A stretch of DNA of 64,000 bases from Verrucomicrobiota bacterium. GTDB lineage: Bacteria > Verrucomicrobiota > Verrucomicrobiia > Opitutales > UBA953. The position numbers and the translations under genes are program-made. Positions 1 through 64,000 of this stretch are shown piece after piece (position 1 is the first letter of the stretch; the number at the start of each line of letters is the position of its first letter). Location of the stretch: positions 1 to 64,000 of the forward strand of contig BGOK01000011.1 in NCBI GenBank assembly GCA_003569205.1, read 5' to 3'. The notes under the pieces were generated by a model. It made no database searches, had not been told where the DNA came from, and saw only the letters and a list, made by a program, of their open reading frames with translations.

Positions 1-2
1 GC

Positions 3-770
3 TCGGCGATGTCGCTCGAACACCTCGGGGCGACGTTTGACCTACACGGGGGCGGCATCGACCTCTGTTTCCCGCACCACGAAAACGAGATTGCCCAGAC
101 CGAATGTGCGACCGGCATTCAAGGGTTTGCGGCGCACTGGTTCCATAGTGCTCACCTGCTCGTCGACGGTGACAAGATGTCCAAGAGCAAGGGTAACCTC
201 TATACCTTAGACCAACTCATCGCGAAGGGCTTCACCACCACCGAGGTCCGTTATGCGCTCATCGCCGGCCACTACCGGAGCTCCCTTAACTTCACCTTTA
301 AGGGGGTCGAGGACGCCCACTCCGCCCTCGCCAGCTCGAGCGCGGCACCGACCGTTTGCTGGTTGCCGCTGGGTTTACCCGGGCGGAGTTCCTTCCCCTG
401 CCACCCAAGAGACCCAGACTGCCTGGGGCGCTTCCAGCATGCCTGGGAAGTCCTGCAAAACGACCTTAACGTGCCCGGTTGCCTTGGGCAGGTCTTCACA
501 GTTTTGGCGGACAAGGACGAGCCGACCCCGGCGCAGGCCCGCCAAGACCTCTCCGGCCTGGCCAAGATTCTCTACGCCCTCGGCCTAACCCTCTTCACGG
601 CTGCCCCCGTTGCGGCCGCCCCCGCCGAGGTCATCGCCTTGGCGGCCCAGCGTTGGGCGGCCAAGCAGGCCAAGGACTTTGCCGCCGCTGACCGCCTCCG
701 CCAGGAGCTGACAGCCCTCGGCTGGGCGATGCTGGACCGCAAGGATGGGTACGACCTGAAGCCGGTTTAG
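3..770 (+). CDS. cysS: Cysteinyl-tRNA synthetase, C-terminal part (gene enters from left edge; internal reading frame disturbed at about 331-428)
   Basis: SAMSLEHLGATFDLHGGGIDLCFPHHENEIAQTECATG and KMSKSKGN motifs typical of CysRS; ORF open to the window edge. Confidence 0.95.
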   Translation, partial: SAMSLEHLGATFDLHGGGIDLCFPHHENEIAQTECATGIQGFAAHWFHSAHLLVDGDKMSKSKGNLYTLDQLIAKGFTTTEVRYALIAGHYRSSLNFTFKGVEDAHSALASSSAAPTVCWLPLGLPGRSSFPCHPRDPDCLGRFQHAWEVLQNDLNVPGCLGQVFTVLADKDEPTPAQARQDLSGLAKILYALGLTLFTAAPVAAAPAEVIALAAQRWAAKQAKDFAAADRLRQELTALGWAMLDRKDGYDLKPV

Positions 771-837
771 CTCTTTAAGATTGTTGATAAGTGTCCGTTG
801 AAAGGCTCGCCGCGGCGGTCAGTCTACAGGCTTCCTT

Positions 838-1675
838 ATGTCCAACGACACGCCCGCCCGTCCGGTCAACTTCACGCTCCTGCCGTCCCTCGCATTTCTC
901 CTCTTCGGCATCGCCCTCGCCCTCGCGTTTGTGGTCGCTTCCGATAAGATGGGTAAGTCGATTGGGCAGTTTAAAAATACCCGCCCCGAAATCACCGTCA
1001 AAGGTGTCGCGACGCTCGATGTGCGCTCCGGTCAAGGTTCGCTGAACGCCACGTTATCGTGGCGTGGCGAGAATTTCAATGAAGGCCGGGCGGCGATGTT
1101 GGCCCAGCGCGCCGCCGTGCAAAAGCTATTGAAAGAAGCAGGTTTCGCCGAATCCGAAATCGTCTTCACGGCTTCCGAGAACACGCGCTTGGAAGCGGCG
1201 GTCTTTACCGAGTTTTGCTCCTAATCAAGATGGCGTTCGCACGCCGATTCAGCGCGCGCCGATCGACTTTAATCGCTTTGCGCGCGGGAAGGTCCCCGAG
1301 TTTACCTTCATCCAGGCTTTCACGATCGAAACTCCGAATGTCGATCGAGTCTTGGCCTTCTCGCGGCAGGAAATCTACCTCGAGCAGGGCGTCACGCTCG
1401 TGCGGGGTGCGCCCATTTTCCGTTTAGTGAAGCTGAACGATTCCAAGCAGGAACTCCTGGAGGCTGCGGCCAAGGATGCGCAGCGCCGCGCCGCCACCAT
1501 GATCGCCGGTTCGGGCTCTAAGGTCGGATCTTTGTTGGATGCCTCGCAGGGGGTGATCCAGATTTGTGCCAAGGACCGTGTGGGGGAGTCCGACGCCAAC
1601 AGCATCGATTTCTACTCCATCGAGAAGACCATCCGCGTGGTGGTCACGATGCGCTTCGAAATCGTTAAGGAATAG
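838..1675 (+). CDS. SIMPL (DUF541) domain protein, split by a +1 frameshift near 1213-1216
   Basis: ORF 838-1224 (signal anchor, ITVKGVATLDVRSGQGSLNATLSWRGE) continues in another frame as SFAPNQDGVRTPIQRAPIDFNRFARGKVPEFTFIQAF..VLAFSRQEIYLEQGV..; removing one T of TTTT joins the two. Confidence 0.7.
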
Positions 1676-1758
1676 CCAGAATCGGGGTGGGCGGGGGCTT
1701 GCCTCCGTCCTTGCCCTCCGCCCCGGGAGTCCCTAGCGGTAAAGGACGCTTTGCCATC

Positions 1759-3636
1759 ATGTCCTCCCGCCCGCAGATGACTCCCCTCGAGGAGATTCGC
1801 CACTCCGCCGCCCACATGCTGGGTGCCGCCGTGCTTCGCCTGTTCCCGCAGGCGCAGTTGGACATCGGGCCGCCCACCGATAACGGGTTCTACTACGACT
1901 TCGACCTCGAGCATGCTTTCACGGCCGAAGACCTCGTTAAGATCGAGGAGGAGATGCGTCGTATCTCCAAGGAGAACCAGAAGTTCGAACGCTTTGAGTG
2001 CACCCTAGAAGAAGCCGAGAAGCTCCTTCGCGAGCGCGGTCAAGTCGCCTACAAGCTTGGCCGCCTCGGTGACATCCCCGCCGGCGAGACGATTTCCTTT
2101 TATAAGAACGGCGAGTTCGTCGACCTCTGTGCCGGCACGCACGTCCGCTATTCTTCGCAGGTCAAGGCTTTCAAACTCTTGCACATCGCGGGCGCCTACC
2201 ATCGCGGCAACGAGAAGAATAAGCAGCTGCAACGTATTTACGGTACCGCTTTTGCAACGAAGGAAGAACTCGAGCAGTCATTGGTTCGGGCCGAAGAGGC
2301 GAAGAAGCGCGACCACCGTCGCCTCGGTAAAGAACTGAAGCTCTTCCATATCGACGAGAAAGTTGGCCAAGGCCTGATTCTCTGGACGCCGAACGGTGCC
2401 GTCGTCCGCCAAGAGCTCCAGAACTTCATCTCGGCCCAGCTCTTCCAGACGGGCTACAAGCAGGTCTTCACGCCGCATATCGGCAACCTTGACCTCTACC
2501 GGACCTCCGGCCACTTCCCCTATTATAAGGACGCCCAGTTCCCGCCGCTCGTCGAGCGCGAGGCGATGGAGCTTCTCTCGAAGGAAGGCTGCGGTTGCGG
2601 TGAGCTGACCAATCGGCTCGAAGACGGTACGGTCCAAGGCTTCCTGCTGAAGCCGATGAACTGCCCGCACCACATCCGTATTTTCGCCTCGCAGCCGCAT
2701 TCCTACCGCGATCTCCCAGTTCGCCTCGCCGAATTCGGTACGGTCTACCGCTGGGAGCAGTCTGGTGAACTCAGCGGCATGACCCGCGTCCGTGGGTTCA
2801 CGCAAGACGACGGCCACCTCTTTTGCACGGAAGACCAAGTCGGCCAGGAAGTCCTCGGTTGCTTGGAGCTCGTCAAGGTCGTCCTCAAAACCCTTGGCTT
2901 AAATGACTACCGCGTCCGGGTGGGCCTGCGTAACCCGGATTCCAATAAGTATACCGGCTCGACCGAGAATTGGGATAAGGCCGAAGCCGCTTGCCGCTCC
3001 GCGGCCGCCACGTTGGGCGTCAGCTTTACTGAGGAAGCCGGCGAAGCCGCTTTCTATGGCCCGAAGATCGACTTCGTGGTGCGCGATGTCATCGGTCGCG
3101 AATGGCAGCTAGGCACGGTGCAGGTCGACTTCAACCTGCCGGAGCGTTTTGAGCTTTCGTATAACGGCGCGGACAACAAGCCGCACCGTCCCGTGATGAT
3201 TCACCGCGCCCCGTTCGGTTCCATGGAGCGTTTTGTGGGTATCTTGATTGAGCACTTTGCGGGCGACTTCCCGACTTGGTTAGCCCCTGAGCAGGTCCGG
3301 GTGATCTCGCTCAATGACGACCTTAACGCTTATTGCGAAGAGATCGGCGAAAAGCTCAAACAGGCCTGCATTCGGGCCACCGTCGATACCACTTCCGATA
3401 AGCTCGGTGCTAAGATCCGCCGTGCCGAAATTACCAAGGTTCCCCATATGCTCGTCATCGGCCAGAAGGAGAAGGATTCTGGTCTCGTGAATGTGCGCTC
3501 GCGGTCCGATAAAGCGTTCGAAGGTAACCGCCCGTTTGAAGAATTCCTCGGCCTCGTTTTGGCCGAGATTTCGGAACGCCGGCTCAAGGTGCACATCCCG
3601 ACGGCCCCGGCTCCGACTGCGCAGCCCAAGGCGTAA
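1759..3636 (+). CDS. thrS: Threonyl-tRNA synthetase, apparently without N-terminal TGS domain
   Basis: HSAAHML editing-domain motif, MNCPHH, class II motifs, C-terminal anticodon-binding domain; ATG at 1759 used instead of upstream alternative start. Confidence 0.95.
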   Translation: MSSRPQMTPLEEIRHSAAHMLGAAVLRLFPQAQLDIGPPTDNGFYYDFDLEHAFTAEDLVKIEEEMRRISKENQKFERFECTLEEAEKLLRERGQVAYKLGRLGDIPAGETISFYKNGEFVDLCAGTHVRYSSQVKAFKLLHIAGAYHRGNEKNKQLQRIYGTAFATKEELEQSLVRAEEAKKRDHRRLGKELKLFHIDEKVGQGLILWTPNGAVVRQELQNFISAQLFQTGYKQVFTPHIGNLDLYRTSGHFPYYKDAQFPPLVEREAMELLSKEGCGCGELTNRLEDGTVQGFLLKPMNCPHHIRIFASQPHSYRDLPVRLAEFGTVYRWEQSGELSGMTRVRGFTQDDGHLFCTEDQVGQEVLGCLELVKVVLKTLGLNDYRVRVGLRNPDSNKYTGSTENWDKAEAACRSAAATLGVSFTEEAGEAAFYGPKIDFVVRDVIGREWQLGTVQVDFNLPERFELSYNGADNKPHRPVMIHRAPFGSMERFVGILIEHFAGDFPTWLAPEQVRVISLNDDLNAYCEEIGEKLKQACIRATVDTTSDKLGAKIRRAEITKVPHMLVIGQKEKDSGLVNVRSRSDKAFEGNRPFEEFLGLVLAEISERRLKVHIPTAPAPTAQPKA

Positions 3637-3729
3637 CGCGTTTGACGCGGTAATTTGACCCGTTGAAGCCTCGGGTGAGGGTGGGGTAGGTGTTTCCCGA
3701 TTGCAGGCGGGAGGACCACCTGCCTACTT

Positions 3730-5121
3730 GTGGGTATGCCTCCGGTCCGTCCCAACTCTCGTCGCGACTTCTTGAAAGCCGCCAGCCTAGGCGGCCTTGC
3801 CTTCGGTGCCGCGTCCGTCCCGGCTTTGGGTGCGACGACCCGCGAAAGCGCCGCAAACTCAGCGCAACGTTTGGCTAAGAACGTCATCTTCATGGTGTCG
3901 GACGGGATGGGTATGGGGACGCTGTCCGCTGCCGTCGATTACCTGAAGCTCGTGCACCAGCGCGAGAGTCATTGGCTCCGGATGTACCGCGAATTCCCGG
4001 TGGTGCGTTCGCTCTGTGAGACCCACTCCGCGACGGGCTTAGTGACTGACTCTGCTGCCGCCGCCAGTTGCTGGGGAATTGGTGAGCGCGTCCAGAACGG
4101 CTCCCTCAATGTGACCGCGGATGGCCGCAAGCCCGTCACACTTCTCCAACGGATGAAGGCCGTGCGTAAGCTCACGGGTCTAGTGACGACGGCGACGGCG
4201 ACCCACGCCACCCCCGCGGGTTTGGTCACTAACGTGAGTAAGCGTGAGGACCAAAGGGAAGTCGCTTTCCAGTATCTCGAACGTGGCGTGGACGTCGTGC
4301 TCGGCGGAGGGGCAACTTATTTTGGTGAGAGCCTCGTCTCCGCGTATAAGAAAGTTGGGTATGCCCACGTGACCAACCGCGCGCAATTGCTGGCCCATCG
4401 TGGAGCGGGCCCCTTGCTCGGATTATTTAGCAAGAATTACATCCCCATGGAAGTGGATCGGTTGAATCGGAAGGAACTTGCGGCCGTCACCCCTTCGTTG
4501 GCGGAGATGACGCAGGTAGCCTTAGCTAGCCTCCAGGGTGGCTCGGAAGGCTTTTTCCTGATGGTGGAAGGTGGTCGTATCGATCACGCCTGCCATGCCA
4601 ACGATCCGATTGGCGCGATCCTTGATCAGATCGCCTTCGATGATGCCATCGCGACGGTGCTGAAGTTTATTGCGACGAATCCAGACACGTTACTCATTGT
4701 CACGACCGACCACGGCACGGGCGGCCTGCAGGTCAATGGCGTTGGCAGTGAAGACTTTGATTCTAAATTGCCTTCTTACAATGAAACGGACCGAACTTTC
4801 CTGCGCCTGACGCAGTTCAATCGCTCGTTGGAGCAAGTGAAGTTGGAGGCGAAGGACTTTAAGAAGCCGAAGGAATGGCAAGACCTCTTGGTCGCTGCCA
4901 CCGGCCTCAATTTCAAGGCCGCTGACTTGGCTAAAGTCATCGGTATGAAGACCCTCACGGAGGCTATCCCGAAGTATTCAGGCATAGGTTTTACGTCGAT
5001 GAATCACACTGGCGAGTTGGTGGAATTCAGCGCCATCGGCCCAGGCTCAGCCCTGTTTACGCCGTTCATGCGCAACGATCAGGTCCACGCCCACCTATTG
5101 CGCGCGACTGGTTTGGCCTAG
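3730..5121 (+). CDS. Alkaline phosphatase (PhoA-type) with Tat signal
   Basis: SRRDFLKAASLGGLAFG twin-arginine signal; MVSDGMGMGT, DSAAAASCWGIGER, TTDHGTGG motifs. Confidence 0.9.
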   Translation: MGMPPVRPNSRRDFLKAASLGGLAFGAASVPALGATTRESAANSAQRLAKNVIFMVSDGMGMGTLSAAVDYLKLVHQRESHWLRMYREFPVVRSLCETHSATGLVTDSAAAASCWGIGERVQNGSLNVTADGRKPVTLLQRMKAVRKLTGLVTTATATHATPAGLVTNVSKREDQREVAFQYLERGVDVVLGGGATYFGESLVSAYKKVGYAHVTNRAQLLAHRGAGPLLGLFSKNYIPMEVDRLNRKELAAVTPSLAEMTQVALASLQGGSEGFFLMVEGGRIDHACHANDPIGAILDQIAFDDAIATVLKFIATNPDTLLIVTTDHGTGGLQVNGVGSEDFDSKLPSYNETDRTFLRLTQFNRSLEQVKLEAKDFKKPKEWQDLLVAATGLNFKAADLAKVIGMKTLTEAIPKYSGIGFTSMNHTGELVEFSAIGPGSALFTPFMRNDQVHAHLLRATGLA

Positions 5122-5142
5122 GCGGTTTTAAAGGGGCACAAA

Positions 5143-5168
5143 AAAGGGCGTCCACTGGGACGCCCTTT
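5143..5168. terminator. Bidirectional intrinsic terminator between convergent genes
   Basis: Perfect 11-bp stem AAAGGGCGTCC-ACTG-GGACGCCCTTT with A/T tails, between the + gene ending 5121 and the - gene ending 5188. Confidence 0.8.
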
Positions 5169-5187
5169 GTATTGGTTTTAGCGAGGC

Positions 5188-5745
5188 TTAGTACTTCACG
5201 CCGCAGCCGTATGGCTTGGTCGTGGTGGTTTCAGGAGCCTTGCCGTCCTTGAGGGACTTGAGGGCAACGGCGACGTAGTTGGTAGCCTTTTCAATGTCGG
5301 CCGACTTAGCGGAGGGGATGCTGTCGATAGCGCCCTTGTAGGCGAGGTTACCCTTGGCATCGATGACGAAGCAGTGAGGGGTCACCTTGGCTTCATAGGC
5401 GCGAGCGATTTTGCTGCCTTCATCGTTGATGACGGTGCCAGGGTAGTAGCCATTCGTTTCATTCAGCTTGTGGCCGCCGGAGTTGATGACGAGCCAGACT
5501 GCGCCTTGGGCGATGGCGTCCTTCTGAGCGTTCTGCATGGCGCCGACGTCGTAGAACTTCTTCACGTAGGGGCAACCAGGGTTGTACCATTCGAGGACGA
5601 CGGTCTTGCCCTTGAAGTCGGACAGCGAGACAGTCTTGCCGTCCTTATCTTTGGCGGTGAACTCAGGAGCGGGCTTACCGATTTCTACAGCGGCCGAAGC
5701 AGCTAGAGCGACGAAGCAAGCGAGGAGGGAGGTGAGGAGACGCAT
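5188..5745 (-). CDS. Thioredoxin/AhpC-TSA-like redoxin, secreted
   Basis: Signal peptide; IGKPAPEFTAKDKDGKTVSLSDFKGKTVVLEWYNPGCPYVKKFY. Confidence 0.85.
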   Translation of the reverse strand: MRLLTSLLACFVALAASAAVEIGKPAPEFTAKDKDGKTVSLSDFKGKTVVLEWYNPGCPYVKKFYDVGAMQNAQKDAIAQGAVWLVINSGGHKLNETNGYYPGTVINDEGSKIARAYEAKVTPHCFVIDAKGNLAYKGAIDSIPSAKSADIEKATNYVAVALKSLKDGKAPETTTTKPYGCGVKY

Positions 5746-5906
5746 TGGGTGTTTTGGGTGTGAGGTGATTTGTAGGGGCTTCCTTACACATTACAACCCC
5801 GACGGTGTGCTGTCGTTACACTGTAACCACGGTTAAAGGCTGATTTTCGCCAATTTTTACTCATGGGTTGCCAAAAAGGACAAAAAGGGGGATTTAGACC
5901 CTGCTT

Positions 5907-6713
5907 ATGGCAGACGCCCGTTCCACCGCCTTGGCTTGCGCCACTGAAGCCTCCCTCTGGGCGGACATCCACGCCCGTGCCCAAGTCGTGGCGCAGGCCG
6001 AGCCGGCGTTAGTGCCGATGCTGAAGCGCTACGTCCTGGACCGTGCGACTTTCGCGGAGGGTATCGTCCGTCGCCTCTCCGAGCGGATTGCTCCCACCGG
6101 TAATGACGTCGACTCTTTGGTGGCTGCCATGCAACAGGCGATTACCGCCGACCCAGAAATCCTCGCGCAGATGCGGGCCGATATTCGGGCTACCTTGGAG
6201 CGCGACCCCGCCACGGAGCATGCGTTGATCCCGTTTCTTTGGTATAAAGGTTTTCATGCGATCTCGCTGCATCGCTTGGCCCATTCGCTATGGAAGTCCG
6301 GCCGACGGGAACTCGCCACACATTTGCAGTCGTTAATGTCCGAGCACTTAGCCGTGGATATCCACCCGGCTGCGTCTTTCGGTGTTGGCATTCTCTTGGA
6401 CCACGCCACCGGCTTCGTCGCAGGTGAGACCGCCGTTGTCGGCGACAATGTTTCTTTCCTGCATGAGGTGACCTTAGGTGGCACGGGCAAGGCTCGCGGC
6501 GATCGTCACCCGAAGATCCGTTCAGGAGTGCTCATCGGCGCGGGGGCTAAAATCCTCGGCAACATCACCGTCGGCGAAGGCGCCAAGATCGGCGCTGGCT
6601 CCGTAGTCCTCAAGGACGTCGCCCCACATACCAGCGTGGCGGGCGTGCCCGCTGTCGTGATTGGACGCACCTCGGTCGATGCCCCGGCGCTCGACATGGA
6701 TCACTCCCTCTAA
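5907..6713 (+). CDS. cysE: Serine O-acetyltransferase
   Basis: VDIHPAASFGVGILLDHATGFVAGETAVVGDNVSFLHEVTLGGTGK left-handed beta-helix motifs. Confidence 0.93.
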   Translation: MADARSTALACATEASLWADIHARAQVVAQAEPALVPMLKRYVLDRATFAEGIVRRLSERIAPTGNDVDSLVAAMQQAITADPEILAQMRADIRATLERDPATEHALIPFLWYKGFHAISLHRLAHSLWKSGRRELATHLQSLMSEHLAVDIHPAASFGVGILLDHATGFVAGETAVVGDNVSFLHEVTLGGTGKARGDRHPKIRSGVLIGAGAKILGNITVGEGAKIGAGSVVLKDVAPHTSVAGVPAVVIGRTSVDAPALDMDHSL

Positions 6714-6716
6714 GCG

Positions 6717-8435
6717 ATGTCCTCTGCCAATCGCCCGCAGGAACGTCCCGGCGACACCCGCGTCCTCGATTGCCTTTATCGCGTGGGCGCGTTCGTCAAC
6801 GCGACCGAAGACCCCCGGGAAGCCCTCGACTTCATTCTGGCTGAAATCGTCCATAGCTTGAACGCTTCGAGCGCTTCGATTGCGTTACTCGAGCCGACGA
6901 CGGGTTCGCTCCGAATTGAAGTGAGCAATGGGCTCGCTGCCGACTCGATTCAACAGGTCATGGCGCAAGGGCAGGGTGTCACTGGCTGGGTCGCCTTACA
7001 TGCCCGCCCCTTATTGATTCCCGACGTCTCCAAGGATCCACGCTATATTGAGCTGCGCCAAGGCATTCGGTCCGAGTTGGCCGTGCCGATGGAGCTCATG
7101 GGGAACGTCATCGGCGTCGTTAATTGTGACTCCGATCGCTTGGCCGCCTTTACCGAGGCCGACGTCGCTTTCCTATCGTTGCTGACCAACGAGGCTTCCA
7201 AGGCCGTTGGTCGTATCTGGTTACTCCGGCAGTTGCGTTCCAAGGCCGCCCAGTTGGAGGCGCTTGTCGGTGCCGCCCAAGAATTGGCCCGTGAGCGGGA
7301 TGAGCCGGGCATTACTGCGGACTTGGCGCGGCATACGCGGGCCCTGTTAGGGGCACGGGCGGTTGCATATTATCGGCTCAACGACCGCGAGCTCGCCTTA
7401 GGCTTCTTGGACGGCGAGTGCGCCGGTAGCGTGTTCAACCCGATCACGAGCATTGATCAGACCTCCATCGGCACGGCCGCGACCCGTCATCGGGCGTTGG
7501 TCGTACCGGTCGCAGGTAAATCCGAAGAGCACCTCTTCACGCGCCTCGTCGACCCCGTCGCCTCGTCTTCGTTGTTGGCCGTGCCCGTGCGTTATGAGGA
7601 TGAGACTTTTGGCGTGCTGGTTTGTGTGTCGATGGGAGCCTATCGTTTTTCCGATGACGATAAGCATCTCGTGACCGCCCTGTCGTCGTTCGGTGCGTCC
7701 TCGATTCAGAATGCCCGTCTTTACGCTAAGGTCTTTACGGTCGAAGAAGGCCTCCGCCGCAGCGAACGCCTCACTGCGCTCGGCTTACTATCTGCTGAGG
7801 TGGCGCACGAGATTCGCAATCCGCTGACAGTCATGAAACTACTCTGCGATACATTGGGTCAAGGCTTGGGCTCCGATGACCCCAAGCAGGAGGACCTCGG
7901 TGTCATGCGGGAGAAGGTCACACATATGGAAGGCGTCGTCTCCCGCGTGCTCGGAATGAGCAAAGCGCAGTCGGGGGCCTTTAAGTCTTTCCCACTTGAT
8001 GGGGCCGCTGATAGCGCGGTGCTGCTCCTGCGCCTGAAGTTCCAGCAGGCGGGCGTGGAGGCCACGGTCGTTTCCGAGCCAGATCTCCCTTTTGTGGAAG
8101 GCAACCCTGGTCAAATTCAACAGGTTTTCCTTAACCTTCTCCTGAACGCCGTTCAGGCCATGCCCAAAGGCGGTAAGCTATCGTTGCGGGTGGCGCGCGA
8201 GCCCGGTCCGCAGGGCGAAGTCATCTCTGTGCGCATCGCGGATACGGGCTCGGGCATTTCCCCAGAAATCCTGCCGAAAATCTTTGAATCGTTCTTCACG
8301 AGCCGGGAAGACGGCACCGGCCTCGGCTTGGCCATCGTGAAACGCATCCTTCGCGATCACCGTGGCGATATCGTCGTCGAGTCTTCTGGACCCGCCGGGA
8401 CGACGTTCAAGTTTTGGATCCCGGCCCTGAAGTAA
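6717..8435 (+). CDS. GAF-domain sensor histidine kinase
   Basis: Two GAF-like segments; H-box SAEVAHEIRNPLTVMK; N-box NLLLNAVQAM; DTGSGISPE; EDGTGLGLAIVKRI. Confidence 0.92.
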   Translation: MSSANRPQERPGDTRVLDCLYRVGAFVNATEDPREALDFILAEIVHSLNASSASIALLEPTTGSLRIEVSNGLAADSIQQVMAQGQGVTGWVALHARPLLIPDVSKDPRYIELRQGIRSELAVPMELMGNVIGVVNCDSDRLAAFTEADVAFLSLLTNEASKAVGRIWLLRQLRSKAAQLEALVGAAQELARERDEPGITADLARHTRALLGARAVAYYRLNDRELALGFLDGECAGSVFNPITSIDQTSIGTAATRHRALVVPVAGKSEEHLFTRLVDPVASSSLLAVPVRYEDETFGVLVCVSMGAYRFSDDDKHLVTALSSFGASSIQNARLYAKVFTVEEGLRRSERLTALGLLSAEVAHEIRNPLTVMKLLCDTLGQGLGSDDPKQEDLGVMREKVTHMEGVVSRVLGMSKAQSGAFKSFPLDGAADSAVLLLRLKFQQAGVEATVVSEPDLPFVEGNPGQIQQVFLNLLLNAVQAMPKGGKLSLRVAREPGPQGEVISVRIADTGSGISPEILPKIFESFFTSREDGTGLGLAIVKRILRDHRGDIVVESSGPAGTTFKFWIPALK

Positions 8436-9066
8436 GGAGTCGCTTGGCGGCGGTCCACACGACGGGCACGAAGGAGACGACGACTACGATAAGGATGACC
8501 TTGTGGAGTTGATCGGCGAGTGACGTGGTGCCTAAGAAGTGACCGAGCCAGACGAGCGAGCTCACCCAGAGGATTCCCCCAAGGGTATTCCAGCGCAGGA
8601 AGCGGGCCGTCGGCATCTGGCCCATACCAGCGGCAAAGGGTACAAAAGTACGCATTAACGGCACATAGCGCGCCAGGACGATTGCGGGTGGTCCTTTTTC
8701 AGCAAAGTAGCTGCGGGCCGCCTCGAGGTGTCGGCGTTTAAACCACCAGCTGTCGGCACGATTCTCCATGATGTGGCCATATTTACGGCCGAGCCAGTAA
8801 CCAGTCTGGTCTCCGATGATGGCCGCGGCCGTCAAGGCAAAGGTGAGTTCCCACGGGTTAAAGAAGGCCGGGCGCTCACCGTTAGCAACGGAGAGGACGC
8901 CTGCCGTGACGAGTAAGGAGTCGCCGGGGAGGAAGAAGCCTGCGAGTAAACCGGTCTCCGCAAAGATGATCAGGCACATTAGGGAGATGCCCCCGACTTG
9001 GATCATCTGTCGGAGGCCTTCGGCGGTGTGGAGGTGGGACCAAAGGTCGCTGAACCAAGAAAGCAT
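8407..9066 (-). CDS. DedA family membrane protein
   Basis: FAETGLLAGFFLPGDSLLVTAG, RYVPLMRTFVPFAAGMG; start set at ATG 9066 rather than the longer ORF start. Confidence 0.9.
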   Translation of the reverse strand: MLSWFSDLWSHLHTAEGLRQMIQVGGISLMCLIIFAETGLLAGFFLPGDSLLVTAGVLSVANGERPAFFNPWELTFALTAAAIIGDQTGYWLGRKYGHIMENRADSWWFKRRHLEAARSYFAEKGPPAIVLARYVPLMRTFVPFAAGMGQMPTARFLRWNTLGGILWVSSLVWLGHFLGTTSLADQLHKVILIVVVVSFVPVVWTAAKRLLTSGPGSKT

Positions 9067-9145
9067 GCTTTCACTAAGAAGGGTTTCTCGTGCTTGGCAA
9101 TCGCCTTGAAAGCTGTTCCCGTCCTCGCCACGCTCTGGTCCACCG

Positions 9146-11827
9146 ATGTCACCCGAATTTGAATCCTCCGCCGCTCGTCTCCGGCACTCCGCCCTGCAGC
9201 ATGGGTTGGCCGGGCAGGCGGCGCAGGAGGGGCCGGTGGTGCCACGGGCCAAAGCCTTTCTCCTGGAAGCTCGGGAGATTCAGTTGGCCGCGCATCGGGC
9301 GGGCCTTCCGGGTGATGAGGTCGCCAAACTTCGTTCCGATGCGATTGATATCGTCATCGATGCCCTGTACCTCCGCGCGGGACCGGCTGCCGCGAGCCTA
9401 ACGTTGGTGGCGACGGGTGGCTATGGTCGCGCTGAGCTTTGCCCGCTGAGCGATATCGACCTCTTGGTCTTGGTCCCGGCCCATACGGCAGAGACCAAGC
9501 AAGCGGTGGAAACGATTCTCTACCCGTTATGGGATGTCGGTCTAAAGGTCGGTCAATCAGTCCGCACGGTCGCCGAAGCCGCCGATTATGCCCGTAATGA
9601 CTTACACCTCCACGTCGCCTTACTCGAGACGCGTCTCCTGTGCGGCGAACGCTCGCAGTTTGCCCAGCTCGAAGTGCGATTGTCCGAACTTTTGAGCGGT
9701 GAGGCTTGGCAGCCCTTGGCTAAAGCCATCGTGGAGTCGCAACGTAAGCGTCGTGAAAAAGCCGGCGGTAGTGCCTACCTTCAGGAGCCCGACTTAAAGA
9801 ACGGGGTAGGGGCGCTCCGCGATGTCCAAGGTTGTGTTTGGCTGGCCCGCATCGCCCGCGGCGTCGCCGGACCGAGCGGCCTCGGTGCCACGGGTTTTCT
9901 ACCGACCTCCGACCTTGCCAAGTTCGAGCAAGCCCGGGCTTCGCTGCTGCGGCTGCGTTGTGAGCTCCATTTTCAGGTGACCCGTCCGACGGAGCAGCTT
10001 TCGCTCGAACGCCAAGACACGATTGCCGAAGGCTTGGGCTACCCAGGTGATTTGAAGTCCCGTATTGGTGCCTTGATGCGTGATTATTTTGACGCTGCCG
10101 ATCACGTCCGCCGTTGCTCGGAGATGGTCGAAGGTGCCGTGATGGGCGAGCCCGAGCCGGCGGGGTGGGGCGAGCCCATTTTGGTCGATGGCTTCCGTCT
10201 TGTGCCCGGCGGCACCGTCGCTGCCCAGCATCGCCTCGTCTTTGAAGAAGACCCCGGTCGCCTCGTCCGCCTCTTCCGTTTATGCCAAGTCCATGAGGCT
10301 CGCCCGGAGCGGGCCCTTTCCTTGTTGGTCCGCGAGCGGGCTCACCTGCTGACGGCCGATGTCGCCTACGCCGAGGAGTCTTGCAGCGCCCTGCGGGCAA
10401 TGCTGACCGAAGCGGGCCGCGTCTTCGGCGCCCTGCACGCGCTGCGTGAGCATGACCTACTTTACCGGCTTGTACCAGAGTTCGCTGGTTTACACTGCTT
10501 GGTGCAGTTCGAGTTCTATCACCGTTGGACAGCGGATGTGCATACGCTCCGTTGCTTGATGGAGTTAGACGAGATTTACGAAGGCAAGACCGAGGTCGAT
10601 CGGCGCTACCGCGAGGTCGTCTTAGGCTCGGAGGCACCCTCGTTCCTCTACGCCATCCTTTTCCTGCACGATATCGCCAAGGCGGGCGGCATCGCTGGAC
10701 ATGCCGAACGCGGCGTCCCTATTGCCGAGGTCGTGTTAGAGCGCCTGGGCTTCGACGCCCGCGAACGTGAAGTCGCTGCCGCGGTCATTCGCCACCATTT
10801 AATCATGGGTATCTACTGGCAACGCCATGACGTGGATGATCCCGCCAACATCGAGCGCTTTGCATCGATTGTCGGTGATGAACAGGTCCTGCGGAGCCTA
10901 TACGTGCACACTCGTTGCGATGCCCGCGCCACTTCGCCGGACCTTTGGACGAGCTTTAAGGATGGTCAGCATGGGACGCTCTATCGTCGCACCTTAGCCA
11001 AGCTCGCCGGTGAATCTGAAGCCGAGGCCGAAGTCGCGGCGACGGCCTTGCGCGAACAGACCGCGGAACTCTTAGCGGGGTCCGTGCCGGCGGATGAATT
11101 GGAGGCCCATTTCACCCAGATGCCTTCCGGGTATTTCCTGCACGTCGCGCCGGAGGATGCGGCGGTACACGTGGCGTTAATTCATCGCCTCATCGCCACC
11201 GTCGCCCACGAAGATGCCGAACAGTCGCTCCAGCCGATTGTGGAGTGGCACGACGACGTCGGCTCCGGCCAGTCCGTCGTCACCGTGGTGACGTGGGACC
11301 GCGCTGGCCTCTTTAGTCGCATGGCGGGGGCTTTCGCCGTAGCTGGCATCAACATCGTCTCCTGTCGCGCATTCTCGCGCGAGGACGACGTTGCGATCGA
11401 CTTCTTTAAAGTCGTCTTGCCGGTCGGCAAGGAACTCGGTGCCAAACAGAAGTTCGCCGTAGCCTTAGCCAGTTCTTTGGTCGGTGGCTACGACCTGATC
11501 GACGAAGTCGGCCAAGAGGAAGTCCAGGCCACGCTGACAGCCCCGCGGCGTAAGGCCTTTGTGCCACTCGCCGCTGAGGTCAGCGTCTATTACGAAGAAG
11601 CCTTGGGTCGGACGGTGGCTGAGGTGCAGTGTAATGACCGACTCGGCCTCTTGTTCCGGATAGGCTTGGTCATTCGTGGGGCGGGCTATGCGATTACCTT
11701 CGCGAATATTTCGACGGAACAAGGCTTTGCCTTGGATACCTTCTACCTGACCCCCGAACGTGGGCTGACGACGACCCCGCAAAGTCCCGAGGCCTTAGCG
11801 GACGGGCTCCGCCAGGTGGTTTCCTGA
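9146..11827 (+). CDS. glnD: [Protein-PII] uridylyltransferase, bifunctional
   Basis: NTase GGYGRAELCPLSDIDLLVL, HD domain LHDIAKAGG, two C-terminal ACT domains. Confidence 0.93.
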   Translation: MSPEFESSAARLRHSALQHGLAGQAAQEGPVVPRAKAFLLEAREIQLAAHRAGLPGDEVAKLRSDAIDIVIDALYLRAGPAAASLTLVATGGYGRAELCPLSDIDLLVLVPAHTAETKQAVETILYPLWDVGLKVGQSVRTVAEAADYARNDLHLHVALLETRLLCGERSQFAQLEVRLSELLSGEAWQPLAKAIVESQRKRREKAGGSAYLQEPDLKNGVGALRDVQGCVWLARIARGVAGPSGLGATGFLPTSDLAKFEQARASLLRLRCELHFQVTRPTEQLSLERQDTIAEGLGYPGDLKSRIGALMRDYFDAADHVRRCSEMVEGAVMGEPEPAGWGEPILVDGFRLVPGGTVAAQHRLVFEEDPGRLVRLFRLCQVHEARPERALSLLVRERAHLLTADVAYAEESCSALRAMLTEAGRVFGALHALREHDLLYRLVPEFAGLHCLVQFEFYHRWTADVHTLRCLMELDEIYEGKTEVDRRYREVVLGSEAPSFLYAILFLHDIAKAGGIAGHAERGVPIAEVVLERLGFDAREREVAAAVIRHHLIMGIYWQRHDVDDPANIERFASIVGDEQVLRSLYVHTRCDARATSPDLWTSFKDGQHGTLYRRTLAKLAGESEAEAEVAATALREQTAELLAGSVPADELEAHFTQMPSGYFLHVAPEDAAVHVALIHRLIATVAHEDAEQSLQPIVEWHDDVGSGQSVVTVVTWDRAGLFSRMAGAFAVAGINIVSCRAFSREDDVAIDFFKVVLPVGKELGAKQKFAVALASSLVGGYDLIDEVGQEEVQATLTAPRRKAFVPLAAEVSVYYEEALGRTVAEVQCNDRLGLLFRIGLVIRGAGYAITFANISTEQGFALDTFYLTPERGLTTTPQSPEALADGLRQVVS

Positions 11828-11885
11828 ATTAGGTCCCCCTTGCTTCGGCTGGAAAAAGGCTTAAGGCTATTCAGGTATCACCGCC

Positions 11886-12497
11886 ATGACCTCGAACCTC
11901 CTGCACTTAGGTCGTCTTTGCCTCGCGCTGACGGCTTGCCTTAGTCTCTCCGCCGCCGAAACCGCTGCCCCCGCTTCCAAGCCCATGACCACTCCTCCTA
12001 AACTCGAAAAGGCCACCTTCGGCGCCGGTTGCTTCTGGGGCGTCGAATACCAATACCGGAAGATTCCCGGTGTCAGTGAAGCCGTCTCCGGCTACAGCGG
12101 TGGTAAGACCGAGAACCCTACCTACCGGCAAATCTGCCAAGATAGTACCGGCCATGCCGAAGTCATCGAAGTCACCTTCGATCCGGCTAAAATCAGCTTC
12201 CGACAGTTGGTGGAATACTTTTTCCGGATGCATAACCCGACGCAGGTCGACCGCCAAGGCCCGGACGTAGGGGACCAATACCGTTCAGTGATTTTCTTCC
12301 ACTCGCCTGAGCAGAAGAAGGTCGCGGAAGAGGTGAAGGCCGCGTTGACTGCCGCGAAGGTCTTTGCCCAGCCCATCGCGACCAAAATCGAAGGCGCCCA
12401 GACTTTTTGGAAAGCCGAAGAATACCACCAGCGCTATTACGAGAAGAAGGGTGGCCGCCCGTATTGCCACCTGATCGAGTACGCTCCCGGCAAGTAA
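11886..12497 (+). CDS. msrA: Peptide-methionine (S)-S-oxide reductase
   Basis: FGAGCFWGVEYQYRKIPGVSEAVSGYSGG catalytic motif, signal peptide. Confidence 0.95.
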   Translation: MTSNLLHLGRLCLALTACLSLSAAETAAPASKPMTTPPKLEKATFGAGCFWGVEYQYRKIPGVSEAVSGYSGGKTENPTYRQICQDSTGHAEVIEVTFDPAKISFRQLVEYFFRMHNPTQVDRQGPDVGDQYRSVIFFHSPEQKKVAEEVKAALTAAKVFAQPIATKIEGAQTFWKAEEYHQRYYEKKGGRPYCHLIEYAPGK

Positions 12498-12502
12498 GCT
12501 CC

Positions 12503-13864
12503 GTGGGGGCCACGCATCACGGGTCGGACGCGTCTTTGCCGGGTTTCGGCCAGGCGGAGCCTAACCCTGAAATACCTGCCCGGCGTCGACCCATGGCGGC
12601 ACGCATGCGCCCGCGAAATCTCAGCGAGGTCGTGGGCCATGCCGCTTTGCTGGGGCCGAACGCATTGCTGCCCCGCCTAATCAAAGCCGACAACTTTGGC
12701 TCACTGCTATTTTACGGACCGCCGGGTTGCGGTAAGACCACGTTAGCCGAAGTGATTGCCGCCGAAACAGAATCCACCGTCGTGCGAGTCAACGCGGTGC
12801 TTTCGGGTACGCCAGAACTTCGCGAGGTCCTCGCAGAAGCCCGGCGTTCGCCTTCGCGTAAGACCGTCCTCGTGGTCGACGAGATCCATCGTTTCAATAA
12901 AGCGCAGCAGGACTTGCTCCTGCCCGACGTCGAAGCCGGCGTGGTGCGTCTCATCGGTTGCACGACGCATAATCCGGGACTCTACATCGTGCCGGCCTTG
13001 TTGAGCCGTAGTCATTTATTCCGGCTCGATCCGTTGGGCGTCGACGAGATTGCAGCCTTCCTCGGCACGGCCTTGGCGGATGCCGAACGCGGACTAGGTG
13101 CCTTGGGCATTAAGGCCTCGCCGGCGGTGCTACGCCAGGTGGCCGAAATGGCTTCGGGTGATTTGCGTCGCGCCTTGAACTGTCTCGAGACTTTGGTGCT
13201 GTCGGCTCCCGCCTTGGGGATGGTCACGGATGAGGCCGTCGGTGCGTTCGCCCGTGAACGTCGCATCCGTTACGATGATGGGGGCGACGACCATTACGAT
13301 ACCGCCTCGGCCTTTATTAAATCTGTCCGCGGGAGTGATCCCGATGCGGCGCTTTATTGGTTGTTCCTGATGTTGGCGGGTGGCGAAGAGCCCCGCTTCA
13401 TCGCCCGCCGGCTCGTGATTTGCGCTTCCGAGGACGTCGGGTTGGCCGATTCCCGAGCCTTGGGTATCGCCACGGCCGCTTTTCAGGCCTGCGAAATGGT
13501 GGGCCTACCCGAGTGCGAGTATGCCTTAGCGCATGCGACGCTCTTCCTCGCCTTAGCTCCGAAGAGCAACAGCACGACGCTGGCCATCGCGGCGGCGAAG
13601 GAAGCCGTCCGCTCCCAGCCTCGGCAAGAAGTGCCGTTACATCTCAAGGACGCCCACAACGCTTTTAATAAAGGTCAAGGGAACGGCGGTACTTACCAAT
13701 ACAGCCACGATTACTTGGATGGGATCAGCGGGCAGGATTACCTGAGTAAGCCACTCTCGCTCTATCAGCCCGTCGCGGCGGGGGCGGAAGCGGGCCTCGC
13801 GGAGCGCTTAGCGCACTTGCGGAAACTTAAAGAAGCAATCCGCTCGCGCGGAGGTCGCCCGTGA
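12503..13864 (+). CDS. rarA: Replication-associated recombination protein A (RarA/MgsA AAA+ ATPase)
   Basis: ARMRPRNLSEVVGHAALLG, FYGPPGCGKTTLAEVIA, VDEIHRFNKAQQD, C-terminal NKGQGNGGTYQYSHDY; GTG 12503 is a plausible start, exact start uncertain. Confidence 0.92.
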   Translation: MGATHHGSDASLPGFGQAEPNPEIPARRRPMAARMRPRNLSEVVGHAALLGPNALLPRLIKADNFGSLLFYGPPGCGKTTLAEVIAAETESTVVRVNAVLSGTPELREVLAEARRSPSRKTVLVVDEIHRFNKAQQDLLLPDVEAGVVRLIGCTTHNPGLYIVPALLSRSHLFRLDPLGVDEIAAFLGTALADAERGLGALGIKASPAVLRQVAEMASGDLRRALNCLETLVLSAPALGMVTDEAVGAFARERRIRYDDGGDDHYDTASAFIKSVRGSDPDAALYWLFLMLAGGEEPRFIARRLVICASEDVGLADSRALGIATAAFQACEMVGLPECEYALAHATLFLALAPKSNSTTLAIAAAKEAVRSQPRQEVPLHLKDAHNAFNKGQGNGGTYQYSHDYLDGISGQDYLSKPLSLYQPVAAGAEAGLAERLAHLRKLKEAIRSRGGRP

Positions 13865-14877
13865 GCAAGGTCGCTCCGCGGCTGCCTTGGTTTGGGCCGG
13901 GCCGTTTTCCTTTGTACCTTGCTCCGATGGCTCGGCATACCGACGTCGCTTTCCGTCAGCTATGTAAAGAGCAGGGGGCGGACGTCATGGTCAGCGAGTT
14001 CGTCCAATCGGAAGCTCTCATCCGTGGTAACGCCAAGGCATGGGAGATGGTCGACTTCACGGAGACCCAACGCCCTATGGGGGTCCAGATCTTCGGGGCG
14101 ACCCCGGCCTCCATGGCCCAGGCCGCCCGGCAAGTCTGCGATCGGGTCCGCCCCGACTTCCTTGACCTCAATTTTGGCTGCCCGGCCCATAAAGTCATCG
14201 AGCAGAACGCCGGCTCTGGCCTCCTCCGCTGCCCGGCGCTCCTCTACGACCTCGTCAAAGCGGTCAAAGACGCCATTCCCGACGTCCCTTTGACGGCTAA
14301 GATGCGTCTGGGTTGGGATTATGAGTCCGTGGTCGCGGTGGAAGTGGCCGTTCGGCTCGAGCAATTAGGCGTCGAAGCCATCGCCGTGCATGGCCGGACG
14401 AAAGAGCAGGGCTACTCGGGCGAAGCTCATTGGGGTTATATTGCCCAAGTGGCCGCTGCCGTTTCTATCCCGGTGACGGGTAATGGGGACGTTAAGGACG
14501 GCGTATCGGCGAAGCGTCGGCGCGACGAGAGTGGCGTCTCCGGCCTCATGATTGGGCGGGCGGCACTTTCGAATCCTTGGATCTTTAATGAAATCAAGGC
14601 GGCCTTGGCGGGGCAGGGTGAGATTACCCCTGTCATTACTGCTCAGAAACGTTGGGATGCCATCATCCGCCTTTCGGAGCTGACCTTAGAAGTCCATGCC
14701 TCTCGGCTAGGTTCGCGTGATGTGCGTTGGATGTTGGATCGTCTGCATCCGTTGACGCATGGACTGCCAGGTTCGCGAAAAATCCGTGACCGGATGAGGG
14801 GCTGTCTCTCGCTGGATGACCTTCGGTATCTGCGCGACGAACACCTCGCGGAGTTATCGGTGACAGGATTGAGTTGA
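13861..14877 (+). CDS. dus: tRNA-dihydrouridine synthase (DusB-like)
   Basis: LAPMARHTDVAFRQLCKEQGADVMVSEF, DLNFGCPAHKV, VHGRTKEQGYSG; GTGA overlap with rarA stop. Confidence 0.92.
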   Translation: MSKVAPRLPWFGPGRFPLYLAPMARHTDVAFRQLCKEQGADVMVSEFVQSEALIRGNAKAWEMVDFTETQRPMGVQIFGATPASMAQAARQVCDRVRPDFLDLNFGCPAHKVIEQNAGSGLLRCPALLYDLVKAVKDAIPDVPLTAKMRLGWDYESVVAVEVAVRLEQLGVEAIAVHGRTKEQGYSGEAHWGYIAQVAAAVSIPVTGNGDVKDGVSAKRRRDESGVSGLMIGRAALSNPWIFNEIKAALAGQGEITPVITAQKRWDAIIRLSELTLEVHASRLGSRDVRWMLDRLHPLTHGLPGSRKIRDRMRGCLSLDDLRYLRDEHLAELSVTGLS

Positions 14878-15254
14878 TTTTGCAGGGCTTCGACACGCGT
14901 TCGTCACACGTGCAATAAAAACCTCATTTTCTTACTCGCAGGCCCCCTGTTAATAACCTGTGCAGGGCTTGCTCTTGTGACGTCGTAAAGGCCGCCCATC
15001 AACAGGGTCGTATTCGCACCCGCGGATCACATCACCCCGCCTCTTTCCCCAAGCGCTTTAACCAGGCGTTGAATTAACAAAACAAACCATTAATAGGCAA
15101 CGACTTGCAAATAGACAATTCCGAGTCAAACTCGGGAAAACTCGCAGGTGCTCGTCGGACCCTCAGGTGGTCATTCGAACTTTTAACACATTTTAACAAC
15201 TTTCAGGCTTTAAAAGCGCCTGTGAACAACCTTTCTCAACCTTCCCCTTTCCTC
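14878..15254. other. Possible replication origin region upstream of dnaA
   Basis: Long AT-richer intergenic gap before dnaA; three 9-mers one mismatch from TTWTNCACA (14948-14956, 15182-15190, 15221-15229); tandem TTTTAACA decamers at 15181-15200. Confidence 0.35.
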
Positions 15255-16616
15255 ATGGCCAGCCCCGTCAGTCACCTTTCCCTTTGGGAGACCGCAAAAA
15301 GCGAGCTCCGTATCAAGTTCTCCGCTACCGACTATGATACTTGGATCTCCTCCTTGAATCCCATCAGCATCGTCGATGGCAATGTCCTGCTCATCGAAGC
15401 GCCGACCGTGCTTTCCGAAGCTTGGGTGAACAGTAACTACGGTGAATTACTCCGTCGCGTGCTGACCCTCGTCGCTGGCCGTAGCATGGAGTACCGTCTG
15501 ACGGCCGCCGCGGGCGATACCCGTGCGCAGGCTAATGAAGAAGTCGTTGTCTCCCGGCCTTCGCGTCACACCGCGGCCGCACCGGCTCCCGCCATCAAGA
15601 GCTCGAACACTTTTGAGAATTTTATTGTTGGTCCAGAAAACGAGATGGCCCACGGCGCCTCGCTCGCCGTCGCCAAGGAACCCGGCAGCAACTACAACCC
15701 GCTCTTCATCCATGGTCCGACTGGCCTGGGTAAGACGCACCTGATGCATGCCATTGCGCACTCCGTCTACGCCGCCAACCCGAAGGCCCGTATTGCTTAC
15801 ATTTCTTCCGAGACCTTTACGAACGAGTTCATTCAGGCGCTACAGGCCGGGAATATCGCCGCCTTCCGTCGTCGTTACCGTGAACTCGATCTGCTCCTGA
15901 TCGACGACATTCATTTCCTCGCCGGCAAGGAATCGACCCAAGACGAGTTCTTCCATACCTTCAACGAGCTCCATAACTGCCACAAGCAGGTTGTCCTCAC
16001 GAGCGACCGCCCCGCTTCCGAAATCGCGAAGCTTCAGGAGCGCCTCGTTTCCCGCTTTCAGTGGGGCATGGTCGCTTCGATTCAGGCCCCTGGCCTCGAG
16101 ACCCGCACCGCCATCCTGCACAAGAAGGCTCAGGCCCGCGGCCTCGAACTTACCCCAGAAATCGCTGATTTCATGGCTTCGCGCATTGCCCGCAATGTCC
16201 GTAACCTCGAAGGCGCCATCACCCGTATTTCTGGTCTGACGGGCATGGTCCGCAAGCCGCTGGACCTCGTCCAGGTTGAGAAGCTGCTCCATGACATTCT
16301 CGTCGAGGAGGCCAGCCACACCCTCACGGCCGAAGTGATTCAGCGTAAGGTCGCGGAACACTACCGCATCCAGATGTCCGACATGACGTCCAAGCGCCGC
16401 ATGCAGAATATCGCCTTCCCTCGCCAAGTCGCGATGTACCTCACGACACAGTTGACGGGTATGTCCCTCGTTTCCATCGGCGGTGCCTTTGGTGGCCGCG
16501 ACCATGGTACCGTTATCCACGCCCGTAAGACGGTCGTGAATCAAATGGAGGTGGATCCGAATGTTCGCCGCACGGTCGAGTACCTGCGCGCGCAGCTTTC
16601 GACCAACCGGGCCTAA
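15255..16616 (+). CDS. dnaA: Chromosomal replication initiator DnaA
   Basis: NPLFIHGPTGLGKTHLMHAIAH, LLIDDIHFLAGKESTQDEFFHTFN, C-terminal GGAFGGRDHGTVIHARK DnaA-box binding motif; ATG 15255 preferred. Confidence 0.96.
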   Translation: MASPVSHLSLWETAKSELRIKFSATDYDTWISSLNPISIVDGNVLLIEAPTVLSEAWVNSNYGELLRRVLTLVAGRSMEYRLTAAAGDTRAQANEEVVVSRPSRHTAAAPAPAIKSSNTFENFIVGPENEMAHGASLAVAKEPGSNYNPLFIHGPTGLGKTHLMHAIAHSVYAANPKARIAYISSETFTNEFIQALQAGNIAAFRRRYRELDLLLIDDIHFLAGKESTQDEFFHTFNELHNCHKQVVLTSDRPASEIAKLQERLVSRFQWGMVASIQAPGLETRTAILHKKAQARGLELTPEIADFMASRIARNVRNLEGAITRISGLTGMVRKPLDLVQVEKLLHDILVEEASHTLTAEVIQRKVAEHYRIQMSDMTSKRRMQNIAFPRQVAMYLTTQLTGMSLVSIGGAFGGRDHGTVIHARKTVVNQMEVDPNVRRTVEYLRAQLSTNRA

Positions 16617-16637
16617 ACTTTTCAGTGTGCGATGCAC

Positions 16638-16670
16638 GCAGCCTGACCTTGGTGGGTCAGGCTGCTTTAT
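16638..16670 (+). terminator. Intrinsic terminator after dnaA
   Basis: 11-bp stem GCAGCCTGACC-TTGGTG-GGTCAGGCTGC followed by TTTATTT. Confidence 0.88.
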
Positions 16671-16687
16671 TTACGGCTGGACCGCGG

Positions 16688-17422
16688 TCAGCCCAAGAGG
16701 GCTTTGACTTGGGCCACGCGAGCCGAGTCGGCGACGGGAATCGCATCGGCCGGCCAGTCGGGCGCGGCCCCGAGCGAAACGCTAGGCGGACGGACGGTCA
16801 TGCGCGTGCCCTGTATGCCCCGTAGCGAGGCATGGACTTCGCGGACGCCCGTGCGGTGCACCAGTTCGGCGACATTGGTTTCGCTGACGCCGCCGCCGGC
16901 TAAAATAACGCAGCGTTCGCCCGCTTGCTGTACGAGCCGGGCGATGACCGCCGCTCCCGCGAGGGCGTTGGGGGCTTGGCCCGAGGTCAGTACGCGGTGG
17001 CAGCCCGCGGCGATCACGGCTTCCAAGGCGGCGGAAGGGTCGGCGGCCCAGTCAAAGGCTCGGTGAAAGGTGACGGACATCCCGGCGGCCGCTTGGACGA
17101 GCGTACGGGTGCGTTCGACGTCCACCGTGGCATCGGACTTAAGGAGGCCGAAGACGACCCCGTCCGCCCCCGCCGCCTTAGCGATGGCGATTTCGCGCAG
17201 CATGATATGGAACTCGGCGTCCGTGTAGAGGAAGTCGCCGCCCCGCGGGCGAATCATGACGTGGAGCTTGAGGCCCGGGAGGGCTCGGGTGGCCTCAAGG
17301 GTCCCTAAGCTCGGCGTGGTACCGCCCTCGGCGGTGTTTTCGCAAAGTTCAACGCGGTCGGCGCCACCTTGTTGGGCAGCAAGTGCCGAGGCGTAGGAGT
17401 AGGCGACGATTTCGAGCAACAT
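16688..17422 (-). CDS. cutC: Copper homeostasis protein CutC
   Basis: MLLEIVAYSYASALAAQQGGADRVELCENTAEGGTTPS, HVMIRPRGGDFLY, VTFHRAFD. Confidence 0.94.
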   Translation of the reverse strand: MLLEIVAYSYASALAAQQGGADRVELCENTAEGGTTPSLGTLEATRALPGLKLHVMIRPRGGDFLYTDAEFHIMLREIAIAKAAGADGVVFGLLKSDATVDVERTRTLVQAAAGMSVTFHRAFDWAADPSAALEAVIAAGCHRVLTSGQAPNALAGAAVIARLVQQAGERCVILAGGGVSETNVAELVHRTGVREVHASLRGIQGTRMTVRPPSVSLGAAPDWPADAIPVADSARVAQVKALLG

Positions 17423-17560
17423 GGGCGGGAGAGGGGGACCGGAGAGGGAGTAAGCCGTCCCCGGCTCGGTGGCAAGCGAGGGTCGACTCGCTAACCTATA
17501 AACCCTCTTGCTACTTCAAACCCTGCCAGCATTGATGTGGGCGTTCCTTGTTCGTTTTTC

Positions 17561-19596
<2,036 letters not shown>

Positions 19597-19603
19597 GAGG
19601 TAA

Positions 19604-19645
19604 TAGGGGATAGTGGGTAGGGGGTAGGGGATAGGGGATAGGGGG
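19604..19645 (+). repeat. Heptanucleotide array, G-rich arm (6 in-phase units)
   Basis: TAGGGGA TAGTGGG TAGGGGG TAGGGGA TAGGGGA TAGGGGG. Confidence 0.95.
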
Positions 19646-19664
19646 TGGCTCGATGCCATTACGG

Positions 19665-19710
19665 CCTTCCCCCCTTTCCCATCCCCTATGACCTATCCCC
19701 TAGCCCCGTA
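19665..19710 (-). repeat. Heptanucleotide array, inverted arm
   Basis: Reverse complement reads ..CTAGGGGATAGGTCATAGGGGATGGGAAAGGGGGGAAGG (TAGGGGA TAGGTCA TAGGGGA TGGGAAA ..). Confidence 0.85.
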
Positions 19711-19715
19711 TTTCC

Positions 19716-20516
19716 ATGTCACCTTCGAAGAAATCCTCCACCGCTTGGTATGACTCGCCGTTATACTACGATATCGTCTATGCGGACTACACGAAGAAGG
19801 AGTCACGATTCATCGAAGGCATCGTTCAGCGCCATTGCCCGCAGATCAAGGGGCCGTTACGCGTGCTCGAGCCCGCCTGCGGTTCCGGGCGTCTGCTCGA
19901 GTCCATGGCGCTACGCGGTCATCATGTCGCTGGCTTTGACCTCAATCGCCATCAAGTCGCCTACGCCCAAAAACGCCTCAAGGCCAAGGGGCTAGCGGTG
20001 AAAGTCTGGCGCGATGGGCTCGAGGATTTTTCCTTACCCAAGGGGCAGCCTTATGACGTCGCCCATTGCTTCGTCAGTACCTTCAAATATGTCCGCACCG
20101 AACGCGGCGCGGTTGCCTCCCTGCGTCGTATGGCGAAGGCTTTACGCCCCGGTGGTCTTTGCCTGATTGGCATTCACCTGACCGATTATGCCAAGAACCC
20201 TCCTGACCATGAGCGCTGGGCGGGGCGTCGGCAGGGTATCCGGGTCGTGAGTGATACCTGGTCTGCACCCGCGGTCCGGACGCGCCGGACGGAGGCCATG
20301 CGGACACGCATGAAGATCACGCAGGACGGCAAGACATGGGAGGAAGAGACCCATTGGAAGTTTCGGACGTATTCGCCCACCGAGGTCCGGAGTCTCTTGG
20401 CTCAGGTACCAGAGCTGAAGTTGGTCGTCTGCCATGACTTCCATTATGACCTTGAGTCGACCCGCCCGCTCAAGGCCGACTATTCGGATATCATTCTAGT
20501 CCTGAAGAAGCGCTGA
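19716..20516 (+). CDS. Class I SAM-dependent methyltransferase
   Basis: VLEPACGSGRLLESMALRGHHVAGFDLN SAM motif I; LRPGGLCLIGIH. Confidence 0.85.
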   Translation: MSPSKKSSTAWYDSPLYYDIVYADYTKKESRFIEGIVQRHCPQIKGPLRVLEPACGSGRLLESMALRGHHVAGFDLNRHQVAYAQKRLKAKGLAVKVWRDGLEDFSLPKGQPYDVAHCFVSTFKYVRTERGAVASLRRMAKALRPGGLCLIGIHLTDYAKNPPDHERWAGRRQGIRVVSDTWSAPAVRTRRTEAMRTRMKITQDGKTWEEETHWKFRTYSPTEVRSLLAQVPELKLVVCHDFHYDLESTRPLKADYSDIILVLKKR

Positions 20517-20580
20517 GCGGTCGGGCTGTTGGGGCTATCTATACCTTGTCCTTTAGGTTAAAGGCCCTTACAACCGAGGG

Positions 20581-21558
20581 ATGTCCTTGCCCCGCCTCTT
20601 CCTTGCCTTGTTGGGTGTCATGGCCTCTGTTGCGTCAGCGCAGGCCGCCATCGACTTCATGGAAGTCGATGCCGCGAAGAAGGTCATTACGATTGAGACC
20701 AACGCACCTGCCGACGTGGTCCGCTACACCCTGGATGGCCGTGACCCAGATTTTTCCGCAGGGGTCTATCTCGCTCCCATTGCGCTTCCAGAAGGTGGCA
20801 CGGTCAAAGCCGCGGTTTTCGTCGACCAGAAACGCATCGGGCCAGTCGTCAGCAAGTCTTTGACGGTTAATCCGTCCGACCTACCCAACTCCGCTAAGGT
20901 AGCCCTGACGCAGAATCGCGACCACCGAACCTACGATTGGGTCGAGCGCCACAACGCCATCCTCGCGCTGAATAAGCCCGGGGCTTCGCAGGCAAAAGTT
21001 ATCTTCCTGGGTGATTCGATTACGCACTTCTGGTCCGGCGAGCCGAAGTCGTCCCGCGTGGCCGGTGCTTTAACCTGGGACAAGTATATTGCCCCGCATG
21101 CCCCGCTCAACTTGGGCTATGGCTGGGACCGCACGGAGAATGTCCTCTGGCGTCTCCGGCATGGCGAAGTGAAGGGGCTGAGCCCCAAGGCCTACGTGGT
21201 CCTGATCGGGACGAATAACCTGAACACCAACACCGTCGCCGAAACCGTTGAAGGCATCGAAGCGGTGTGTGCTGAAATTCGCACCAAGTCGCCCGGCGCT
21301 AAGATTCTCCTGCTCGGTCTCCTGCCGCGTGGCGAACGCCCAGACGCCATGCGCCAGAAGGCTGCCGAGGTGAACTCGATGCTGGTGGTAAGCGCGCCCA
21401 AGATTTGTGACCGGTATATCGACCTCACCGCTCGGTTCATCCAGCCCGATGGGCGGATCACCCGCGCCATTATGTCGGACTTCCTGCACCCGACCGACGC
21501 CGGTTACGAGTTCATGGGGAAGGCCATTGACGACGCCCTGAAGGCTTGGGGTCTATAA
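20581..21558 (+). CDS. Secreted SGNH/GDSL hydrolase with N-terminal chitobiase-like/FN3-like domain
   Basis: VRYTLDGRDPDFSAGVYLAPI; VIFLGDSITHFWSGEP; VVLIGTNNLNTNT; DFLHPTDAGYE. Confidence 0.88.
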   Translation: MSLPRLFLALLGVMASVASAQAAIDFMEVDAAKKVITIETNAPADVVRYTLDGRDPDFSAGVYLAPIALPEGGTVKAAVFVDQKRIGPVVSKSLTVNPSDLPNSAKVALTQNRDHRTYDWVERHNAILALNKPGASQAKVIFLGDSITHFWSGEPKSSRVAGALTWDKYIAPHAPLNLGYGWDRTENVLWRLRHGEVKGLSPKAYVVLIGTNNLNTNTVAETVEGIEAVCAEIRTKSPGAKILLLGLLPRGERPDAMRQKAAEVNSMLVVSAPKICDRYIDLTARFIQPDGRITRAIMSDFLHPTDAGYEFMGKAIDDALKAWGL

Positions 21559-21646
21559 GCAAAATTGCCCTCAGGACGGCCTGGGAGGGTCTTTGACCCC
21601 CTTTGGGTGGGGTCCCGGGCACCTTTTAGGGGCTTTCACTGAGTTA

Positions 21647-21683
21647 TTGACAGGTGAACAAATTTTCAGAAACATCCGTTCAC
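21647..21683 (+). promoter_or_regulatory. Candidate lexA promoter/operator: TTGACA plus inverted repeat GTGAAC-N18-GTTCAC
   Basis: TTGACA at 21647-21652; GTGAAC 21654-21659 and GTTCAC 21678-21683 directly before ATG 21685. Confidence 0.4.
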
Positions 21684-21684
21684 T

Positions 21685-22347
21685 ATGGAAGCACTCACTA
21701 AAAAGCAGCAGGCCATCCTCGACTACATGCGCCAGCATGTCGCCGAACTTTCCTATTGGCCGAGCATCCGCGATATCCAGGCCAAGTTCCGCTTCGCCAG
21801 CACGAACGCCGTCTTCGGCCACCTGCAGGCCCTCGAGCGCAAGGGCGTCCTTCAGCGCATCCCTGGCGCGGCTCGAGCTTACAAGATCGCCCCCGAGGTC
21901 AGTGCTGACCTTTCCGAGACGGTCATCCGTTATGAGAGCCCGAGCGATGACCAAATCGTTAACTTTGAGGAAGTGAAGTTCGCCGGGGCTATTGCCGCGG
22001 GTCTCCCTGACTATACCGAATCCTCGGGCGTCCTTTCCTCGATGCAGGTGCCGATTGCCGCCGGTTCGCGTCGCCGCTCGCCAGAGTCCTTCGCGCTGCG
22101 CGTCCGTGGTGACTCCATGATCGATGCCGACATCAACGATGGCGATACGGTCATCATCGAGCCTGGCCAACCGAAGCACGGCGATATCGTCGCGGCTTTG
22201 ATTGACGGTGAGACGACCTTGAAGCGCTTGATCAAGCAGGGTGGTAAGGTCTTCTTGAAGGCCGAAAACAAGAACTACCCCGACCTTATGCCAGTGAATG
22301 AACTAGTGATTCAAGGCCTCGCCAAGACGGTGATGCGCCGGATCTAA
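21685..22347 (+). CDS. lexA: LexA repressor
   Basis: N-terminal wHTH LTKKQQAILDYMRQHVAEL..PSIRDIQ; S24 peptidase ALRVRGDSMIDADINDGDTVIIEP..TTLKRL. Confidence 0.95.
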   Translation: MEALTKKQQAILDYMRQHVAELSYWPSIRDIQAKFRFASTNAVFGHLQALERKGVLQRIPGAARAYKIAPEVSADLSETVIRYESPSDDQIVNFEEVKFAGAIAAGLPDYTESSGVLSSMQVPIAAGSRRRSPESFALRVRGDSMIDADINDGDTVIIEPGQPKHGDIVAALIDGETTLKRLIKQGGKVFLKAENKNYPDLMPVNELVIQGLAKTVMRRI

Positions 22348-22353
22348 ACGGTC

Positions 22354-23091
22354 CTAGCGCAAGACTTGGACGAGGTCGGCCGGTCGTTCGAGGTGAACGG
22401 CGTGGCCGCAGCCTTCGATGACACTGAGGCGTGCCTTGGGCAGACGCTCACCTATCCGCCGCGCGAGCTCCGTGAACTTGGGGTCATGTTCGCCCGTAAC
22501 GAGGTCGACGGGCCCGTTCAGCTCGCGGAGGCGTTCCCAGAGCGAGGGGAGTCGCCCGGTGCCGACGTGTTCCAGACTTAGGGCGAGGCCTTCTGGGTCG
22601 TTTTGGTGCCGGCGAGACAGGATGGGCTCAAGTTGCGGGGCGGGCAGGGCTAGGAGGGTCCGGAAGAAGGGCTGGTTGTGCCAATACTTGTAGAAAGTCG
22701 GTAGGCCTCCAGTCCGGAGATATTTCGCCACGGCAGCATCCGCATAGGTCCGTTCCGTCCGTTCGGCTTCCGTGGCCAGACCCGGGCTAGCACCGACGAG
22801 GATGAGCTGTCGGAACTTGCCAGGATTGGCCAAGGCCCAGTGCAGGGCAAGCCGTCCGCCCATCGAGTAGCCGAGGACCGTCACTGGCTCCGTTACAGCC
22901 CGGATCGACTCATCCAAAATGGCCAGGTGTGCGGCTAAGGAATAGTCGGCTGGCGTGCGCAGGCCGCGGCGCGAACCATGGCCCGGGAAATCGGGTGCCA
23001 CCAGTTCGTGGCCGGTGGGCAGGACGGCCCGCAGGGGCTCGAAGTCGGCGCCTTCACCGGTGAAGCCGTGGCAAGCGAGGATCGTTGCCAT
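22354..23091 (-). CDS. Alpha/beta hydrolase (MenH-like)
   Basis: CHGFTGEGADFEPL, VTVLGYSMGGRLALHWA, GCGHAVHLERP. Confidence 0.85.
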   Translation of the reverse strand: MATILACHGFTGEGADFEPLRAVLPTGHELVAPDFPGHGSRRGLRTPADYSLAAHLAILDESIRAVTEPVTVLGYSMGGRLALHWALANPGKFRQLILVGASPGLATEAERTERTYADAAVAKYLRTGGLPTFYKYWHNQPFFRTLLALPAPQLEPILSRRHQNDPEGLALSLEHVGTGRLPSLWERLRELNGPVDLVTGEHDPKFTELARRIGERLPKARLSVIEGCGHAVHLERPADLVQVLR

Positions 23092-23099
23092 GGATGCGC

Positions 23100-23945
23100 T
23101 TAGCGTTTCACGCCGAGGGCACGGTCGGTCCAGACGAGCGCCCGTTCGACCGTCTCTTTGTTCACGGAATTGTGCCCCGTGTTGGGGAGGGCCAGGAGTT
23201 CGACCGTCGCCCCCGCCTTCTTCATCGCAGTGAAAAGGTTCGTGCCTTGCACGGGTGTGACGAGGGTATCTTTGGCGCCGAAGACTAAAAGTGACGGGGC
23301 AGATTTAGCGGTCACGTGGGTGACTGGGCTGGCCTCGAGTCCGAGCGGTAGCTTATTTTTAACGGGTCCACCAAGGAGCATGGCGACCAAATTAATCGAT
23401 GTATCGAGGCGCTCGTCGTACCCACCAGCGATGGCGTCCTTGATGATTAAGCCGAAGTCGGTGGGACCGCTGAAGTTCACGACCGCCTGGACTTCGGTGC
23501 CTTGATCCTGACGTGCGCCGATGAGCGAAACCATCGTGCCGCCCGCCGAGTGTCCCCAAGCCGCGATGCGCTTGCCGTCGTAGCCGTAGTCGGCCTGGTG
23601 CGTACGCAGCCACTTGACGGCGGCGCGGGCGTCTTCGAGCTGGGCAGGGAAGGGAGCTTGGGTCGAGAAGCGGTAATTCATCGACGCGACGACATACCCT
23701 CGGGCGGTCAAGGCCGCGATGGGCGGGTTTTCCTTGCCGCCCGTGACCCACCCGCCGCCGTGAATCCAGAGGACCACGGGCGCACCCTTGGGGTCAGCCG
23801 GGAGACGCAGGTCGAGTTTCTGCCGGGCATGGCCGTTTTCGACGTAGGCCACATCCTTCTTGAGGGAAGGGGGGCTCTCGGCGCCGGGCGACCCAACCGG
23901 CATCATTAGGGCGGCGAGGGCGGTCAAAAATAGGCGGAAAGGCAT
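23100..23945 (-). CDS. Secreted alpha/beta hydrolase (BD-FAE-like esterase)
   Basis: VVLWIHGGGWVTGGK, IAAWGHSAGGTMVSLIG, FGAKDTLV. Confidence 0.87.
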   Translation of the reverse strand: MPFRLFLTALAALMMPVGSPGAESPPSLKKDVAYVENGHARQKLDLRLPADPKGAPVVLWIHGGGWVTGGKENPPIAALTARGYVVASMNYRFSTQAPFPAQLEDARAAVKWLRTHQADYGYDGKRIAAWGHSAGGTMVSLIGARQDQGTEVQAVVNFSGPTDFGLIIKDAIAGGYDERLDTSINLVAMLLGGPVKNKLPLGLEASPVTHVTAKSAPSLLVFGAKDTLVTPVQGTNLFTAMKKAGATVELLALPNTGHNSVNKETVERALVWTDRALGVKR

Positions 23946-24033
23946 GCCTAGGTCTATTTCACAGGGCGGCGGTTGGACAGAAAAAAAGGGGGAACAGAAA
24001 CGCCGCTCGGCTGACTAAAAGAAACCCTACCCT

Positions 24034-24519
24034 ATGCCCGGCATTCGCGTTAAACCATGGAACCGTGTCGACGGCCCTATCTACAGTCTGGCCACGACTG
24101 CGAAGGGGAAGGGTAACCTTAATATTTGCAGTTACGTGACGCCCATCTCGATGAAGCCCAAACGCTTTATCGTCGGCGTGTACAAGGACACTAAGACGCT
24201 GGAGAACCTCGAGGCTAACCCGATTGGTCTGCTCAACTATCTCGCGCAAGACCAGGCCAACCACATCAAGCTTCTCGGTAAGAAGTCCGGCCATAACGTC
24301 GATAAGGTCGCCCAGCTCGGGGGCGAGGTCGAACATGTCGCCGATGGCCTCTACCGTTTAAAGGGCGCCATCGCCACGCTCCGTCTCCGTTTCATGGAGC
24401 GGCTCGATTGCGGTGATCACTGGGCCTGGCTCGCGAATGTCGATTCGTACGAGAATCTCCGCGAAGCCCCCGCGTTGACGCTGGAAGAGCTCAAGCGTCT
24501 GAAGCTGATTTTGGCCTAA
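24034..24519 (+). CDS. Flavin reductase-like FMN-binding protein
   Basis: Length and pattern (NICSYVTPISMKPKRFIVGVYKDTKTLENLEANPIGLLNYL) fit flavin reductase-like family. Confidence 0.7.
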   Translation: MPGIRVKPWNRVDGPIYSLATTAKGKGNLNICSYVTPISMKPKRFIVGVYKDTKTLENLEANPIGLLNYLAQDQANHIKLLGKKSGHNVDKVAQLGGEVEHVADGLYRLKGAIATLRLRFMERLDCGDHWAWLANVDSYENLREAPALTLEELKRLKLILA

Positions 24520-24522
24520 GGC

Positions 24523-26498
24523 TTACTTGCCCTTCGGACGAACCTTCTTGAGCTTCACTGGCTTCTCCTCGCGCTCCGGAATCAGGTAGGTGCGGCCACG
24601 GATTAGGCGCTCGTAGAGGTCAACCATCGCGACGCCTTCGCGCGGACGGACGGAGTCGGCCTTGGTGGCCTTATCCACTTGGCGCTTGAGCATGCGGCAG
24701 AGATCTTCCGCGTTATACTGAATCATCCCGAGGATGCGTTCGACCGAGTAGCCCGGGATACTTTCTTCGATGTAGAAGCCATCCGCTTCGTCGTCTTCGA
24801 GGAAGACGTGGGCTTCGTTCACCCGACCGAAGAGGTTGTGCAAATCGCCCATGATGTCCTGGTAGGCGCCGACCATGAAGGCCCCAATGTAGTAGGGTTT
24901 TCCAGCTTTGAACGGGTGCAGGGCGAGCGTCTTGCGGACGTCCTCCAAGTCGATGAAGTCATCTACCTTACCGTCGGAGTCGCACGTGATGTCCACGAGC
25001 GTGGCTTGGACCGTGGGGCGCTCATTGAGGCGGTGGATCGGGGCGATCGGGAAGAGCTGATCCAAGGCCCAGTGGTCGAGCAGGGATTGGAAGACCGAGA
25101 AATTACAGACATACTGCTCGGCCAGCATGGAGTCCAGGCGGGCCAGCTCATCCGGGATGTCCGCGGTATGGGCGAGGTCGGCGCGGATCTGACGACAGAT
25201 GTCCCAGAAAAGCCGATCGGCCAGCGCGCGTTCTTCGAGCTTCAGGTTGCCGAGGCTGAAACGGGCATGGGCTTCTTCGCGCTTTTCCTTGGCGTCGTGG
25301 TAGCGTTCCAGCGGGTCAAACTTCCGCTTGTTCTTCCGGATGGCTTCAAGCTCGCTGATCAGCTGGTGCGGCTTGCCCTTGGAGAGGTCGACCTTGCCTT
25401 CGTCGCGGGTGATGCGGTCAACGGCTTCGAAGATGAGAATCGAGTGTGGGGCGACGAGGGCGCGGCCGGATTCCGAGACGATGTCCGGGAGGGCGACGTT
25501 ACTTTCTTCGCAGATTTGTTTGATGTTCGCAACGACGTCGCGGGCGTAGCCTTCCATGCTGTAGTTCATGGAGGACTCATAGGCCGAACGGCTACCGTCG
25601 TAGTCGATGCCTAAGCCGCCACCGACGTCGAGCAGGCCCATGGGGAAGCCCATGCGCTTGAGTTCGCAGTAGAAGCGGGTGGCTTCGACCACGGCCTTTT
25701 TGATGGTCCCAATATTCGGCACTTGTGAGCCGATGTGGAAGTGGACGAGACGTAGGGCGTCCTTCATCTTAGCCTTGGTCAGGCGCTGGGCGACTTCGAC
25801 AATCTCGGAGGCGGTGAGGCCGAATTTCGCGTTCTCCCCCGTGCTGTCCGCCCACTTGCCTTCGCCGGGGGTGGTGAGCTTGACGCGGAGGCCGATCTGC
25901 GGCTGCACGCCCATGCGGCGGGCGATGCGGATGATGGCGTCGATTTCAGAGAGCTGCTCGACGACGATGATGGTCTGCTTGCCGAGGCGTCGGCCCATGA
26001 GGGCGAGCTCGATGTACTCTTCGTCTTTATAGCCGTTGCAGATGAGGAGGGCTTTACGGTTCTCGAGCAGGGCGAGCGCAATGATGAGCTCAGGCTTGGA
26101 GCCGGCTTCGAGGCCGAAGTCATATTCTTCGCCGGCGTCGAGGATTTCTTCGACGACTTCGCGGAGTTGGTTGACCTTGATCGGAAAGACACCGCGGTAG
26201 CGGCCTTCGTAGCCTTCTTCGTCGATGGCCTTGCGGAACGCTTCGTTAATCTGAATGACGCGCTGGCGCAGCATGTCCTGCACGCGGATGGTCAGCGGGG
26301 GCTTGAGGCCCGAGGCTTCGACTTCCTTGATGATGTCGGCAATGCGGATCTTCCGGTGGTCCCCTTCGGGTGGACGCACAGGTTGCCCTGCGGATCGACG
26401 GAGAAGTTGTTACCTCCCCAGCGTTTGAAGCCGTAGTAGTCTTCGGCGTCTTTAGTGGTCCAAGGCGTTGGTTTGCTCACGTGAGTAGGCGAGGACAT
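24523..26498 (-). CDS. speA: Biosynthetic arginine decarboxylase; N-terminus in another frame (-1 G at 26361-26364)
   Basis: ORF 24523-26379 is SpeA; the true N-terminus MSSPTHVSKPTPWTTKDAEDYYGFKRWGGNNFSVDPQGNLCVHPKG lies in ORF 26292-26522; adding one G joins HPKG to DHRKIRIAD. Confidence 0.92.
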
Positions 26499-26593
26499 TT
26501 TATCCCCCTGCCGGAATCGCAAGGGGAAATCTCATCCGCCGGGCGGGTGCCTTCCGGCTCGACCCACCGAGGGGTCGGGGTTGTGATGCTGCC

Positions 26594-27322
26594 ATGCCCA
26601 CTTCCCGAGTCATCCCAGCGACGCTTGCGTTACGGAAGGCGCTCGCGGGCTTGGCCTTTCCGAAGCCGGCGGATTTGGTCTACCGGCCGTTGGATTACGC
26701 TTGGGAGGCCCACGAGGCTTACCTTCGGCGTTATGCGGCGGCTGGCCCCCGCCGCGTGCTGTTCTTAGGGATGAATCCCGGGCCATTTGGCATGGCGCAG
26801 ACGGGCGTGCCGTTTGGCGAGGTCGCCGTCGTCCGTGACTGGCTCGGGCTGGAGATGCCAGTCGGGCGTCCCCCCGTCGAACATCCGAGTAAAAAAGTGA
26901 CGGGGTTTGCGTGCCATCGCTCCGAGGTCAGCGGTCGTCGCCTCTGGGGGCTGTTTCAGGAGCGCTTTGTCACCCCAGAGCGTTTCTTTACTGATCACCT
27001 GGTGCACAACTATTGCCCGCTGCTTTTCTTGGAGAATACCAAACTGGGTCGCAACGTGGTGCCAGAGGAATTACCGGCTGAGTCGATGGCGCCCGTGAAC
27101 AAAGCCTGCGATAAACTCCTGCGCACGATGGTCGAAGCCTTGGGCGTGACGACGGTCGTCGGCGTCGGCGGCTATGCCGAAGAGCGTGCCCGTGAGGCCC
27201 TCGATGGTTTGCTGGTAACCTTTGCGAAGGTGCCACACCCGAGCCCAGCTAATCCCGTCGCCAATCGCGGTTGGTCCGCCGCCGCCACTAAAGCTTTGGT
27301 GGAGCATGGGGTATGGCGTTAA
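26594..27322 (+). CDS. SMUG1-like single-strand-selective uracil-DNA glycosylase
   Basis: VLFLGMNPGPFGMAQTGVPFGEVAVVRDWL and HPSPANPVANRGW motifs. Confidence 0.85.
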   Translation: MPTSRVIPATLALRKALAGLAFPKPADLVYRPLDYAWEAHEAYLRRYAAAGPRRVLFLGMNPGPFGMAQTGVPFGEVAVVRDWLGLEMPVGRPPVEHPSKKVTGFACHRSEVSGRRLWGLFQERFVTPERFFTDHLVHNYCPLLFLENTKLGRNVVPEELPAESMAPVNKACDKLLRTMVEALGVTTVVGVGGYAEERAREALDGLLVTFAKVPHPSPANPVANRGWSAAATKALVEHGVWR

Positions 27323-28122
27323 TCGAAGAAATCCTCGGTCGGCCCGCGATGCGCCAAGCGTTATGGCGTTGGTGGTATCCGTACTTCACCCGACGGGTCC
27401 GTACCCAAGGTATCGACTTTTTGAACTACGCCTTCGAGACCGAGCCGCCGATGGGGATTCCCTTGGCGCCCGCCGATGAGCCGTTTCGTCCGAATATTCA
27501 ACTCTACCATCACGTCGCGGCAGTGGCTGGGCTAGCCGGGGCTCGCGTGCTCGAGGTGAGTTGTGGGCATGGCGGCGGGGCGTCCTACCTGACGCGTACC
27601 TTCGGGCCGGCGGAATACGTTGCGCTCGACCTCAACCCCGAGGGCATCCGCTACTGCCAAACGCGCCACCAGGTGGCCAACTTGCGGTTCATCCAAGGGG
27701 ATGCGATGGCGCTGCCATTTCCGGATGGGTCGTTCGATGTGGTGGTGAATGTCGAGGCTTCGCATTGCTACCCAGATTTCCGAAAATTCGTCGATGAGGC
27801 CGCTCGCGTACTTAAGCCGGGCGGTCGGTTGGTCCATGCTGACCTACGCTATCCGTCACAGGTAGTCTCATGGGTCGAAGACTTGGCGCGGTATCCGTCT
27901 TTACGGCTAGAAAAGATGCGCCTTATCAATCCCGAGGTTGTCCGAGGGATGGAACTCAACACTCCCCGCTACACGGCGATGATCCGTACGTGTTTCCCGT
28001 GGTTCCTGCAACGGCTCGGGCTCGACTTCGCCGGCGTCCAGGGCTCCCGGTTACACCGCGATGCCCTGAGCGGTGAACTCAGTTACCGGAGCTTCGTCTT
28101 GCGCAAGCGACCTACTGCTTAG
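27313..28122 (+). CDS. Class I SAM-dependent methyltransferase
   Basis: VLEVSCGHGGGASYLTRTFGPAEYVALDLNPEGI; overlaps the SMUG1-like gene by 10 nt. Confidence 0.87.
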   Translation: MALIEEILGRPAMRQALWRWWYPYFTRRVRTQGIDFLNYAFETEPPMGIPLAPADEPFRPNIQLYHHVAAVAGLAGARVLEVSCGHGGGASYLTRTFGPAEYVALDLNPEGIRYCQTRHQVANLRFIQGDAMALPFPDGSFDVVVNVEASHCYPDFRKFVDEAARVLKPGGRLVHADLRYPSQVVSWVEDLARYPSLRLEKMRLINPEVVRGMELNTPRYTAMIRTCFPWFLQRLGLDFAGVQGSRLHRDALSGELSYRSFVLRKRPTA

Positions 28123-28550
28123 CCCTTATGAATCGGGGGCGGCGTGCTGCTCAGGCCGCGGTTCCGGAGGCCGTTCAGGACGATGAGGTTAATCAAGTGC
28201 ATCACGCCAAGGACGATTACAACCACGCCTAGCTTCCAGCTAAGGTGCTCGGCCACGGTGAGGCCACGCTCTGGGGGCGTCCCGGTCGAAAGGAAGAGCA
28301 GCATGAAGCCGAAGTTCACTAGGTAGAAGCCGATGATCAGGAGGTTGTTGACCGAGTCGGCCATGGCCGCATTGCCGTGGAAGGCGTCGACGAGAAAGGC
28401 TCGGCCGCTGCGGAAGAGGGTCCGCCCGACCCAGAGGGTGATGGCGAGCGCCGCGACAAAGTAGATGCCGTATTCGATGAAGCTGAGCGGATCCGTCACT
28501 GCATGGTTAGGTTCCGCGGCGAGGGCTGCGAAGAGGGTGAGCGGGTTCAT
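28119..28550 (-). CDS. Small integral membrane protein of unknown function
   Basis: 143-aa ORF with about 3-4 hydrophobic segments; convergent, stop-overlapping with upstream gene. Confidence 0.65.
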   Translation of the reverse strand: MNPLTLFAALAAEPNHAVTDPLSFIEYGIYFVAALAITLWVGRTLFRSGRAFLVDAFHGNAAMADSVNNLLIIGFYLVNFGFMLLFLSTGTPPERGLTVAEHLSWKLGVVVIVLGVMHLINLIVLNGLRNRGLSSTPPPIHKG

Positions 28551-28744
28551 GGTTTCATCAGTATGGCGGCTGGGTGCGGGAGTCTCAATCCCCCATTTTT
28601 CTTATAAGAGTATATGGCTAGGGCCATTACGCTGTCAGCGGGTTTGTCGTTCACCGTCGTATAGAAAGGGTGAAGACGATGCCTAGGCCTCTGTAAGACC
28701 GGCCGATACGAGCGGGCGAGAGGGATAGCTACCGCGGCCAGAGC

Positions 28745-28880
28745 TACTTAGGTTCGACCAGAATCAGTCGTCCGCGTGTGCTGGTGCCCGCATTGGGCGA
28801 ATTGCCAAGAAAAGAGAGACCGTCCGGCCAAGGGCCGTAGTTCGTTCTGGAATCGCCCGAGGGGTCGGCTAACTTGGGCC
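28745..28880 (-). pseudogene. Orphan C-terminal coding fragment (start-less)
   Basis: Minus strand reads ..KLADPSGDSRTNYGPWPDGLSFLGNSPNAGTSTRGRLILVEPK-stop, blocked by an in-frame stop a few codons upstream of AAHRGRP. Confidence 0.3.
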
Positions 28881-28887
28881 TACCCCG

Positions 28888-30366
28888 ATGCGCTGCTTAC
28901 CTTGGCTATTCCTTTCCTGTGTTTGTCTACTTGGTGGTCCGACGCAGCCGAATATCTTGTTCATTTTGACCGACGACCAGGGCTATGGGGATGTTTCCGC
29001 CCATGGTAACCCGGTCCTCAAGACGCCTAACCTCGATCGCCTTCGCGCGGAGAGTGTGCGGTTTGTTGACTTCCAAGTCTCGCCGACTTGCGCCCCGACG
29101 CGCAGCGCGTTGCTCACGGGCCGGCATGAGTTCAAGAACGGCATCACGCACACCATCCTTGAGCGCGAACGGCTAGCCCTTGGGGCGGCGACCTTGGCCG
29201 AGCAGCTGCAGAAGGCCGGCTACCGAACGGGCATTTTTGGCAAATGGCACCTCGGCGATGAGGCGCCGTATCAGCCTAACCGGCGCGGCTTTAACGAAGT
29301 TTTTATTCATGGCGCCGGCGGTATCGGGCAGAGTTATGCGGGCAGTTGCGGCGACGTGCCGAAGAATTCCTATTACGGGCCAACGATTCTGCATAACGGT
29401 AAGTTTGTGAAGACCGCTGGCTACTGCACCGATGAGTTCTTCGCCCAAGCGACCCGGTGGATCGAAGGCGAAGCCGCCGCCAAGCGCCCTTTCCTAGCCT
29501 GGGTGGCCACTAATGCACCGCACGGGCCTTATAACGCCAGGCCCGAGGACGCTGCCCTCTATGAAGGCAAGGGGCTCGGGAAGGACACCGAAAACTTCTT
29601 CGGCATGCTCCATAATATTGATCAAAACGTTGGCCGAATCCTGGCGAAAATCGAGGCCCTTGGTCTGGCCCAAGACACGCTGGTTGTCTTCATGAACGAT
29701 AACGGAGGCACCGCGGGTACCAAGGTCTTCAACGCGGGGATGCGGGCGCAAAAGGGGACGGCGTTCATGGGCGGCATCCGGGCCATTTCTTTCTGGCGTT
29801 TACCCGGACGCTTCCAGCCGAGCGATGTCAAGGCCCTCGCCGCGCACATTGATGTCGCCCCGACCATCCTCGAGCTCACCGGGACGCCCGCGTCCGCGAC
29901 CATGCAGGCGCAGATGGAGGGACGTAGCTTACTGCCGTTGCTGACGGCTAAGGTCGGCCAGCAGGTCGCTTGGCCCGACCGCACGCTCTTCACCCACGTC
30001 GGTCGCTGGAACGGGGCCGACCCGGAGGTCGGTCGTTACGCTAACACCAGCGTGCGCACGGCCCGCTGGCACCTGGTCGCCGCCGGTAACGGCCAGGCCG
30101 CGGGGAAGGGCAAGGCCAAGGCGGCCGCGAAAGGCGAGCCGGCCGTGTCAGCACCCGTCAAGCCAACGTGGCAGCTCTTTGATCTTAACGCGGACTATGG
30201 CGAGACCACCGATATCGCCGCCCAGCACCCCGAGGTCGTCGTCGAACTCGCCGCTAAGCATGATGCCTGGTGGAAAGAGGTCCGCCCGATGATGGTCAAT
30301 GAAGGGGTCAAAGGACCTGCTGAAAATTCCTTCAAGGTGCTCTACCGGGAGCAGATGGGGAAGTGA
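28888..30366 (+). CDS. Secreted arylsulfatase (Cys-type, formylglycine-dependent)
   Basis: NILFILTDDQGYGDVSAHGNP; CAPTRSALLTGRHEF (CxPxR); GIFGKWHLGD; FMNDNGG. Confidence 0.93.
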   Translation: MRCLPWLFLSCVCLLGGPTQPNILFILTDDQGYGDVSAHGNPVLKTPNLDRLRAESVRFVDFQVSPTCAPTRSALLTGRHEFKNGITHTILERERLALGAATLAEQLQKAGYRTGIFGKWHLGDEAPYQPNRRGFNEVFIHGAGGIGQSYAGSCGDVPKNSYYGPTILHNGKFVKTAGYCTDEFFAQATRWIEGEAAAKRPFLAWVATNAPHGPYNARPEDAALYEGKGLGKDTENFFGMLHNIDQNVGRILAKIEALGLAQDTLVVFMNDNGGTAGTKVFNAGMRAQKGTAFMGGIRAISFWRLPGRFQPSDVKALAAHIDVAPTILELTGTPASATMQAQMEGRSLLPLLTAKVGQQVAWPDRTLFTHVGRWNGADPEVGRYANTSVRTARWHLVAAGNGQAAGKGKAKAAAKGEPAVSAPVKPTWQLFDLNADYGETTDIAAQHPEVVVELAAKHDAWWKEVRPMMVNEGVKGPAENSFKVLYREQMGK

Positions 30367-30372
30367 GGGGCG

Positions 30373-30435
30373 GAGTACGGAGTACAGAGTACAGAGTGCA
30401 GAGTACAGAGTGCAGAGTACAGAGGACAGAGTACA
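30373..30435 (+). repeat. Heptanucleotide array (9 in-phase units)
   Basis: GAGTACG GAGTACA GAGTACA GAGTGCA GAGTACA GAGTGCA GAGTACA GAGGACA GAGTACA. Confidence 0.95.
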
Positions 30436-30489
30436 GGGTAGCATCGCTTCCTCGTCATCGACTATCCATCGATCTCGCCACTTAACTTC

Positions 30490-31956
30490 TTACGCCAATA
30501 CCTTCTTCACTAATTCGCCGTGAATATCCGTTAGGCGGAAGTCGCGGCCTTGGTAGCGGTACGTAAGGCGGGTGTGTTCCACGCCCATGAGGTGCATGAT
30601 TGTCGCGTTGAGGTCGTGCACGTGCACTGGGTCCTTCACGATGTTGTAGCAGAAGTCGTCGGTCTCCCCATGAACGTAGCCTTTCTTTACGCCGGCACCG
30701 GCCATGAGGACGGTGAAGCAACGAGGATGGTGATCGCGGCCGTAGTTGGTCTCAGTCAAGGCGCCTTGCGAGTAGATGGTGCGTCCGAATTCGCCACCCC
30801 AGACGATGAGGGTGTCGTCCAGTAAGCCGCGCTGCTTGAGGTCGGTGAGGAGGCCCGCAGTTGCATGGTCCGTGTCGGCACACTGGCCCTTGAGGGCTTT
30901 CGGTAAGCCACCGTGGTGGTCCCAACCCATGTGGAAGAGTTGCACGAAGCGGACGTCGCGCTCACAGAGGCGGCGAGCGAGCAAGCAGTTCGAGGCGTAG
31001 GACCCCGGGCGCTTCACATCCGGACCATAGAGGTCGAGCACGTGTTGCGGTTCCTTGGAGAAGTCGAGGAGGTCCGGCACGCTGGTCTGCATCCGGAACG
31101 CGAGTTCGTACTGAGCGATACGGGTCTGGATTTCAGGGTCACCTAAGACGCCATGGCGCTGCTGGTTAAGTGCGGAAATTTCATCAAGCGATTCGCGGCG
31201 GATATCCCGACTCATGCCCTCCGGGTCCTTAAGGTAGAGTACACGTTCACCTTTATTCCGGAACTTCACCCCTTGGTGCTTCGAAGGCAGGAAGCCCGCG
31301 CCCCAGAGGCGGTCATACAGCGGTTGGTCGTCAGGTCGGCCGCTGCCGAACGAAGACATGACGACGTAATTCGGGAGGTTGTCATTCACGCTACCCAGAC
31401 CATAGCTGGCCCAGGAGCCGATGGAAGGACGCCCGGCCAACTGGCTACCGGTCTGCATGAAGGTGATGGCCGGGTCGTGGTTGATGGCCTCGGTGAACAT
31501 CGAGCGCACCATGCACCATTCATCTGCCTTGCTGGCAATGTGTGGCATGACCTCGCTGAACCACATGCCCGACTGGCCATGCTGCTTGAAGTTGAAGATG
31601 GAAGGGGCGACCGGAAAAGTCTTCTGCCCCGAGGTCATCGTGGTCAGGCGTTGGCCCTGACGAATGGACGCGGGGAGATCCTGGGCGCGGAACTTCGCCA
31701 TCCCCGGCTTCGGGTCGAAGAGGTCCATCTGCGACGGTGCCCCGGACTGAAAGAGGTAGATGATCTTCTTCGCCTTCGGCTTGAAGTTCGGGAAGCCTGT
31801 GACCTCGGGTTTGCCGGCGAAGGCCGACGGGCCCAGAATCGAGCCGAGGGCAGCGAGGCCGATGCCGCCCGCAGACTGTTTCAGGAAGGTGCGGCGGGAG
31901 AGGGCCAGCCGGTCGGCAGGGTTAAGGCCTAGGAAGTCGCGGTCGTTGCAGTTCAT
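30490..31956 (-). CDS. DUF1501 protein with Tat signal (copy 1)
   Basis: SRRTFLKQSAGGIGLAALGS; IYLFQSGAPSQMDLFDPKP; WGGEFGRTIYS; DFCYNIVKDPVHVHDLNATIMHLMGVEHTRLTYRYQGRDFRLTDIHG. Confidence 0.93.
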   Translation of the reverse strand: MNCNDRDFLGLNPADRLALSRRTFLKQSAGGIGLAALGSILGPSAFAGKPEVTGFPNFKPKAKKIIYLFQSGAPSQMDLFDPKPGMAKFRAQDLPASIRQGQRLTTMTSGQKTFPVAPSIFNFKQHGQSGMWFSEVMPHIASKADEWCMVRSMFTEAINHDPAITFMQTGSQLAGRPSIGSWASYGLGSVNDNLPNYVVMSSFGSGRPDDQPLYDRLWGAGFLPSKHQGVKFRNKGERVLYLKDPEGMSRDIRRESLDEISALNQQRHGVLGDPEIQTRIAQYELAFRMQTSVPDLLDFSKEPQHVLDLYGPDVKRPGSYASNCLLARRLCERDVRFVQLFHMGWDHHGGLPKALKGQCADTDHATAGLLTDLKQRGLLDDTLIVWGGEFGRTIYSQGALTETNYGRDHHPRCFTVLMAGAGVKKGYVHGETDDFCYNIVKDPVHVHDLNATIMHLMGVEHTRLTYRYQGRDFRLTDIHGELVKKVLA

Positions 31957-34900
31957 TCGCGGGTTACGGTTTCGTCGAGGTTAAGCAGCACGTTGGTGGT
32001 GACGGTCCAAGCAGCTAGTTGAGCCGGATCAAGGTCGGTCGGCACGGCGCTTTGGCCGATGGCGAGGAGTTTTTTGGCCGCTGGTAAGTCGGCCGCATAA
32101 GCCGTGAGGCGTCGGTCAAGTCCCTTGCGCAAGACCGTAAGTTCAGCGGCCGTGCCAGGACGGCTAGTGACGCGCTGGAAGGCCCAAGCTAAGCGTTGGT
32201 CAGTGGTCCCAGGTTGGCGCAGGGTGAGCTCGGCTAACTTACGCGAGGCTTCCACGAAGGTGACTTCGTTCAGGAGCGAGAGCGCCTGCATGGGGGTGTT
32301 GCTGCGGAAGCGCTTCACGGTACAGAACTCGCGGGTAGCCGAGTCAAAGAGTAGCATCGAGGGCGGGGCCGCCGTGCGTTTCCAAATAGTGTATAGCGAG
32401 CGGCGGTAGAGGCCTTCGCCGGTGTCGGCCTTGTAGTTACGCATATCACCGTAGACGCTGGTCTCGTCCCAGACAGCTTCTGGCATGTAGGGCTTCACAC
32501 TGACGCCACCGACTTTAGGCACGAGCAGGCCACTCACGGCGAGGGCTTGGTCACGGATGGTTTCGGCAGGGAGTCGGAAACGTGGGCCGCGAGAGATCCA
32601 CCGGTTCTCCGGGTCCTTTTCCAGTTTCTCCGGCGTCACGACCGTGCTTTGGCGATAGGCTTGGCTCATGAGGATGAGCTTCTGCATTCGCTTCATGTCC
32701 CAGCCGTTTTCCGCAAAGTCCACGGCGAGCCAGTCCAGTAGTTCCGGGTGGCTCGGCCATTCGGCTTGCGAGCCAAAGTTCTCGGAGGTCTTCACTAAGC
32801 CGGTGCCGAAGAAGTTTTCCCAGGCACGGTTGACCCAAACGCGGGCGGTCAAGGGGTGTTGGCCGTTCACCAGCCAGCGGGCGAAGCCGAGGCGATTATT
32901 AGGTTCACCAGCGGGCAGGGGCGGTAGTGCCGCAGGGAGCTTTCGTTCTACCTTCGCGCCTGGTCTATCGTATTCTCCCCGGTCGAGCACAAAGGCATCC
33001 TTGGGCTGGGCCAGTTCCTTCATCACCATGACATCAAGGATGCCAGGTAGAGTGTTCTTGGTGTTCAGCAAGCCGGCTAGTTGGGCGTCGGCGGCACGCT
33101 TCGGGTGTTCCGGGCTTTCGGTAAACGCCTTGGCGATAACTTTGCGATCTTCGGCGGTGCGCGCGGCGGGGTCTTTAAGAATCAGTGCCCGGAGTTCCGC
33201 GGCTTGCGGCGTGTCCTTCAAACTGATGAGGCTAGAGGGGAGTCCGGTTGTGCTTAGGCGGAAGCGGCCGACGTTGTGGTTGGCGAGGGTCTCACAGCGT
33301 AAGGAGATGGTCAGGGTCGCGCCTGCGGGTACCGTGGTCGGTGTGAGGATGAAGAGGCCCTTTCGCGGGACGCGATTTTCAGCGTCGTTACCGGCAATAG
33401 CCCAGCCAGCACCCGTCTTGGCGCGAGCGGGTTGAGCTTTTTTCGCGCCCTTTGCGCCCTTGGCGGCCTTGGTGGCCGTGCCGCCTTCAACGAGGCTCCT
33501 AATCGGCCAGCCTTCTTGGCTGAAGTCGGCTTGCGCATCGACGAAGTCGAGTTCGACCTTCTTGCCGTCAGCGAGGGTCAAAACCGCGTCGACGCCACTC
33601 AGAACGAAGTTGCCGTTCGGGGCTCGTCCGAGGCTTTGCGTGGGCAGAGAAGCGTCAGGTGTGACTTCGAGGAGTAGGCCCGTGAGTTGGCCTGCAGGAG
33701 CAGGAGCGGTGACGGTGTAGACGTCCTTGTCGGGGTTCGTACCGCCCGCGAGCCAACTGCCGTCGGGCTGCTGCTTCAATGAGGCGCCGCCTTTACTGAC
33801 GGCTTGCGTGCCAGTCAGCATGGCCCAGGTCGCGGTCTTACCCGTAAAACCTTGGCGCAGTTTTTGCTCCCAGGCAGTCTGCGCAGCGGGGACAACTTTG
33901 GCGGCGGACTTCACTGCTAGTTCGGCGGCAACGATGGCCTTCTCGACTTCGGCGAGGCGGACCTTCGCTTCAGGCGTGGCGAAGGAGTAGGTGGGGGAGG
34001 TGTTCCCGCCCTTACGGGTCGAGGCAGCGCCACCGAATTCGCCAAGGACACCCGATTCTTCGTTGGAATTAAAATATGCAAAGAATTGGTAGAACTCTTT
34101 CTGGGAAATTGGATCGTACTTATGGTCGTGGCAACGGCAGCAGTTCATCGTCAGTGCCATCCAGGTCGAGCCAGTCGTCTCGACGCGGTCGATGACGGTC
34201 TCGACCGCCCATTCGGCGACGATCCGACCTCCCTCGCCGTTCAGGCGATGGTTGCGGTTGAAGCCTGTGGCAATGATCTGGTCTTCAGTGGCGTTGGGGA
34301 GAAGGTCGCCCGCGAGCTGTTCGACGGTGAAGGCATTAAAAGGTTTATTCGTATTGTAGGCGCGGATGACCCAATCGCGCCAAGGCCACATCGTGCGGGT
34401 CGTGTCACTCTGGAAACCATTGCTGTCCGCGTAGCGGGCGAAGTCGAGCCACTGGGCCGCCATACGTTCGCCGTAATGCGGAGAGGCTAAGAGGCGGTCT
34501 ACAGCCTTGGACCATGCGTCGGGGGAAGGGTCGGCAAGGAAGGCGGTGAGGTCTGCCTCGGTGGGCGGTAGGCCGGTCAGGTCGAGCGCAGCGCGACGGA
34601 GTAGGGTCGGGCGGCTGGCTTCCGGGGTGCCACTGAAGCCTTTGGCGGTGCGAACTTGGGCGACGAAACCATCGATGGCGTTGCCGCCCGTAGGAATGGT
34701 TGGGACCGCCGGCTTCTTGGGCGTCTGGAAAGCCCAGTGGCCTTGGTAAACGGCGCCTTCTTTAATCCAACGAGCCACCAAATCGATTTGGTCTTTAGAG
34801 AGGACCTTATGGAACTCTGCGGGCGGCATGTGATCGTCCGCATCCGTCGTCAGTAGGCGCTTCATGACCGCACTACGCTCGGGGTGGCCAGGAACGATGG

Positions 34901-35111
34901 CGGGGTCGCCGGACTTCCCGCCACGGCGAGCAGCCTCGAGGGAATCTAAGCGTAGCTTACCCTTGGTCTTCGCTTCGTCGGGCCCGTGACAGGCGAAGCA
35001 GGTGTCCGAGAAGATGGGCCGAATGTCGCGGTTGAACTCAACACGCTCCTCGGCGAGCAACGTCGAGGCAGCGGCCAGTAAGACTAAAATCGACGAACGC
35101 CGGACTTGCAT
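31953..35111 (-). CDS. DUF1549/DUF1553 protein with planctomycete cytochrome c-like domain (copy 1)
   Basis: SDTCFACHGPDEAKTKGKLRLDS and MNCCRCHDHKYDPISQKEFYQF CxxCH motifs; HPLTARVWVNRAWENFFGTGLVKTSENFG; ATGA overlap with DUF1501 partner. Confidence 0.93.
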   Translation of the reverse strand: MQVRRSSILVLLAAASTLLAEERVEFNRDIRPIFSDTCFACHGPDEAKTKGKLRLDSLEAARRGGKSGDPAIVPGHPERSAVMKRLLTTDADDHMPPAEFHKVLSKDQIDLVARWIKEGAVYQGHWAFQTPKKPAVPTIPTGGNAIDGFVAQVRTAKGFSGTPEASRPTLLRRAALDLTGLPPTEADLTAFLADPSPDAWSKAVDRLLASPHYGERMAAQWLDFARYADSNGFQSDTTRTMWPWRDWVIRAYNTNKPFNAFTVEQLAGDLLPNATEDQIIATGFNRNHRLNGEGGRIVAEWAVETVIDRVETTGSTWMALTMNCCRCHDHKYDPISQKEFYQFFAYFNSNEESGVLGEFGGAASTRKGGNTSPTYSFATPEAKVRLAEVEKAIVAAELAVKSAAKVVPAAQTAWEQKLRQGFTGKTATWAMLTGTQAVSKGGASLKQQPDGSWLAGGTNPDKDVYTVTAPAPAGQLTGLLLEVTPDASLPTQSLGRAPNGNFVLSGVDAVLTLADGKKVELDFVDAQADFSQEGWPIRSLVEGGTATKAAKGAKGAKKAQPARAKTGAGWAIAGNDAENRVPRKGLFILTPTTVPAGATLTISLRCETLANHNVGRFRLSTTGLPSSLISLKDTPQAAELRALILKDPAARTAEDRKVIAKAFTESPEHPKRAADAQLAGLLNTKNTLPGILDVMVMKELAQPKDAFVLDRGEYDRPGAKVERKLPAALPPLPAGEPNNRLGFARWLVNGQHPLTARVWVNRAWENFFGTGLVKTSENFGSQAEWPSHPELLDWLAVDFAENGWDMKRMQKLILMSQAYRQSTVVTPEKLEKDPENRWISRGPRFRLPAETIRDQALAVSGLLVPKVGGVSVKPYMPEAVWDETSVYGDMRNYKADTGEGLYRRSLYTIWKRTAAPPSMLLFDSATREFCTVKRFRSNTPMQALSLLNEVTFVEASRKLAELTLRQPGTTDQRLAWAFQRVTSRPGTAAELTVLRKGLDRRLTAYAADLPAAKKLLAIGQSAVPTDLDPAQLAAWTVTTNVLLNLDETVTRE

Positions 35112-35114
35112 GGC

Positions 35115-36415
35115 TTACTTAGCTTCGGCCAAGGACTTGATGGAGAGGTCACGGAAACCAACGGCATCGCCGTGGCCAGCGAAGCCGAAGAAGCCGTTCT
35201 TACGATCTTTGCCCGGGTGGGCGCTCTTCGCCATGACTGTGGCCATGTCGACTTTGCTGAGGTCCGCGTCGAGAATCACGAAGCCGTTGAGTTCGACCTT
35301 GATGGTCGAGCCCTTGACGGTGACTTCCTGGAAGTTCCATTCGCCGATGGGGCGCTGGTAGCCACGCTGGGCAGCGACCATGCCATAGGCCGAGCCGTGG
35401 ACCTGCCGTGGGTCAAGCTTGCCCTTCACCTTGTCGTAATTGTCGTCGAGGATCTGGAGTTCGCACATGCCGACGTAGGCGGTGTTGCCGGTGCCAGGGA
35501 AGCGGAGGCAGAGGCCGTTGTTACCGCCAGCCGGGACCTTGAATTCGAAGCGCGCAACGAAGTCAGTCAGGTCATCCTTGTGGTAGAGGTTGCCGCCCTT
35601 GTTGGGTTTGCAGAAGATGGCGCCATCCACGACTTCATACTGGTCGGTCGCGCCCTTCCAGTCAGTGAGGTCCTTACCGTTGAAAATCGCTTTGAAGCCT
35701 TCGGTGCCCTTCGAGGCGAGGTACTTGTTGGCTTCGGCACCGTTGATTTCACGCACGAAGACGTTGCGCCAGCGGATGGGGGCACCATGGGTCTGGAGGC
35801 AGATGGGGCCCTTGGCGGGGACGGCGAGCTTGCGGTCGTAATAGTTTTCGAGGCTGGCATAATCGACCGTCTGCTTGCCGTTGAGCCAGATGCTGACGCG
35901 GGCGCCAACCATGACGATGCGCAGGGTGTTCCATTCGCCGGGAGCCTTGTCAGCAACCACGAGGGGGAATTTGCCGTTGTTCAGGCCGTTATTCCAGAGC
36001 GCACCGCTACCTTTGTCGGCGCCATTCTTCTTTCCTTAGCGTTGGCCGGGTCCCAGATTTGTACCTGGGGGACGTTGCGGAGGTAGATGCCCGAGTCACC
36101 GAGCGGTGCCATGTTGTATTCGAGGGTTAGCTCAATGTCGCCGTATTCCTTCAGGGTGGTGGCATACTTCCCTTTGCCATCGTTGACGAGGTCGTCGCCT
36201 TCGGCCTTCCAGTGGGCAAGCATGTCCGCCGTCCAAGTCTTATCTCGTTCGGCCCGCTTTTCAGGCGAGAGGGCGAGGTAGGCCCGGTGGTCGGAGGTGT
36301 CCCCGCCGCGCCAGCCAGTGAGGTCCTTGCCGTTGTAGAGCGCGGTAAAGCCTTCGGGCGGGGTGGGCGCAGCCGTCAGGGCGACGGCAGCAAGGAGGAG
36401 GGCAAGGATACGCAC
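35115..36415 (-). CDS. Two-domain DUF1080 (3-keto-disaccharide hydrolase-like) protein, split by frameshift near 36035
   Basis: ORF 35981-36415 (GFTALYNGKDLTGWRGG..VQIWDPANAKE) and ORF 35115-35960 (second DUF1080, GFKAIFNGKDLTDWKGA); adding one A in GGAAAGAAG restores DPANAKEKKNGADKGSGALWNNGLNNGKFPLVVADKAPGEWN. Confidence 0.85.
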
Positions 36416-36434
36416 GGGATTTTATAGAGGAGGA

Positions 36435-37130
36435 TTAGAGCGGCTCGAGGGTGCAGCGTTTCACTTCGAAGGCGCCGCCTTCGGATTGGAGACCGATGAA
36501 GCCTTCGGAGAGGTTCGTGCCGGTGGCCTTGTTCACTTCCTTGCCGTTAACGAGGATAGTCACGGTATCCTTATCGCAGATCGTGGTGAAGGTATTCCAT
36601 TCGCCCGCGGGCTTCTCCGCGTCGAGCTGCTTACCGATACGGTAGCCACGGATGGTGCCGTCCTTGGCTTTCATGGCGACGCCTTCCTTGGAAGTTGCGC
36701 CGGACCAGAAATAGAAATCACCCTGGTTTTTGTTCATACCCTGACACTCGATGCTCTTCGGCCAGATGGCGTCGGGAGCGGTCATGTGGACGACGACGCC
36801 GGTGTTGCCGGGTTTGGTGAAGCGCCATTCGACCGTGAACTTATATTGCTTGTAGGACTTCTCGGTGCGGAGAAAGCCGTTGGGCTTGCCAGTACAGGCC
36901 AAGAGGCCGTCTTTGACCGACCAGGTTTCCGCGGCGGGAGTACCGCCTTTTAGGAAGGAGGTCCAACCCGTGAGGTCCTTGCCGTTAAAGAGTTCAACCT
37001 TGGCGCTTGGCGTGGCGGCAGCAGCAGCCGGCGCGGTCGTGGCGGGGGCGTCGGCAGCCATGGCCAAGGGGGAGGCTAGGACGGACGAAAAGATCGCCGC
37101 CCAGAGAGGGAGGAGGGTGCGTGGGGACAT
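36435..37130 (-). CDS. Secreted DUF1080 protein
   Basis: KVELFNGKDLTGWTSFLKGG; signal peptide; jelly-roll length. Confidence 0.88.
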   Translation of the reverse strand: MSPRTLLPLWAAIFSSVLASPLAMAADAPATTAPAAAAATPSAKVELFNGKDLTGWTSFLKGGTPAAETWSVKDGLLACTGKPNGFLRTEKSYKQYKFTVEWRFTKPGNTGVVVHMTAPDAIWPKSIECQGMNKNQGDFYFWSGATSKEGVAMKAKDGTIRGYRIGKQLDAEKPAGEWNTFTTICDKDTVTILVNGKEVNKATGTNLSEGFIGLQSEGGAFEVKRCTLEPL

Positions 37131-37228
37131 GGGCTGAAGTTAGCCATAGCCCGACTCATGAGAAGGCTAAAGAGGGGCGACGAGGGGCAAATAAATGACG
37201 GCTATACCTTGTATACCATCGTCCTCGC

Positions 37229-37990
37229 CTAGGCTGTCAGCTGCAGGGCCGAAAACTCGTCCAAGAATAGCCGAACGCTCCCATGTGTGCGCAGGATGGA
37301 GGCGGGGCACTTCGTGGTCAGCGGACCGAGGCAAGCGGCCGCGACCGCCTGAGCTTTACGCATGCCTGGAACGACGACGCTTAGGTGCTGGGCTTGCCGG
37401 AAGACCGGTATCGTCAGGCTTAACGCTTGCTTAGGAACATCCGCCAAGGTCGCAAAGCAGCCATCATTCAGTTGTTGCTGCCGGCAGGCATGGTCGAGGT
37501 GAACGACCTTCACGCGCTGCGGGTCGTCAAAGTCCGCGACGGATGGATCGTTGAATGCGATGTGCCCGTTTTCCCCAATGCCTAAGCAGATGAGATCAAT
37601 GGGCGCGGCGGAGAGTAAGCTCGCATAGCGGGTCGCTTCTGCTTCGGCGTCCAAGGCTTCGCCATGGATTTCCGCGAAGCTACCGAGCGGGACGTGGTCG
37701 AGGAAGTGTTGCCGCAGGTAGGTGCGGAAGCTGGCGGGATGCTTCGCGCGGAGTCCGATATACTCGTCCATATGGAAGCCGTCGATGTGCGACCAGTCGA
37801 TGACACTTTGGCTTTGAGTGATGAGCGCGGCTAGGAACTCATTCTGCGAGGGAGCGCAGGCGAAGACGACGCGGGCACGTGGTTGGTTTGCCAAGATTCC
37901 CTGCAAAAGCTTCACTACATGGGCGGCGGCACGGCGGCCCAACTCGTCACGGGACGGGCTGACGTCAGTCGGGATCGGGCGGAGTGGCAT
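37229..37990 (-). CDS. nagB: Glucosamine-6-phosphate deaminase/6-phosphogluconolactonase family (NagB-like)
   Basis: FHMDEYIGLRAKHPASFRTYLRQHF; DLICLGIGENGHIAFNDPSVADFDD. Confidence 0.9.
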   Translation of the reverse strand: MPLRPIPTDVSPSRDELGRRAAAHVVKLLQGILANQPRARVVFACAPSQNEFLAALITQSQSVIDWSHIDGFHMDEYIGLRAKHPASFRTYLRQHFLDHVPLGSFAEIHGEALDAEAEATRYASLLSAAPIDLICLGIGENGHIAFNDPSVADFDDPQRVKVVHLDHACRQQQLNDGCFATLADVPKQALSLTIPVFRQAQHLSVVVPGMRKAQAVAAACLGPLTTKCPASILRTHGSVRLFLDEFSALQLTA

Positions 37991-37992
37991 GG

Positions 37993-39435
37993 CTAGGCCA
38001 TGATGCCCTTGACGTGCTTGCCCGCGACGCCGGTCAGGCGGATGTCGAGGCCTTGGAGCTTTACGTTCAGTCGCGTATGCTCGATGCCCATGAGAGCGAG
38101 CATCGTGGCGTGCAAGTCGTGGACATCGACGATGTTCTCGACGGAGCGGTAACCGAGTTCGTCGGTGTTGCCGTAGACAGTGCCAGCCTTCACGCCGCCG
38201 CCCGCCAAGAAGACGCTGAAGCCTAAGATGTGGTGGTCGCGGCCCGAGCCTTGGCCCATGGGGGTGCGGCCGAATTCGCCGCCCCAGAGGAGGAGGGTGT
38301 CTTCGAGCATGCCGCGTTGCTTGAGGTCGGCGATGAGGGCCGCGGTGGCCTTATCGACGTCCTTGGCCGCCGAGCGCATGCCGTCTTCAATGCCGCCGTG
38401 GTGATCCCAGGCACGGTGGTAGAGTTGAATCATACGCACGCCGCGTTCGGCCAGGCGACGCGCCATCAGACAATTGGAGGCGAAAGAACCATCGCCGACT
38501 TCCTTGATGCCGTAGTTCTCCAGCGTCTTCGGGGACTCGTTCTTGAAGTCGAGCAGGTCGGGCACGCTCGTCTGCATCTTGAAGGCGAGTTCATACTGGG
38601 CAATGCGCGTGGCGATTTCGGGGTCAACCGTCTCTTCGGCGAGCGTGCCGTTGAGGCGGCGGATTTCGTCGACGACCTGACGCTGTGTGCTCTGGCAAAC
38701 GCCTTGCGGGTTGCCGATGTAGTGCACCGCATCGCCCTTGGATTGGAAGAGGATGCCTTGGTATTTACTCGGTAAGGCCCCGCTGGACCACTGGCGCGAA
38801 GAGATGGGTTGCTGACCGGTCTTGCCGGCCGAGGTAAGCACGATGTAACCAGGGAGGTTTTCGGTCTCCGAGCCCAAACCATAGAGCAGCCAAGAGCCCA
38901 TGCTGGGGCGGCCCTTGATAATCGAGCCGGTATTCATGAACGCATGCGCGGTGTCATGGTTGATTTGCTCGGTCCGCATCGAGCGGATGACGCAGAGGTC
39001 GTCCGCGTGTCCGCTAATGTAGGGGAAGAGGTCGCTGATCTCGATACCAGCCTTGCCGTATTTCTTATAGTCGATGAAAGAGCCGCGGGCCTTAAGCACC
39101 GCCCCCTGGAGCTGAGCCAGTTGCTGTCCCTTGGTGAAGGACTCAGGGAAGGGTTGGCCATCGAGCTTCTTGAGCGCTGGCTTCCAGTCGAAGGTCTCAA
39201 GGTGCGAGGGTCCTCCCGCCATACACAAGTAGATGACGCGCTTAGCCTTCACGGGGAAGTGCGGGGACTTCAGGAAGCCCTTGGAGAAGTTGGCGGCGCT
39301 AGGCGCGTCGGTCGCGGCCAAACCTTTGGCCGCAAGCATGGCAAAGGCGGCGCTACCCAAACCGTAGGCACTCTTGGTTAGGAAGCTCCGTCGGTTGATC
39401 GACAGCGTATGCGCAATGGGGTCGTAAGGGTTCAT
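37993..39435 (-). CDS. DUF1501 protein with twin-arginine-like signal (copy 2)
   Basis: NRRSFLTKSAYGLGSAAFAML; IYLCMAGGPSHLETFDWKP; WGGEFGRTPMGQGSGRDHH. Confidence 0.93.
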   Translation of the reverse strand: MNPYDPIAHTLSINRRSFLTKSAYGLGSAAFAMLAAKGLAATDAPSAANFSKGFLKSPHFPVKAKRVIYLCMAGGPSHLETFDWKPALKKLDGQPFPESFTKGQQLAQLQGAVLKARGSFIDYKKYGKAGIEISDLFPYISGHADDLCVIRSMRTEQINHDTAHAFMNTGSIIKGRPSMGSWLLYGLGSETENLPGYIVLTSAGKTGQQPISSRQWSSGALPSKYQGILFQSKGDAVHYIGNPQGVCQSTQRQVVDEIRRLNGTLAEETVDPEIATRIAQYELAFKMQTSVPDLLDFKNESPKTLENYGIKEVGDGSFASNCLMARRLAERGVRMIQLYHRAWDHHGGIEDGMRSAAKDVDKATAALIADLKQRGMLEDTLLLWGGEFGRTPMGQGSGRDHHILGFSVFLAGGGVKAGTVYGNTDELGYRSVENIVDVHDLHATMLALMGIEHTRLNVKLQGLDIRLTGVAGKHVKGIMA

Positions 39436-39438
39436 GGC

Positions 39439-42400
39439 TTAGTAGCGTGTGATGACTTCGTGAGAGTTGAGGAGCACGCGGCAGGCCTGCGTCCAAGCGG
39501 CGTGCGTAGCTGGGTCGTCCGTCGGTGACGACGTTAGGCCGATCTTCAGAAGCTTGGTCGCTTCGGTCGGGTTGGCCGTGTAGTAGACCTTCTGATCCGC
39601 GATGAGTTTCTCGAGCGCGGTGCGTTCCGAAGCTTTGATATTACGGCCGACGGCGAGAACGAAAGCGGCGTTGAGGCGATCTTCCTTGGCTGGTTTGGTG
39701 AGGAGGCGGGCCGCGAGGACGCGGGCCGCTTCGACGAAGGTGGGGTCATTCAAGAGTGTCAGGGCTTGCTGGGGCGTATTGCTGGAGTTGCGTAGTGCCA
39801 CGCACTCGTCGCGGGCCGGGGCATCGAAGTTCACCAACATCGGGTGGAGGAACATCCGCTGCCAGTGCATGTAAAGCCCACGGCGCCATTGTTCAGCGTC
39901 TTTACTCGCACTGTAGTTCCGGTTGGGGAACTGCAATGGCTCGTAGTAGCCGTCGGGTTGATAGGGCTTCACGCTCGGCCCGCCGATGTCGGCGGCGTTC
40001 AGTAGGCCAGCGATGGCGAGGGCGTTGTCCCGGATGAATTCGGCATCGAGGCGCCGCGGATTCTGCGAGGCTAAGAGGCGGTTAGCGGGGTCGAGGTCTT
40101 TTAATTCCGGACGCAGGCTGCTGCTCTGGCGGTAAGTGCGGCTAGTCACCATGAGTTTGACCATGCGCTTGACGTCCCAGCCATGGTCGCGGAATTCGAC
40201 CGCGAGCCAGTCCATGAGCTCGGGGTGCGAGGGGAGTTCGCCTTGCGAGCCAAGGTCATCGAGGACGGCCGATAGGCCATTGCCATGGAAGATTTGCCAC
40301 AACCGGTTCGTGAAGGTGCGGGCGGTGATGGGATTTTCTTTCGACGTCAGCCAATTCGCGAGGTCGAGGCGGTTGAGTCGCTTTTGTTCGGTACTCTGGC
40401 GGTAGCCGGGCAGGAACGAAGGGGTGGCGGGTAAAACTACGGGGCCAGTGGTGTCGAGGAAGTTACCACGTGGCAGGATCCGCACGGTGATGGGTGCACG
40501 CGCTTCGGTCACGAGCGACCAAGCTGCTCCCCGTCGATAGTCGCGGAGTTTGGCGGCCATGGCTTTGACCTGCTCGAAGTCGGGGCGTGCTGGCTGGACC
40601 GAGCACAGGTAGGCGACGGCTTGATCGGCGGGCGTCCGCGGGAGGGCGCCCACGGTCAGTGGGTCGTAGCCGCCAAAGGGCGTGACCGAAACCTGGATAG
40701 GCTGAGTGTTAGCGCCGTCGATGGCGACCAGGAGGGCATCGCCTTCAGCTAGGTCGACCGGCGTGTCCAAGAGCCAGACGGCGGAGGCCGTGCCCGTCGC
40801 CGGCACCGTTAACGCCCAAGTGTTGCCGATACCGAGAATCTCGGCGCCGCCTGAATATTTGATGTCGTGCGCGGCAGCATCAGCGAAGCCAGCCGTGAGT
40901 TTGCGCTCCTTGCCGGCGGCATTACGGACAGTGAAACCAACGGTGAGGCTGCTACGGGTGCCGGCTTTAGCTTCCGGTAAGGAGAGGCGCACGGCGGCCA
41001 CACGCAGGGCACCAGGCTTTAGGGCGACGACGAGGCCTTCGCCTTTAGCGAGGGCTTTCTTCAGGGCGATGGGCTGTCCAGCCGGCAGCGTTTGCAGGGA
41101 GGATTCAACGACGGTTCCAGCACTTGGGGCGGGGGCAACCTTCGCCCCTTTCTTCGCCGGCGTGGCAGCCACCGCGGCCTTATGGATTTCAAAGCTGCCC
41201 GCAGGCTTCAACCACCCATCCGCGTTTTTCAGGGCGAAGGGTTGGAGTGACTTTGCCCAGGCGGCAACTTTCGCGGGGTCAGTCTTCGCTTGGGCAAAGT
41301 CCGCGATTTCACGACGGGCGCGGGCATCCTGCTTTTGCAGGTACGGGCTGGTGGTCTTGATTTCAGGGGGGAAGGGCGAATCGTTATTCACGCCCTTGAG
41401 CTCCGGCTCCGGGGTGTAGGAATAATCGGCGTAGACGCCCCATTGCTTCACGTCGGCAAAGAAAGACTGCAGGGTGTAGAAGTCGGCTGCCTTGATCGGG
41501 TCGAATTTATGGTCATGGCATTCAGCGCAGCCGAACGTGGAGCCTAGCCAAGCGGCCGAAACGGAGCGGACGCGCTCGGCTCCGTACTTTGCGAGGTATT
41601 CCTTCGGTTGGGCACCGCCTTCGCGGGTCATCATGTTGAGGCGGTTATACCCGGAAGCGACTTTCTGTTCTTCCGTCGAATTGGGCAGGAGGTCGCCCGC
41701 CAGTTGCTCACGGGTGAAGGCGTCGAAGGGCTTATTACTATTGAAAGCGTTAATCACATAATCGCGGTAAGGGAAAATGCGTTGGTTCTGGTCACCGTGG
41801 AAGCCGACGGTGTCTGCATAGCGCGCGATATCCAGCCACCAGACGGACATGCGTTCACCGTAATGGGGCGAGGCGAGCAGGCGGTCGACCTGCTTCTCGT
41901 AGGCGGTGGGTGATTGGTCAGCGAGGAAGGCCGCGAGTTCTTCGGGGGTCGGCGGCAGGCCGGTGAGGTCGAGCGTGACGCGACGGAGGAGCTTTTCTTT
42001 CGACGTCTCCGCAGAAGGCATAATCTTCTTCTCGGCCAACTTCTTTCCGATGAAAGCATCAATGGGGTTACGTCCGCCAGCCGGCATCGGCGGAACGGCC
42101 ACCGGCTTTAAGGGCGTGTAGGCCCAGTGGTCTTCGTAAAGGGCGCCTTGCTTCACCCAGCGTCGAAAGAGTTCCTTCTGTTCCGGCGTCAGGGTCTTGT
42201 GCGACGCCTTTTCCGGCATGAGGTCGTCTTCGTCCTTGGTGAAAATCCGTTTGATGATTTCCGATGCCTCGGGCTTGCCTGGGACGATGGCAATCTCCCC
42301 ACTCTTGCCCGCCTTCAGGGCGAATTCGCGGATGTCGAGACGGAGGTCAGCCTTACGTGCCTTCGCGTCGAAGCCGTGGCAGTGGAAGCAGGTGTCCGAC

Positions 42401-42522
42401 ATGATCGGACGGATGTCGCGGTTGAAGTAGACGGTGTCATCGGCTTGGTCGGCGGCGAACAGGGTGGGCAGGCCGAGGACGGTAACGGCGATAAGACAAA
42501 GGGCGCGCAGGTGAGGGGGCAT
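39439..42522 (-). CDS. DUF1549/DUF1553 protein with cytochrome c-like domain (copy 2)
   Basis: SDTCFHCHGFDAKARKADLRLD, FGCAECHDHKFDP; ITARTFTNRLWQIFHGNGL. Confidence 0.93.
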   Translation of the reverse strand: MPPHLRALCLIAVTVLGLPTLFAADQADDTVYFNRDIRPIMSDTCFHCHGFDAKARKADLRLDIREFALKAGKSGEIAIVPGKPEASEIIKRIFTKDEDDLMPEKASHKTLTPEQKELFRRWVKQGALYEDHWAYTPLKPVAVPPMPAGGRNPIDAFIGKKLAEKKIMPSAETSKEKLLRRVTLDLTGLPPTPEELAAFLADQSPTAYEKQVDRLLASPHYGERMSVWWLDIARYADTVGFHGDQNQRIFPYRDYVINAFNSNKPFDAFTREQLAGDLLPNSTEEQKVASGYNRLNMMTREGGAQPKEYLAKYGAERVRSVSAAWLGSTFGCAECHDHKFDPIKAADFYTLQSFFADVKQWGVYADYSYTPEPELKGVNNDSPFPPEIKTTSPYLQKQDARARREIADFAQAKTDPAKVAAWAKSLQPFALKNADGWLKPAGSFEIHKAAVAATPAKKGAKVAPAPSAGTVVESSLQTLPAGQPIALKKALAKGEGLVVALKPGALRVAAVRLSLPEAKAGTRSSLTVGFTVRNAAGKERKLTAGFADAAAHDIKYSGGAEILGIGNTWALTVPATGTASAVWLLDTPVDLAEGDALLVAIDGANTQPIQVSVTPFGGYDPLTVGALPRTPADQAVAYLCSVQPARPDFEQVKAMAAKLRDYRRGAAWSLVTEARAPITVRILPRGNFLDTTGPVVLPATPSFLPGYRQSTEQKRLNRLDLANWLTSKENPITARTFTNRLWQIFHGNGLSAVLDDLGSQGELPSHPELMDWLAVEFRDHGWDVKRMVKLMVTSRTYRQSSSLRPELKDLDPANRLLASQNPRRLDAEFIRDNALAIAGLLNAADIGGPSVKPYQPDGYYEPLQFPNRNYSASKDAEQWRRGLYMHWQRMFLHPMLVNFDAPARDECVALRNSSNTPQQALTLLNDPTFVEAARVLAARLLTKPAKEDRLNAAFVLAVGRNIKASERTALEKLIADQKVYYTANPTEATKLLKIGLTSSPTDDPATHAAWTQACRVLLNSHEVITRY

Positions 42523-42639
42523 GGCTGAACTTTATAAGACAACCTTGTTGAGGGGTTGTTTCAATGCCAATGGCAACGCGAAGGGTCAAAAGCGCGGGTC
42601 TTTCCCTCTATAAGCCCGGCTATCCCTCACGGCTGAGGT

Positions 42640-44727
42640 TTAGGGCTTCGGAACCCAATTCACTGCGTCAATCACAACATACCCGTCGGCGCCTTGGTTG
42701 CCGATGGTCAGGCTGGCCGGTTGGGAGGCATCGAAGGTGTAGACCCCGAGGCTGAAGAGGTTATTGGCGGTCTTGTCCCGTAGGTTGACCTTTAGGACGG
42801 TATTCCCGCCCGCATGGGCGATGGTTACCGGGGCGTTCGAGGCACGGTTGATGTTGGGGACGAGGGCAAGGAAGACTTCATACTTTCCTGACTTGGGGAG
42901 TTTGGCTTCGAAGCGAGCGGTCATGGGGCCGTGCTCGCCCTTGCTGTCGTGGCGGTAGCCAGTGCCGATGAAGGCCGCCGAGGCCACGCTCTCCGTCCAG
43001 TTGCCCGTAACTTTGGCGTCAGCGTCATCGACGGTGATGCCCGGGAGTTCCTTGCCTTCGCGGCGGATGGCCTTGGGCCCCGCGGCGCGGTCGAGAACCT
43101 GTCCATCGGCAAGTAGTTTGGCGCTGAGGTCGGCGTAGGCGACGTCCTGCACGGCAATTTTCTGGTCGATGGCGAGAGAGGCGGCAGTAGCGGCCGACTG
43201 ACCGAGGATCATGAAGACGGGTTCCATACGAATCGAGCCGTAGGCGATGTGCGTGCAGCTGACGCAGACCGGCACAAGGAGGTTCGTGCACTGGTCCTTC
43301 TTCGGGATGATTGAGCCATATTCAATGGGGTAGGGACGACCCGGATTCACCTGCACGTCGCCTTCGTTGCGGACGTAAGCTTTGCCGTCGGCATCCTTTA
43401 CGACGATACGCTGCACGTTGTGCGAATCCATGTTGTAGGAACCCATGCCCACGGAGCGTGGGGTCGGGATCTTTCGCTTGAGGTGGTTCTCGTTGACGAC
43501 GACGTCGGCAGTCATGCGCCGGGCTTCGCGGACGTAAATCTGGTGCGGCCAGTGGCCGTTGTCCGTGAACTCATCCTTAGCCAGACCCCATTGCGCAAAG
43601 CCTTCGCGAATCTTGGCCGGGACGGAGGCGTCGTTCGCCAAGAAATAAAGGTAGCCCTGCTGGTATTGGCGGTGCTCCGCAATGATCTCGCGGCGACGCT
43701 CATAGGAGGCGTCGGGGTAATCCCAGTTCATACCTATGTTATCCGTGCTGAAGGGGCCGTGGTTGTTGGTGTCGGTCTTGGCGTTCGGGATGAGGTCGAA
43801 TTTACCAAAGACGTGCGTGGCGCCTTGAGCTAACGCCCGGGCAAGGAGGGCGTATTGCTTCGGGTCATAACCTGGCGGCTGAGGGAATTCGACACGGTTG
43901 GCCGCCACCTTGGTCAGGCACATGCGGAAGTTGTACGCTTGGATCTTTTTGTCGCCGGCGCCGTCTTGGCCGCCGACGGGGATGTTCTGAATGCGGGGCA
44001 AGAGGCCGGACTTCGGGTCGCCTTCAATGACATAGGGGTCAACCTTGCCTGCAAATTGGTGCGACTTGGCATGGCCAAGTTGGATGCCATTGAGGGTCTC
44101 GTCGAAGGCTGCGTTGGGTTCACGGCCAAAGGTGTAGCTGACGCCAGCAGCAGCCATCAGGTCACCTTCGTAGGTGGCGTCGATGAACATACGTCCAGCA
44201 AAGCGACGTTTGCTCAAAGTGGTGATGGCAACGATGCGGCCATCCTGCTTCTCGACCCCATGGGCTCGGTCGAGCCATTCGTTGCGTTCGATGGTCAACT
44301 TAAATTCCTTCACGTAGTCTTCGAAGACTTTCTCAGCAACCGATGGCTCAAAGATCCACATGGTACGTTCGGTCGCATCCATTGCCACCGTGCCTTGGCC
44401 TTTATTGCCAAACTTTTCCTTGGCTTCATGCTTCCACGCGCCGGGCTGCTGGTAGGTCTGCCAAACACGGTGGTAGAAGTCGCGTGAGAGACCCCCGATG
44501 ACGGACTTATCGCCGGAGTCGGTGAAGCCTAAGCCACCACTCGAGAGGCCGCCGAGGTGCTTGTCGGGGCTAATGACGATGACGGTCTTGCCCATCTTCT
44601 TCGCTTGAACGGCGGCAATGACGGCGGCCGAGGTGCCGCCGTAGATGACGATGTCATAGGTCGGCGGCGGGGTTTCTGCAACGAGCGCACAGGGTAGGGC
44701 GAGGAATAGGGCGAAGAGACGGCGCAT
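42640..44727 (-). CDS. FAD-dependent oxidoreductase with C-terminal golvesin/xanthan lyase-like domain
   Basis: YDIVIYGGTSAAVIAAVQAKKMGKTVIVISPDKHLGGLSSGGLG; C-terminal YDASQPASLTIGNQGADGYVVIDAVNWVP-like module. Confidence 0.9.
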   Translation of the reverse strand: MRRLFALFLALPCALVAETPPPTYDIVIYGGTSAAVIAAVQAKKMGKTVIVISPDKHLGGLSSGGLGFTDSGDKSVIGGLSRDFYHRVWQTYQQPGAWKHEAKEKFGNKGQGTVAMDATERTMWIFEPSVAEKVFEDYVKEFKLTIERNEWLDRAHGVEKQDGRIVAITTLSKRRFAGRMFIDATYEGDLMAAAGVSYTFGREPNAAFDETLNGIQLGHAKSHQFAGKVDPYVIEGDPKSGLLPRIQNIPVGGQDGAGDKKIQAYNFRMCLTKVAANRVEFPQPPGYDPKQYALLARALAQGATHVFGKFDLIPNAKTDTNNHGPFSTDNIGMNWDYPDASYERRREIIAEHRQYQQGYLYFLANDASVPAKIREGFAQWGLAKDEFTDNGHWPHQIYVREARRMTADVVVNENHLKRKIPTPRSVGMGSYNMDSHNVQRIVVKDADGKAYVRNEGDVQVNPGRPYPIEYGSIIPKKDQCTNLLVPVCVSCTHIAYGSIRMEPVFMILGQSAATAASLAIDQKIAVQDVAYADLSAKLLADGQVLDRAAGPKAIRREGKELPGITVDDADAKVTGNWTESVASAAFIGTGYRHDSKGEHGPMTARFEAKLPKSGKYEVFLALVPNINRASNAPVTIAHAGGNTVLKVNLRDKTANNLFSLGVYTFDASQPASLTIGNQGADGYVVIDAVNWVPKP

Positions 44728-44752
44728 GGGGTGTGATGAAAAAGGGGGCGAA

Positions 44753-44780
44753 AAAGGGGAAAGGGGACAGGGGATGGGGT
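44753..44780 (+). repeat. Short heptanucleotide array
   Basis: AAAGGGG AAAGGGG ACAGGGG ATGGGGT, in the 58-nt gap between two minus-strand genes. Confidence 0.7.
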
Positions 44781-44785
44781 CTGGC

Positions 44786-45808
44786 TTATTTCATAGCCTT
44801 GAGGACGTCACTGCCTTCCATCGTATTATTATTCATGAGCACGATACGCACGGTGGCTTGGGCCGGCACGACTTGAATCGATGAACGGTAGCCAGCGGTG
44901 GCGCCATCGTGCCCGTAGGCGAGCCGCTCCGCCGTGCCCGTCCGAAAGGCGCCGAGGGCGACTTTGCCACCATTGACGTTGGCGTCCGCATGCGCCTGCA
45001 AGGCCAGCGTGAGGGCATCCTTCAGCGGCGTGCGCTCTGGGTTTGCCAGGGCTTGTCCAAACTTGAGCATGTCCGCGGCAGTACTGCGGAGGCTGCCGGC
45101 GGGAGCAAAGGCTTGGAAGGTGGTAACGATGCCAGGCTTGGTGCCGCTGTAGGGCGGAGCTAAGGTGCCGAGGCTGGGCAAGTGACTCGGCTGCGTATGC
45201 GTCAGTCCCAGTGGCTTGCAGACTTTCTCGAGCACACAGTCCGTCCACGATTTACCGTATTGCTTGGCCACCAAGTAGCCGAGCAGCGAGACGCCGATGT
45301 TTGAATAGCTGCAGGCATACGGAGCATCCTTTTTCAATTCTACTTTCGCCAGCCAGGCTAGCATCAGCGTGTCGTCGTAGGTCGCGTAACTCTTGAAGCC
45401 GTTAGTGAAGTTGTCCGGCATACGGGGCAAGCCGCTGGTATGGGTTGAGAGCTGCTTGAGGGTGATCCGACCGACGCGGGCATCGGCGAATTTGCAGTCA
45501 GGCCCGACGAGTTCGGCGACGGTGGTATCGAGGGTCACTTTCTTTTCCAAGACAGCTTCGGCGAGCAGGATGCCCGTGAAGATCTTCGTGAGCGAAGCGA
45601 TTTCGAACACCAAGGTTTCCGGGGCTTGCGTCGGGTCGGGCGACTGGCCGGCCAAGGCGAAGCGTGTGCCTCGCGGTGTCTGCTCGGCGGTGACGATACA
45701 GCCGGCAGGGAGTTTAGGTGTTAGCGATTCGGCGGCTTCCGCCAAGGTCTTAGCGTGCCCAGAGCAAAAGGCGAACAGGCAAGCGATGATGGCCAGTGTC
45801 TGGCGCAT
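44786..45808 (-). CDS. Serine hydrolase / beta-lactamase family
   Basis: FEIASLTKIFTGILLAEAV (SxxK), YSNIGVSLLGYLVA. Confidence 0.9.
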   Translation of the reverse strand: MRQTLAIIACLFAFCSGHAKTLAEAAESLTPKLPAGCIVTAEQTPRGTRFALAGQSPDPTQAPETLVFEIASLTKIFTGILLAEAVLEKKVTLDTTVAELVGPDCKFADARVGRITLKQLSTHTSGLPRMPDNFTNGFKSYATYDDTLMLAWLAKVELKKDAPYACSYSNIGVSLLGYLVAKQYGKSWTDCVLEKVCKPLGLTHTQPSHLPSLGTLAPPYSGTKPGIVTTFQAFAPAGSLRSTAADMLKFGQALANPERTPLKDALTLALQAHADANVNGGKVALGAFRTGTAERLAYGHDGATAGYRSSIQVVPAQATVRIVLMNNNTMEGSDVLKAMK

Positions 45809-45810
45809 GG

Positions 45811-46698
45811 TCAGCGGTTCTCTCCCTGCTTACGGATGAATTGTAGCACGGCCTTGTGGCCGGGGTCGTCGGGGAAGCGAAGGTTGTGTCCGATACTGCC
45901 GTGGTCGGTATCCGTGACCTTGAGCGAGGTGGTTTCAACATGGCCCGCACCCTTCAGCATCGCGATGAGAAACTGACTTTCCTCGGCGCGTCCAGTCATG
46001 TCGTGATCGGAGTAGAGCGTCAAAATCGGTGGTAGGGTCTTCTGCACGTGGAAGGCGGGGGCGGCTTCGTCGGACGTGACACTGTAGCGACCTTGCCCGC
46101 GTTCCTCGCGGATGGTGTAATGCGTGAAGACTTGGCCACTGACCTGCGCGATGCCCGCGACGTCCTTGAGGCTGAGGCCGTAGGGTTTCAGTCGGCTAGC
46201 GTCAAAGCCCACCATGAGTGCGAGGTAGCCGCCCGCAGAATGTCCGCCGATGAAGACCTTGCGCGGGTCTCCGCCCATTCGGCCGATGTTGCGTACCGTC
46301 CAGGCGAAGGCCGCGGCGGCATCGTCGACATACTCCGGGTATTTTGCCTTCGGGCTGAGCCGGTAATCGGGCACGACTACCGCGATGCCTTCGCGGGCGA
46401 AGCTCGCCGCAATTTCGGCGCAATGCTCGGAGGCGAGTCCTTTGCTGCCTTTCTTTAAGCCACCCCCGTAGAACCAAACATAAGTCGCAAAAGGCGTGTC
46501 GCTTTTGGCGGGTAAGGTGACGTCCAACTTGCAGCGTTCCGCCTCGTAGGCCGTGAGGTCATTGCCGGTCCGGTAGGCGATATCCTTGACGACTTTGACG
46601 TCGGTCGGGGTTTCGGCAGCGAAGCTGGGTCCATAGCCGACGAGGAAGGTTAGGCAGAAAGCAAGCAGTCGACGCATGGCGGGGCAGGGGTGACCCAA
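45811..46698 (-). CDS. Secreted alpha/beta hydrolase
   Basis: TYVWFYGGGLKKGSKGL, VFIGGHSAGGYLALMVG. Confidence 0.88.
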   Translation of the reverse strand: MGHPCPAMRRLLAFCLTFLVGYGPSFAAETPTDVKVVKDIAYRTGNDLTAYEAERCKLDVTLPAKSDTPFATYVWFYGGGLKKGSKGLASEHCAEIAASFAREGIAVVVPDYRLSPKAKYPEYVDDAAAAFAWTVRNIGRMGGDPRKVFIGGHSAGGYLALMVGFDASRLKPYGLSLKDVAGIAQVSGQVFTHYTIREERGQGRYSVTSDEAAPAFHVQKTLPPILTLYSDHDMTGRAEESQFLIAMLKGAGHVETTSLKVTDTDHGSIGHNLRFPDDPGHKAVLQFIRKQGENR

Positions 46699-46762
46699 GG
46701 TTGGCGGACACCCGGCGGAGGGGAAGCGTGAAGTGGTCGAGCCGGCCTTCCTGAATGACCGG

Positions 46763-48199
46763 TTAGGCGATGAGGCCCTGCACGACCTTACCGTGGACGT
46801 CGGTCAGGCGATAATCACGGCCAGCGTGGCGGAAGGTGAACTCTTCGTGGTTAAAGCCGAGGAGCTTCATGATCGTCGCATGCAGGTCGTGCACATGGAC
46901 CACATCCTTGACGGACTTAAAGCCGAACTCGTCCGTTTCGCCGTAAACTGTCCCGCCGCGGACGCCGCCACCAGCCATCCACATCGTGAAGCCGTGGTGG
47001 TTGTGGTCGCGACCATTGATCTTGCCTGCGTTGGAGCCAGGGGTGGGGAGTTCGACGGTCGGGGTGCGGCCGAATTCTCCGCCCCAGATGACGAGCGTCG
47101 AATCGAGCATGCCGCTCCGCTTGAGGTCAGCGAGGAGCGCGGCAATCGGTTGGTCGGACTCGTGTGCTAATTTGCGGTGTTTGACTTCGAGGTCGTCGTG
47201 GCTATCCCACGGCTGGCCAGCCCCGTGCCAGAGTTGGACGAAACGGACGCCGCGCTCGACGAGTCGGCGGGCGATCAGGAATTGGCGGCCTTGCGTGGTG
47301 TCGCCATACATCTCGCGAGTCGAGATCGACTCACGGCTGATATCAAAGGCATCGGTAGCTTCGAGCTGCATGCGGTAGGCCATCTCGAACGACTGCGCCC
47401 GAGCTTCGAGGGCGGCATCCTGCGGGTGGAGCGATTGGTGTGAGGCGTTGATGCGAGCAAGGAGGTCGAGCTGCTTGCGCTGGGCCGGACGGGAAAGGCC
47501 CGCGTTACGGATGTTTTCAATGAGTTCCTCCACGGTCTTTTTAGAGGAGTCGACGTAGTTGCCTTGATAGACGCCGGGCAAGAAGCCGCACTGCCAGTTC
47601 TGGGTTTCCTGGATCGGATAGCCGCCTGGACATAGAGTGATAAAGCCTGGGAGGTTTTCGTTTTCGGTGCCGAGCCCGTAGGTCACCCACGAACCTAAGC
47701 TGGGACGAACTTGGCGGGCTTCGCCGCAATTCATCAGTAGCAGGGAAGGCTCATGGTTCGGGACATTTGCCTGCATGGAGCGAATGACGCAGAGGTCATC
47801 AGCAAACGCCGCTGTCTTAGCAAAGAGCTCGCTAGCCTCGAGGCCGCTCTTACCGTAGCGCTTCCACGTGAAAGGCGAGCGGAAGGCTGCCCCCGTCTTG
47901 CGTTCAGTCGCGATGTAGTCGCCCGGTAGTTTCTGGCCGTGGTATTTATCGAGCGAGGTCTTCCGGTCAAAGGTGTCGACGTGCGAAGGGCCACCGTTGG
48001 CGAAGATATGGATGACGTGCTTGATCTTCGATGGCAGCGGGGCGCGGCGCGCTGCCAACGGCTGCAGTGGGTTGACGGAGGTCGGGGCGCCGTGCAGGTC
48101 GCGCTGCAGTAACGAAGCGAAGGCCAAGCCGCCCATGCCCATGCCGCACTTTCGCAGGAACTCTCGGCGACTATGGATGAAAGTGGGATCGTGGTGCAT
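46763..48199 (-). CDS. DUF1501 protein with Tat signal (copy 3)
   Basis: SRREFLRKCGMGMGGLAFASLL; HIFANGGPSHVDTFDRK; WGGEFGRTPTVELP. Confidence 0.93.
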   Translation of the reverse strand: MHHDPTFIHSRREFLRKCGMGMGGLAFASLLQRDLHGAPTSVNPLQPLAARRAPLPSKIKHVIHIFANGGPSHVDTFDRKTSLDKYHGQKLPGDYIATERKTGAAFRSPFTWKRYGKSGLEASELFAKTAAFADDLCVIRSMQANVPNHEPSLLLMNCGEARQVRPSLGSWVTYGLGTENENLPGFITLCPGGYPIQETQNWQCGFLPGVYQGNYVDSSKKTVEELIENIRNAGLSRPAQRKQLDLLARINASHQSLHPQDAALEARAQSFEMAYRMQLEATDAFDISRESISTREMYGDTTQGRQFLIARRLVERGVRFVQLWHGAGQPWDSHDDLEVKHRKLAHESDQPIAALLADLKRSGMLDSTLVIWGGEFGRTPTVELPTPGSNAGKINGRDHNHHGFTMWMAGGGVRGGTVYGETDEFGFKSVKDVVHVHDLHATIMKLLGFNHEEFTFRHAGRDYRLTDVHGKVVQGLIA

Positions 48200-48201
48200 G
48201 C

Positions 48202-51200
48202 TTATTCGGCAAAGTTGAATTCGTTGCTGGCGAAGAGGATCTGTGCGAGCGAAGACCAAGGGGACTGTGGCGAGCTCTTACGATTAAAGCCCGCGGAGGC
48301 GGCATCGATGACCTCACCAGTGCGCGCATCCTTGAGCACTGGAGACCAAGTGAAGCTGTCGCTGTTCGGGCCGTTCAGGTCATCGATGATAAAGTCCACC
48401 GTGTCGCCTGGGGAGATAACGGCTTTCTCGAGGACGACGGGCACGGAAGCGCCGCCGAGGCAGGTCCATTCACCGAGCAAGCCGCGTTGGGCAGAGACAA
48501 TGCGGGCGCGGACGCCCTGGCTTTGGGGAGTGGGCACCTTGAGGTCTCCATCGATACGGAATTCACCACCGCCGCCCGCGGACCAGCGTCGGATGACGGC
48601 GTGCTGCGCATCGTTACCAGGATGGCCGCCTTTCGCGGTCAACGAGGCATGACCATTCCCGCTGGCGGCATCCGGATACTTTTCCGACGGGTTCAAGGTA
48701 TCCTTTTTGAATACTTTCATCTCCGTGAAGGTGACTTTCTTCGTTTGGGGGTCGTAGCCGCCGATGCCACTCAGCCAGTTGGCAGGCGCAGGGGCTTGGC
48801 GGACTTCGGTGACGTAGGTCAAGGCTTGCTTGATCTCCGCTGACTTCGGGTCGCGGGCGAGGATGGCACGGTAGAGCTGACGCACTTTGTCTTCATCCGA
48901 GCCGGCGGCGGCTATTTTCTCCGCGAGTTTATCCGCCTGCTGGCGCGTGAAGGGGTGGTTCATCATCCAGAGCGCTTGCTGGGGCGTCGTGGTTTCATTG
49001 CGCCTGGCGACGTGGTAGTCAGGGTTCGCAAAGTCGAACGTGCGGAAGACGGCCGGTAGGTTCTGGCGGTCAATCAAGGCGTAGATGGTCCGTCGGGGTG
49101 TATTGAAATTGGCGACGAGGTCAAAGGGCTGACCACCGAGCTTAGGCTCGAGCTGACCGGAGATGGCGAGGATGCTGTCTCGCATCGTCTCAAAATCCGC
49201 CCGGCGTCGATGCATGCGCCAGAGTAGGCGGTTTTCAGGGTCCTTGGCTAGGCCTGCCTTATGAGTCTCCGACGCTTGGCGGAAAGCCGCCGAGGTCACG
49301 AGGGTTCGAATAAGTTTCTTCGTCGACCATTGGTCGGCGATAAAGCGCGTGGCCAACCCATCGAGGAGCGCAGGGTTAGTCGGCGCAGCTGTGCGTACAC
49401 CGAAATCACTGGGGGTCTCAACCAGGGGTTGGCCAAAGACCTGATCCCAGACGCGGTTCACCATCACGCGGGCGGTCAGTGGATTGTTGGCATTGGCGAT
49501 GGCTTCGGCGAGCTCGAGGCGCCCGCTGCCCCGCTTGAAGTCCACGGGCTTGCCGTCGGGGGCGAGGATTTCGAGGTAGTGGCGCGTGACGTTCTTGCCC
49601 GGACGGCCCGGATTGCCGCGCAGGAAAACGTTGCCGTTCACGGGTTGGGCTTTGTCGACCATGGCCATGGCACGCGGCGGGCTCTTGGGGCTGGCTTTGA
49701 AGGCTTCAACTTCGCGGATGAGGCTGCGATGCTTTTGCGCGTCGGCGACGACGTACGAGCCCACGAGGCTATCGGCTGTCGGGGTGGTGGGGCCGTTCGT
49801 GGCTTCGATGAGTGTTCGCCAAGGTTTGAACTCGAGGGTGGGGTTACCGCGGGCGGTCGCGAGGAGTTCGCCGTAGGCAGCGACGAGTTCATCGAACTTC
49901 GTCGGCATCTTCTTGGTCAGGGCGGCTTGCAGGGTGGGGTCTATCGGCGTGGCGGACTTCGCGAGCAGCTCCACGGCCAGCTTCGCCTTGAACGCGTCGT
50001 CAGGGGTGCCCACGAGACGGGCCCAGAGTCCGAACTGCGGGTCGGTCGCAACGAGGCGAGGCTTTAAGGTTTTCTTCCAGCCCGAGAGGATCGCGGGGTA
50101 GAGGGCGAGGCGTTTCGCTTCCTGGGCGTCATCAAACTTCGCGTCAGCCAGTGAGCGACGGAGCACGCCGAGGTAGGCGGTCGTCTTAACCGCTGAGAAG
50201 GAGCCTTCGCGTCGGCTGGTCCGGAAGTCCACGACCTTGGCTTCTTTGGCGGCGAGCTCTTTTTCAAATTCCTCCGAGTCCTTCGTCGGTGTGAAGGGCT
50301 TCAGTAACGGCTTATCTTTGGGCTCTTCGCTCGAGTTAAAGATGGCGTAAAGAGCGTAGTAATCCGTCGCAGGCAGGGGGTCGGATTTATGGTCGTGGCA
50401 CCGTGCGCAGGCCATGGTGAGGCCTTGCGTACCGCGCATGACGACGTCGATACGGTCGTCGATGATATCCTGTTGGTTATTGAGGAAGCGTCGACCGAGG
50501 GTCAGGAAGCCCAAGGCCGCCAAGTCGCGGGTGTCTTCGCCGGTCACCAGCGCGTCCGCCGCGAGCTGTAGCTTTAGGAAGCGGTCATACGGCATGTCCT
50601 GATTGAAGGCCCCGACGACCCAGTCGCGGTAAGTGTAGGCGTAGGCGTAGCGACGTTCCTCTTCGAAGACATATCCCTTGGTGTCGGCGTAACGCGCGAC
50701 ATCGAGCCAGTGCCGGCCCCAGCGTTCGCCGAAGGCCGGCGCGGCGAGGAGGCGGTCAACGAGTTTATCGTATGCTTGCGGGTCGCGATCCGCGACGAAG
50801 CGCTCGACCTCAGCGGCGGAGGGTGGCAAGCCGTGCAACGCAAAGTACGCGCGACGAATCAGCGTTTCCTTCGGGGCCTCGGGCGAATAGGTCAGGCCGT
50901 TCGCTTCCAGTTTAGAAAGGACGAAACGATCGACGTCATTGCGGACGCGCTCGGTCTTCGCGACTTTGGGGAGCGCCGGCGCAGCGATGGGCTGGAAGGC
51001 CCAGTGCTTACGCGGGTCGGAGATTTCGGGCTGACCAGTCGTTGGCCAAGGTAGCCCTTGGCGGACCCATTCGGTGAGCGCAGCGATTTCCTTCGGCGCG
51101 AGTTTCTTCTCCTCGTCCGGCATCGCTTCGACGTCCTTACGCTTGGTGTGGTTAATCGCGAGAATGAGCCGGCTCAGCTCGGGCTGGCCGGGGACGACGA

Positions 51201-51423
51201 CGGGACCGACTTCCCCGCCTTTGAGAATGAAAGCGCGGGAGTCGAGGCGGAGGCCAGACTTCTGCTTCTTGGGACCATGGCATTCGTAGCAGTTTTCGAC
51301 TAAGATCGGGCGGACCTCTTTTTCGAAGAACTCGAGTTGGGCGGCCGTTGGGACAGGGTCAGCCCCAGCCAAACGCCCAGTCAGGGCGAGGCCTGCTAGG
51401 AGTAGGAGGGCAGGGGCTTTCAT
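48202..51423 (-). CDS. DUF1549/DUF1553 protein with cytochrome c-like domain (copy 3)
   Basis: VENCYECHGPKKQKSGLRLDSRAFILKGGEVGPVVVPG; MACARCHDHKSDP; PLTARVMVNRVWDQVFGQPLVETPSDFG. Confidence 0.93.
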   Translation of the reverse strand: MKAPALLLLAGLALTGRLAGADPVPTAAQLEFFEKEVRPILVENCYECHGPKKQKSGLRLDSRAFILKGGEVGPVVVPGQPELSRLILAINHTKRKDVEAMPDEEKKLAPKEIAALTEWVRQGLPWPTTGQPEISDPRKHWAFQPIAAPALPKVAKTERVRNDVDRFVLSKLEANGLTYSPEAPKETLIRRAYFALHGLPPSAAEVERFVADRDPQAYDKLVDRLLAAPAFGERWGRHWLDVARYADTKGYVFEEERRYAYAYTYRDWVVGAFNQDMPYDRFLKLQLAADALVTGEDTRDLAALGFLTLGRRFLNNQQDIIDDRIDVVMRGTQGLTMACARCHDHKSDPLPATDYYALYAIFNSSEEPKDKPLLKPFTPTKDSEEFEKELAAKEAKVVDFRTSRREGSFSAVKTTAYLGVLRRSLADAKFDDAQEAKRLALYPAILSGWKKTLKPRLVATDPQFGLWARLVGTPDDAFKAKLAVELLAKSATPIDPTLQAALTKKMPTKFDELVAAYGELLATARGNPTLEFKPWRTLIEATNGPTTPTADSLVGSYVVADAQKHRSLIREVEAFKASPKSPPRAMAMVDKAQPVNGNVFLRGNPGRPGKNVTRHYLEILAPDGKPVDFKRGSGRLELAEAIANANNPLTARVMVNRVWDQVFGQPLVETPSDFGVRTAAPTNPALLDGLATRFIADQWSTKKLIRTLVTSAAFRQASETHKAGLAKDPENRLLWRMHRRRADFETMRDSILAISGQLEPKLGGQPFDLVANFNTPRRTIYALIDRQNLPAVFRTFDFANPDYHVARRNETTTPQQALWMMNHPFTRQQADKLAEKIAAAGSDEDKVRQLYRAILARDPKSAEIKQALTYVTEVRQAPAPANWLSGIGGYDPQTKKVTFTEMKVFKKDTLNPSEKYPDAASGNGHASLTAKGGHPGNDAQHAVIRRWSAGGGGEFRIDGDLKVPTPQSQGVRARIVSAQRGLLGEWTCLGGASVPVVLEKAVISPGDTVDFIIDDLNGPNSDSFTWSPVLKDARTGEVIDAASAGFNRKSSPQSPWSSLAQILFASNEFNFAE

Positions 51424-51437
51424 CTAGGGTCTAACAA

Positions 51438-51456
51438 GAACACCCTATGAATGTTC
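51438..51456. promoter_or_regulatory. Inverted repeat GAACA-N9-TGTTC in a divergent promoter region
   Basis: GAACACCCTATGAATGTTC between the divergent starts at 51423 (-) and 51602 (+). Confidence 0.3.
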
Positions 51457-51601
51457 CTCCAATGTCAAATTGGGGTAAAAATGGGCTTGGGCGGGCTCGC
51501 GGGACGCTCGTTTGGCCCCTGTGGGGTTTTTCCTTCCAACCTTTGAGGTTATCCGCTGTCTGTGAGGGGTGCCGTTCCCCTCGGCTCGCCCCATCATTCT
51601 T

Positions 51602-54600
51602 ATGAATAATACCCTCCGTCCCTGGACCCGCGTCGCCGTTGTGGTCGCCTGTCTCCTCGTTTCCCTCGGCGCCCAAGCGGCCGCCGACATCGTCTTCCTG
51701 GCGGGTGGCCGGTCGCATGGCCCTGGTGAGCATGAGTTCAAGGCGGGCTCCGAACTCTTGGCCAAGGCCATTAATGAGCAGAGCGGCTTAGGCCTCAAGG
51801 CCGTGGTCGTCAGCGGCTGGCCTAAGGATGAAACGATCCTGGACGGCATCAAGTGCCTCGTCATCTATGCCGACGGCACGAGCGTCGTGGGCAAGGGCTG
51901 GGCCAAGGTCGATGAGCTCGCCAAGAAAGGCACGGGCATCGTCTTCATGCATTATGCCGTCCACCCCGATGCCAAGGACGGCGAAAAATACTACCGTCCC
52001 TGGATCGGCGGCGCGTTTGAAACGGGCTGGTCCGTCAACCCTCACTGGGTCGCTGACCTCAAGGCTTTGCCGAATCATTCGGTATCGCGCGGCGTGAATG
52101 GCCTCGTGCAGGCCTACGACGAGTTCTATTACAATATGCGTTTCCCAGCGGACCGCAGCAAGGTGCTCGACCTCGTCACGGCCGTGCCGACGCGGGAGAA
52201 CGTGAAGAAGTATATTAATCTTTGGAACGAGCACGGCGTCGACGGCCTTGGTAAGGTGCAGACGTTGATGTGGGGAATCGAACGCGCCGATGGCGGCCGT
52301 GGGGTCGGTTTCTCCGGTGGTCATAACCATCGCAACTGGGCCATCGATGGCTTCCGGACCTTGGCGCTCAACGCCATCGTCTGGGCCGCGAAGGTCGAAG
52401 TGCCTGCCGCGGGGGTGAAGTCTACTCCGCTCACCGAAGATGAGCTCAACGCCAACCTGGATGATAAGGGCAAGAACGCACCGCGTCTCAAGCTTCCGCA
52501 GCCGGGCGAGTTTGCCAAGATTCCGGCCGCCGTCATTCCGGTCGAACGCGAAGCCAAGTTCGGCCGTCCGGCCGCAGGTGCCGCCGTGCCCGTGACCCCA
52601 GCGGCCCCGAAGGCCGCCACGCCTGCCCCTTCGCCTATCTCGGGGAAGCCAGTAGCTCAGACTAATGATATCACTGCTAAGGATAAGGTTCGCCTGACCG
52701 AACTGACCGCTGACCTCAAGGGGGCGAAGGAACTTTACCTGCTGATCTCCGACCTCGGTGACAGCAACTGCGACTGGGCCTCCTGGATTGAGCCCACGTT
52801 GCTCATGGCCGATGGGACGACGAAGAACCTCATCGATTTGAAGTGGAAGTCCGCTACCGCTAGCCATGGCGCCGTGCTTGTGGGCAAGAATAATTCGAAG
52901 GGCCCGCTTTCCGTTGCCGGTAAGGTCTACACCAATGGTATCGGCACGCACGCGACTTCCGTCATCGCCTATGACCTGCCTGCGGGCGTGGTCGGCTTCC
53001 GTACGCAAGTTGCCCTCGATGATGGTGGTTTGGAGCGCGGCGGTAAGCGCAGCCCCGCCGCAGTTCGCTTCATGGTGTTTACCCAGAAGCCCGACGAAGC
53101 GAAGGCCGTCGCGGTGGAAGATGGTCCGATGCTCGTCCCGCCAGAACTCTTCACCGTGCCGGAAGGCTTCGAGGTCACGGTCTGGGCGACTTCGCCGATG
53201 CTCTATAATCCAACGAACATCGACTTCGACGAGAAGGGTCGGATGTTTGTCGCCGAGGGTGTGAACTACCGCGGTAAGGGTGGTCGCCGTAAGGAAGGCG
53301 ACCGTGTCGTCGTCCTCGAGGACACCACGGGCGCCGGCAAGGCCGACAAGGCGACGGTCTTTGTGCAGGATGTGAACCTCGCTTCGCCGTTGGGCGTGGC
53401 CGCAATCGACGGAAAGATTGTCGTCGCGCAGCCGCCGGATCTCTTGGTCTACACCGACGTGAATCGTGACGGGGTCTATGACCCTGCAGTCGATAAGCGT
53501 GAAGTCCTCCTGACGGGCTTCAACGGCCGCCAGCATGACCACTCGCTGCACAGCGTCACCACGGGCCCCGACGGTAAGTGGAACTTCAACCAAGGTAATA
53601 TGGGCGCAGAATTTACCGACAAGAGCGGCCGCCATTTCTACATGGGCAGCCCCTACATGCTCGGCAAAATTGCGGGCAAGCGCAGCGACGACGGCAATGT
53701 TTGGATTGGCGGCTTCTCCGTGCGTATGAACGCCGATGGCTCGGACCTCCGCATCGTTGGTCACAACTACCGTAATAGCTACGAGCAGGCGATTAACTCG
53801 TTCGGCGACCTCTACCAGAGCGATAACGACGATCCACCCGCTTGCCGCGTCTCGTTGATCATGGAAGGTGGCAATGCCGGCTTTGCTTCGGCGGATGGTA
53901 AGCGCTCCTGGGGCGCAGATAAGCGTCCGGGCCAAGATACTCCGACCGCCGAGTGGCGCCAAGATGACCCCGGTACCATGCCGGCCGGTGACGTCTATGG
54001 CGGCGGCTCCCCGACCGGGGTAGCCTTCTATGAGAACGGTGCCCTCGGCGACAAGTGGAGCGGCCTACTCCTGGCTTGTGAAGCCGGTAAGAACGTCGTC
54101 TTCGGCTACTTGCCGAAGCCTGATGGCGCCGGCATGAAGCTCGAGCGCTTTGACTTCATCACCTCTAATAAGGAGAAGGAATGGGCGGGCTCTGACTTCC
54201 TTGGTGGCCGCGCCACGGGCGTGCTTAAGACGATGTTCCGTCCAGCTGATGTGACCGTCGGTCCCGACGGCGCCATCTACTTCGCCGATTGGTTCGACCC
54301 CGGCGTGGGCGGTCACGGGACGCGCGATAACCGCTTCAGCGGTACCATCTATCGTTTAGCGCCGAAGGGCTTTAAGTCCGTCGTGCCTAAGATCGACCTC
54401 AACACCACCGAAGGGCAAATCCTCGCGCTCAGCAGTCCCGCCAACAATATTCGTGGTGCGGGCTTCGCGCGTCTCAAAGCCCAAGGGGAGGCCGCCATCC
54501 CGGCAGTCTCCGCCTTGCTCAAAGACGCCAACCCTTACGTCGCTTCGCGTGCCGTGTGGTTGCTCGCCCAGTTGGGCGATAAGGGCGCTGCACTCGTCTC

Positions 54601-55688
54601 GACTGAACTCCGTTCGTCGGATGCCCAGCGACGCCTCGTGGCCTTCCGCGCCCTGCGCGCGGCCAACCGTGATGTCCTGAATCTCGCCGTGGCTAATGCC
54701 AAGGATGCTTCGCCGGCCGTTCGGCGCGAAGTGGCCCTGGCTCTCCGCGATTTCAAGGGCCCAGTCGCCCTCGCTGCTCTCGTCGAAGTGGCCCAACGCT
54801 TCGATGGTAAAGACCGTGCCTACCTCGAAGCCGTCGGCCTCGGTGCCACTGGTCGCGAAATCGAACTCTATGCCGCCCTCAGTAAGACCATGGGCGGCGA
54901 CCCTGCCACCTGGAGCGATGCGTTCGCTGGCCTGACCTGGCGTCTGCACGTGCCTGCGGGCGTCGCTGGTATTCGCGCCCGCCTCACTTCCGGTAAGTTG
55001 GATGCGGCCCAGACCAAGCAGATGGTCACCGCTTTAGCGTTCACGAATAGCCCCGAGGCGGTCGGTGCGATGGTCGAGCTCTCTCAGCGTAAGGAGCTGA
55101 AGGAAATCGCCTCTTGGTGGCTGAATAACCGCAAGGGTAACGACTGGAAGACCTTCGATGTCGATAATATCCTCAAGGCCCGCGGTCTCTACGACGCCAA
55201 CCAGGTCAAGCTAACCGCCAGCGACTTCCCCGCGGAGCCCGCCGGTACGAAGGCCCTGTCGTCCGTCGAAACCATTGCGAAGCTCAAGGGTGACCCGAAG
55301 CTTGGCGCTGCGGCCATCGCCGTCTGTTATACCTGTCACCGCATTGGTGATCAAGGCATCGAGTATGGCCCGAACCTCACGAACCTACGGTCGCCAACAG
55401 TCGGCCGAGACTATCATCCAAGCCTTGGTCCAGCCCTCTGCGACGATTTCCCATGGCTATGAAGGCACGCGCCTCGTGACCAAGGATGGCCTCGTCATCA
55501 CGGGCATGGTGCTCACACAGGGCGACCCCACGATGATCAAGGGCGTTGGTGGTGCTATCCAGACTATCCCGGCTGATCGGATCAAGTCGGTCGAGAAGCT
55601 GGAGAAGTCGTTGATGTACACGCCGGCGATGCTCGGGTTGACCGATCAAAGCGTGGCGGACCTCACGGCCTACCTTAAAAGCCTCTAA
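51602..55688 (+). CDS. ThuA + NPCBM + PVC-type heme-binding/membrane-bound dehydrogenase + HEAT + cytochrome c fusion; frameshifted near 55396
   Basis: ThuA start FLAGGRSHGPGEHEFKAGSELL; NPCBM GKVYTNGIGTHATSVIAYDL; VPEGFEVTVWATSPMLYNPTNIDFDEKGRMFVAEG; CYTCH; C-terminal YGRQQSAETIIQALVQPSATISHGYEGTRLVTKDG..DLTAYLKSL in another frame (ORF 55275-55688). Confidence 0.92.
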
Positions 55689-55694
55689 ATAAGA

Positions 55695-56496
55695 GTGAGA
55701 CCAACGGTAATTCTCGCCGCAGCTCTGCTGGGTATCCTCTCACCGGTCTGCTTCGCCGCTGCGACGGCACTCTCCCGGCCCCGCCAAAGATGCCGTGGGA
55801 AGACCCGTCCTATGCAAAGGATATTTCGGCGACCCAAGCTGATTCGCGTGCCGAAGAACGCGCCAAAGGTGGATGGACCGAGTTTCTAAGGCACCACGAA
55901 GACCGCAAGCGGTGGGTGACCGAAAAGAAGGTGGATATTCTGATGATCGGGGATTCCATCGTGTTCGGGTGGAGCCGCACGGGACACGAGGTGTGGAAAG
56001 AACATTATGGCACCCGTAACGCGGTGAACATCGGTTCCAGTGGGGACAAAACCTCGCATATGTTGTGGCATCTTCAGGACGGCGGGCTGGTTGGGATGAA
56101 AGACCGGAATCCTAAAGTGGTGGTCATTATGATCGGAACCACAATCGCGGCGAGCCGGCGAATGCAGGACGGGATACGGCCCAAGGCGTGTTGGCTATAC
56201 TCAAAGAAGTCCATCAGCGATTACCCGCTTCGAAGATTCTGCTCCTGGCCATATTCCCCCGCGAGTGGAAGCCGACCGATCCGGGCAGAATCCGCACCGA
56301 CCAGGTCAACGGGATTCTGCAGACGTACGCGGATAATAAAACCGTCTACTGGCTCGACCTTAAGGAAACGTTTCTAAGCAAAGACGGCATGTTGCGAAAA
56401 GATCTCATGCCCGATGCACTTCATCCCAACGTCGCGGGCTACCGTGAGTGGGCAAAGGCCATGGAGCCTAAACTGACCGAGTTGCTCGGAAAATAG
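55695..56496 (+). pseudogene. SGNH/GDSL hydrolase disrupted by two single-base frameshifts
   Basis: Three ORF pieces (55695-55889, 55790-56377, 56188-56496) join as signal peptide - GDSIVFGW - MIGTNN(RGEPANAGRDTAQG)VLAILKEVH - DALHPNVAGYREW after adding one G near 55762 and one A near 56133. Confidence 0.8.
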
Positions 56497-56528
56497 TCAT
56501 TTAATTTCAGTCATCGGTTAGCACCAAC

Positions 56529-57653
56529 ATGATAAAATCAACAATCAAAACCATCAGCCTCCTGGCCGCGGTCGCGCTCGTCCTTTCGTCTATTGCCACC
56601 GTCACGGCAGCGGAGCAGCCGATTCCTAAGCCGGACAGCAAACCGGCCGACATGAGCAAACCCGTGCAGGTCTTTATCTTGCTGGGCCAGTCCAATATGG
56701 TTGGGCTCGGCAGGATTGAAGCCGGTGATAAAGGTAAACCCGAGGGATCACTGGAACATGCCGTGAAGTCCCAAATGAAGTATCGCTATCTTGTCGATGA
56801 GGCCGGCACCTGGTCGCAGCGCAAAGATGTCCGCTTTGTGCGGATGATGCAGGGAAATGGGTTGATGAATAACGAGTGGCTGGGCGTCGCGCAACCCGAG
56901 CAACTATTCAAGTCCCGCACCATTGGCGTGGAGTTTGGGATCGGCCATCTGGTCGGCAATGCGGTCGATGCGCCCGTGATGATTCTCAAGAGTTGCATCG
57001 GCAACCGTGCCCTTGGCTGGCACCTTTTACCTCCGGGCAGCGCGCGGTTTGAAGAAGGGGGTAAAGTGTATGCCGGTTATCGAGATGCCCCCGACTCATG
57101 GGCCAAAGGCACCGAACCAACTCCACCCGTAATCAAAGAGGGGACCGTAACCCTGAAGGGTGATAATCCGGCAGGCTGGTATGCGGGCAAACAGTATGAC
57201 GATGACACGGCGGATGCCAAGAAGGTGCTTGCGGATCTCGATAAACACTACCCCGGGGCGAAGCGCTACGAGGTGGCCGGCTTCTTTTACTGGCAGGGTG
57301 AAAAGGACGCCGGCAATCCAGTCTGGGCGGCGCACTACGAGAAAAATCTGGTCCAGTTAATCAAGGCTTTGCGCAAAGACTTCAATTCGCCGAATGCGAA
57401 GTTCGTGCTCGGCACGATGGGCGAATCTATCAAGGGCAACGGAGGCAATGGTGGTAAGATCCTCGAAGCGCATCTCGCCGTTGACGGCTCAACCGGCAAG
57501 TACCCGGAGTTCCAAGGCAACGTTGCCACCATCTACACCCAGCCCATGGCGCAGGGCGGTAGCGGCAACGGTCATTACGGCGGCAAAGCTGAAGTCTACA
57601 TGGACGTCGGTGAAGCCATGGGTCGGGCCATGGTGGAGTTGTTGAAGAAATAA
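56529..57653 (+). CDS. Sialate O-acetylesterase-like (SASA) secreted esterase
   Basis: VQVFILLGQSNMVGLGRI; GFFYWQGEKDAGNPVWAAHYEKNL; C-terminal GSGNGHYGGKAEVYMDVGEAMGRAM. Confidence 0.87.
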   Translation: MIKSTIKTISLLAAVALVLSSIATVTAAEQPIPKPDSKPADMSKPVQVFILLGQSNMVGLGRIEAGDKGKPEGSLEHAVKSQMKYRYLVDEAGTWSQRKDVRFVRMMQGNGLMNNEWLGVAQPEQLFKSRTIGVEFGIGHLVGNAVDAPVMILKSCIGNRALGWHLLPPGSARFEEGGKVYAGYRDAPDSWAKGTEPTPPVIKEGTVTLKGDNPAGWYAGKQYDDDTADAKKVLADLDKHYPGAKRYEVAGFFYWQGEKDAGNPVWAAHYEKNLVQLIKALRKDFNSPNAKFVLGTMGESIKGNGGNGGKILEAHLAVDGSTGKYPEFQGNVATIYTQPMAQGGSGNGHYGGKAEVYMDVGEAMGRAMVELLKK

Positions 57654-57659
57654 ACCAAA

Positions 57660-58679
57660 ATGAAACCAAACCACCTCACCCGACTAGCGTTTACGCTTTC
57701 AACCATCAAGCTCACGTCGCTCGCGCTATTCGCAGTCACGATCCTGAGCTCCGTCCAAGCTTGGGCAGCGGAGCAGCCAAGCTCGAAGCCAGTGAAGGTC
57801 TTCATCCTCGCCGGGCAGTCCAACATGGAAGGCCAAGGCTCGGTTGACCATGATGATGGCCCTAATGGCGCCAAGGGCAACCTGGCATGGTCGATGGTAA
57901 ACTCGCAGAGCGCCAAGAAGATGAAGAAGCTCAAGAATGAAAAAGGAGAATGGGTCGTCCGGGATGATGTGCAGGTATCATTCAAGGTGGGCGGCGATAA
58001 GCTCCTGAAGGGTGGCCTCACGGTGGGCTTCACCGGTTATGCCGCAGACGGATCGAGAAGGCACATGGGGCCTGAGCTAGGGTTCGGTTTTGTCCTAGGT
58101 GACTTCTATCAGGAACCGGTTCTGTTGATCAAGACGGCATGGGGCGGGCACAGCCTGCACGGGCATTTCCGTTCGCCAAGTTCCGGCCTGCCGGCCTATG
58201 ACACGGGCGACTGGCCAAAACGTGAGGATGTTGGGCAGTCTTATCGCCAAATGGTGAAAGAAGTTCGCGCCGCTTTGGCGGCTCTCGGGGATCAGAAATA
58301 TGAAATCGCCGGTTTTTACTGGCAGCAGGGCTATAATGACATGGTCACTCCACAGGCGATACCCGAATATGCGCAGTTGCTCGTCAACCTGGTCAGCGAT
58401 CTCCGCAAGGAATTCAATGTGCCGAACATGCCGGTGGTGGTGGGCCAACTTGGCAATGAAGGACCGGTGGCCGAGGGCGCGATGTTCGAATTCAGAAAGG
58501 CGCAGGAAGCGGGGACCAAGCGGATCAAGAACGCGGTATTCGTCAAGACCACCGATTTCGCACGTCCAGCAGAACTCTCGCCCTGTCCCACGCATGGCCA
58601 TCACTGGTTCGCCAATGCGGAGAGTTACTTTCTGATCGGCGACGCGTGCGGTGAGGGAATGAAGAGCCTGTTGAAGTAG
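57660..58679 (+). CDS. Sialate O-acetylesterase-like (SASA) secreted esterase, tandem paralogue
   Basis: VKVFILAGQSNMEGQGSVDHDD; GFYWQQGYNDMV; HGHHWFANAESYFLIGDACGEGM. Confidence 0.87.
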   Translation: MKPNHLTRLAFTLSTIKLTSLALFAVTILSSVQAWAAEQPSSKPVKVFILAGQSNMEGQGSVDHDDGPNGAKGNLAWSMVNSQSAKKMKKLKNEKGEWVVRDDVQVSFKVGGDKLLKGGLTVGFTGYAADGSRRHMGPELGFGFVLGDFYQEPVLLIKTAWGGHSLHGHFRSPSSGLPAYDTGDWPKREDVGQSYRQMVKEVRAALAALGDQKYEIAGFYWQQGYNDMVTPQAIPEYAQLLVNLVSDLRKEFNVPNMPVVVGQLGNEGPVAEGAMFEFRKAQEAGTKRIKNAVFVKTTDFARPAELSPCPTHGHHWFANAESYFLIGDACGEGMKSLLK

Positions 58680-58687
58680 TACTATCG

Positions 58688-58813
58688 ATCGGCCTCCAGC
58701 CCGCACACGCCTTCGGGATTGCCCACCTCACCGGCCCCGGCTGGGTGACTACCGTGACGGTGCTGCCCGCTCGACCTCAGGTGAGTACTACCCCCGTCCG
58801 GGCCTCTAAATAA
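58688..58813 (+). pseudogene. Orphan C-terminal coding fragment directly after the esterase cassette
   Basis: Frame reads IGLQPAHAFGIAHLTGPGWVTTVTVLPARPQVSTTPVRASK-stop without a start codon. Confidence 0.35.
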
Positions 58814-58831
58814 TAGAGTGCTTTTATAACT

Positions 58832-58885
58832 CCCGCCCCGGCCCGGCGTCCCTATCGGACTTGCCCCGGTCGGGGCGGGCCTATT
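58832..58885 (+). terminator. Long GC-rich hairpin followed by a short T stretch
   Basis: Stem CCCGCCCCG (58832-58840) with CGGGGCGGG (58871-58879), then CCTATTTTG. Confidence 0.45.
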
Positions 58886-58895
58886 TTGTGCTGGT

Positions 58896-59669
58896 ATGTT
58901 GCGACTGTTACTGGCGTTCGGTGCGTTTCCTTTTTTAGCGTTGGCCGCGGGTGATCCCGGTCCTTCGCCCAGGCCGATTCCGGAATACCATGAAGCCATG
59001 TCGGGCGACCGGGAGGCGCAGGAGCGCGTCGGACGATACTACATGGAAATGTACGCCAAGGGCGGTCTTAAGCAGCATTTTGAGGACGGCATGGGTTGGT
59101 TTCGTAAATCCGCCCGTCAGGGTTATTTTGTGGCCATGCGCGACATCTTTGTGGCTCGCCTCGACGGGAAGCCGGCCGACCGCGACGTCAAGGAAGCAAA
59201 CGAATGGCTCCAACGCCTGCATGAGCTTGGTCGCGTGGAAACTGGCTATCCGGAACGCTTAGCCTTGCTGCATGCTTCCGGTGAACTGGGCGTGGTCGAT
59301 AACCCCAAGGCCTATTTCTTTTGCTTACTGCAGCGTATGACTGGGTCGACTCCCCACGAAGTCGGCAAACTCCAGGCAAGGCTCAAGGCGGAGCTTAAGC
59401 CCGAGCAGGTCGCCCAGGCGGAGAAGGATGCCTATGATTGGTGGGAAGACCGCAACAAGCCCGCCCGGCCCGTCGTCGTGGCCGGGGTGAAGGGCGATGG
59501 AAATTCCGGGGATGATTCCAAGGAAGGTGGTCCCATCGACACGTCGAAAAAGGCCCAGGATCTGGCGGCCAAGAACCGCCAAGAGAGCGAGCGTCGCATC
59601 AAGCCACTGGGCAAGGAGAGCAAATATATCCTCCCGGGCTCCGATGACCTCGAGAAGCGTAAGAAGTAA
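58896..59669 (+). CDS. Secreted Sel1-repeat-like protein
   Basis: Signal peptide; AMSGDREAQERVGRYYMEMYAKGGLKQHFEDGMGWFRKSARQGYFVAM. Confidence 0.65.
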   Translation: MLRLLLAFGAFPFLALAAGDPGPSPRPIPEYHEAMSGDREAQERVGRYYMEMYAKGGLKQHFEDGMGWFRKSARQGYFVAMRDIFVARLDGKPADRDVKEANEWLQRLHELGRVETGYPERLALLHASGELGVVDNPKAYFFCLLQRMTGSTPHEVGKLQARLKAELKPEQVAQAEKDAYDWWEDRNKPARPVVVAGVKGDGNSGDDSKEGGPIDTSKKAQDLAAKNRQESERRIKPLGKESKYILPGSDDLEKRKK

Positions 59670-59719
59670 GCCTCGGGTGTTGCCACGGCAGGGGCGGGGG
59701 CTTTGCTCGCCGCATCCCC

Positions 59720-61990
59720 ATGCGCTCCATTTTGCGTCTTTGTCTTGGCCTGCTTTTGGCAGGTCCACTTCTCTTCGCCCAGGCGGGGAAGAAGGCTCCC
59801 GCTAAATCCGCGGCGAAGGAGCTCGCCGAGGCGCCAGGCCGTTGGGTCTTTGGTACCATCGGGGTTGACCGTAAGCCCGACGGCACGGCAGAGCACACTG
59901 CGCTTAAGGGGCTGGCCCTGCGTTTGGGTGAGGATGGTAAGCATGCCCTCGCTTATGACACCGAGCTCGCCCGCGTCGTGGGAGGTTGGTCGGGCAAGTT
60001 CGTCACGGAGATGAACCTGATGTCCCGCGGTGAGTATCCCTCGGCCATGGGCAGCGTGTATTTCTCGACGGACGATGACCTCGCCGGCCTCGCGGTCGGA
60101 GAGAATGCGGCTAAGCTCGCTCGGCGCACGGGCTATGGATCCCTCGGGGCCGGCCATTATCGTTTAGCCAACTTTCAGCCCAAGGGCGACGGCGTGCTGA
60201 CTTTTGCCGTCCGAGGTTCCGCCGACCGGGTCATCGAGATCCCTCGGGTCGTCGATTCTAATGAAGCACAGGTCATCGTCCGGGCGCTCACGACTGAAAC
60301 CGCCTCCGGCGTGACGGTGCTGTTGGGTCGCACCAAGGATGCCGATCGCATCGGTGTGCGCGGTCCCGGTCGCCGCGAGCAATTGGATGGTTGGGAGGTC
60401 TATCGCATTCCGGCCGGTAAGCAGCAGGTGGAAATCGCCTACGCCCCGGTGGGCGCGGCCCGTCCGACCGGCTGGCCAGAAGAACTTGGCCCACTGGCCT
60501 TCGCCGATTTCTCGAGCAAGAAGGTTGTTACTCAGGGCGAACTCTCAACCAAGACGGGTGAGCCCTACGTTACCGACCGGATTAAACTTCCCGACGACAA
60601 CGCGTGGAAGGCCCCGATGTATGTGAGTGGCGTGGATTTCTTTGACGACGGTCGTGTGGCGATTTGTACGTTCCATGGGGACGTCTGGATTGGCTCTGGC
60701 CTCGATGCCAATTTGGAACAGGTCACCTGGGAGCGCTTTGCCACGGGTCTTTATCATCCGCTCGGTCTGAAGGTCGTGAACGGGACGATTCACGTAACCT
60801 GCCGCGACGGACTCTGGAAACTCCTACCAGGCCCCGGCGGGAAAGGCAGCGCCCAGACTTATGCCGTCTTCAATTCCGACATTCAGGCGACAAAGAACTT
60901 CCATGAGTACGTCTTTGACCTCCAAGCGGATGGCGCTGGTAACCTTTATTTTATCAAGGCCGGTCCAGTGAAGAAGGGCGGTCGTGGCTTCGATGACCTT
61001 TGCGACCACCACGGCGTATTGTTTAAAGTCTCCCCCGATGGATCGACGATGTCAGTCGTTGCCACCGGCTTCCGTGCGCCCAACGGCATCGGCATCAGCC
61101 CGACCGGCCAGCTGACGTCTGGTGATAACGAGGGCACCTGGACGCCGGTCTGCCGACTCAACTGGATTAAGCAGGGTGGCTTCTATGGCGTACCCCCGTT
61201 GGCGCATCGTACGACTGAGCCCACGGATTATGATCGTCCGCTCTGTTGGATGCCGAAGGACGTCGATAATTCCAGTGGCGGCCAGGTGTGGGTGACCTCG
61301 GAACAGTGGGGCCCGTGGAAGGGTCGTCTCCTGCACCTCAGCTATGGCACCTGCTCGCTCTACGGCGTCTTGCCGCAGGAGGTGGAGTTCCGTGGTCAGC
61401 CGCAAATGCAAGGCGGCCTCACGCGTTTCAACGTGAACTTTGACAGCGGCGCCATGCGGGCACGCTTTAATCCTAAAGATGGTCAGCTCTATGTCGTTGG
61501 ACTGCGCGGTTGGCAGACCACTGCCGTCAAGAACGGCTGCCTCCAGCGAGTCCGCTACACCGGCGAGAAGGTCCGTACGCCGTTGGACCTGAAGGTCGCA
61601 CAGGGCAGGGTGGAAGTCCGTTTTGGTGAAGCCCTTGATCCAGCCGTAGCCAAGGACCCCGGTAGCTGGAATGTTGAAATCTGGAATTACCTTTGGTCGG
61701 CGGCGTATGGTTCGCCGGAACTCTCCACGAAGGTGAAGCCAGTCGCGGCTGCCGAAGTCGGTAAGGACGGTAAGCCAGAGTTCAGTAAGGAGCAGATGTC
61801 ACAGACCAAGCATGACCTCCTTAAAGTTACGCGGGTTGAGCTCTCGGCCGACGGGCGCACCGCTATCCTGCACCTCGCCGATTTGGCCCCCTGCATGCAA
61901 ATGTCGCTCAAGTATAACGTCCGCAGCGCAGACGGCACCGAACTTTCCGGACGCATTACGAACACCATCCACGCTTTGCCGGCGAAGTAA
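59720..61990 (+). CDS. Secreted DUF6797-like / sorbosone dehydrogenase-like beta-propeller protein
   Basis: Signal peptide; VSGVDFFDDGRVAICTFHGDVWIGSGLD; GFRAPNGIGISPTGQLTSGDNEGTW. Confidence 0.75.
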   Translation: MRSILRLCLGLLLAGPLLFAQAGKKAPAKSAAKELAEAPGRWVFGTIGVDRKPDGTAEHTALKGLALRLGEDGKHALAYDTELARVVGGWSGKFVTEMNLMSRGEYPSAMGSVYFSTDDDLAGLAVGENAAKLARRTGYGSLGAGHYRLANFQPKGDGVLTFAVRGSADRVIEIPRVVDSNEAQVIVRALTTETASGVTVLLGRTKDADRIGVRGPGRREQLDGWEVYRIPAGKQQVEIAYAPVGAARPTGWPEELGPLAFADFSSKKVVTQGELSTKTGEPYVTDRIKLPDDNAWKAPMYVSGVDFFDDGRVAICTFHGDVWIGSGLDANLEQVTWERFATGLYHPLGLKVVNGTIHVTCRDGLWKLLPGPGGKGSAQTYAVFNSDIQATKNFHEYVFDLQADGAGNLYFIKAGPVKKGGRGFDDLCDHHGVLFKVSPDGSTMSVVATGFRAPNGIGISPTGQLTSGDNEGTWTPVCRLNWIKQGGFYGVPPLAHRTTEPTDYDRPLCWMPKDVDNSSGGQVWVTSEQWGPWKGRLLHLSYGTCSLYGVLPQEVEFRGQPQMQGGLTRFNVNFDSGAMRARFNPKDGQLYVVGLRGWQTTAVKNGCLQRVRYTGEKVRTPLDLKVAQGRVEVRFGEALDPAVAKDPGSWNVEIWNYLWSAAYGSPELSTKVKPVAAAEVGKDGKPEFSKEQMSQTKHDLLKVTRVELSADGRTAILHLADLAPCMQMSLKYNVRSADGTELSGRITNTIHALPAK

Positions 61991-62030
61991 TACTACAGCC
62001 GGCATTACCTGCTGGCCAGGGACGGAACGT

Positions 62031-63053
62031 TTACCGGTAATCCGACACGGGCTTCGGTTTGATGCCGATTTTTTCGTAGGCGAAACCTGAGGTCAACGGC
62101 TCGTAGGTGCCCACCGTGTCGACTGAACTCTTAGGGGAGATGGCTGACTCCATACCCATGCCCCAATAGGCGGCATTGATAACGAGGCGACGGAGGCCGG
62201 GGTTACGGAAATCACTCCCGCTGCCCATGGTAGATTGGAAGACGCGGGCGTCCTTACCGGTGCTGGTCTGCCAGTTCTTAAACCAAGCGACCGGGAGGGC
62301 TTCGAGTTTTGGGTTGGGCGCGTCGTCTTGTTTGCGCCCCATCAGAGGCTGGCCCCAGACGAGCGCGGTGCAACCCGCTGGTAAGCTACCGCCTTCTTTA
62401 TAGGTGCGATAGACGTCGGAGTTGCCCCAGACATCGCTGACGCCGGTGAGGATCGGGTGATCCTTGAGGGCTTCAACAATCATGCCGCGGGTGGAGTCGG
62501 CTTGGTAACGTCCGTGGTGGCCGCGGAAGCTTCCGCCCAGGACGTCCTCGCCCCAGTTCACCTGCTTGCCGTTAATCTTATAGGGCAAGGAGGCGTGGAA
62601 GCCGTGATTGGAAGTGCGCAGGGCGATGAAGGGTTTGCCTGAGTCGATGTACTGCACGATGAGTTCGCGCTCCGCCATCGGCAGCGTGAGTAAGCGACAA
62701 AAGAAAATCACCTGATCAGCTTTCGCCAAATGCTCGAGTCCCGGGATGTGGTGCGTCTTAAAATCCTTCTCTTTACCTTTCTCGGGGTAGACCGGCATGC
62801 GAGGGTCGACTAAGCCGTTCTCGTCGACGGCGTAGAGCACGGTGCAATCAAAGCCGTGATGGGTGCTGAGGATTTTGGCGAGCATCGGCATACACTGCTC
62901 GCTGCGGTATTCTTGGTCCGCGGCGATGAGTACGATATGCTTCCCCTTGCCGGGGCCTTCGCCGCCCTTGTAGGTGAGCCAAAGCGGCCCTGAAGGGGTC
63001 GTTTGTGCCAAGCAACTGAGGCAAACGAGGAGGGGTAGCAGGGAGCGTAGCAT
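62031..63053 (-). CDS. Secreted ThuA-like domain protein
   Basis: GKHIVLIAADQEYRSEQCMPMLAKILSTHHGFDCTVLYA; LRTSNHGFH. Confidence 0.83.
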   Translation of the reverse strand: MLRSLLPLLVCLSCLAQTTPSGPLWLTYKGGEGPGKGKHIVLIAADQEYRSEQCMPMLAKILSTHHGFDCTVLYAVDENGLVDPRMPVYPEKGKEKDFKTHHIPGLEHLAKADQVIFFCRLLTLPMAERELIVQYIDSGKPFIALRTSNHGFHASLPYKINGKQVNWGEDVLGGSFRGHHGRYQADSTRGMIVEALKDHPILTGVSDVWGNSDVYRTYKEGGSLPAGCTALVWGQPLMGRKQDDAPNPKLEALPVAWFKNWQTSTGKDARVFQSTMGSGSDFRNPGLRRLVINAAYWGMGMESAISPKSSVDTVGTYEPLTSGFAYEKIGIKPKPVSDYR

Positions 63054-63064
63054 GGGGTAGGGGT

Positions 63065-63148
63065 GTGAGGGGGTGGGGGAGTCAGGGGTATGACTCGTTG
63101 AGGCTCAGCGTCTTCTAAATTGGGTGAGGGGGTGGGGGTGTCAAGGGT
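63065..63148 (+). repeat. Two G-rich 25-nt direct repeats (63065-63089, 63124-63148)
   Basis: GTGAGGGGGTGGGGGAGTCAGGGGT and GTGAGGGGGTGGGGGTGTCAAGGGT, 23/25 identical. Confidence 0.85.
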
Positions 63149-63211
63149 CCTGGGTAGTACTATTTTCTAAAACCTTTCGTAAATCATGGGGTTTCAAAGA
63201 TAACCGTCCCC

Positions 63212-63781
63212 ATGAAGAACATCCTGCCTCTGCTCCTCGCCGCTGCCCTTGGTTCCGCTGCCACCTATTTCATCATGGACTCGAAGCAGGCCTCCGCCCC
63301 TGCCGCGAAGGCCGTGAAGGCCGCTCCCCGCGTCGCCGGCGGCAATACCTCTGCCGAACCGAAGGCCGTAGCCCCTGGAGCCGATGCTCAGCGTCCAACG
63401 CCGGGTGGCTTCACGAGCGGAACTAAAGGTAAGAGCAGTGGTTGGCTACCCGAAGAAATTCCCGGCGTCAGCGCCGAGCAGTTCACCAAGTGCCGCACCG
63501 CCTTGATGTCGACCTTCCGTAACGAAACCGTCCGGGCCGCCTTCACCAAGGTTAACGAAATCCGTAAGGAACTCGAAAACGCCACTGACGAGGAAAAGAA
63601 GAATATCGAAGCCGATATTGCCGAAGCCTCCAAGGAAGCTCGCCAGGCCCAGAAGGCCGCCATTACCGCGGCCGATCCCGACATCACCGATGAGACGGTG
63701 GACAAGGTCCTCGATGCCATGGACGAAATGCGCAAGCTGCGCATGGCCCAGGGCGGCACCAAGGGTGGTAAGGGGAAGTAA
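63212..63781 (+). CDS. Small secreted/anchored helical protein of unknown function (Spy/CpxP-like look)
   Basis: N-terminal hydrophobic anchor, long charged helix NEIRKELENATDEEKKNIEADIAEASKEARQAQKA. Confidence 0.7.
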   Translation: MKNILPLLLAAALGSAATYFIMDSKQASAPAAKAVKAAPRVAGGNTSAEPKAVAPGADAQRPTPGGFTSGTKGKSSGWLPEEIPGVSAEQFTKCRTALMSTFRNETVRAAFTKVNEIRKELENATDEEKKNIEADIAEASKEARQAQKAAITAADPDITDETVDKVLDAMDEMRKLRMAQGGTKGGKGK

Positions 63782-63786
63782 GAGAC

Positions 63787-63877
63787 TAGGGGATGGGGGA
63801 TAGGGGGTAGGGGAAAGGGGTAAGGGGGTAGGGGAAGAGTACGGATTACGGATTACAGAGTACAGAGTACGGATTAC
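63787..63877 (+). repeat. Composite heptanucleotide array, 13 in-phase units of both sub-types
   Basis: TAGGGGA TGGGGGA TAGGGGG TAGGGGA AAGGGGT AAGGGGG TAGGGGA AGAGTAC GGATTAC GGATTAC AGAGTAC AGAGTAC GGATTAC. Confidence 0.95.
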
Positions 63878-63926
63878 GGACTTCGAGAAATCGAAAACTG
63901 TAATTCTTACTCCGTTACTTGTTTTG

Positions 63927-63960
63927 TCCCAACCCCCAACCCCCAACCCCCATCCCCCTC
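63927..63960 (-). repeat. Inverted C-rich heptanucleotide arm
   Basis: GTCCCAACCCCCAACCCCCAACCCCCATCCCCCTC; reverse strand TTGGGGG units at 7-nt period. Confidence 0.9.
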
Positions 63961-64000
63961 AGTAGCCTACCCTTCCTTCCGGGCGTCGAGTTCCATCCAG

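Follow-up and report, generated by a model that had tools for sequence, protein, structure and literature searches.

In many bacterial genomes, heptanucleotides are reported to be the most frequent of the long simple repeats; what they do is described as an open question (PMC4692102, PMC4679880). Rehm et al. 2015 described intergenic, G-rich heptads in Xanthomonas (GGGAATC) and Nostoc (GGGGA(C/T)T), also with the function stated to be unknown (PMC4692102). The G-rich strand of these repeats is in sense orientation where it follows a stop codon and antisense where it precedes a start codon, and few of them lie between divergent genes (PMC4692102). The Xanthomonas heptads occur as inverted (convergent) pairs at about 70 places per genome; inverted pairing is reported to be rare in Nostoc (PMC4692102). 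Both repeats form G4 in vitro (PMC4692102). The cyanobacterial STRR sequences of Calothrix and Nostoc, as cited in PMC4692102, are tandem heptanucleotides of several unit types per genome and are mainly intergenic. TAACTGA heptads, which are found in Beggiatoaceae, Cyanobacteria and Bacteroidetes, are likewise intergenic with many sets per genome, and they have one conserved unit, a position mostly just upstream of starts and almost no inverted sets (PMC4679880). Nothing specific was found in the literature on Verrucomicrobiota heptads; for a Methylacidiphilum genome, the only repeats of this sort to be reported are 54 short tandem repeats of low GC (PMC4210602).

Here we describe heptad arrays in a freshwater bacterium of the Verrucomicrobiota, whose genome is a MAG of 2.23 Mb in 34 contigs (labelled G000). 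The thiC protein of the window assigns it to Opitutales, with a TPA MAG labelled UBA953 (87%) and a Verrucomicrobia MAG, M_surface_9 (88%), as its best matches. The window is the whole stretch of 64,000 nucleotides, from one contig. The focal intergenic gap occupies 63782-63966. The flanking stops, at 63781 (plus-strand gene) and 63967 (minus-strand gene), face each other, and the gap therefore lies between convergent genes. Units were located by a scan for DRGGGGR and RGAKTAC with one mismatch allowed. The features are as follows.

63212-63781, plus strand: left flanking gene of 189 aa, from the list of open reading frames, with its stop 5 nt before the array.
63787-63835, plus strand: outer left arm of seven in-phase TAGGGGA-type heptads (sequence, TRF, unit scan).
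63836-63877, plus strand: inner left arm of six RGAKTAC heptads, AGAGTAC/GGATTAC (sequence, TRF, unit scan).
63878-63895, no strand: loop region according to the fold, in which TTCGAGAAATCGAA makes a small hairpin of its own.
About 63896-63923, minus strand: inner right arm, a decayed TAC-type stretch (minus-strand CAAGTAACGGAGTAAGAATTACAG) with two units recognised by the scan.
63927-63960, minus strand: outer right arm, CCCAACCCCCAACCCCCAACCCCCATCCCCC, made of TTGGGGG heptads when read from the minus strand (TRF 63928-63958).
63967-65775 on the contig, minus strand: gene of an ABC-F-like ATPase (Pfam), of which the window holds the 3' end (63967-64000).

A preliminary description of this DNA had read 63787-63877 as 13 in-phase 7-mers, seven of the TAGGGGA type and six of the TAC type (AGAGTAC/GGATTAC), and the unit scan reproduces this reading to the base. 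The two unit types are joined in phase with a spacing of 0, and TRF gives periods 7 and 21 for the left array. The mirrored architecture, with TTGGGGG units on the minus strand outside and the decayed TAC-type stretch inside, was likewise recovered from the sequence, TRF and the scan. The end of the outer right arm and the stop of the convergent gene are 6 nt apart. Because the genes are convergent, both have a purine-rich array at most 6 nt from their own stop. The G tracts of the outer left arm are four or five long, which makes it G-quadruplex-capable by sequence. The ABC-F-like protein contains two ABC_tran domains and ABC_tran_CTD (Pfam). For the 189-aa protein, a Pfam search gave no family above cut-off, and homologues are present in 35 of 41 genus genomes. 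This protein belongs to a family of paralogues that extends through the genus and matches nothing in Pfam, and paralogues stand in tandem at other loci, such as G000:C7:130132-132038. The divergent gap upstream of its gene has a stretch (window 63054-63211) that is G-rich and not 7-periodic and that contains a 16-nt repeat, GGGGTAGGGGAGTCAG.

The focal arrays are bacterial intergenic heptanucleotide SSRs of the Mrazek/Rehm class and are STRR-like; they are tandem, more frequent than expected by chance and intergenic. The STRR precedent that had been proposed for them holds, and the Xanthomonas GGGAATC / Nostoc GGGGA(C/T)T class (PMC4692102) is a closer one. With this class, the focal genus shares intergenic 7-nt arrays, inverted pairs and a G/purine strand that runs outward from genes. 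The units are different, however (here TAGGGGA, AGAGTAC and AGCGGTT), and so is the phylum; two unit types are nested in one gap, and within the Verrucomicrobiota genus one unit can stand in for another at orthologous gaps, or a hairpin without repeats can take the place of both. The cyanobacterial STRR also consist of tandem, multi-type, mainly intergenic heptads, but their lineage and units differ. Tandem intergenic heptads are common to the TAACTGA repeats and the present ones, whereas here the units vary and the arms are inverted. A further likeness is to intrinsic or bidirectional terminators, which share the gene-end hairpin, the convergent enrichment and the purine arm in first position; in contrast, the focal element lacks a U-tract, and its stem, built of tandem repeats, is very long. 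The kind of element is already known (PMC4692102, PMC4679880); new here are the lineage, the nesting of two units and the unit swaps at orthologous gaps.

The preliminary description had proposed, as checks, recurrence across the genome with an intergenic bias and an enrichment over shuffled gaps, and both were found. A 758-kb sample of G000 contains 63 period-7 arrays. Gaps make up 9% of this sample, yet they hold 60 of the 63, compared with 0-1 in shuffled gaps. Other periods from 2 to 13 mostly gave 0-5 arrays, with the highest counts for period 6 (9) and period 8 (8); period 14 is a harmonic of 7. In a second species, G017, 20 of 22 period-7 arrays lie in gaps. The pattern TACRGAKTACRGAKTAC has 64 matches in the whole genome versus 0 for the reversed control, and GGGGRDRGGGGRDRGGGG has 68, for which the reversed control is uninformative because the pattern is symmetric. 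Genes were called with our own hexamer-based procedure, in which starts are approximate and stops exact. The genus sample comprised more than 40 genomes. Three further arrays are present in the window.

19597-19715, no strand: a second element in the thiC-methyltransferase gap, with six TAGGGGA-type heptads and a C-rich partner arm (TRF, scan).
30367-30441, plus strand: a single-arm TAC-type array of about 10 units between convergent genes (TRF), with no hairpin partner and a fold z of about 0.
44752-44780, plus strand: a short G-type array with one arm only, flanked by two minus-strand genes (TRF).

Outside the genus, period 7 dominates as well. The thiC loci of about 80 genomes, most of them other Verrucomicrobiota with some Acidobacteriota and others, total 762 kb and contain 39 period-7 arrays, compared with at most 10 for each other period from 4 to 13 and 0 in a Markov control. 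The units beyond the genus are lineage-specific, and some arrays form inverted purine-then-pyrimidine pairs (L083, L091, L114, L118).

Other repeats were noted in the gaps of the genus. REP-like palindromes, such as GGTTGGCACGCAGTGCCAACCCTACC and GGTAGGGTCAGCACTGCGTGCTGACC, recur there, often beside heptads (L050:9292-9778, L053:14578-15062, L055:17366-17706 and many G000 and G017 gaps). A second tandem class has period 8, read by eye as GTGCAAAG (TTTGCACC), at L045:11140-11591, L050:17898-18171 and L053:14578-15062, with totals of 8 arrays for the G000 sample and 7 for that of G017. At L173:12214-12249 there is an isolated third heptad, CGTCTGA x5, which is absent from the G017 orthologue.

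The placement of the arrays follows the direction of the neighbouring genes. Arrays are present in 8 of 42 convergent gaps versus 1 of 136 divergent gaps (p = 4e-5). Since the first set of own-genome stretches was hit-selected, this class test was redone on the window, unselected own stretches and G017, to which these counts refer. The arrays are purine-rich outward from the nearer gene, whichever its direction, in 37 of 44 G000 gaps (p = 5e-6) and in 14 of 15 G017 gaps; when convergent gaps are left out, the proportion is 27/34. All nine gaps with both arm kinds have purine followed by pyrimidine. Beyond the genus, where gene calls are rough, the outward purine polarity is seen in only 16 of 25. 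Selection against Shine-Dalgarno mimicry was considered as the sole cause of the polarity and ruled out, as the polarity is clearest in convergent gaps, which have no start codons.

The RNA of the focal gap folds into a stable structure. The fold z is -5.5 for the plus strand and -5.4 for the minus strand, and 0 of 200 shuffles were equally stable. The G017 orthologue folds with z = -10.9 and the thiC-methyltransferase gap at 19597-19715 with -4.3. Convergent gaps in general have a median z of -3.0 with arrays versus -2.5 without, so the hairpin does not need arrays, because array-free convergent gaps fold about equally well. Divergent gaps have a median z of -0.1 and no hairpins. For codirectional gaps, the sense-strand z is -2.5 with arrays versus -0.9 without (not significant, p = 0.28), and the preference for folding on the sense strand in codirectional array gaps is also not significant (p = 0.19). 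A long stem is present in about one third to one half of the array gaps, and the remainder are single-armed; such arrays, lacking a partner and with z close to 0, are a common case (window 30367, L041, L042, L058). No terminator-like site was found within 63600-64000, and no T-tract follows either focal arm, so that the combination of stem-loop and T-tract that defines an intrinsic terminator is absent. The L050 and L053 array gaps contain a separate canonical terminator in addition. A search of the focal gap against Rfam 15 gave nothing above gathering; only miRNA-precursor models appeared, far below it, as is expected for a long hairpin.

Comparison of orthologous gaps showed that arrays are gained, lost and changed in copy number between relatives, as the preliminary description had proposed to check. 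The focal array is not an assembly accident, since arrays are present in the same gap of the independent G017, G044 and G009 assemblies; the contigs of G009 and G038 end in or before this gap. In G044, whose ABC-F protein is 97.5% identical, both arms are TAC-type, and all G units but one are gone. The outer arm is G-type in G017 and G009, and the inner part in G017 consists of a stem of about 17 bp without repeats. Farther members of the genus have another downstream gene and, read by eye, purine-left/pyrimidine-right arms composed of 12-mers (GAGGGCTGAATG-like), hexamers (GGGACA) or GAGTATC heptads. Because of these arms, neither the unit nor the unit length can be considered fixed, and the GGGACA hexamers in particular mean that 7 is not the sole unit length. 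Inverted arms of 12-nt units of about GAGGGCTGAATG were noted between convergent genes in the gap after the g189 homologue of L263 and L270, and inverted GGGACA arms after thiC or the 189-aa gene (L060, 6881 onward; L266 and L273, after the g189 homologue). Orthologous arrays differed by indels of 14 nt (G000 vs G022), 28 nt and 42 nt; a single indel measured 45 nt. Changes in multiples of seven are what slippage predicts. Among 143 orthologous gaps of G000 and G017, five arrays are found only in G000 and two only in G017.

From the shared phase, the two 7-mers had been suggested to be one family. This is not supported: the scan found about 15 neighbouring G-to-TAC junctions, and only about 2 are in phase, a rarity that rules out the argument from phase. 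Moreover, orthologous focal gaps carry one unit type without the other, TAC only in G044 and G arms with a decayed inner part in G017. Thus, on sequence comparison, TAGGGGA-type and RGAKTAC-type units do not appear to be one family, and they turn over separately in orthologous gaps. G-type and TAC-type arrays also tend towards different genome regions (permutation p = 0.016), and arrays as a whole are unevenly distributed over contigs (p = 0.001). The regional split separates contigs C4, C14 and C13 from C12 and C15, without a compositional difference. A chimeric MAG as the source of the two unit types was ruled out, since TAC-rich and G-rich contigs are alike in GC, GC3 and tetranucleotides. 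An inverted hairpin between convergent genes, at other loci often with one arm only, accounts for the mirrored layout better than a fixed composite element does.

The gap after thiC was compared in 27 genomes that have the same two flanking genes. TAGGGGA-type arms are found in five of them, AGCGGTT-type arms in 12 and a repeat-free hairpin in eight; one gap has mismatched arms and one is unclassified. The mismatched case is G009, with a TAGGGGA left arm and an AACCGCC right arm, and its hairpin is lost (z 0). The repeat-free hairpin spans the gap with 22 pairs, ten of which are changed on both sides, a number that none of the 500 shuffles and no slid control reached. The sense strand of this hairpin usually folds better. 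AGCGGTT arms are mostly invariant and have little covariation of their own (2/20 pairs). On a tree built from the two flanking proteins, AGCGGTT and repeat-free states interleave, and well-supported branches force 3-4 changes between them. Gap recombination between species is a possible cause of the interleaving and would leave our reading unchanged. Relatives keep a hairpin in the gap and exchange the repeat, which suggests that the hairpin, rather than the repeat sequence, is what matters.

We infer, at close to even confidence, that slippage-grown arrays serve as interchangeable stems of gene-end RNA hairpins that are terminator-like or 3'-protecting and have no U-tract. The gap-spanning inverted repeat has tandem heptad arrays as its arms, each of which may lengthen or shorten by whole 7-nt units through replication slippage. 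If both convergent genes are transcribed through the gap, the paired arms would form the stem of a long RNA hairpin, and in the transcript of either strand the purine-rich arm would precede its pyrimidine-rich complement. Such a hairpin would most likely act at the mRNA 3' ends of both genes, either as a bidirectional terminator free of a U-tract or as a block to 3'-exonucleases. Tandem repeats are well suited here, since a heptad stem that slips by one unit remains paired, and the repeat unit would be free to be swapped. In favour of this reading are the preference for convergent over divergent gaps, the outward purine polarity, the constant order of purine and pyrimidine arms, the stable folds of the focal gap and its G017 orthologue, the exchange with a covarying repeat-free hairpin after thiC and the copy changes in sevens. 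Against it stand the single-arm arrays, the equally good folding of convergent gaps that lack arrays, the non-significant differences in codirectional gaps, the lost hairpin of G009, the missing U-tract and the separate canonical terminators of some array gaps.

The strongest competitor is that the arrays are a neutral by-product of polymerase slippage under weak selection, with inverted arms made by template switching and no function. Copy changes in multiples of 7, gain and loss between close relatives (the five and two arrays private to G000 and G017 among 143 gaps), single-arm arrays and the replacement of units, including by 6- and 12-mers, are all consistent with it, as is the report that, among long SSRs, heptads are the most frequent class in many bacteria (Mrazek 2007, cited in both PMC4679880 and PMC4692102). 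However, slippage alone does not account for the rarity of arrays in divergent gaps, the strict purine-then-pyrimidine order or the interchange with a covarying non-repeat hairpin. We still give it about a third of the weight because of the single arms, the non-significant folding of codirectional gaps and the missing U-tract.

Other readings are much less probable. TAGGGGA arrays have tracts of at least four G spaced by 3 nt, and the related Xanthomonas and Nostoc repeats, which share the placement in sense after stops and antisense before starts, form G4 in vitro (PMC4692102); non-template G-tracts might thus stall RNA polymerase through a G-quadruplex or R-loop, or RNA G-quadruplexes might act at gene ends. 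AGAGTAC and AGCGGTT arrays, however, are unable to form the same G4, yet they have the same layout and take the place of the G type in orthologous gaps. The G-quadruplex is thus not the common function, and this reading is improbable. It is slightly more doubtful still that a sequence-specific or cold-shock-type protein binds the heptads, or that they switch neighbouring genes by their copy number: heptad spacing and CspB binding of heptad repeats are discussed in PMC4679880, and copy number differs between relatives, but divergent (promoter) gaps are avoided and the unit sequence is not conserved. Least probable of all is a mobile or REP/MITE-like dispersed element. Its inverted halves, dispersed intergenic copies and the other REP-like palindromes in the same gaps would fit, whereas the arrays have no fixed ends and no full-length consensus, their units differ by lineage, and orthologous differences are changes in unit number (14, 28, 42 nt) and decay, not clean insertions.

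The reading as gene-end hairpin stems can be extended, tentatively and with less than even confidence, to arrays across Verrucomicrobiota and other phyla. These may be slip-tolerant RNA stems in which a purine-first hairpin is selected and the unit (7-, 6- or 12-mer) can be replaced wholesale through slippage or arm-to-arm copying; we consider this rather unlikely to hold so widely. At the focal locus, both arms have two unit types nested in them, and a close relative has lost one of the two. The post-thiC gap is a natural experiment, with two heptad hairpins, one repeat-free covarying hairpin and one species with mismatched arms, and this range of alleles makes the question of hairpin or repeat directly testable. 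If true, the slip-tolerant stem would provide one function for a bacterial repeat class that has had none assigned.
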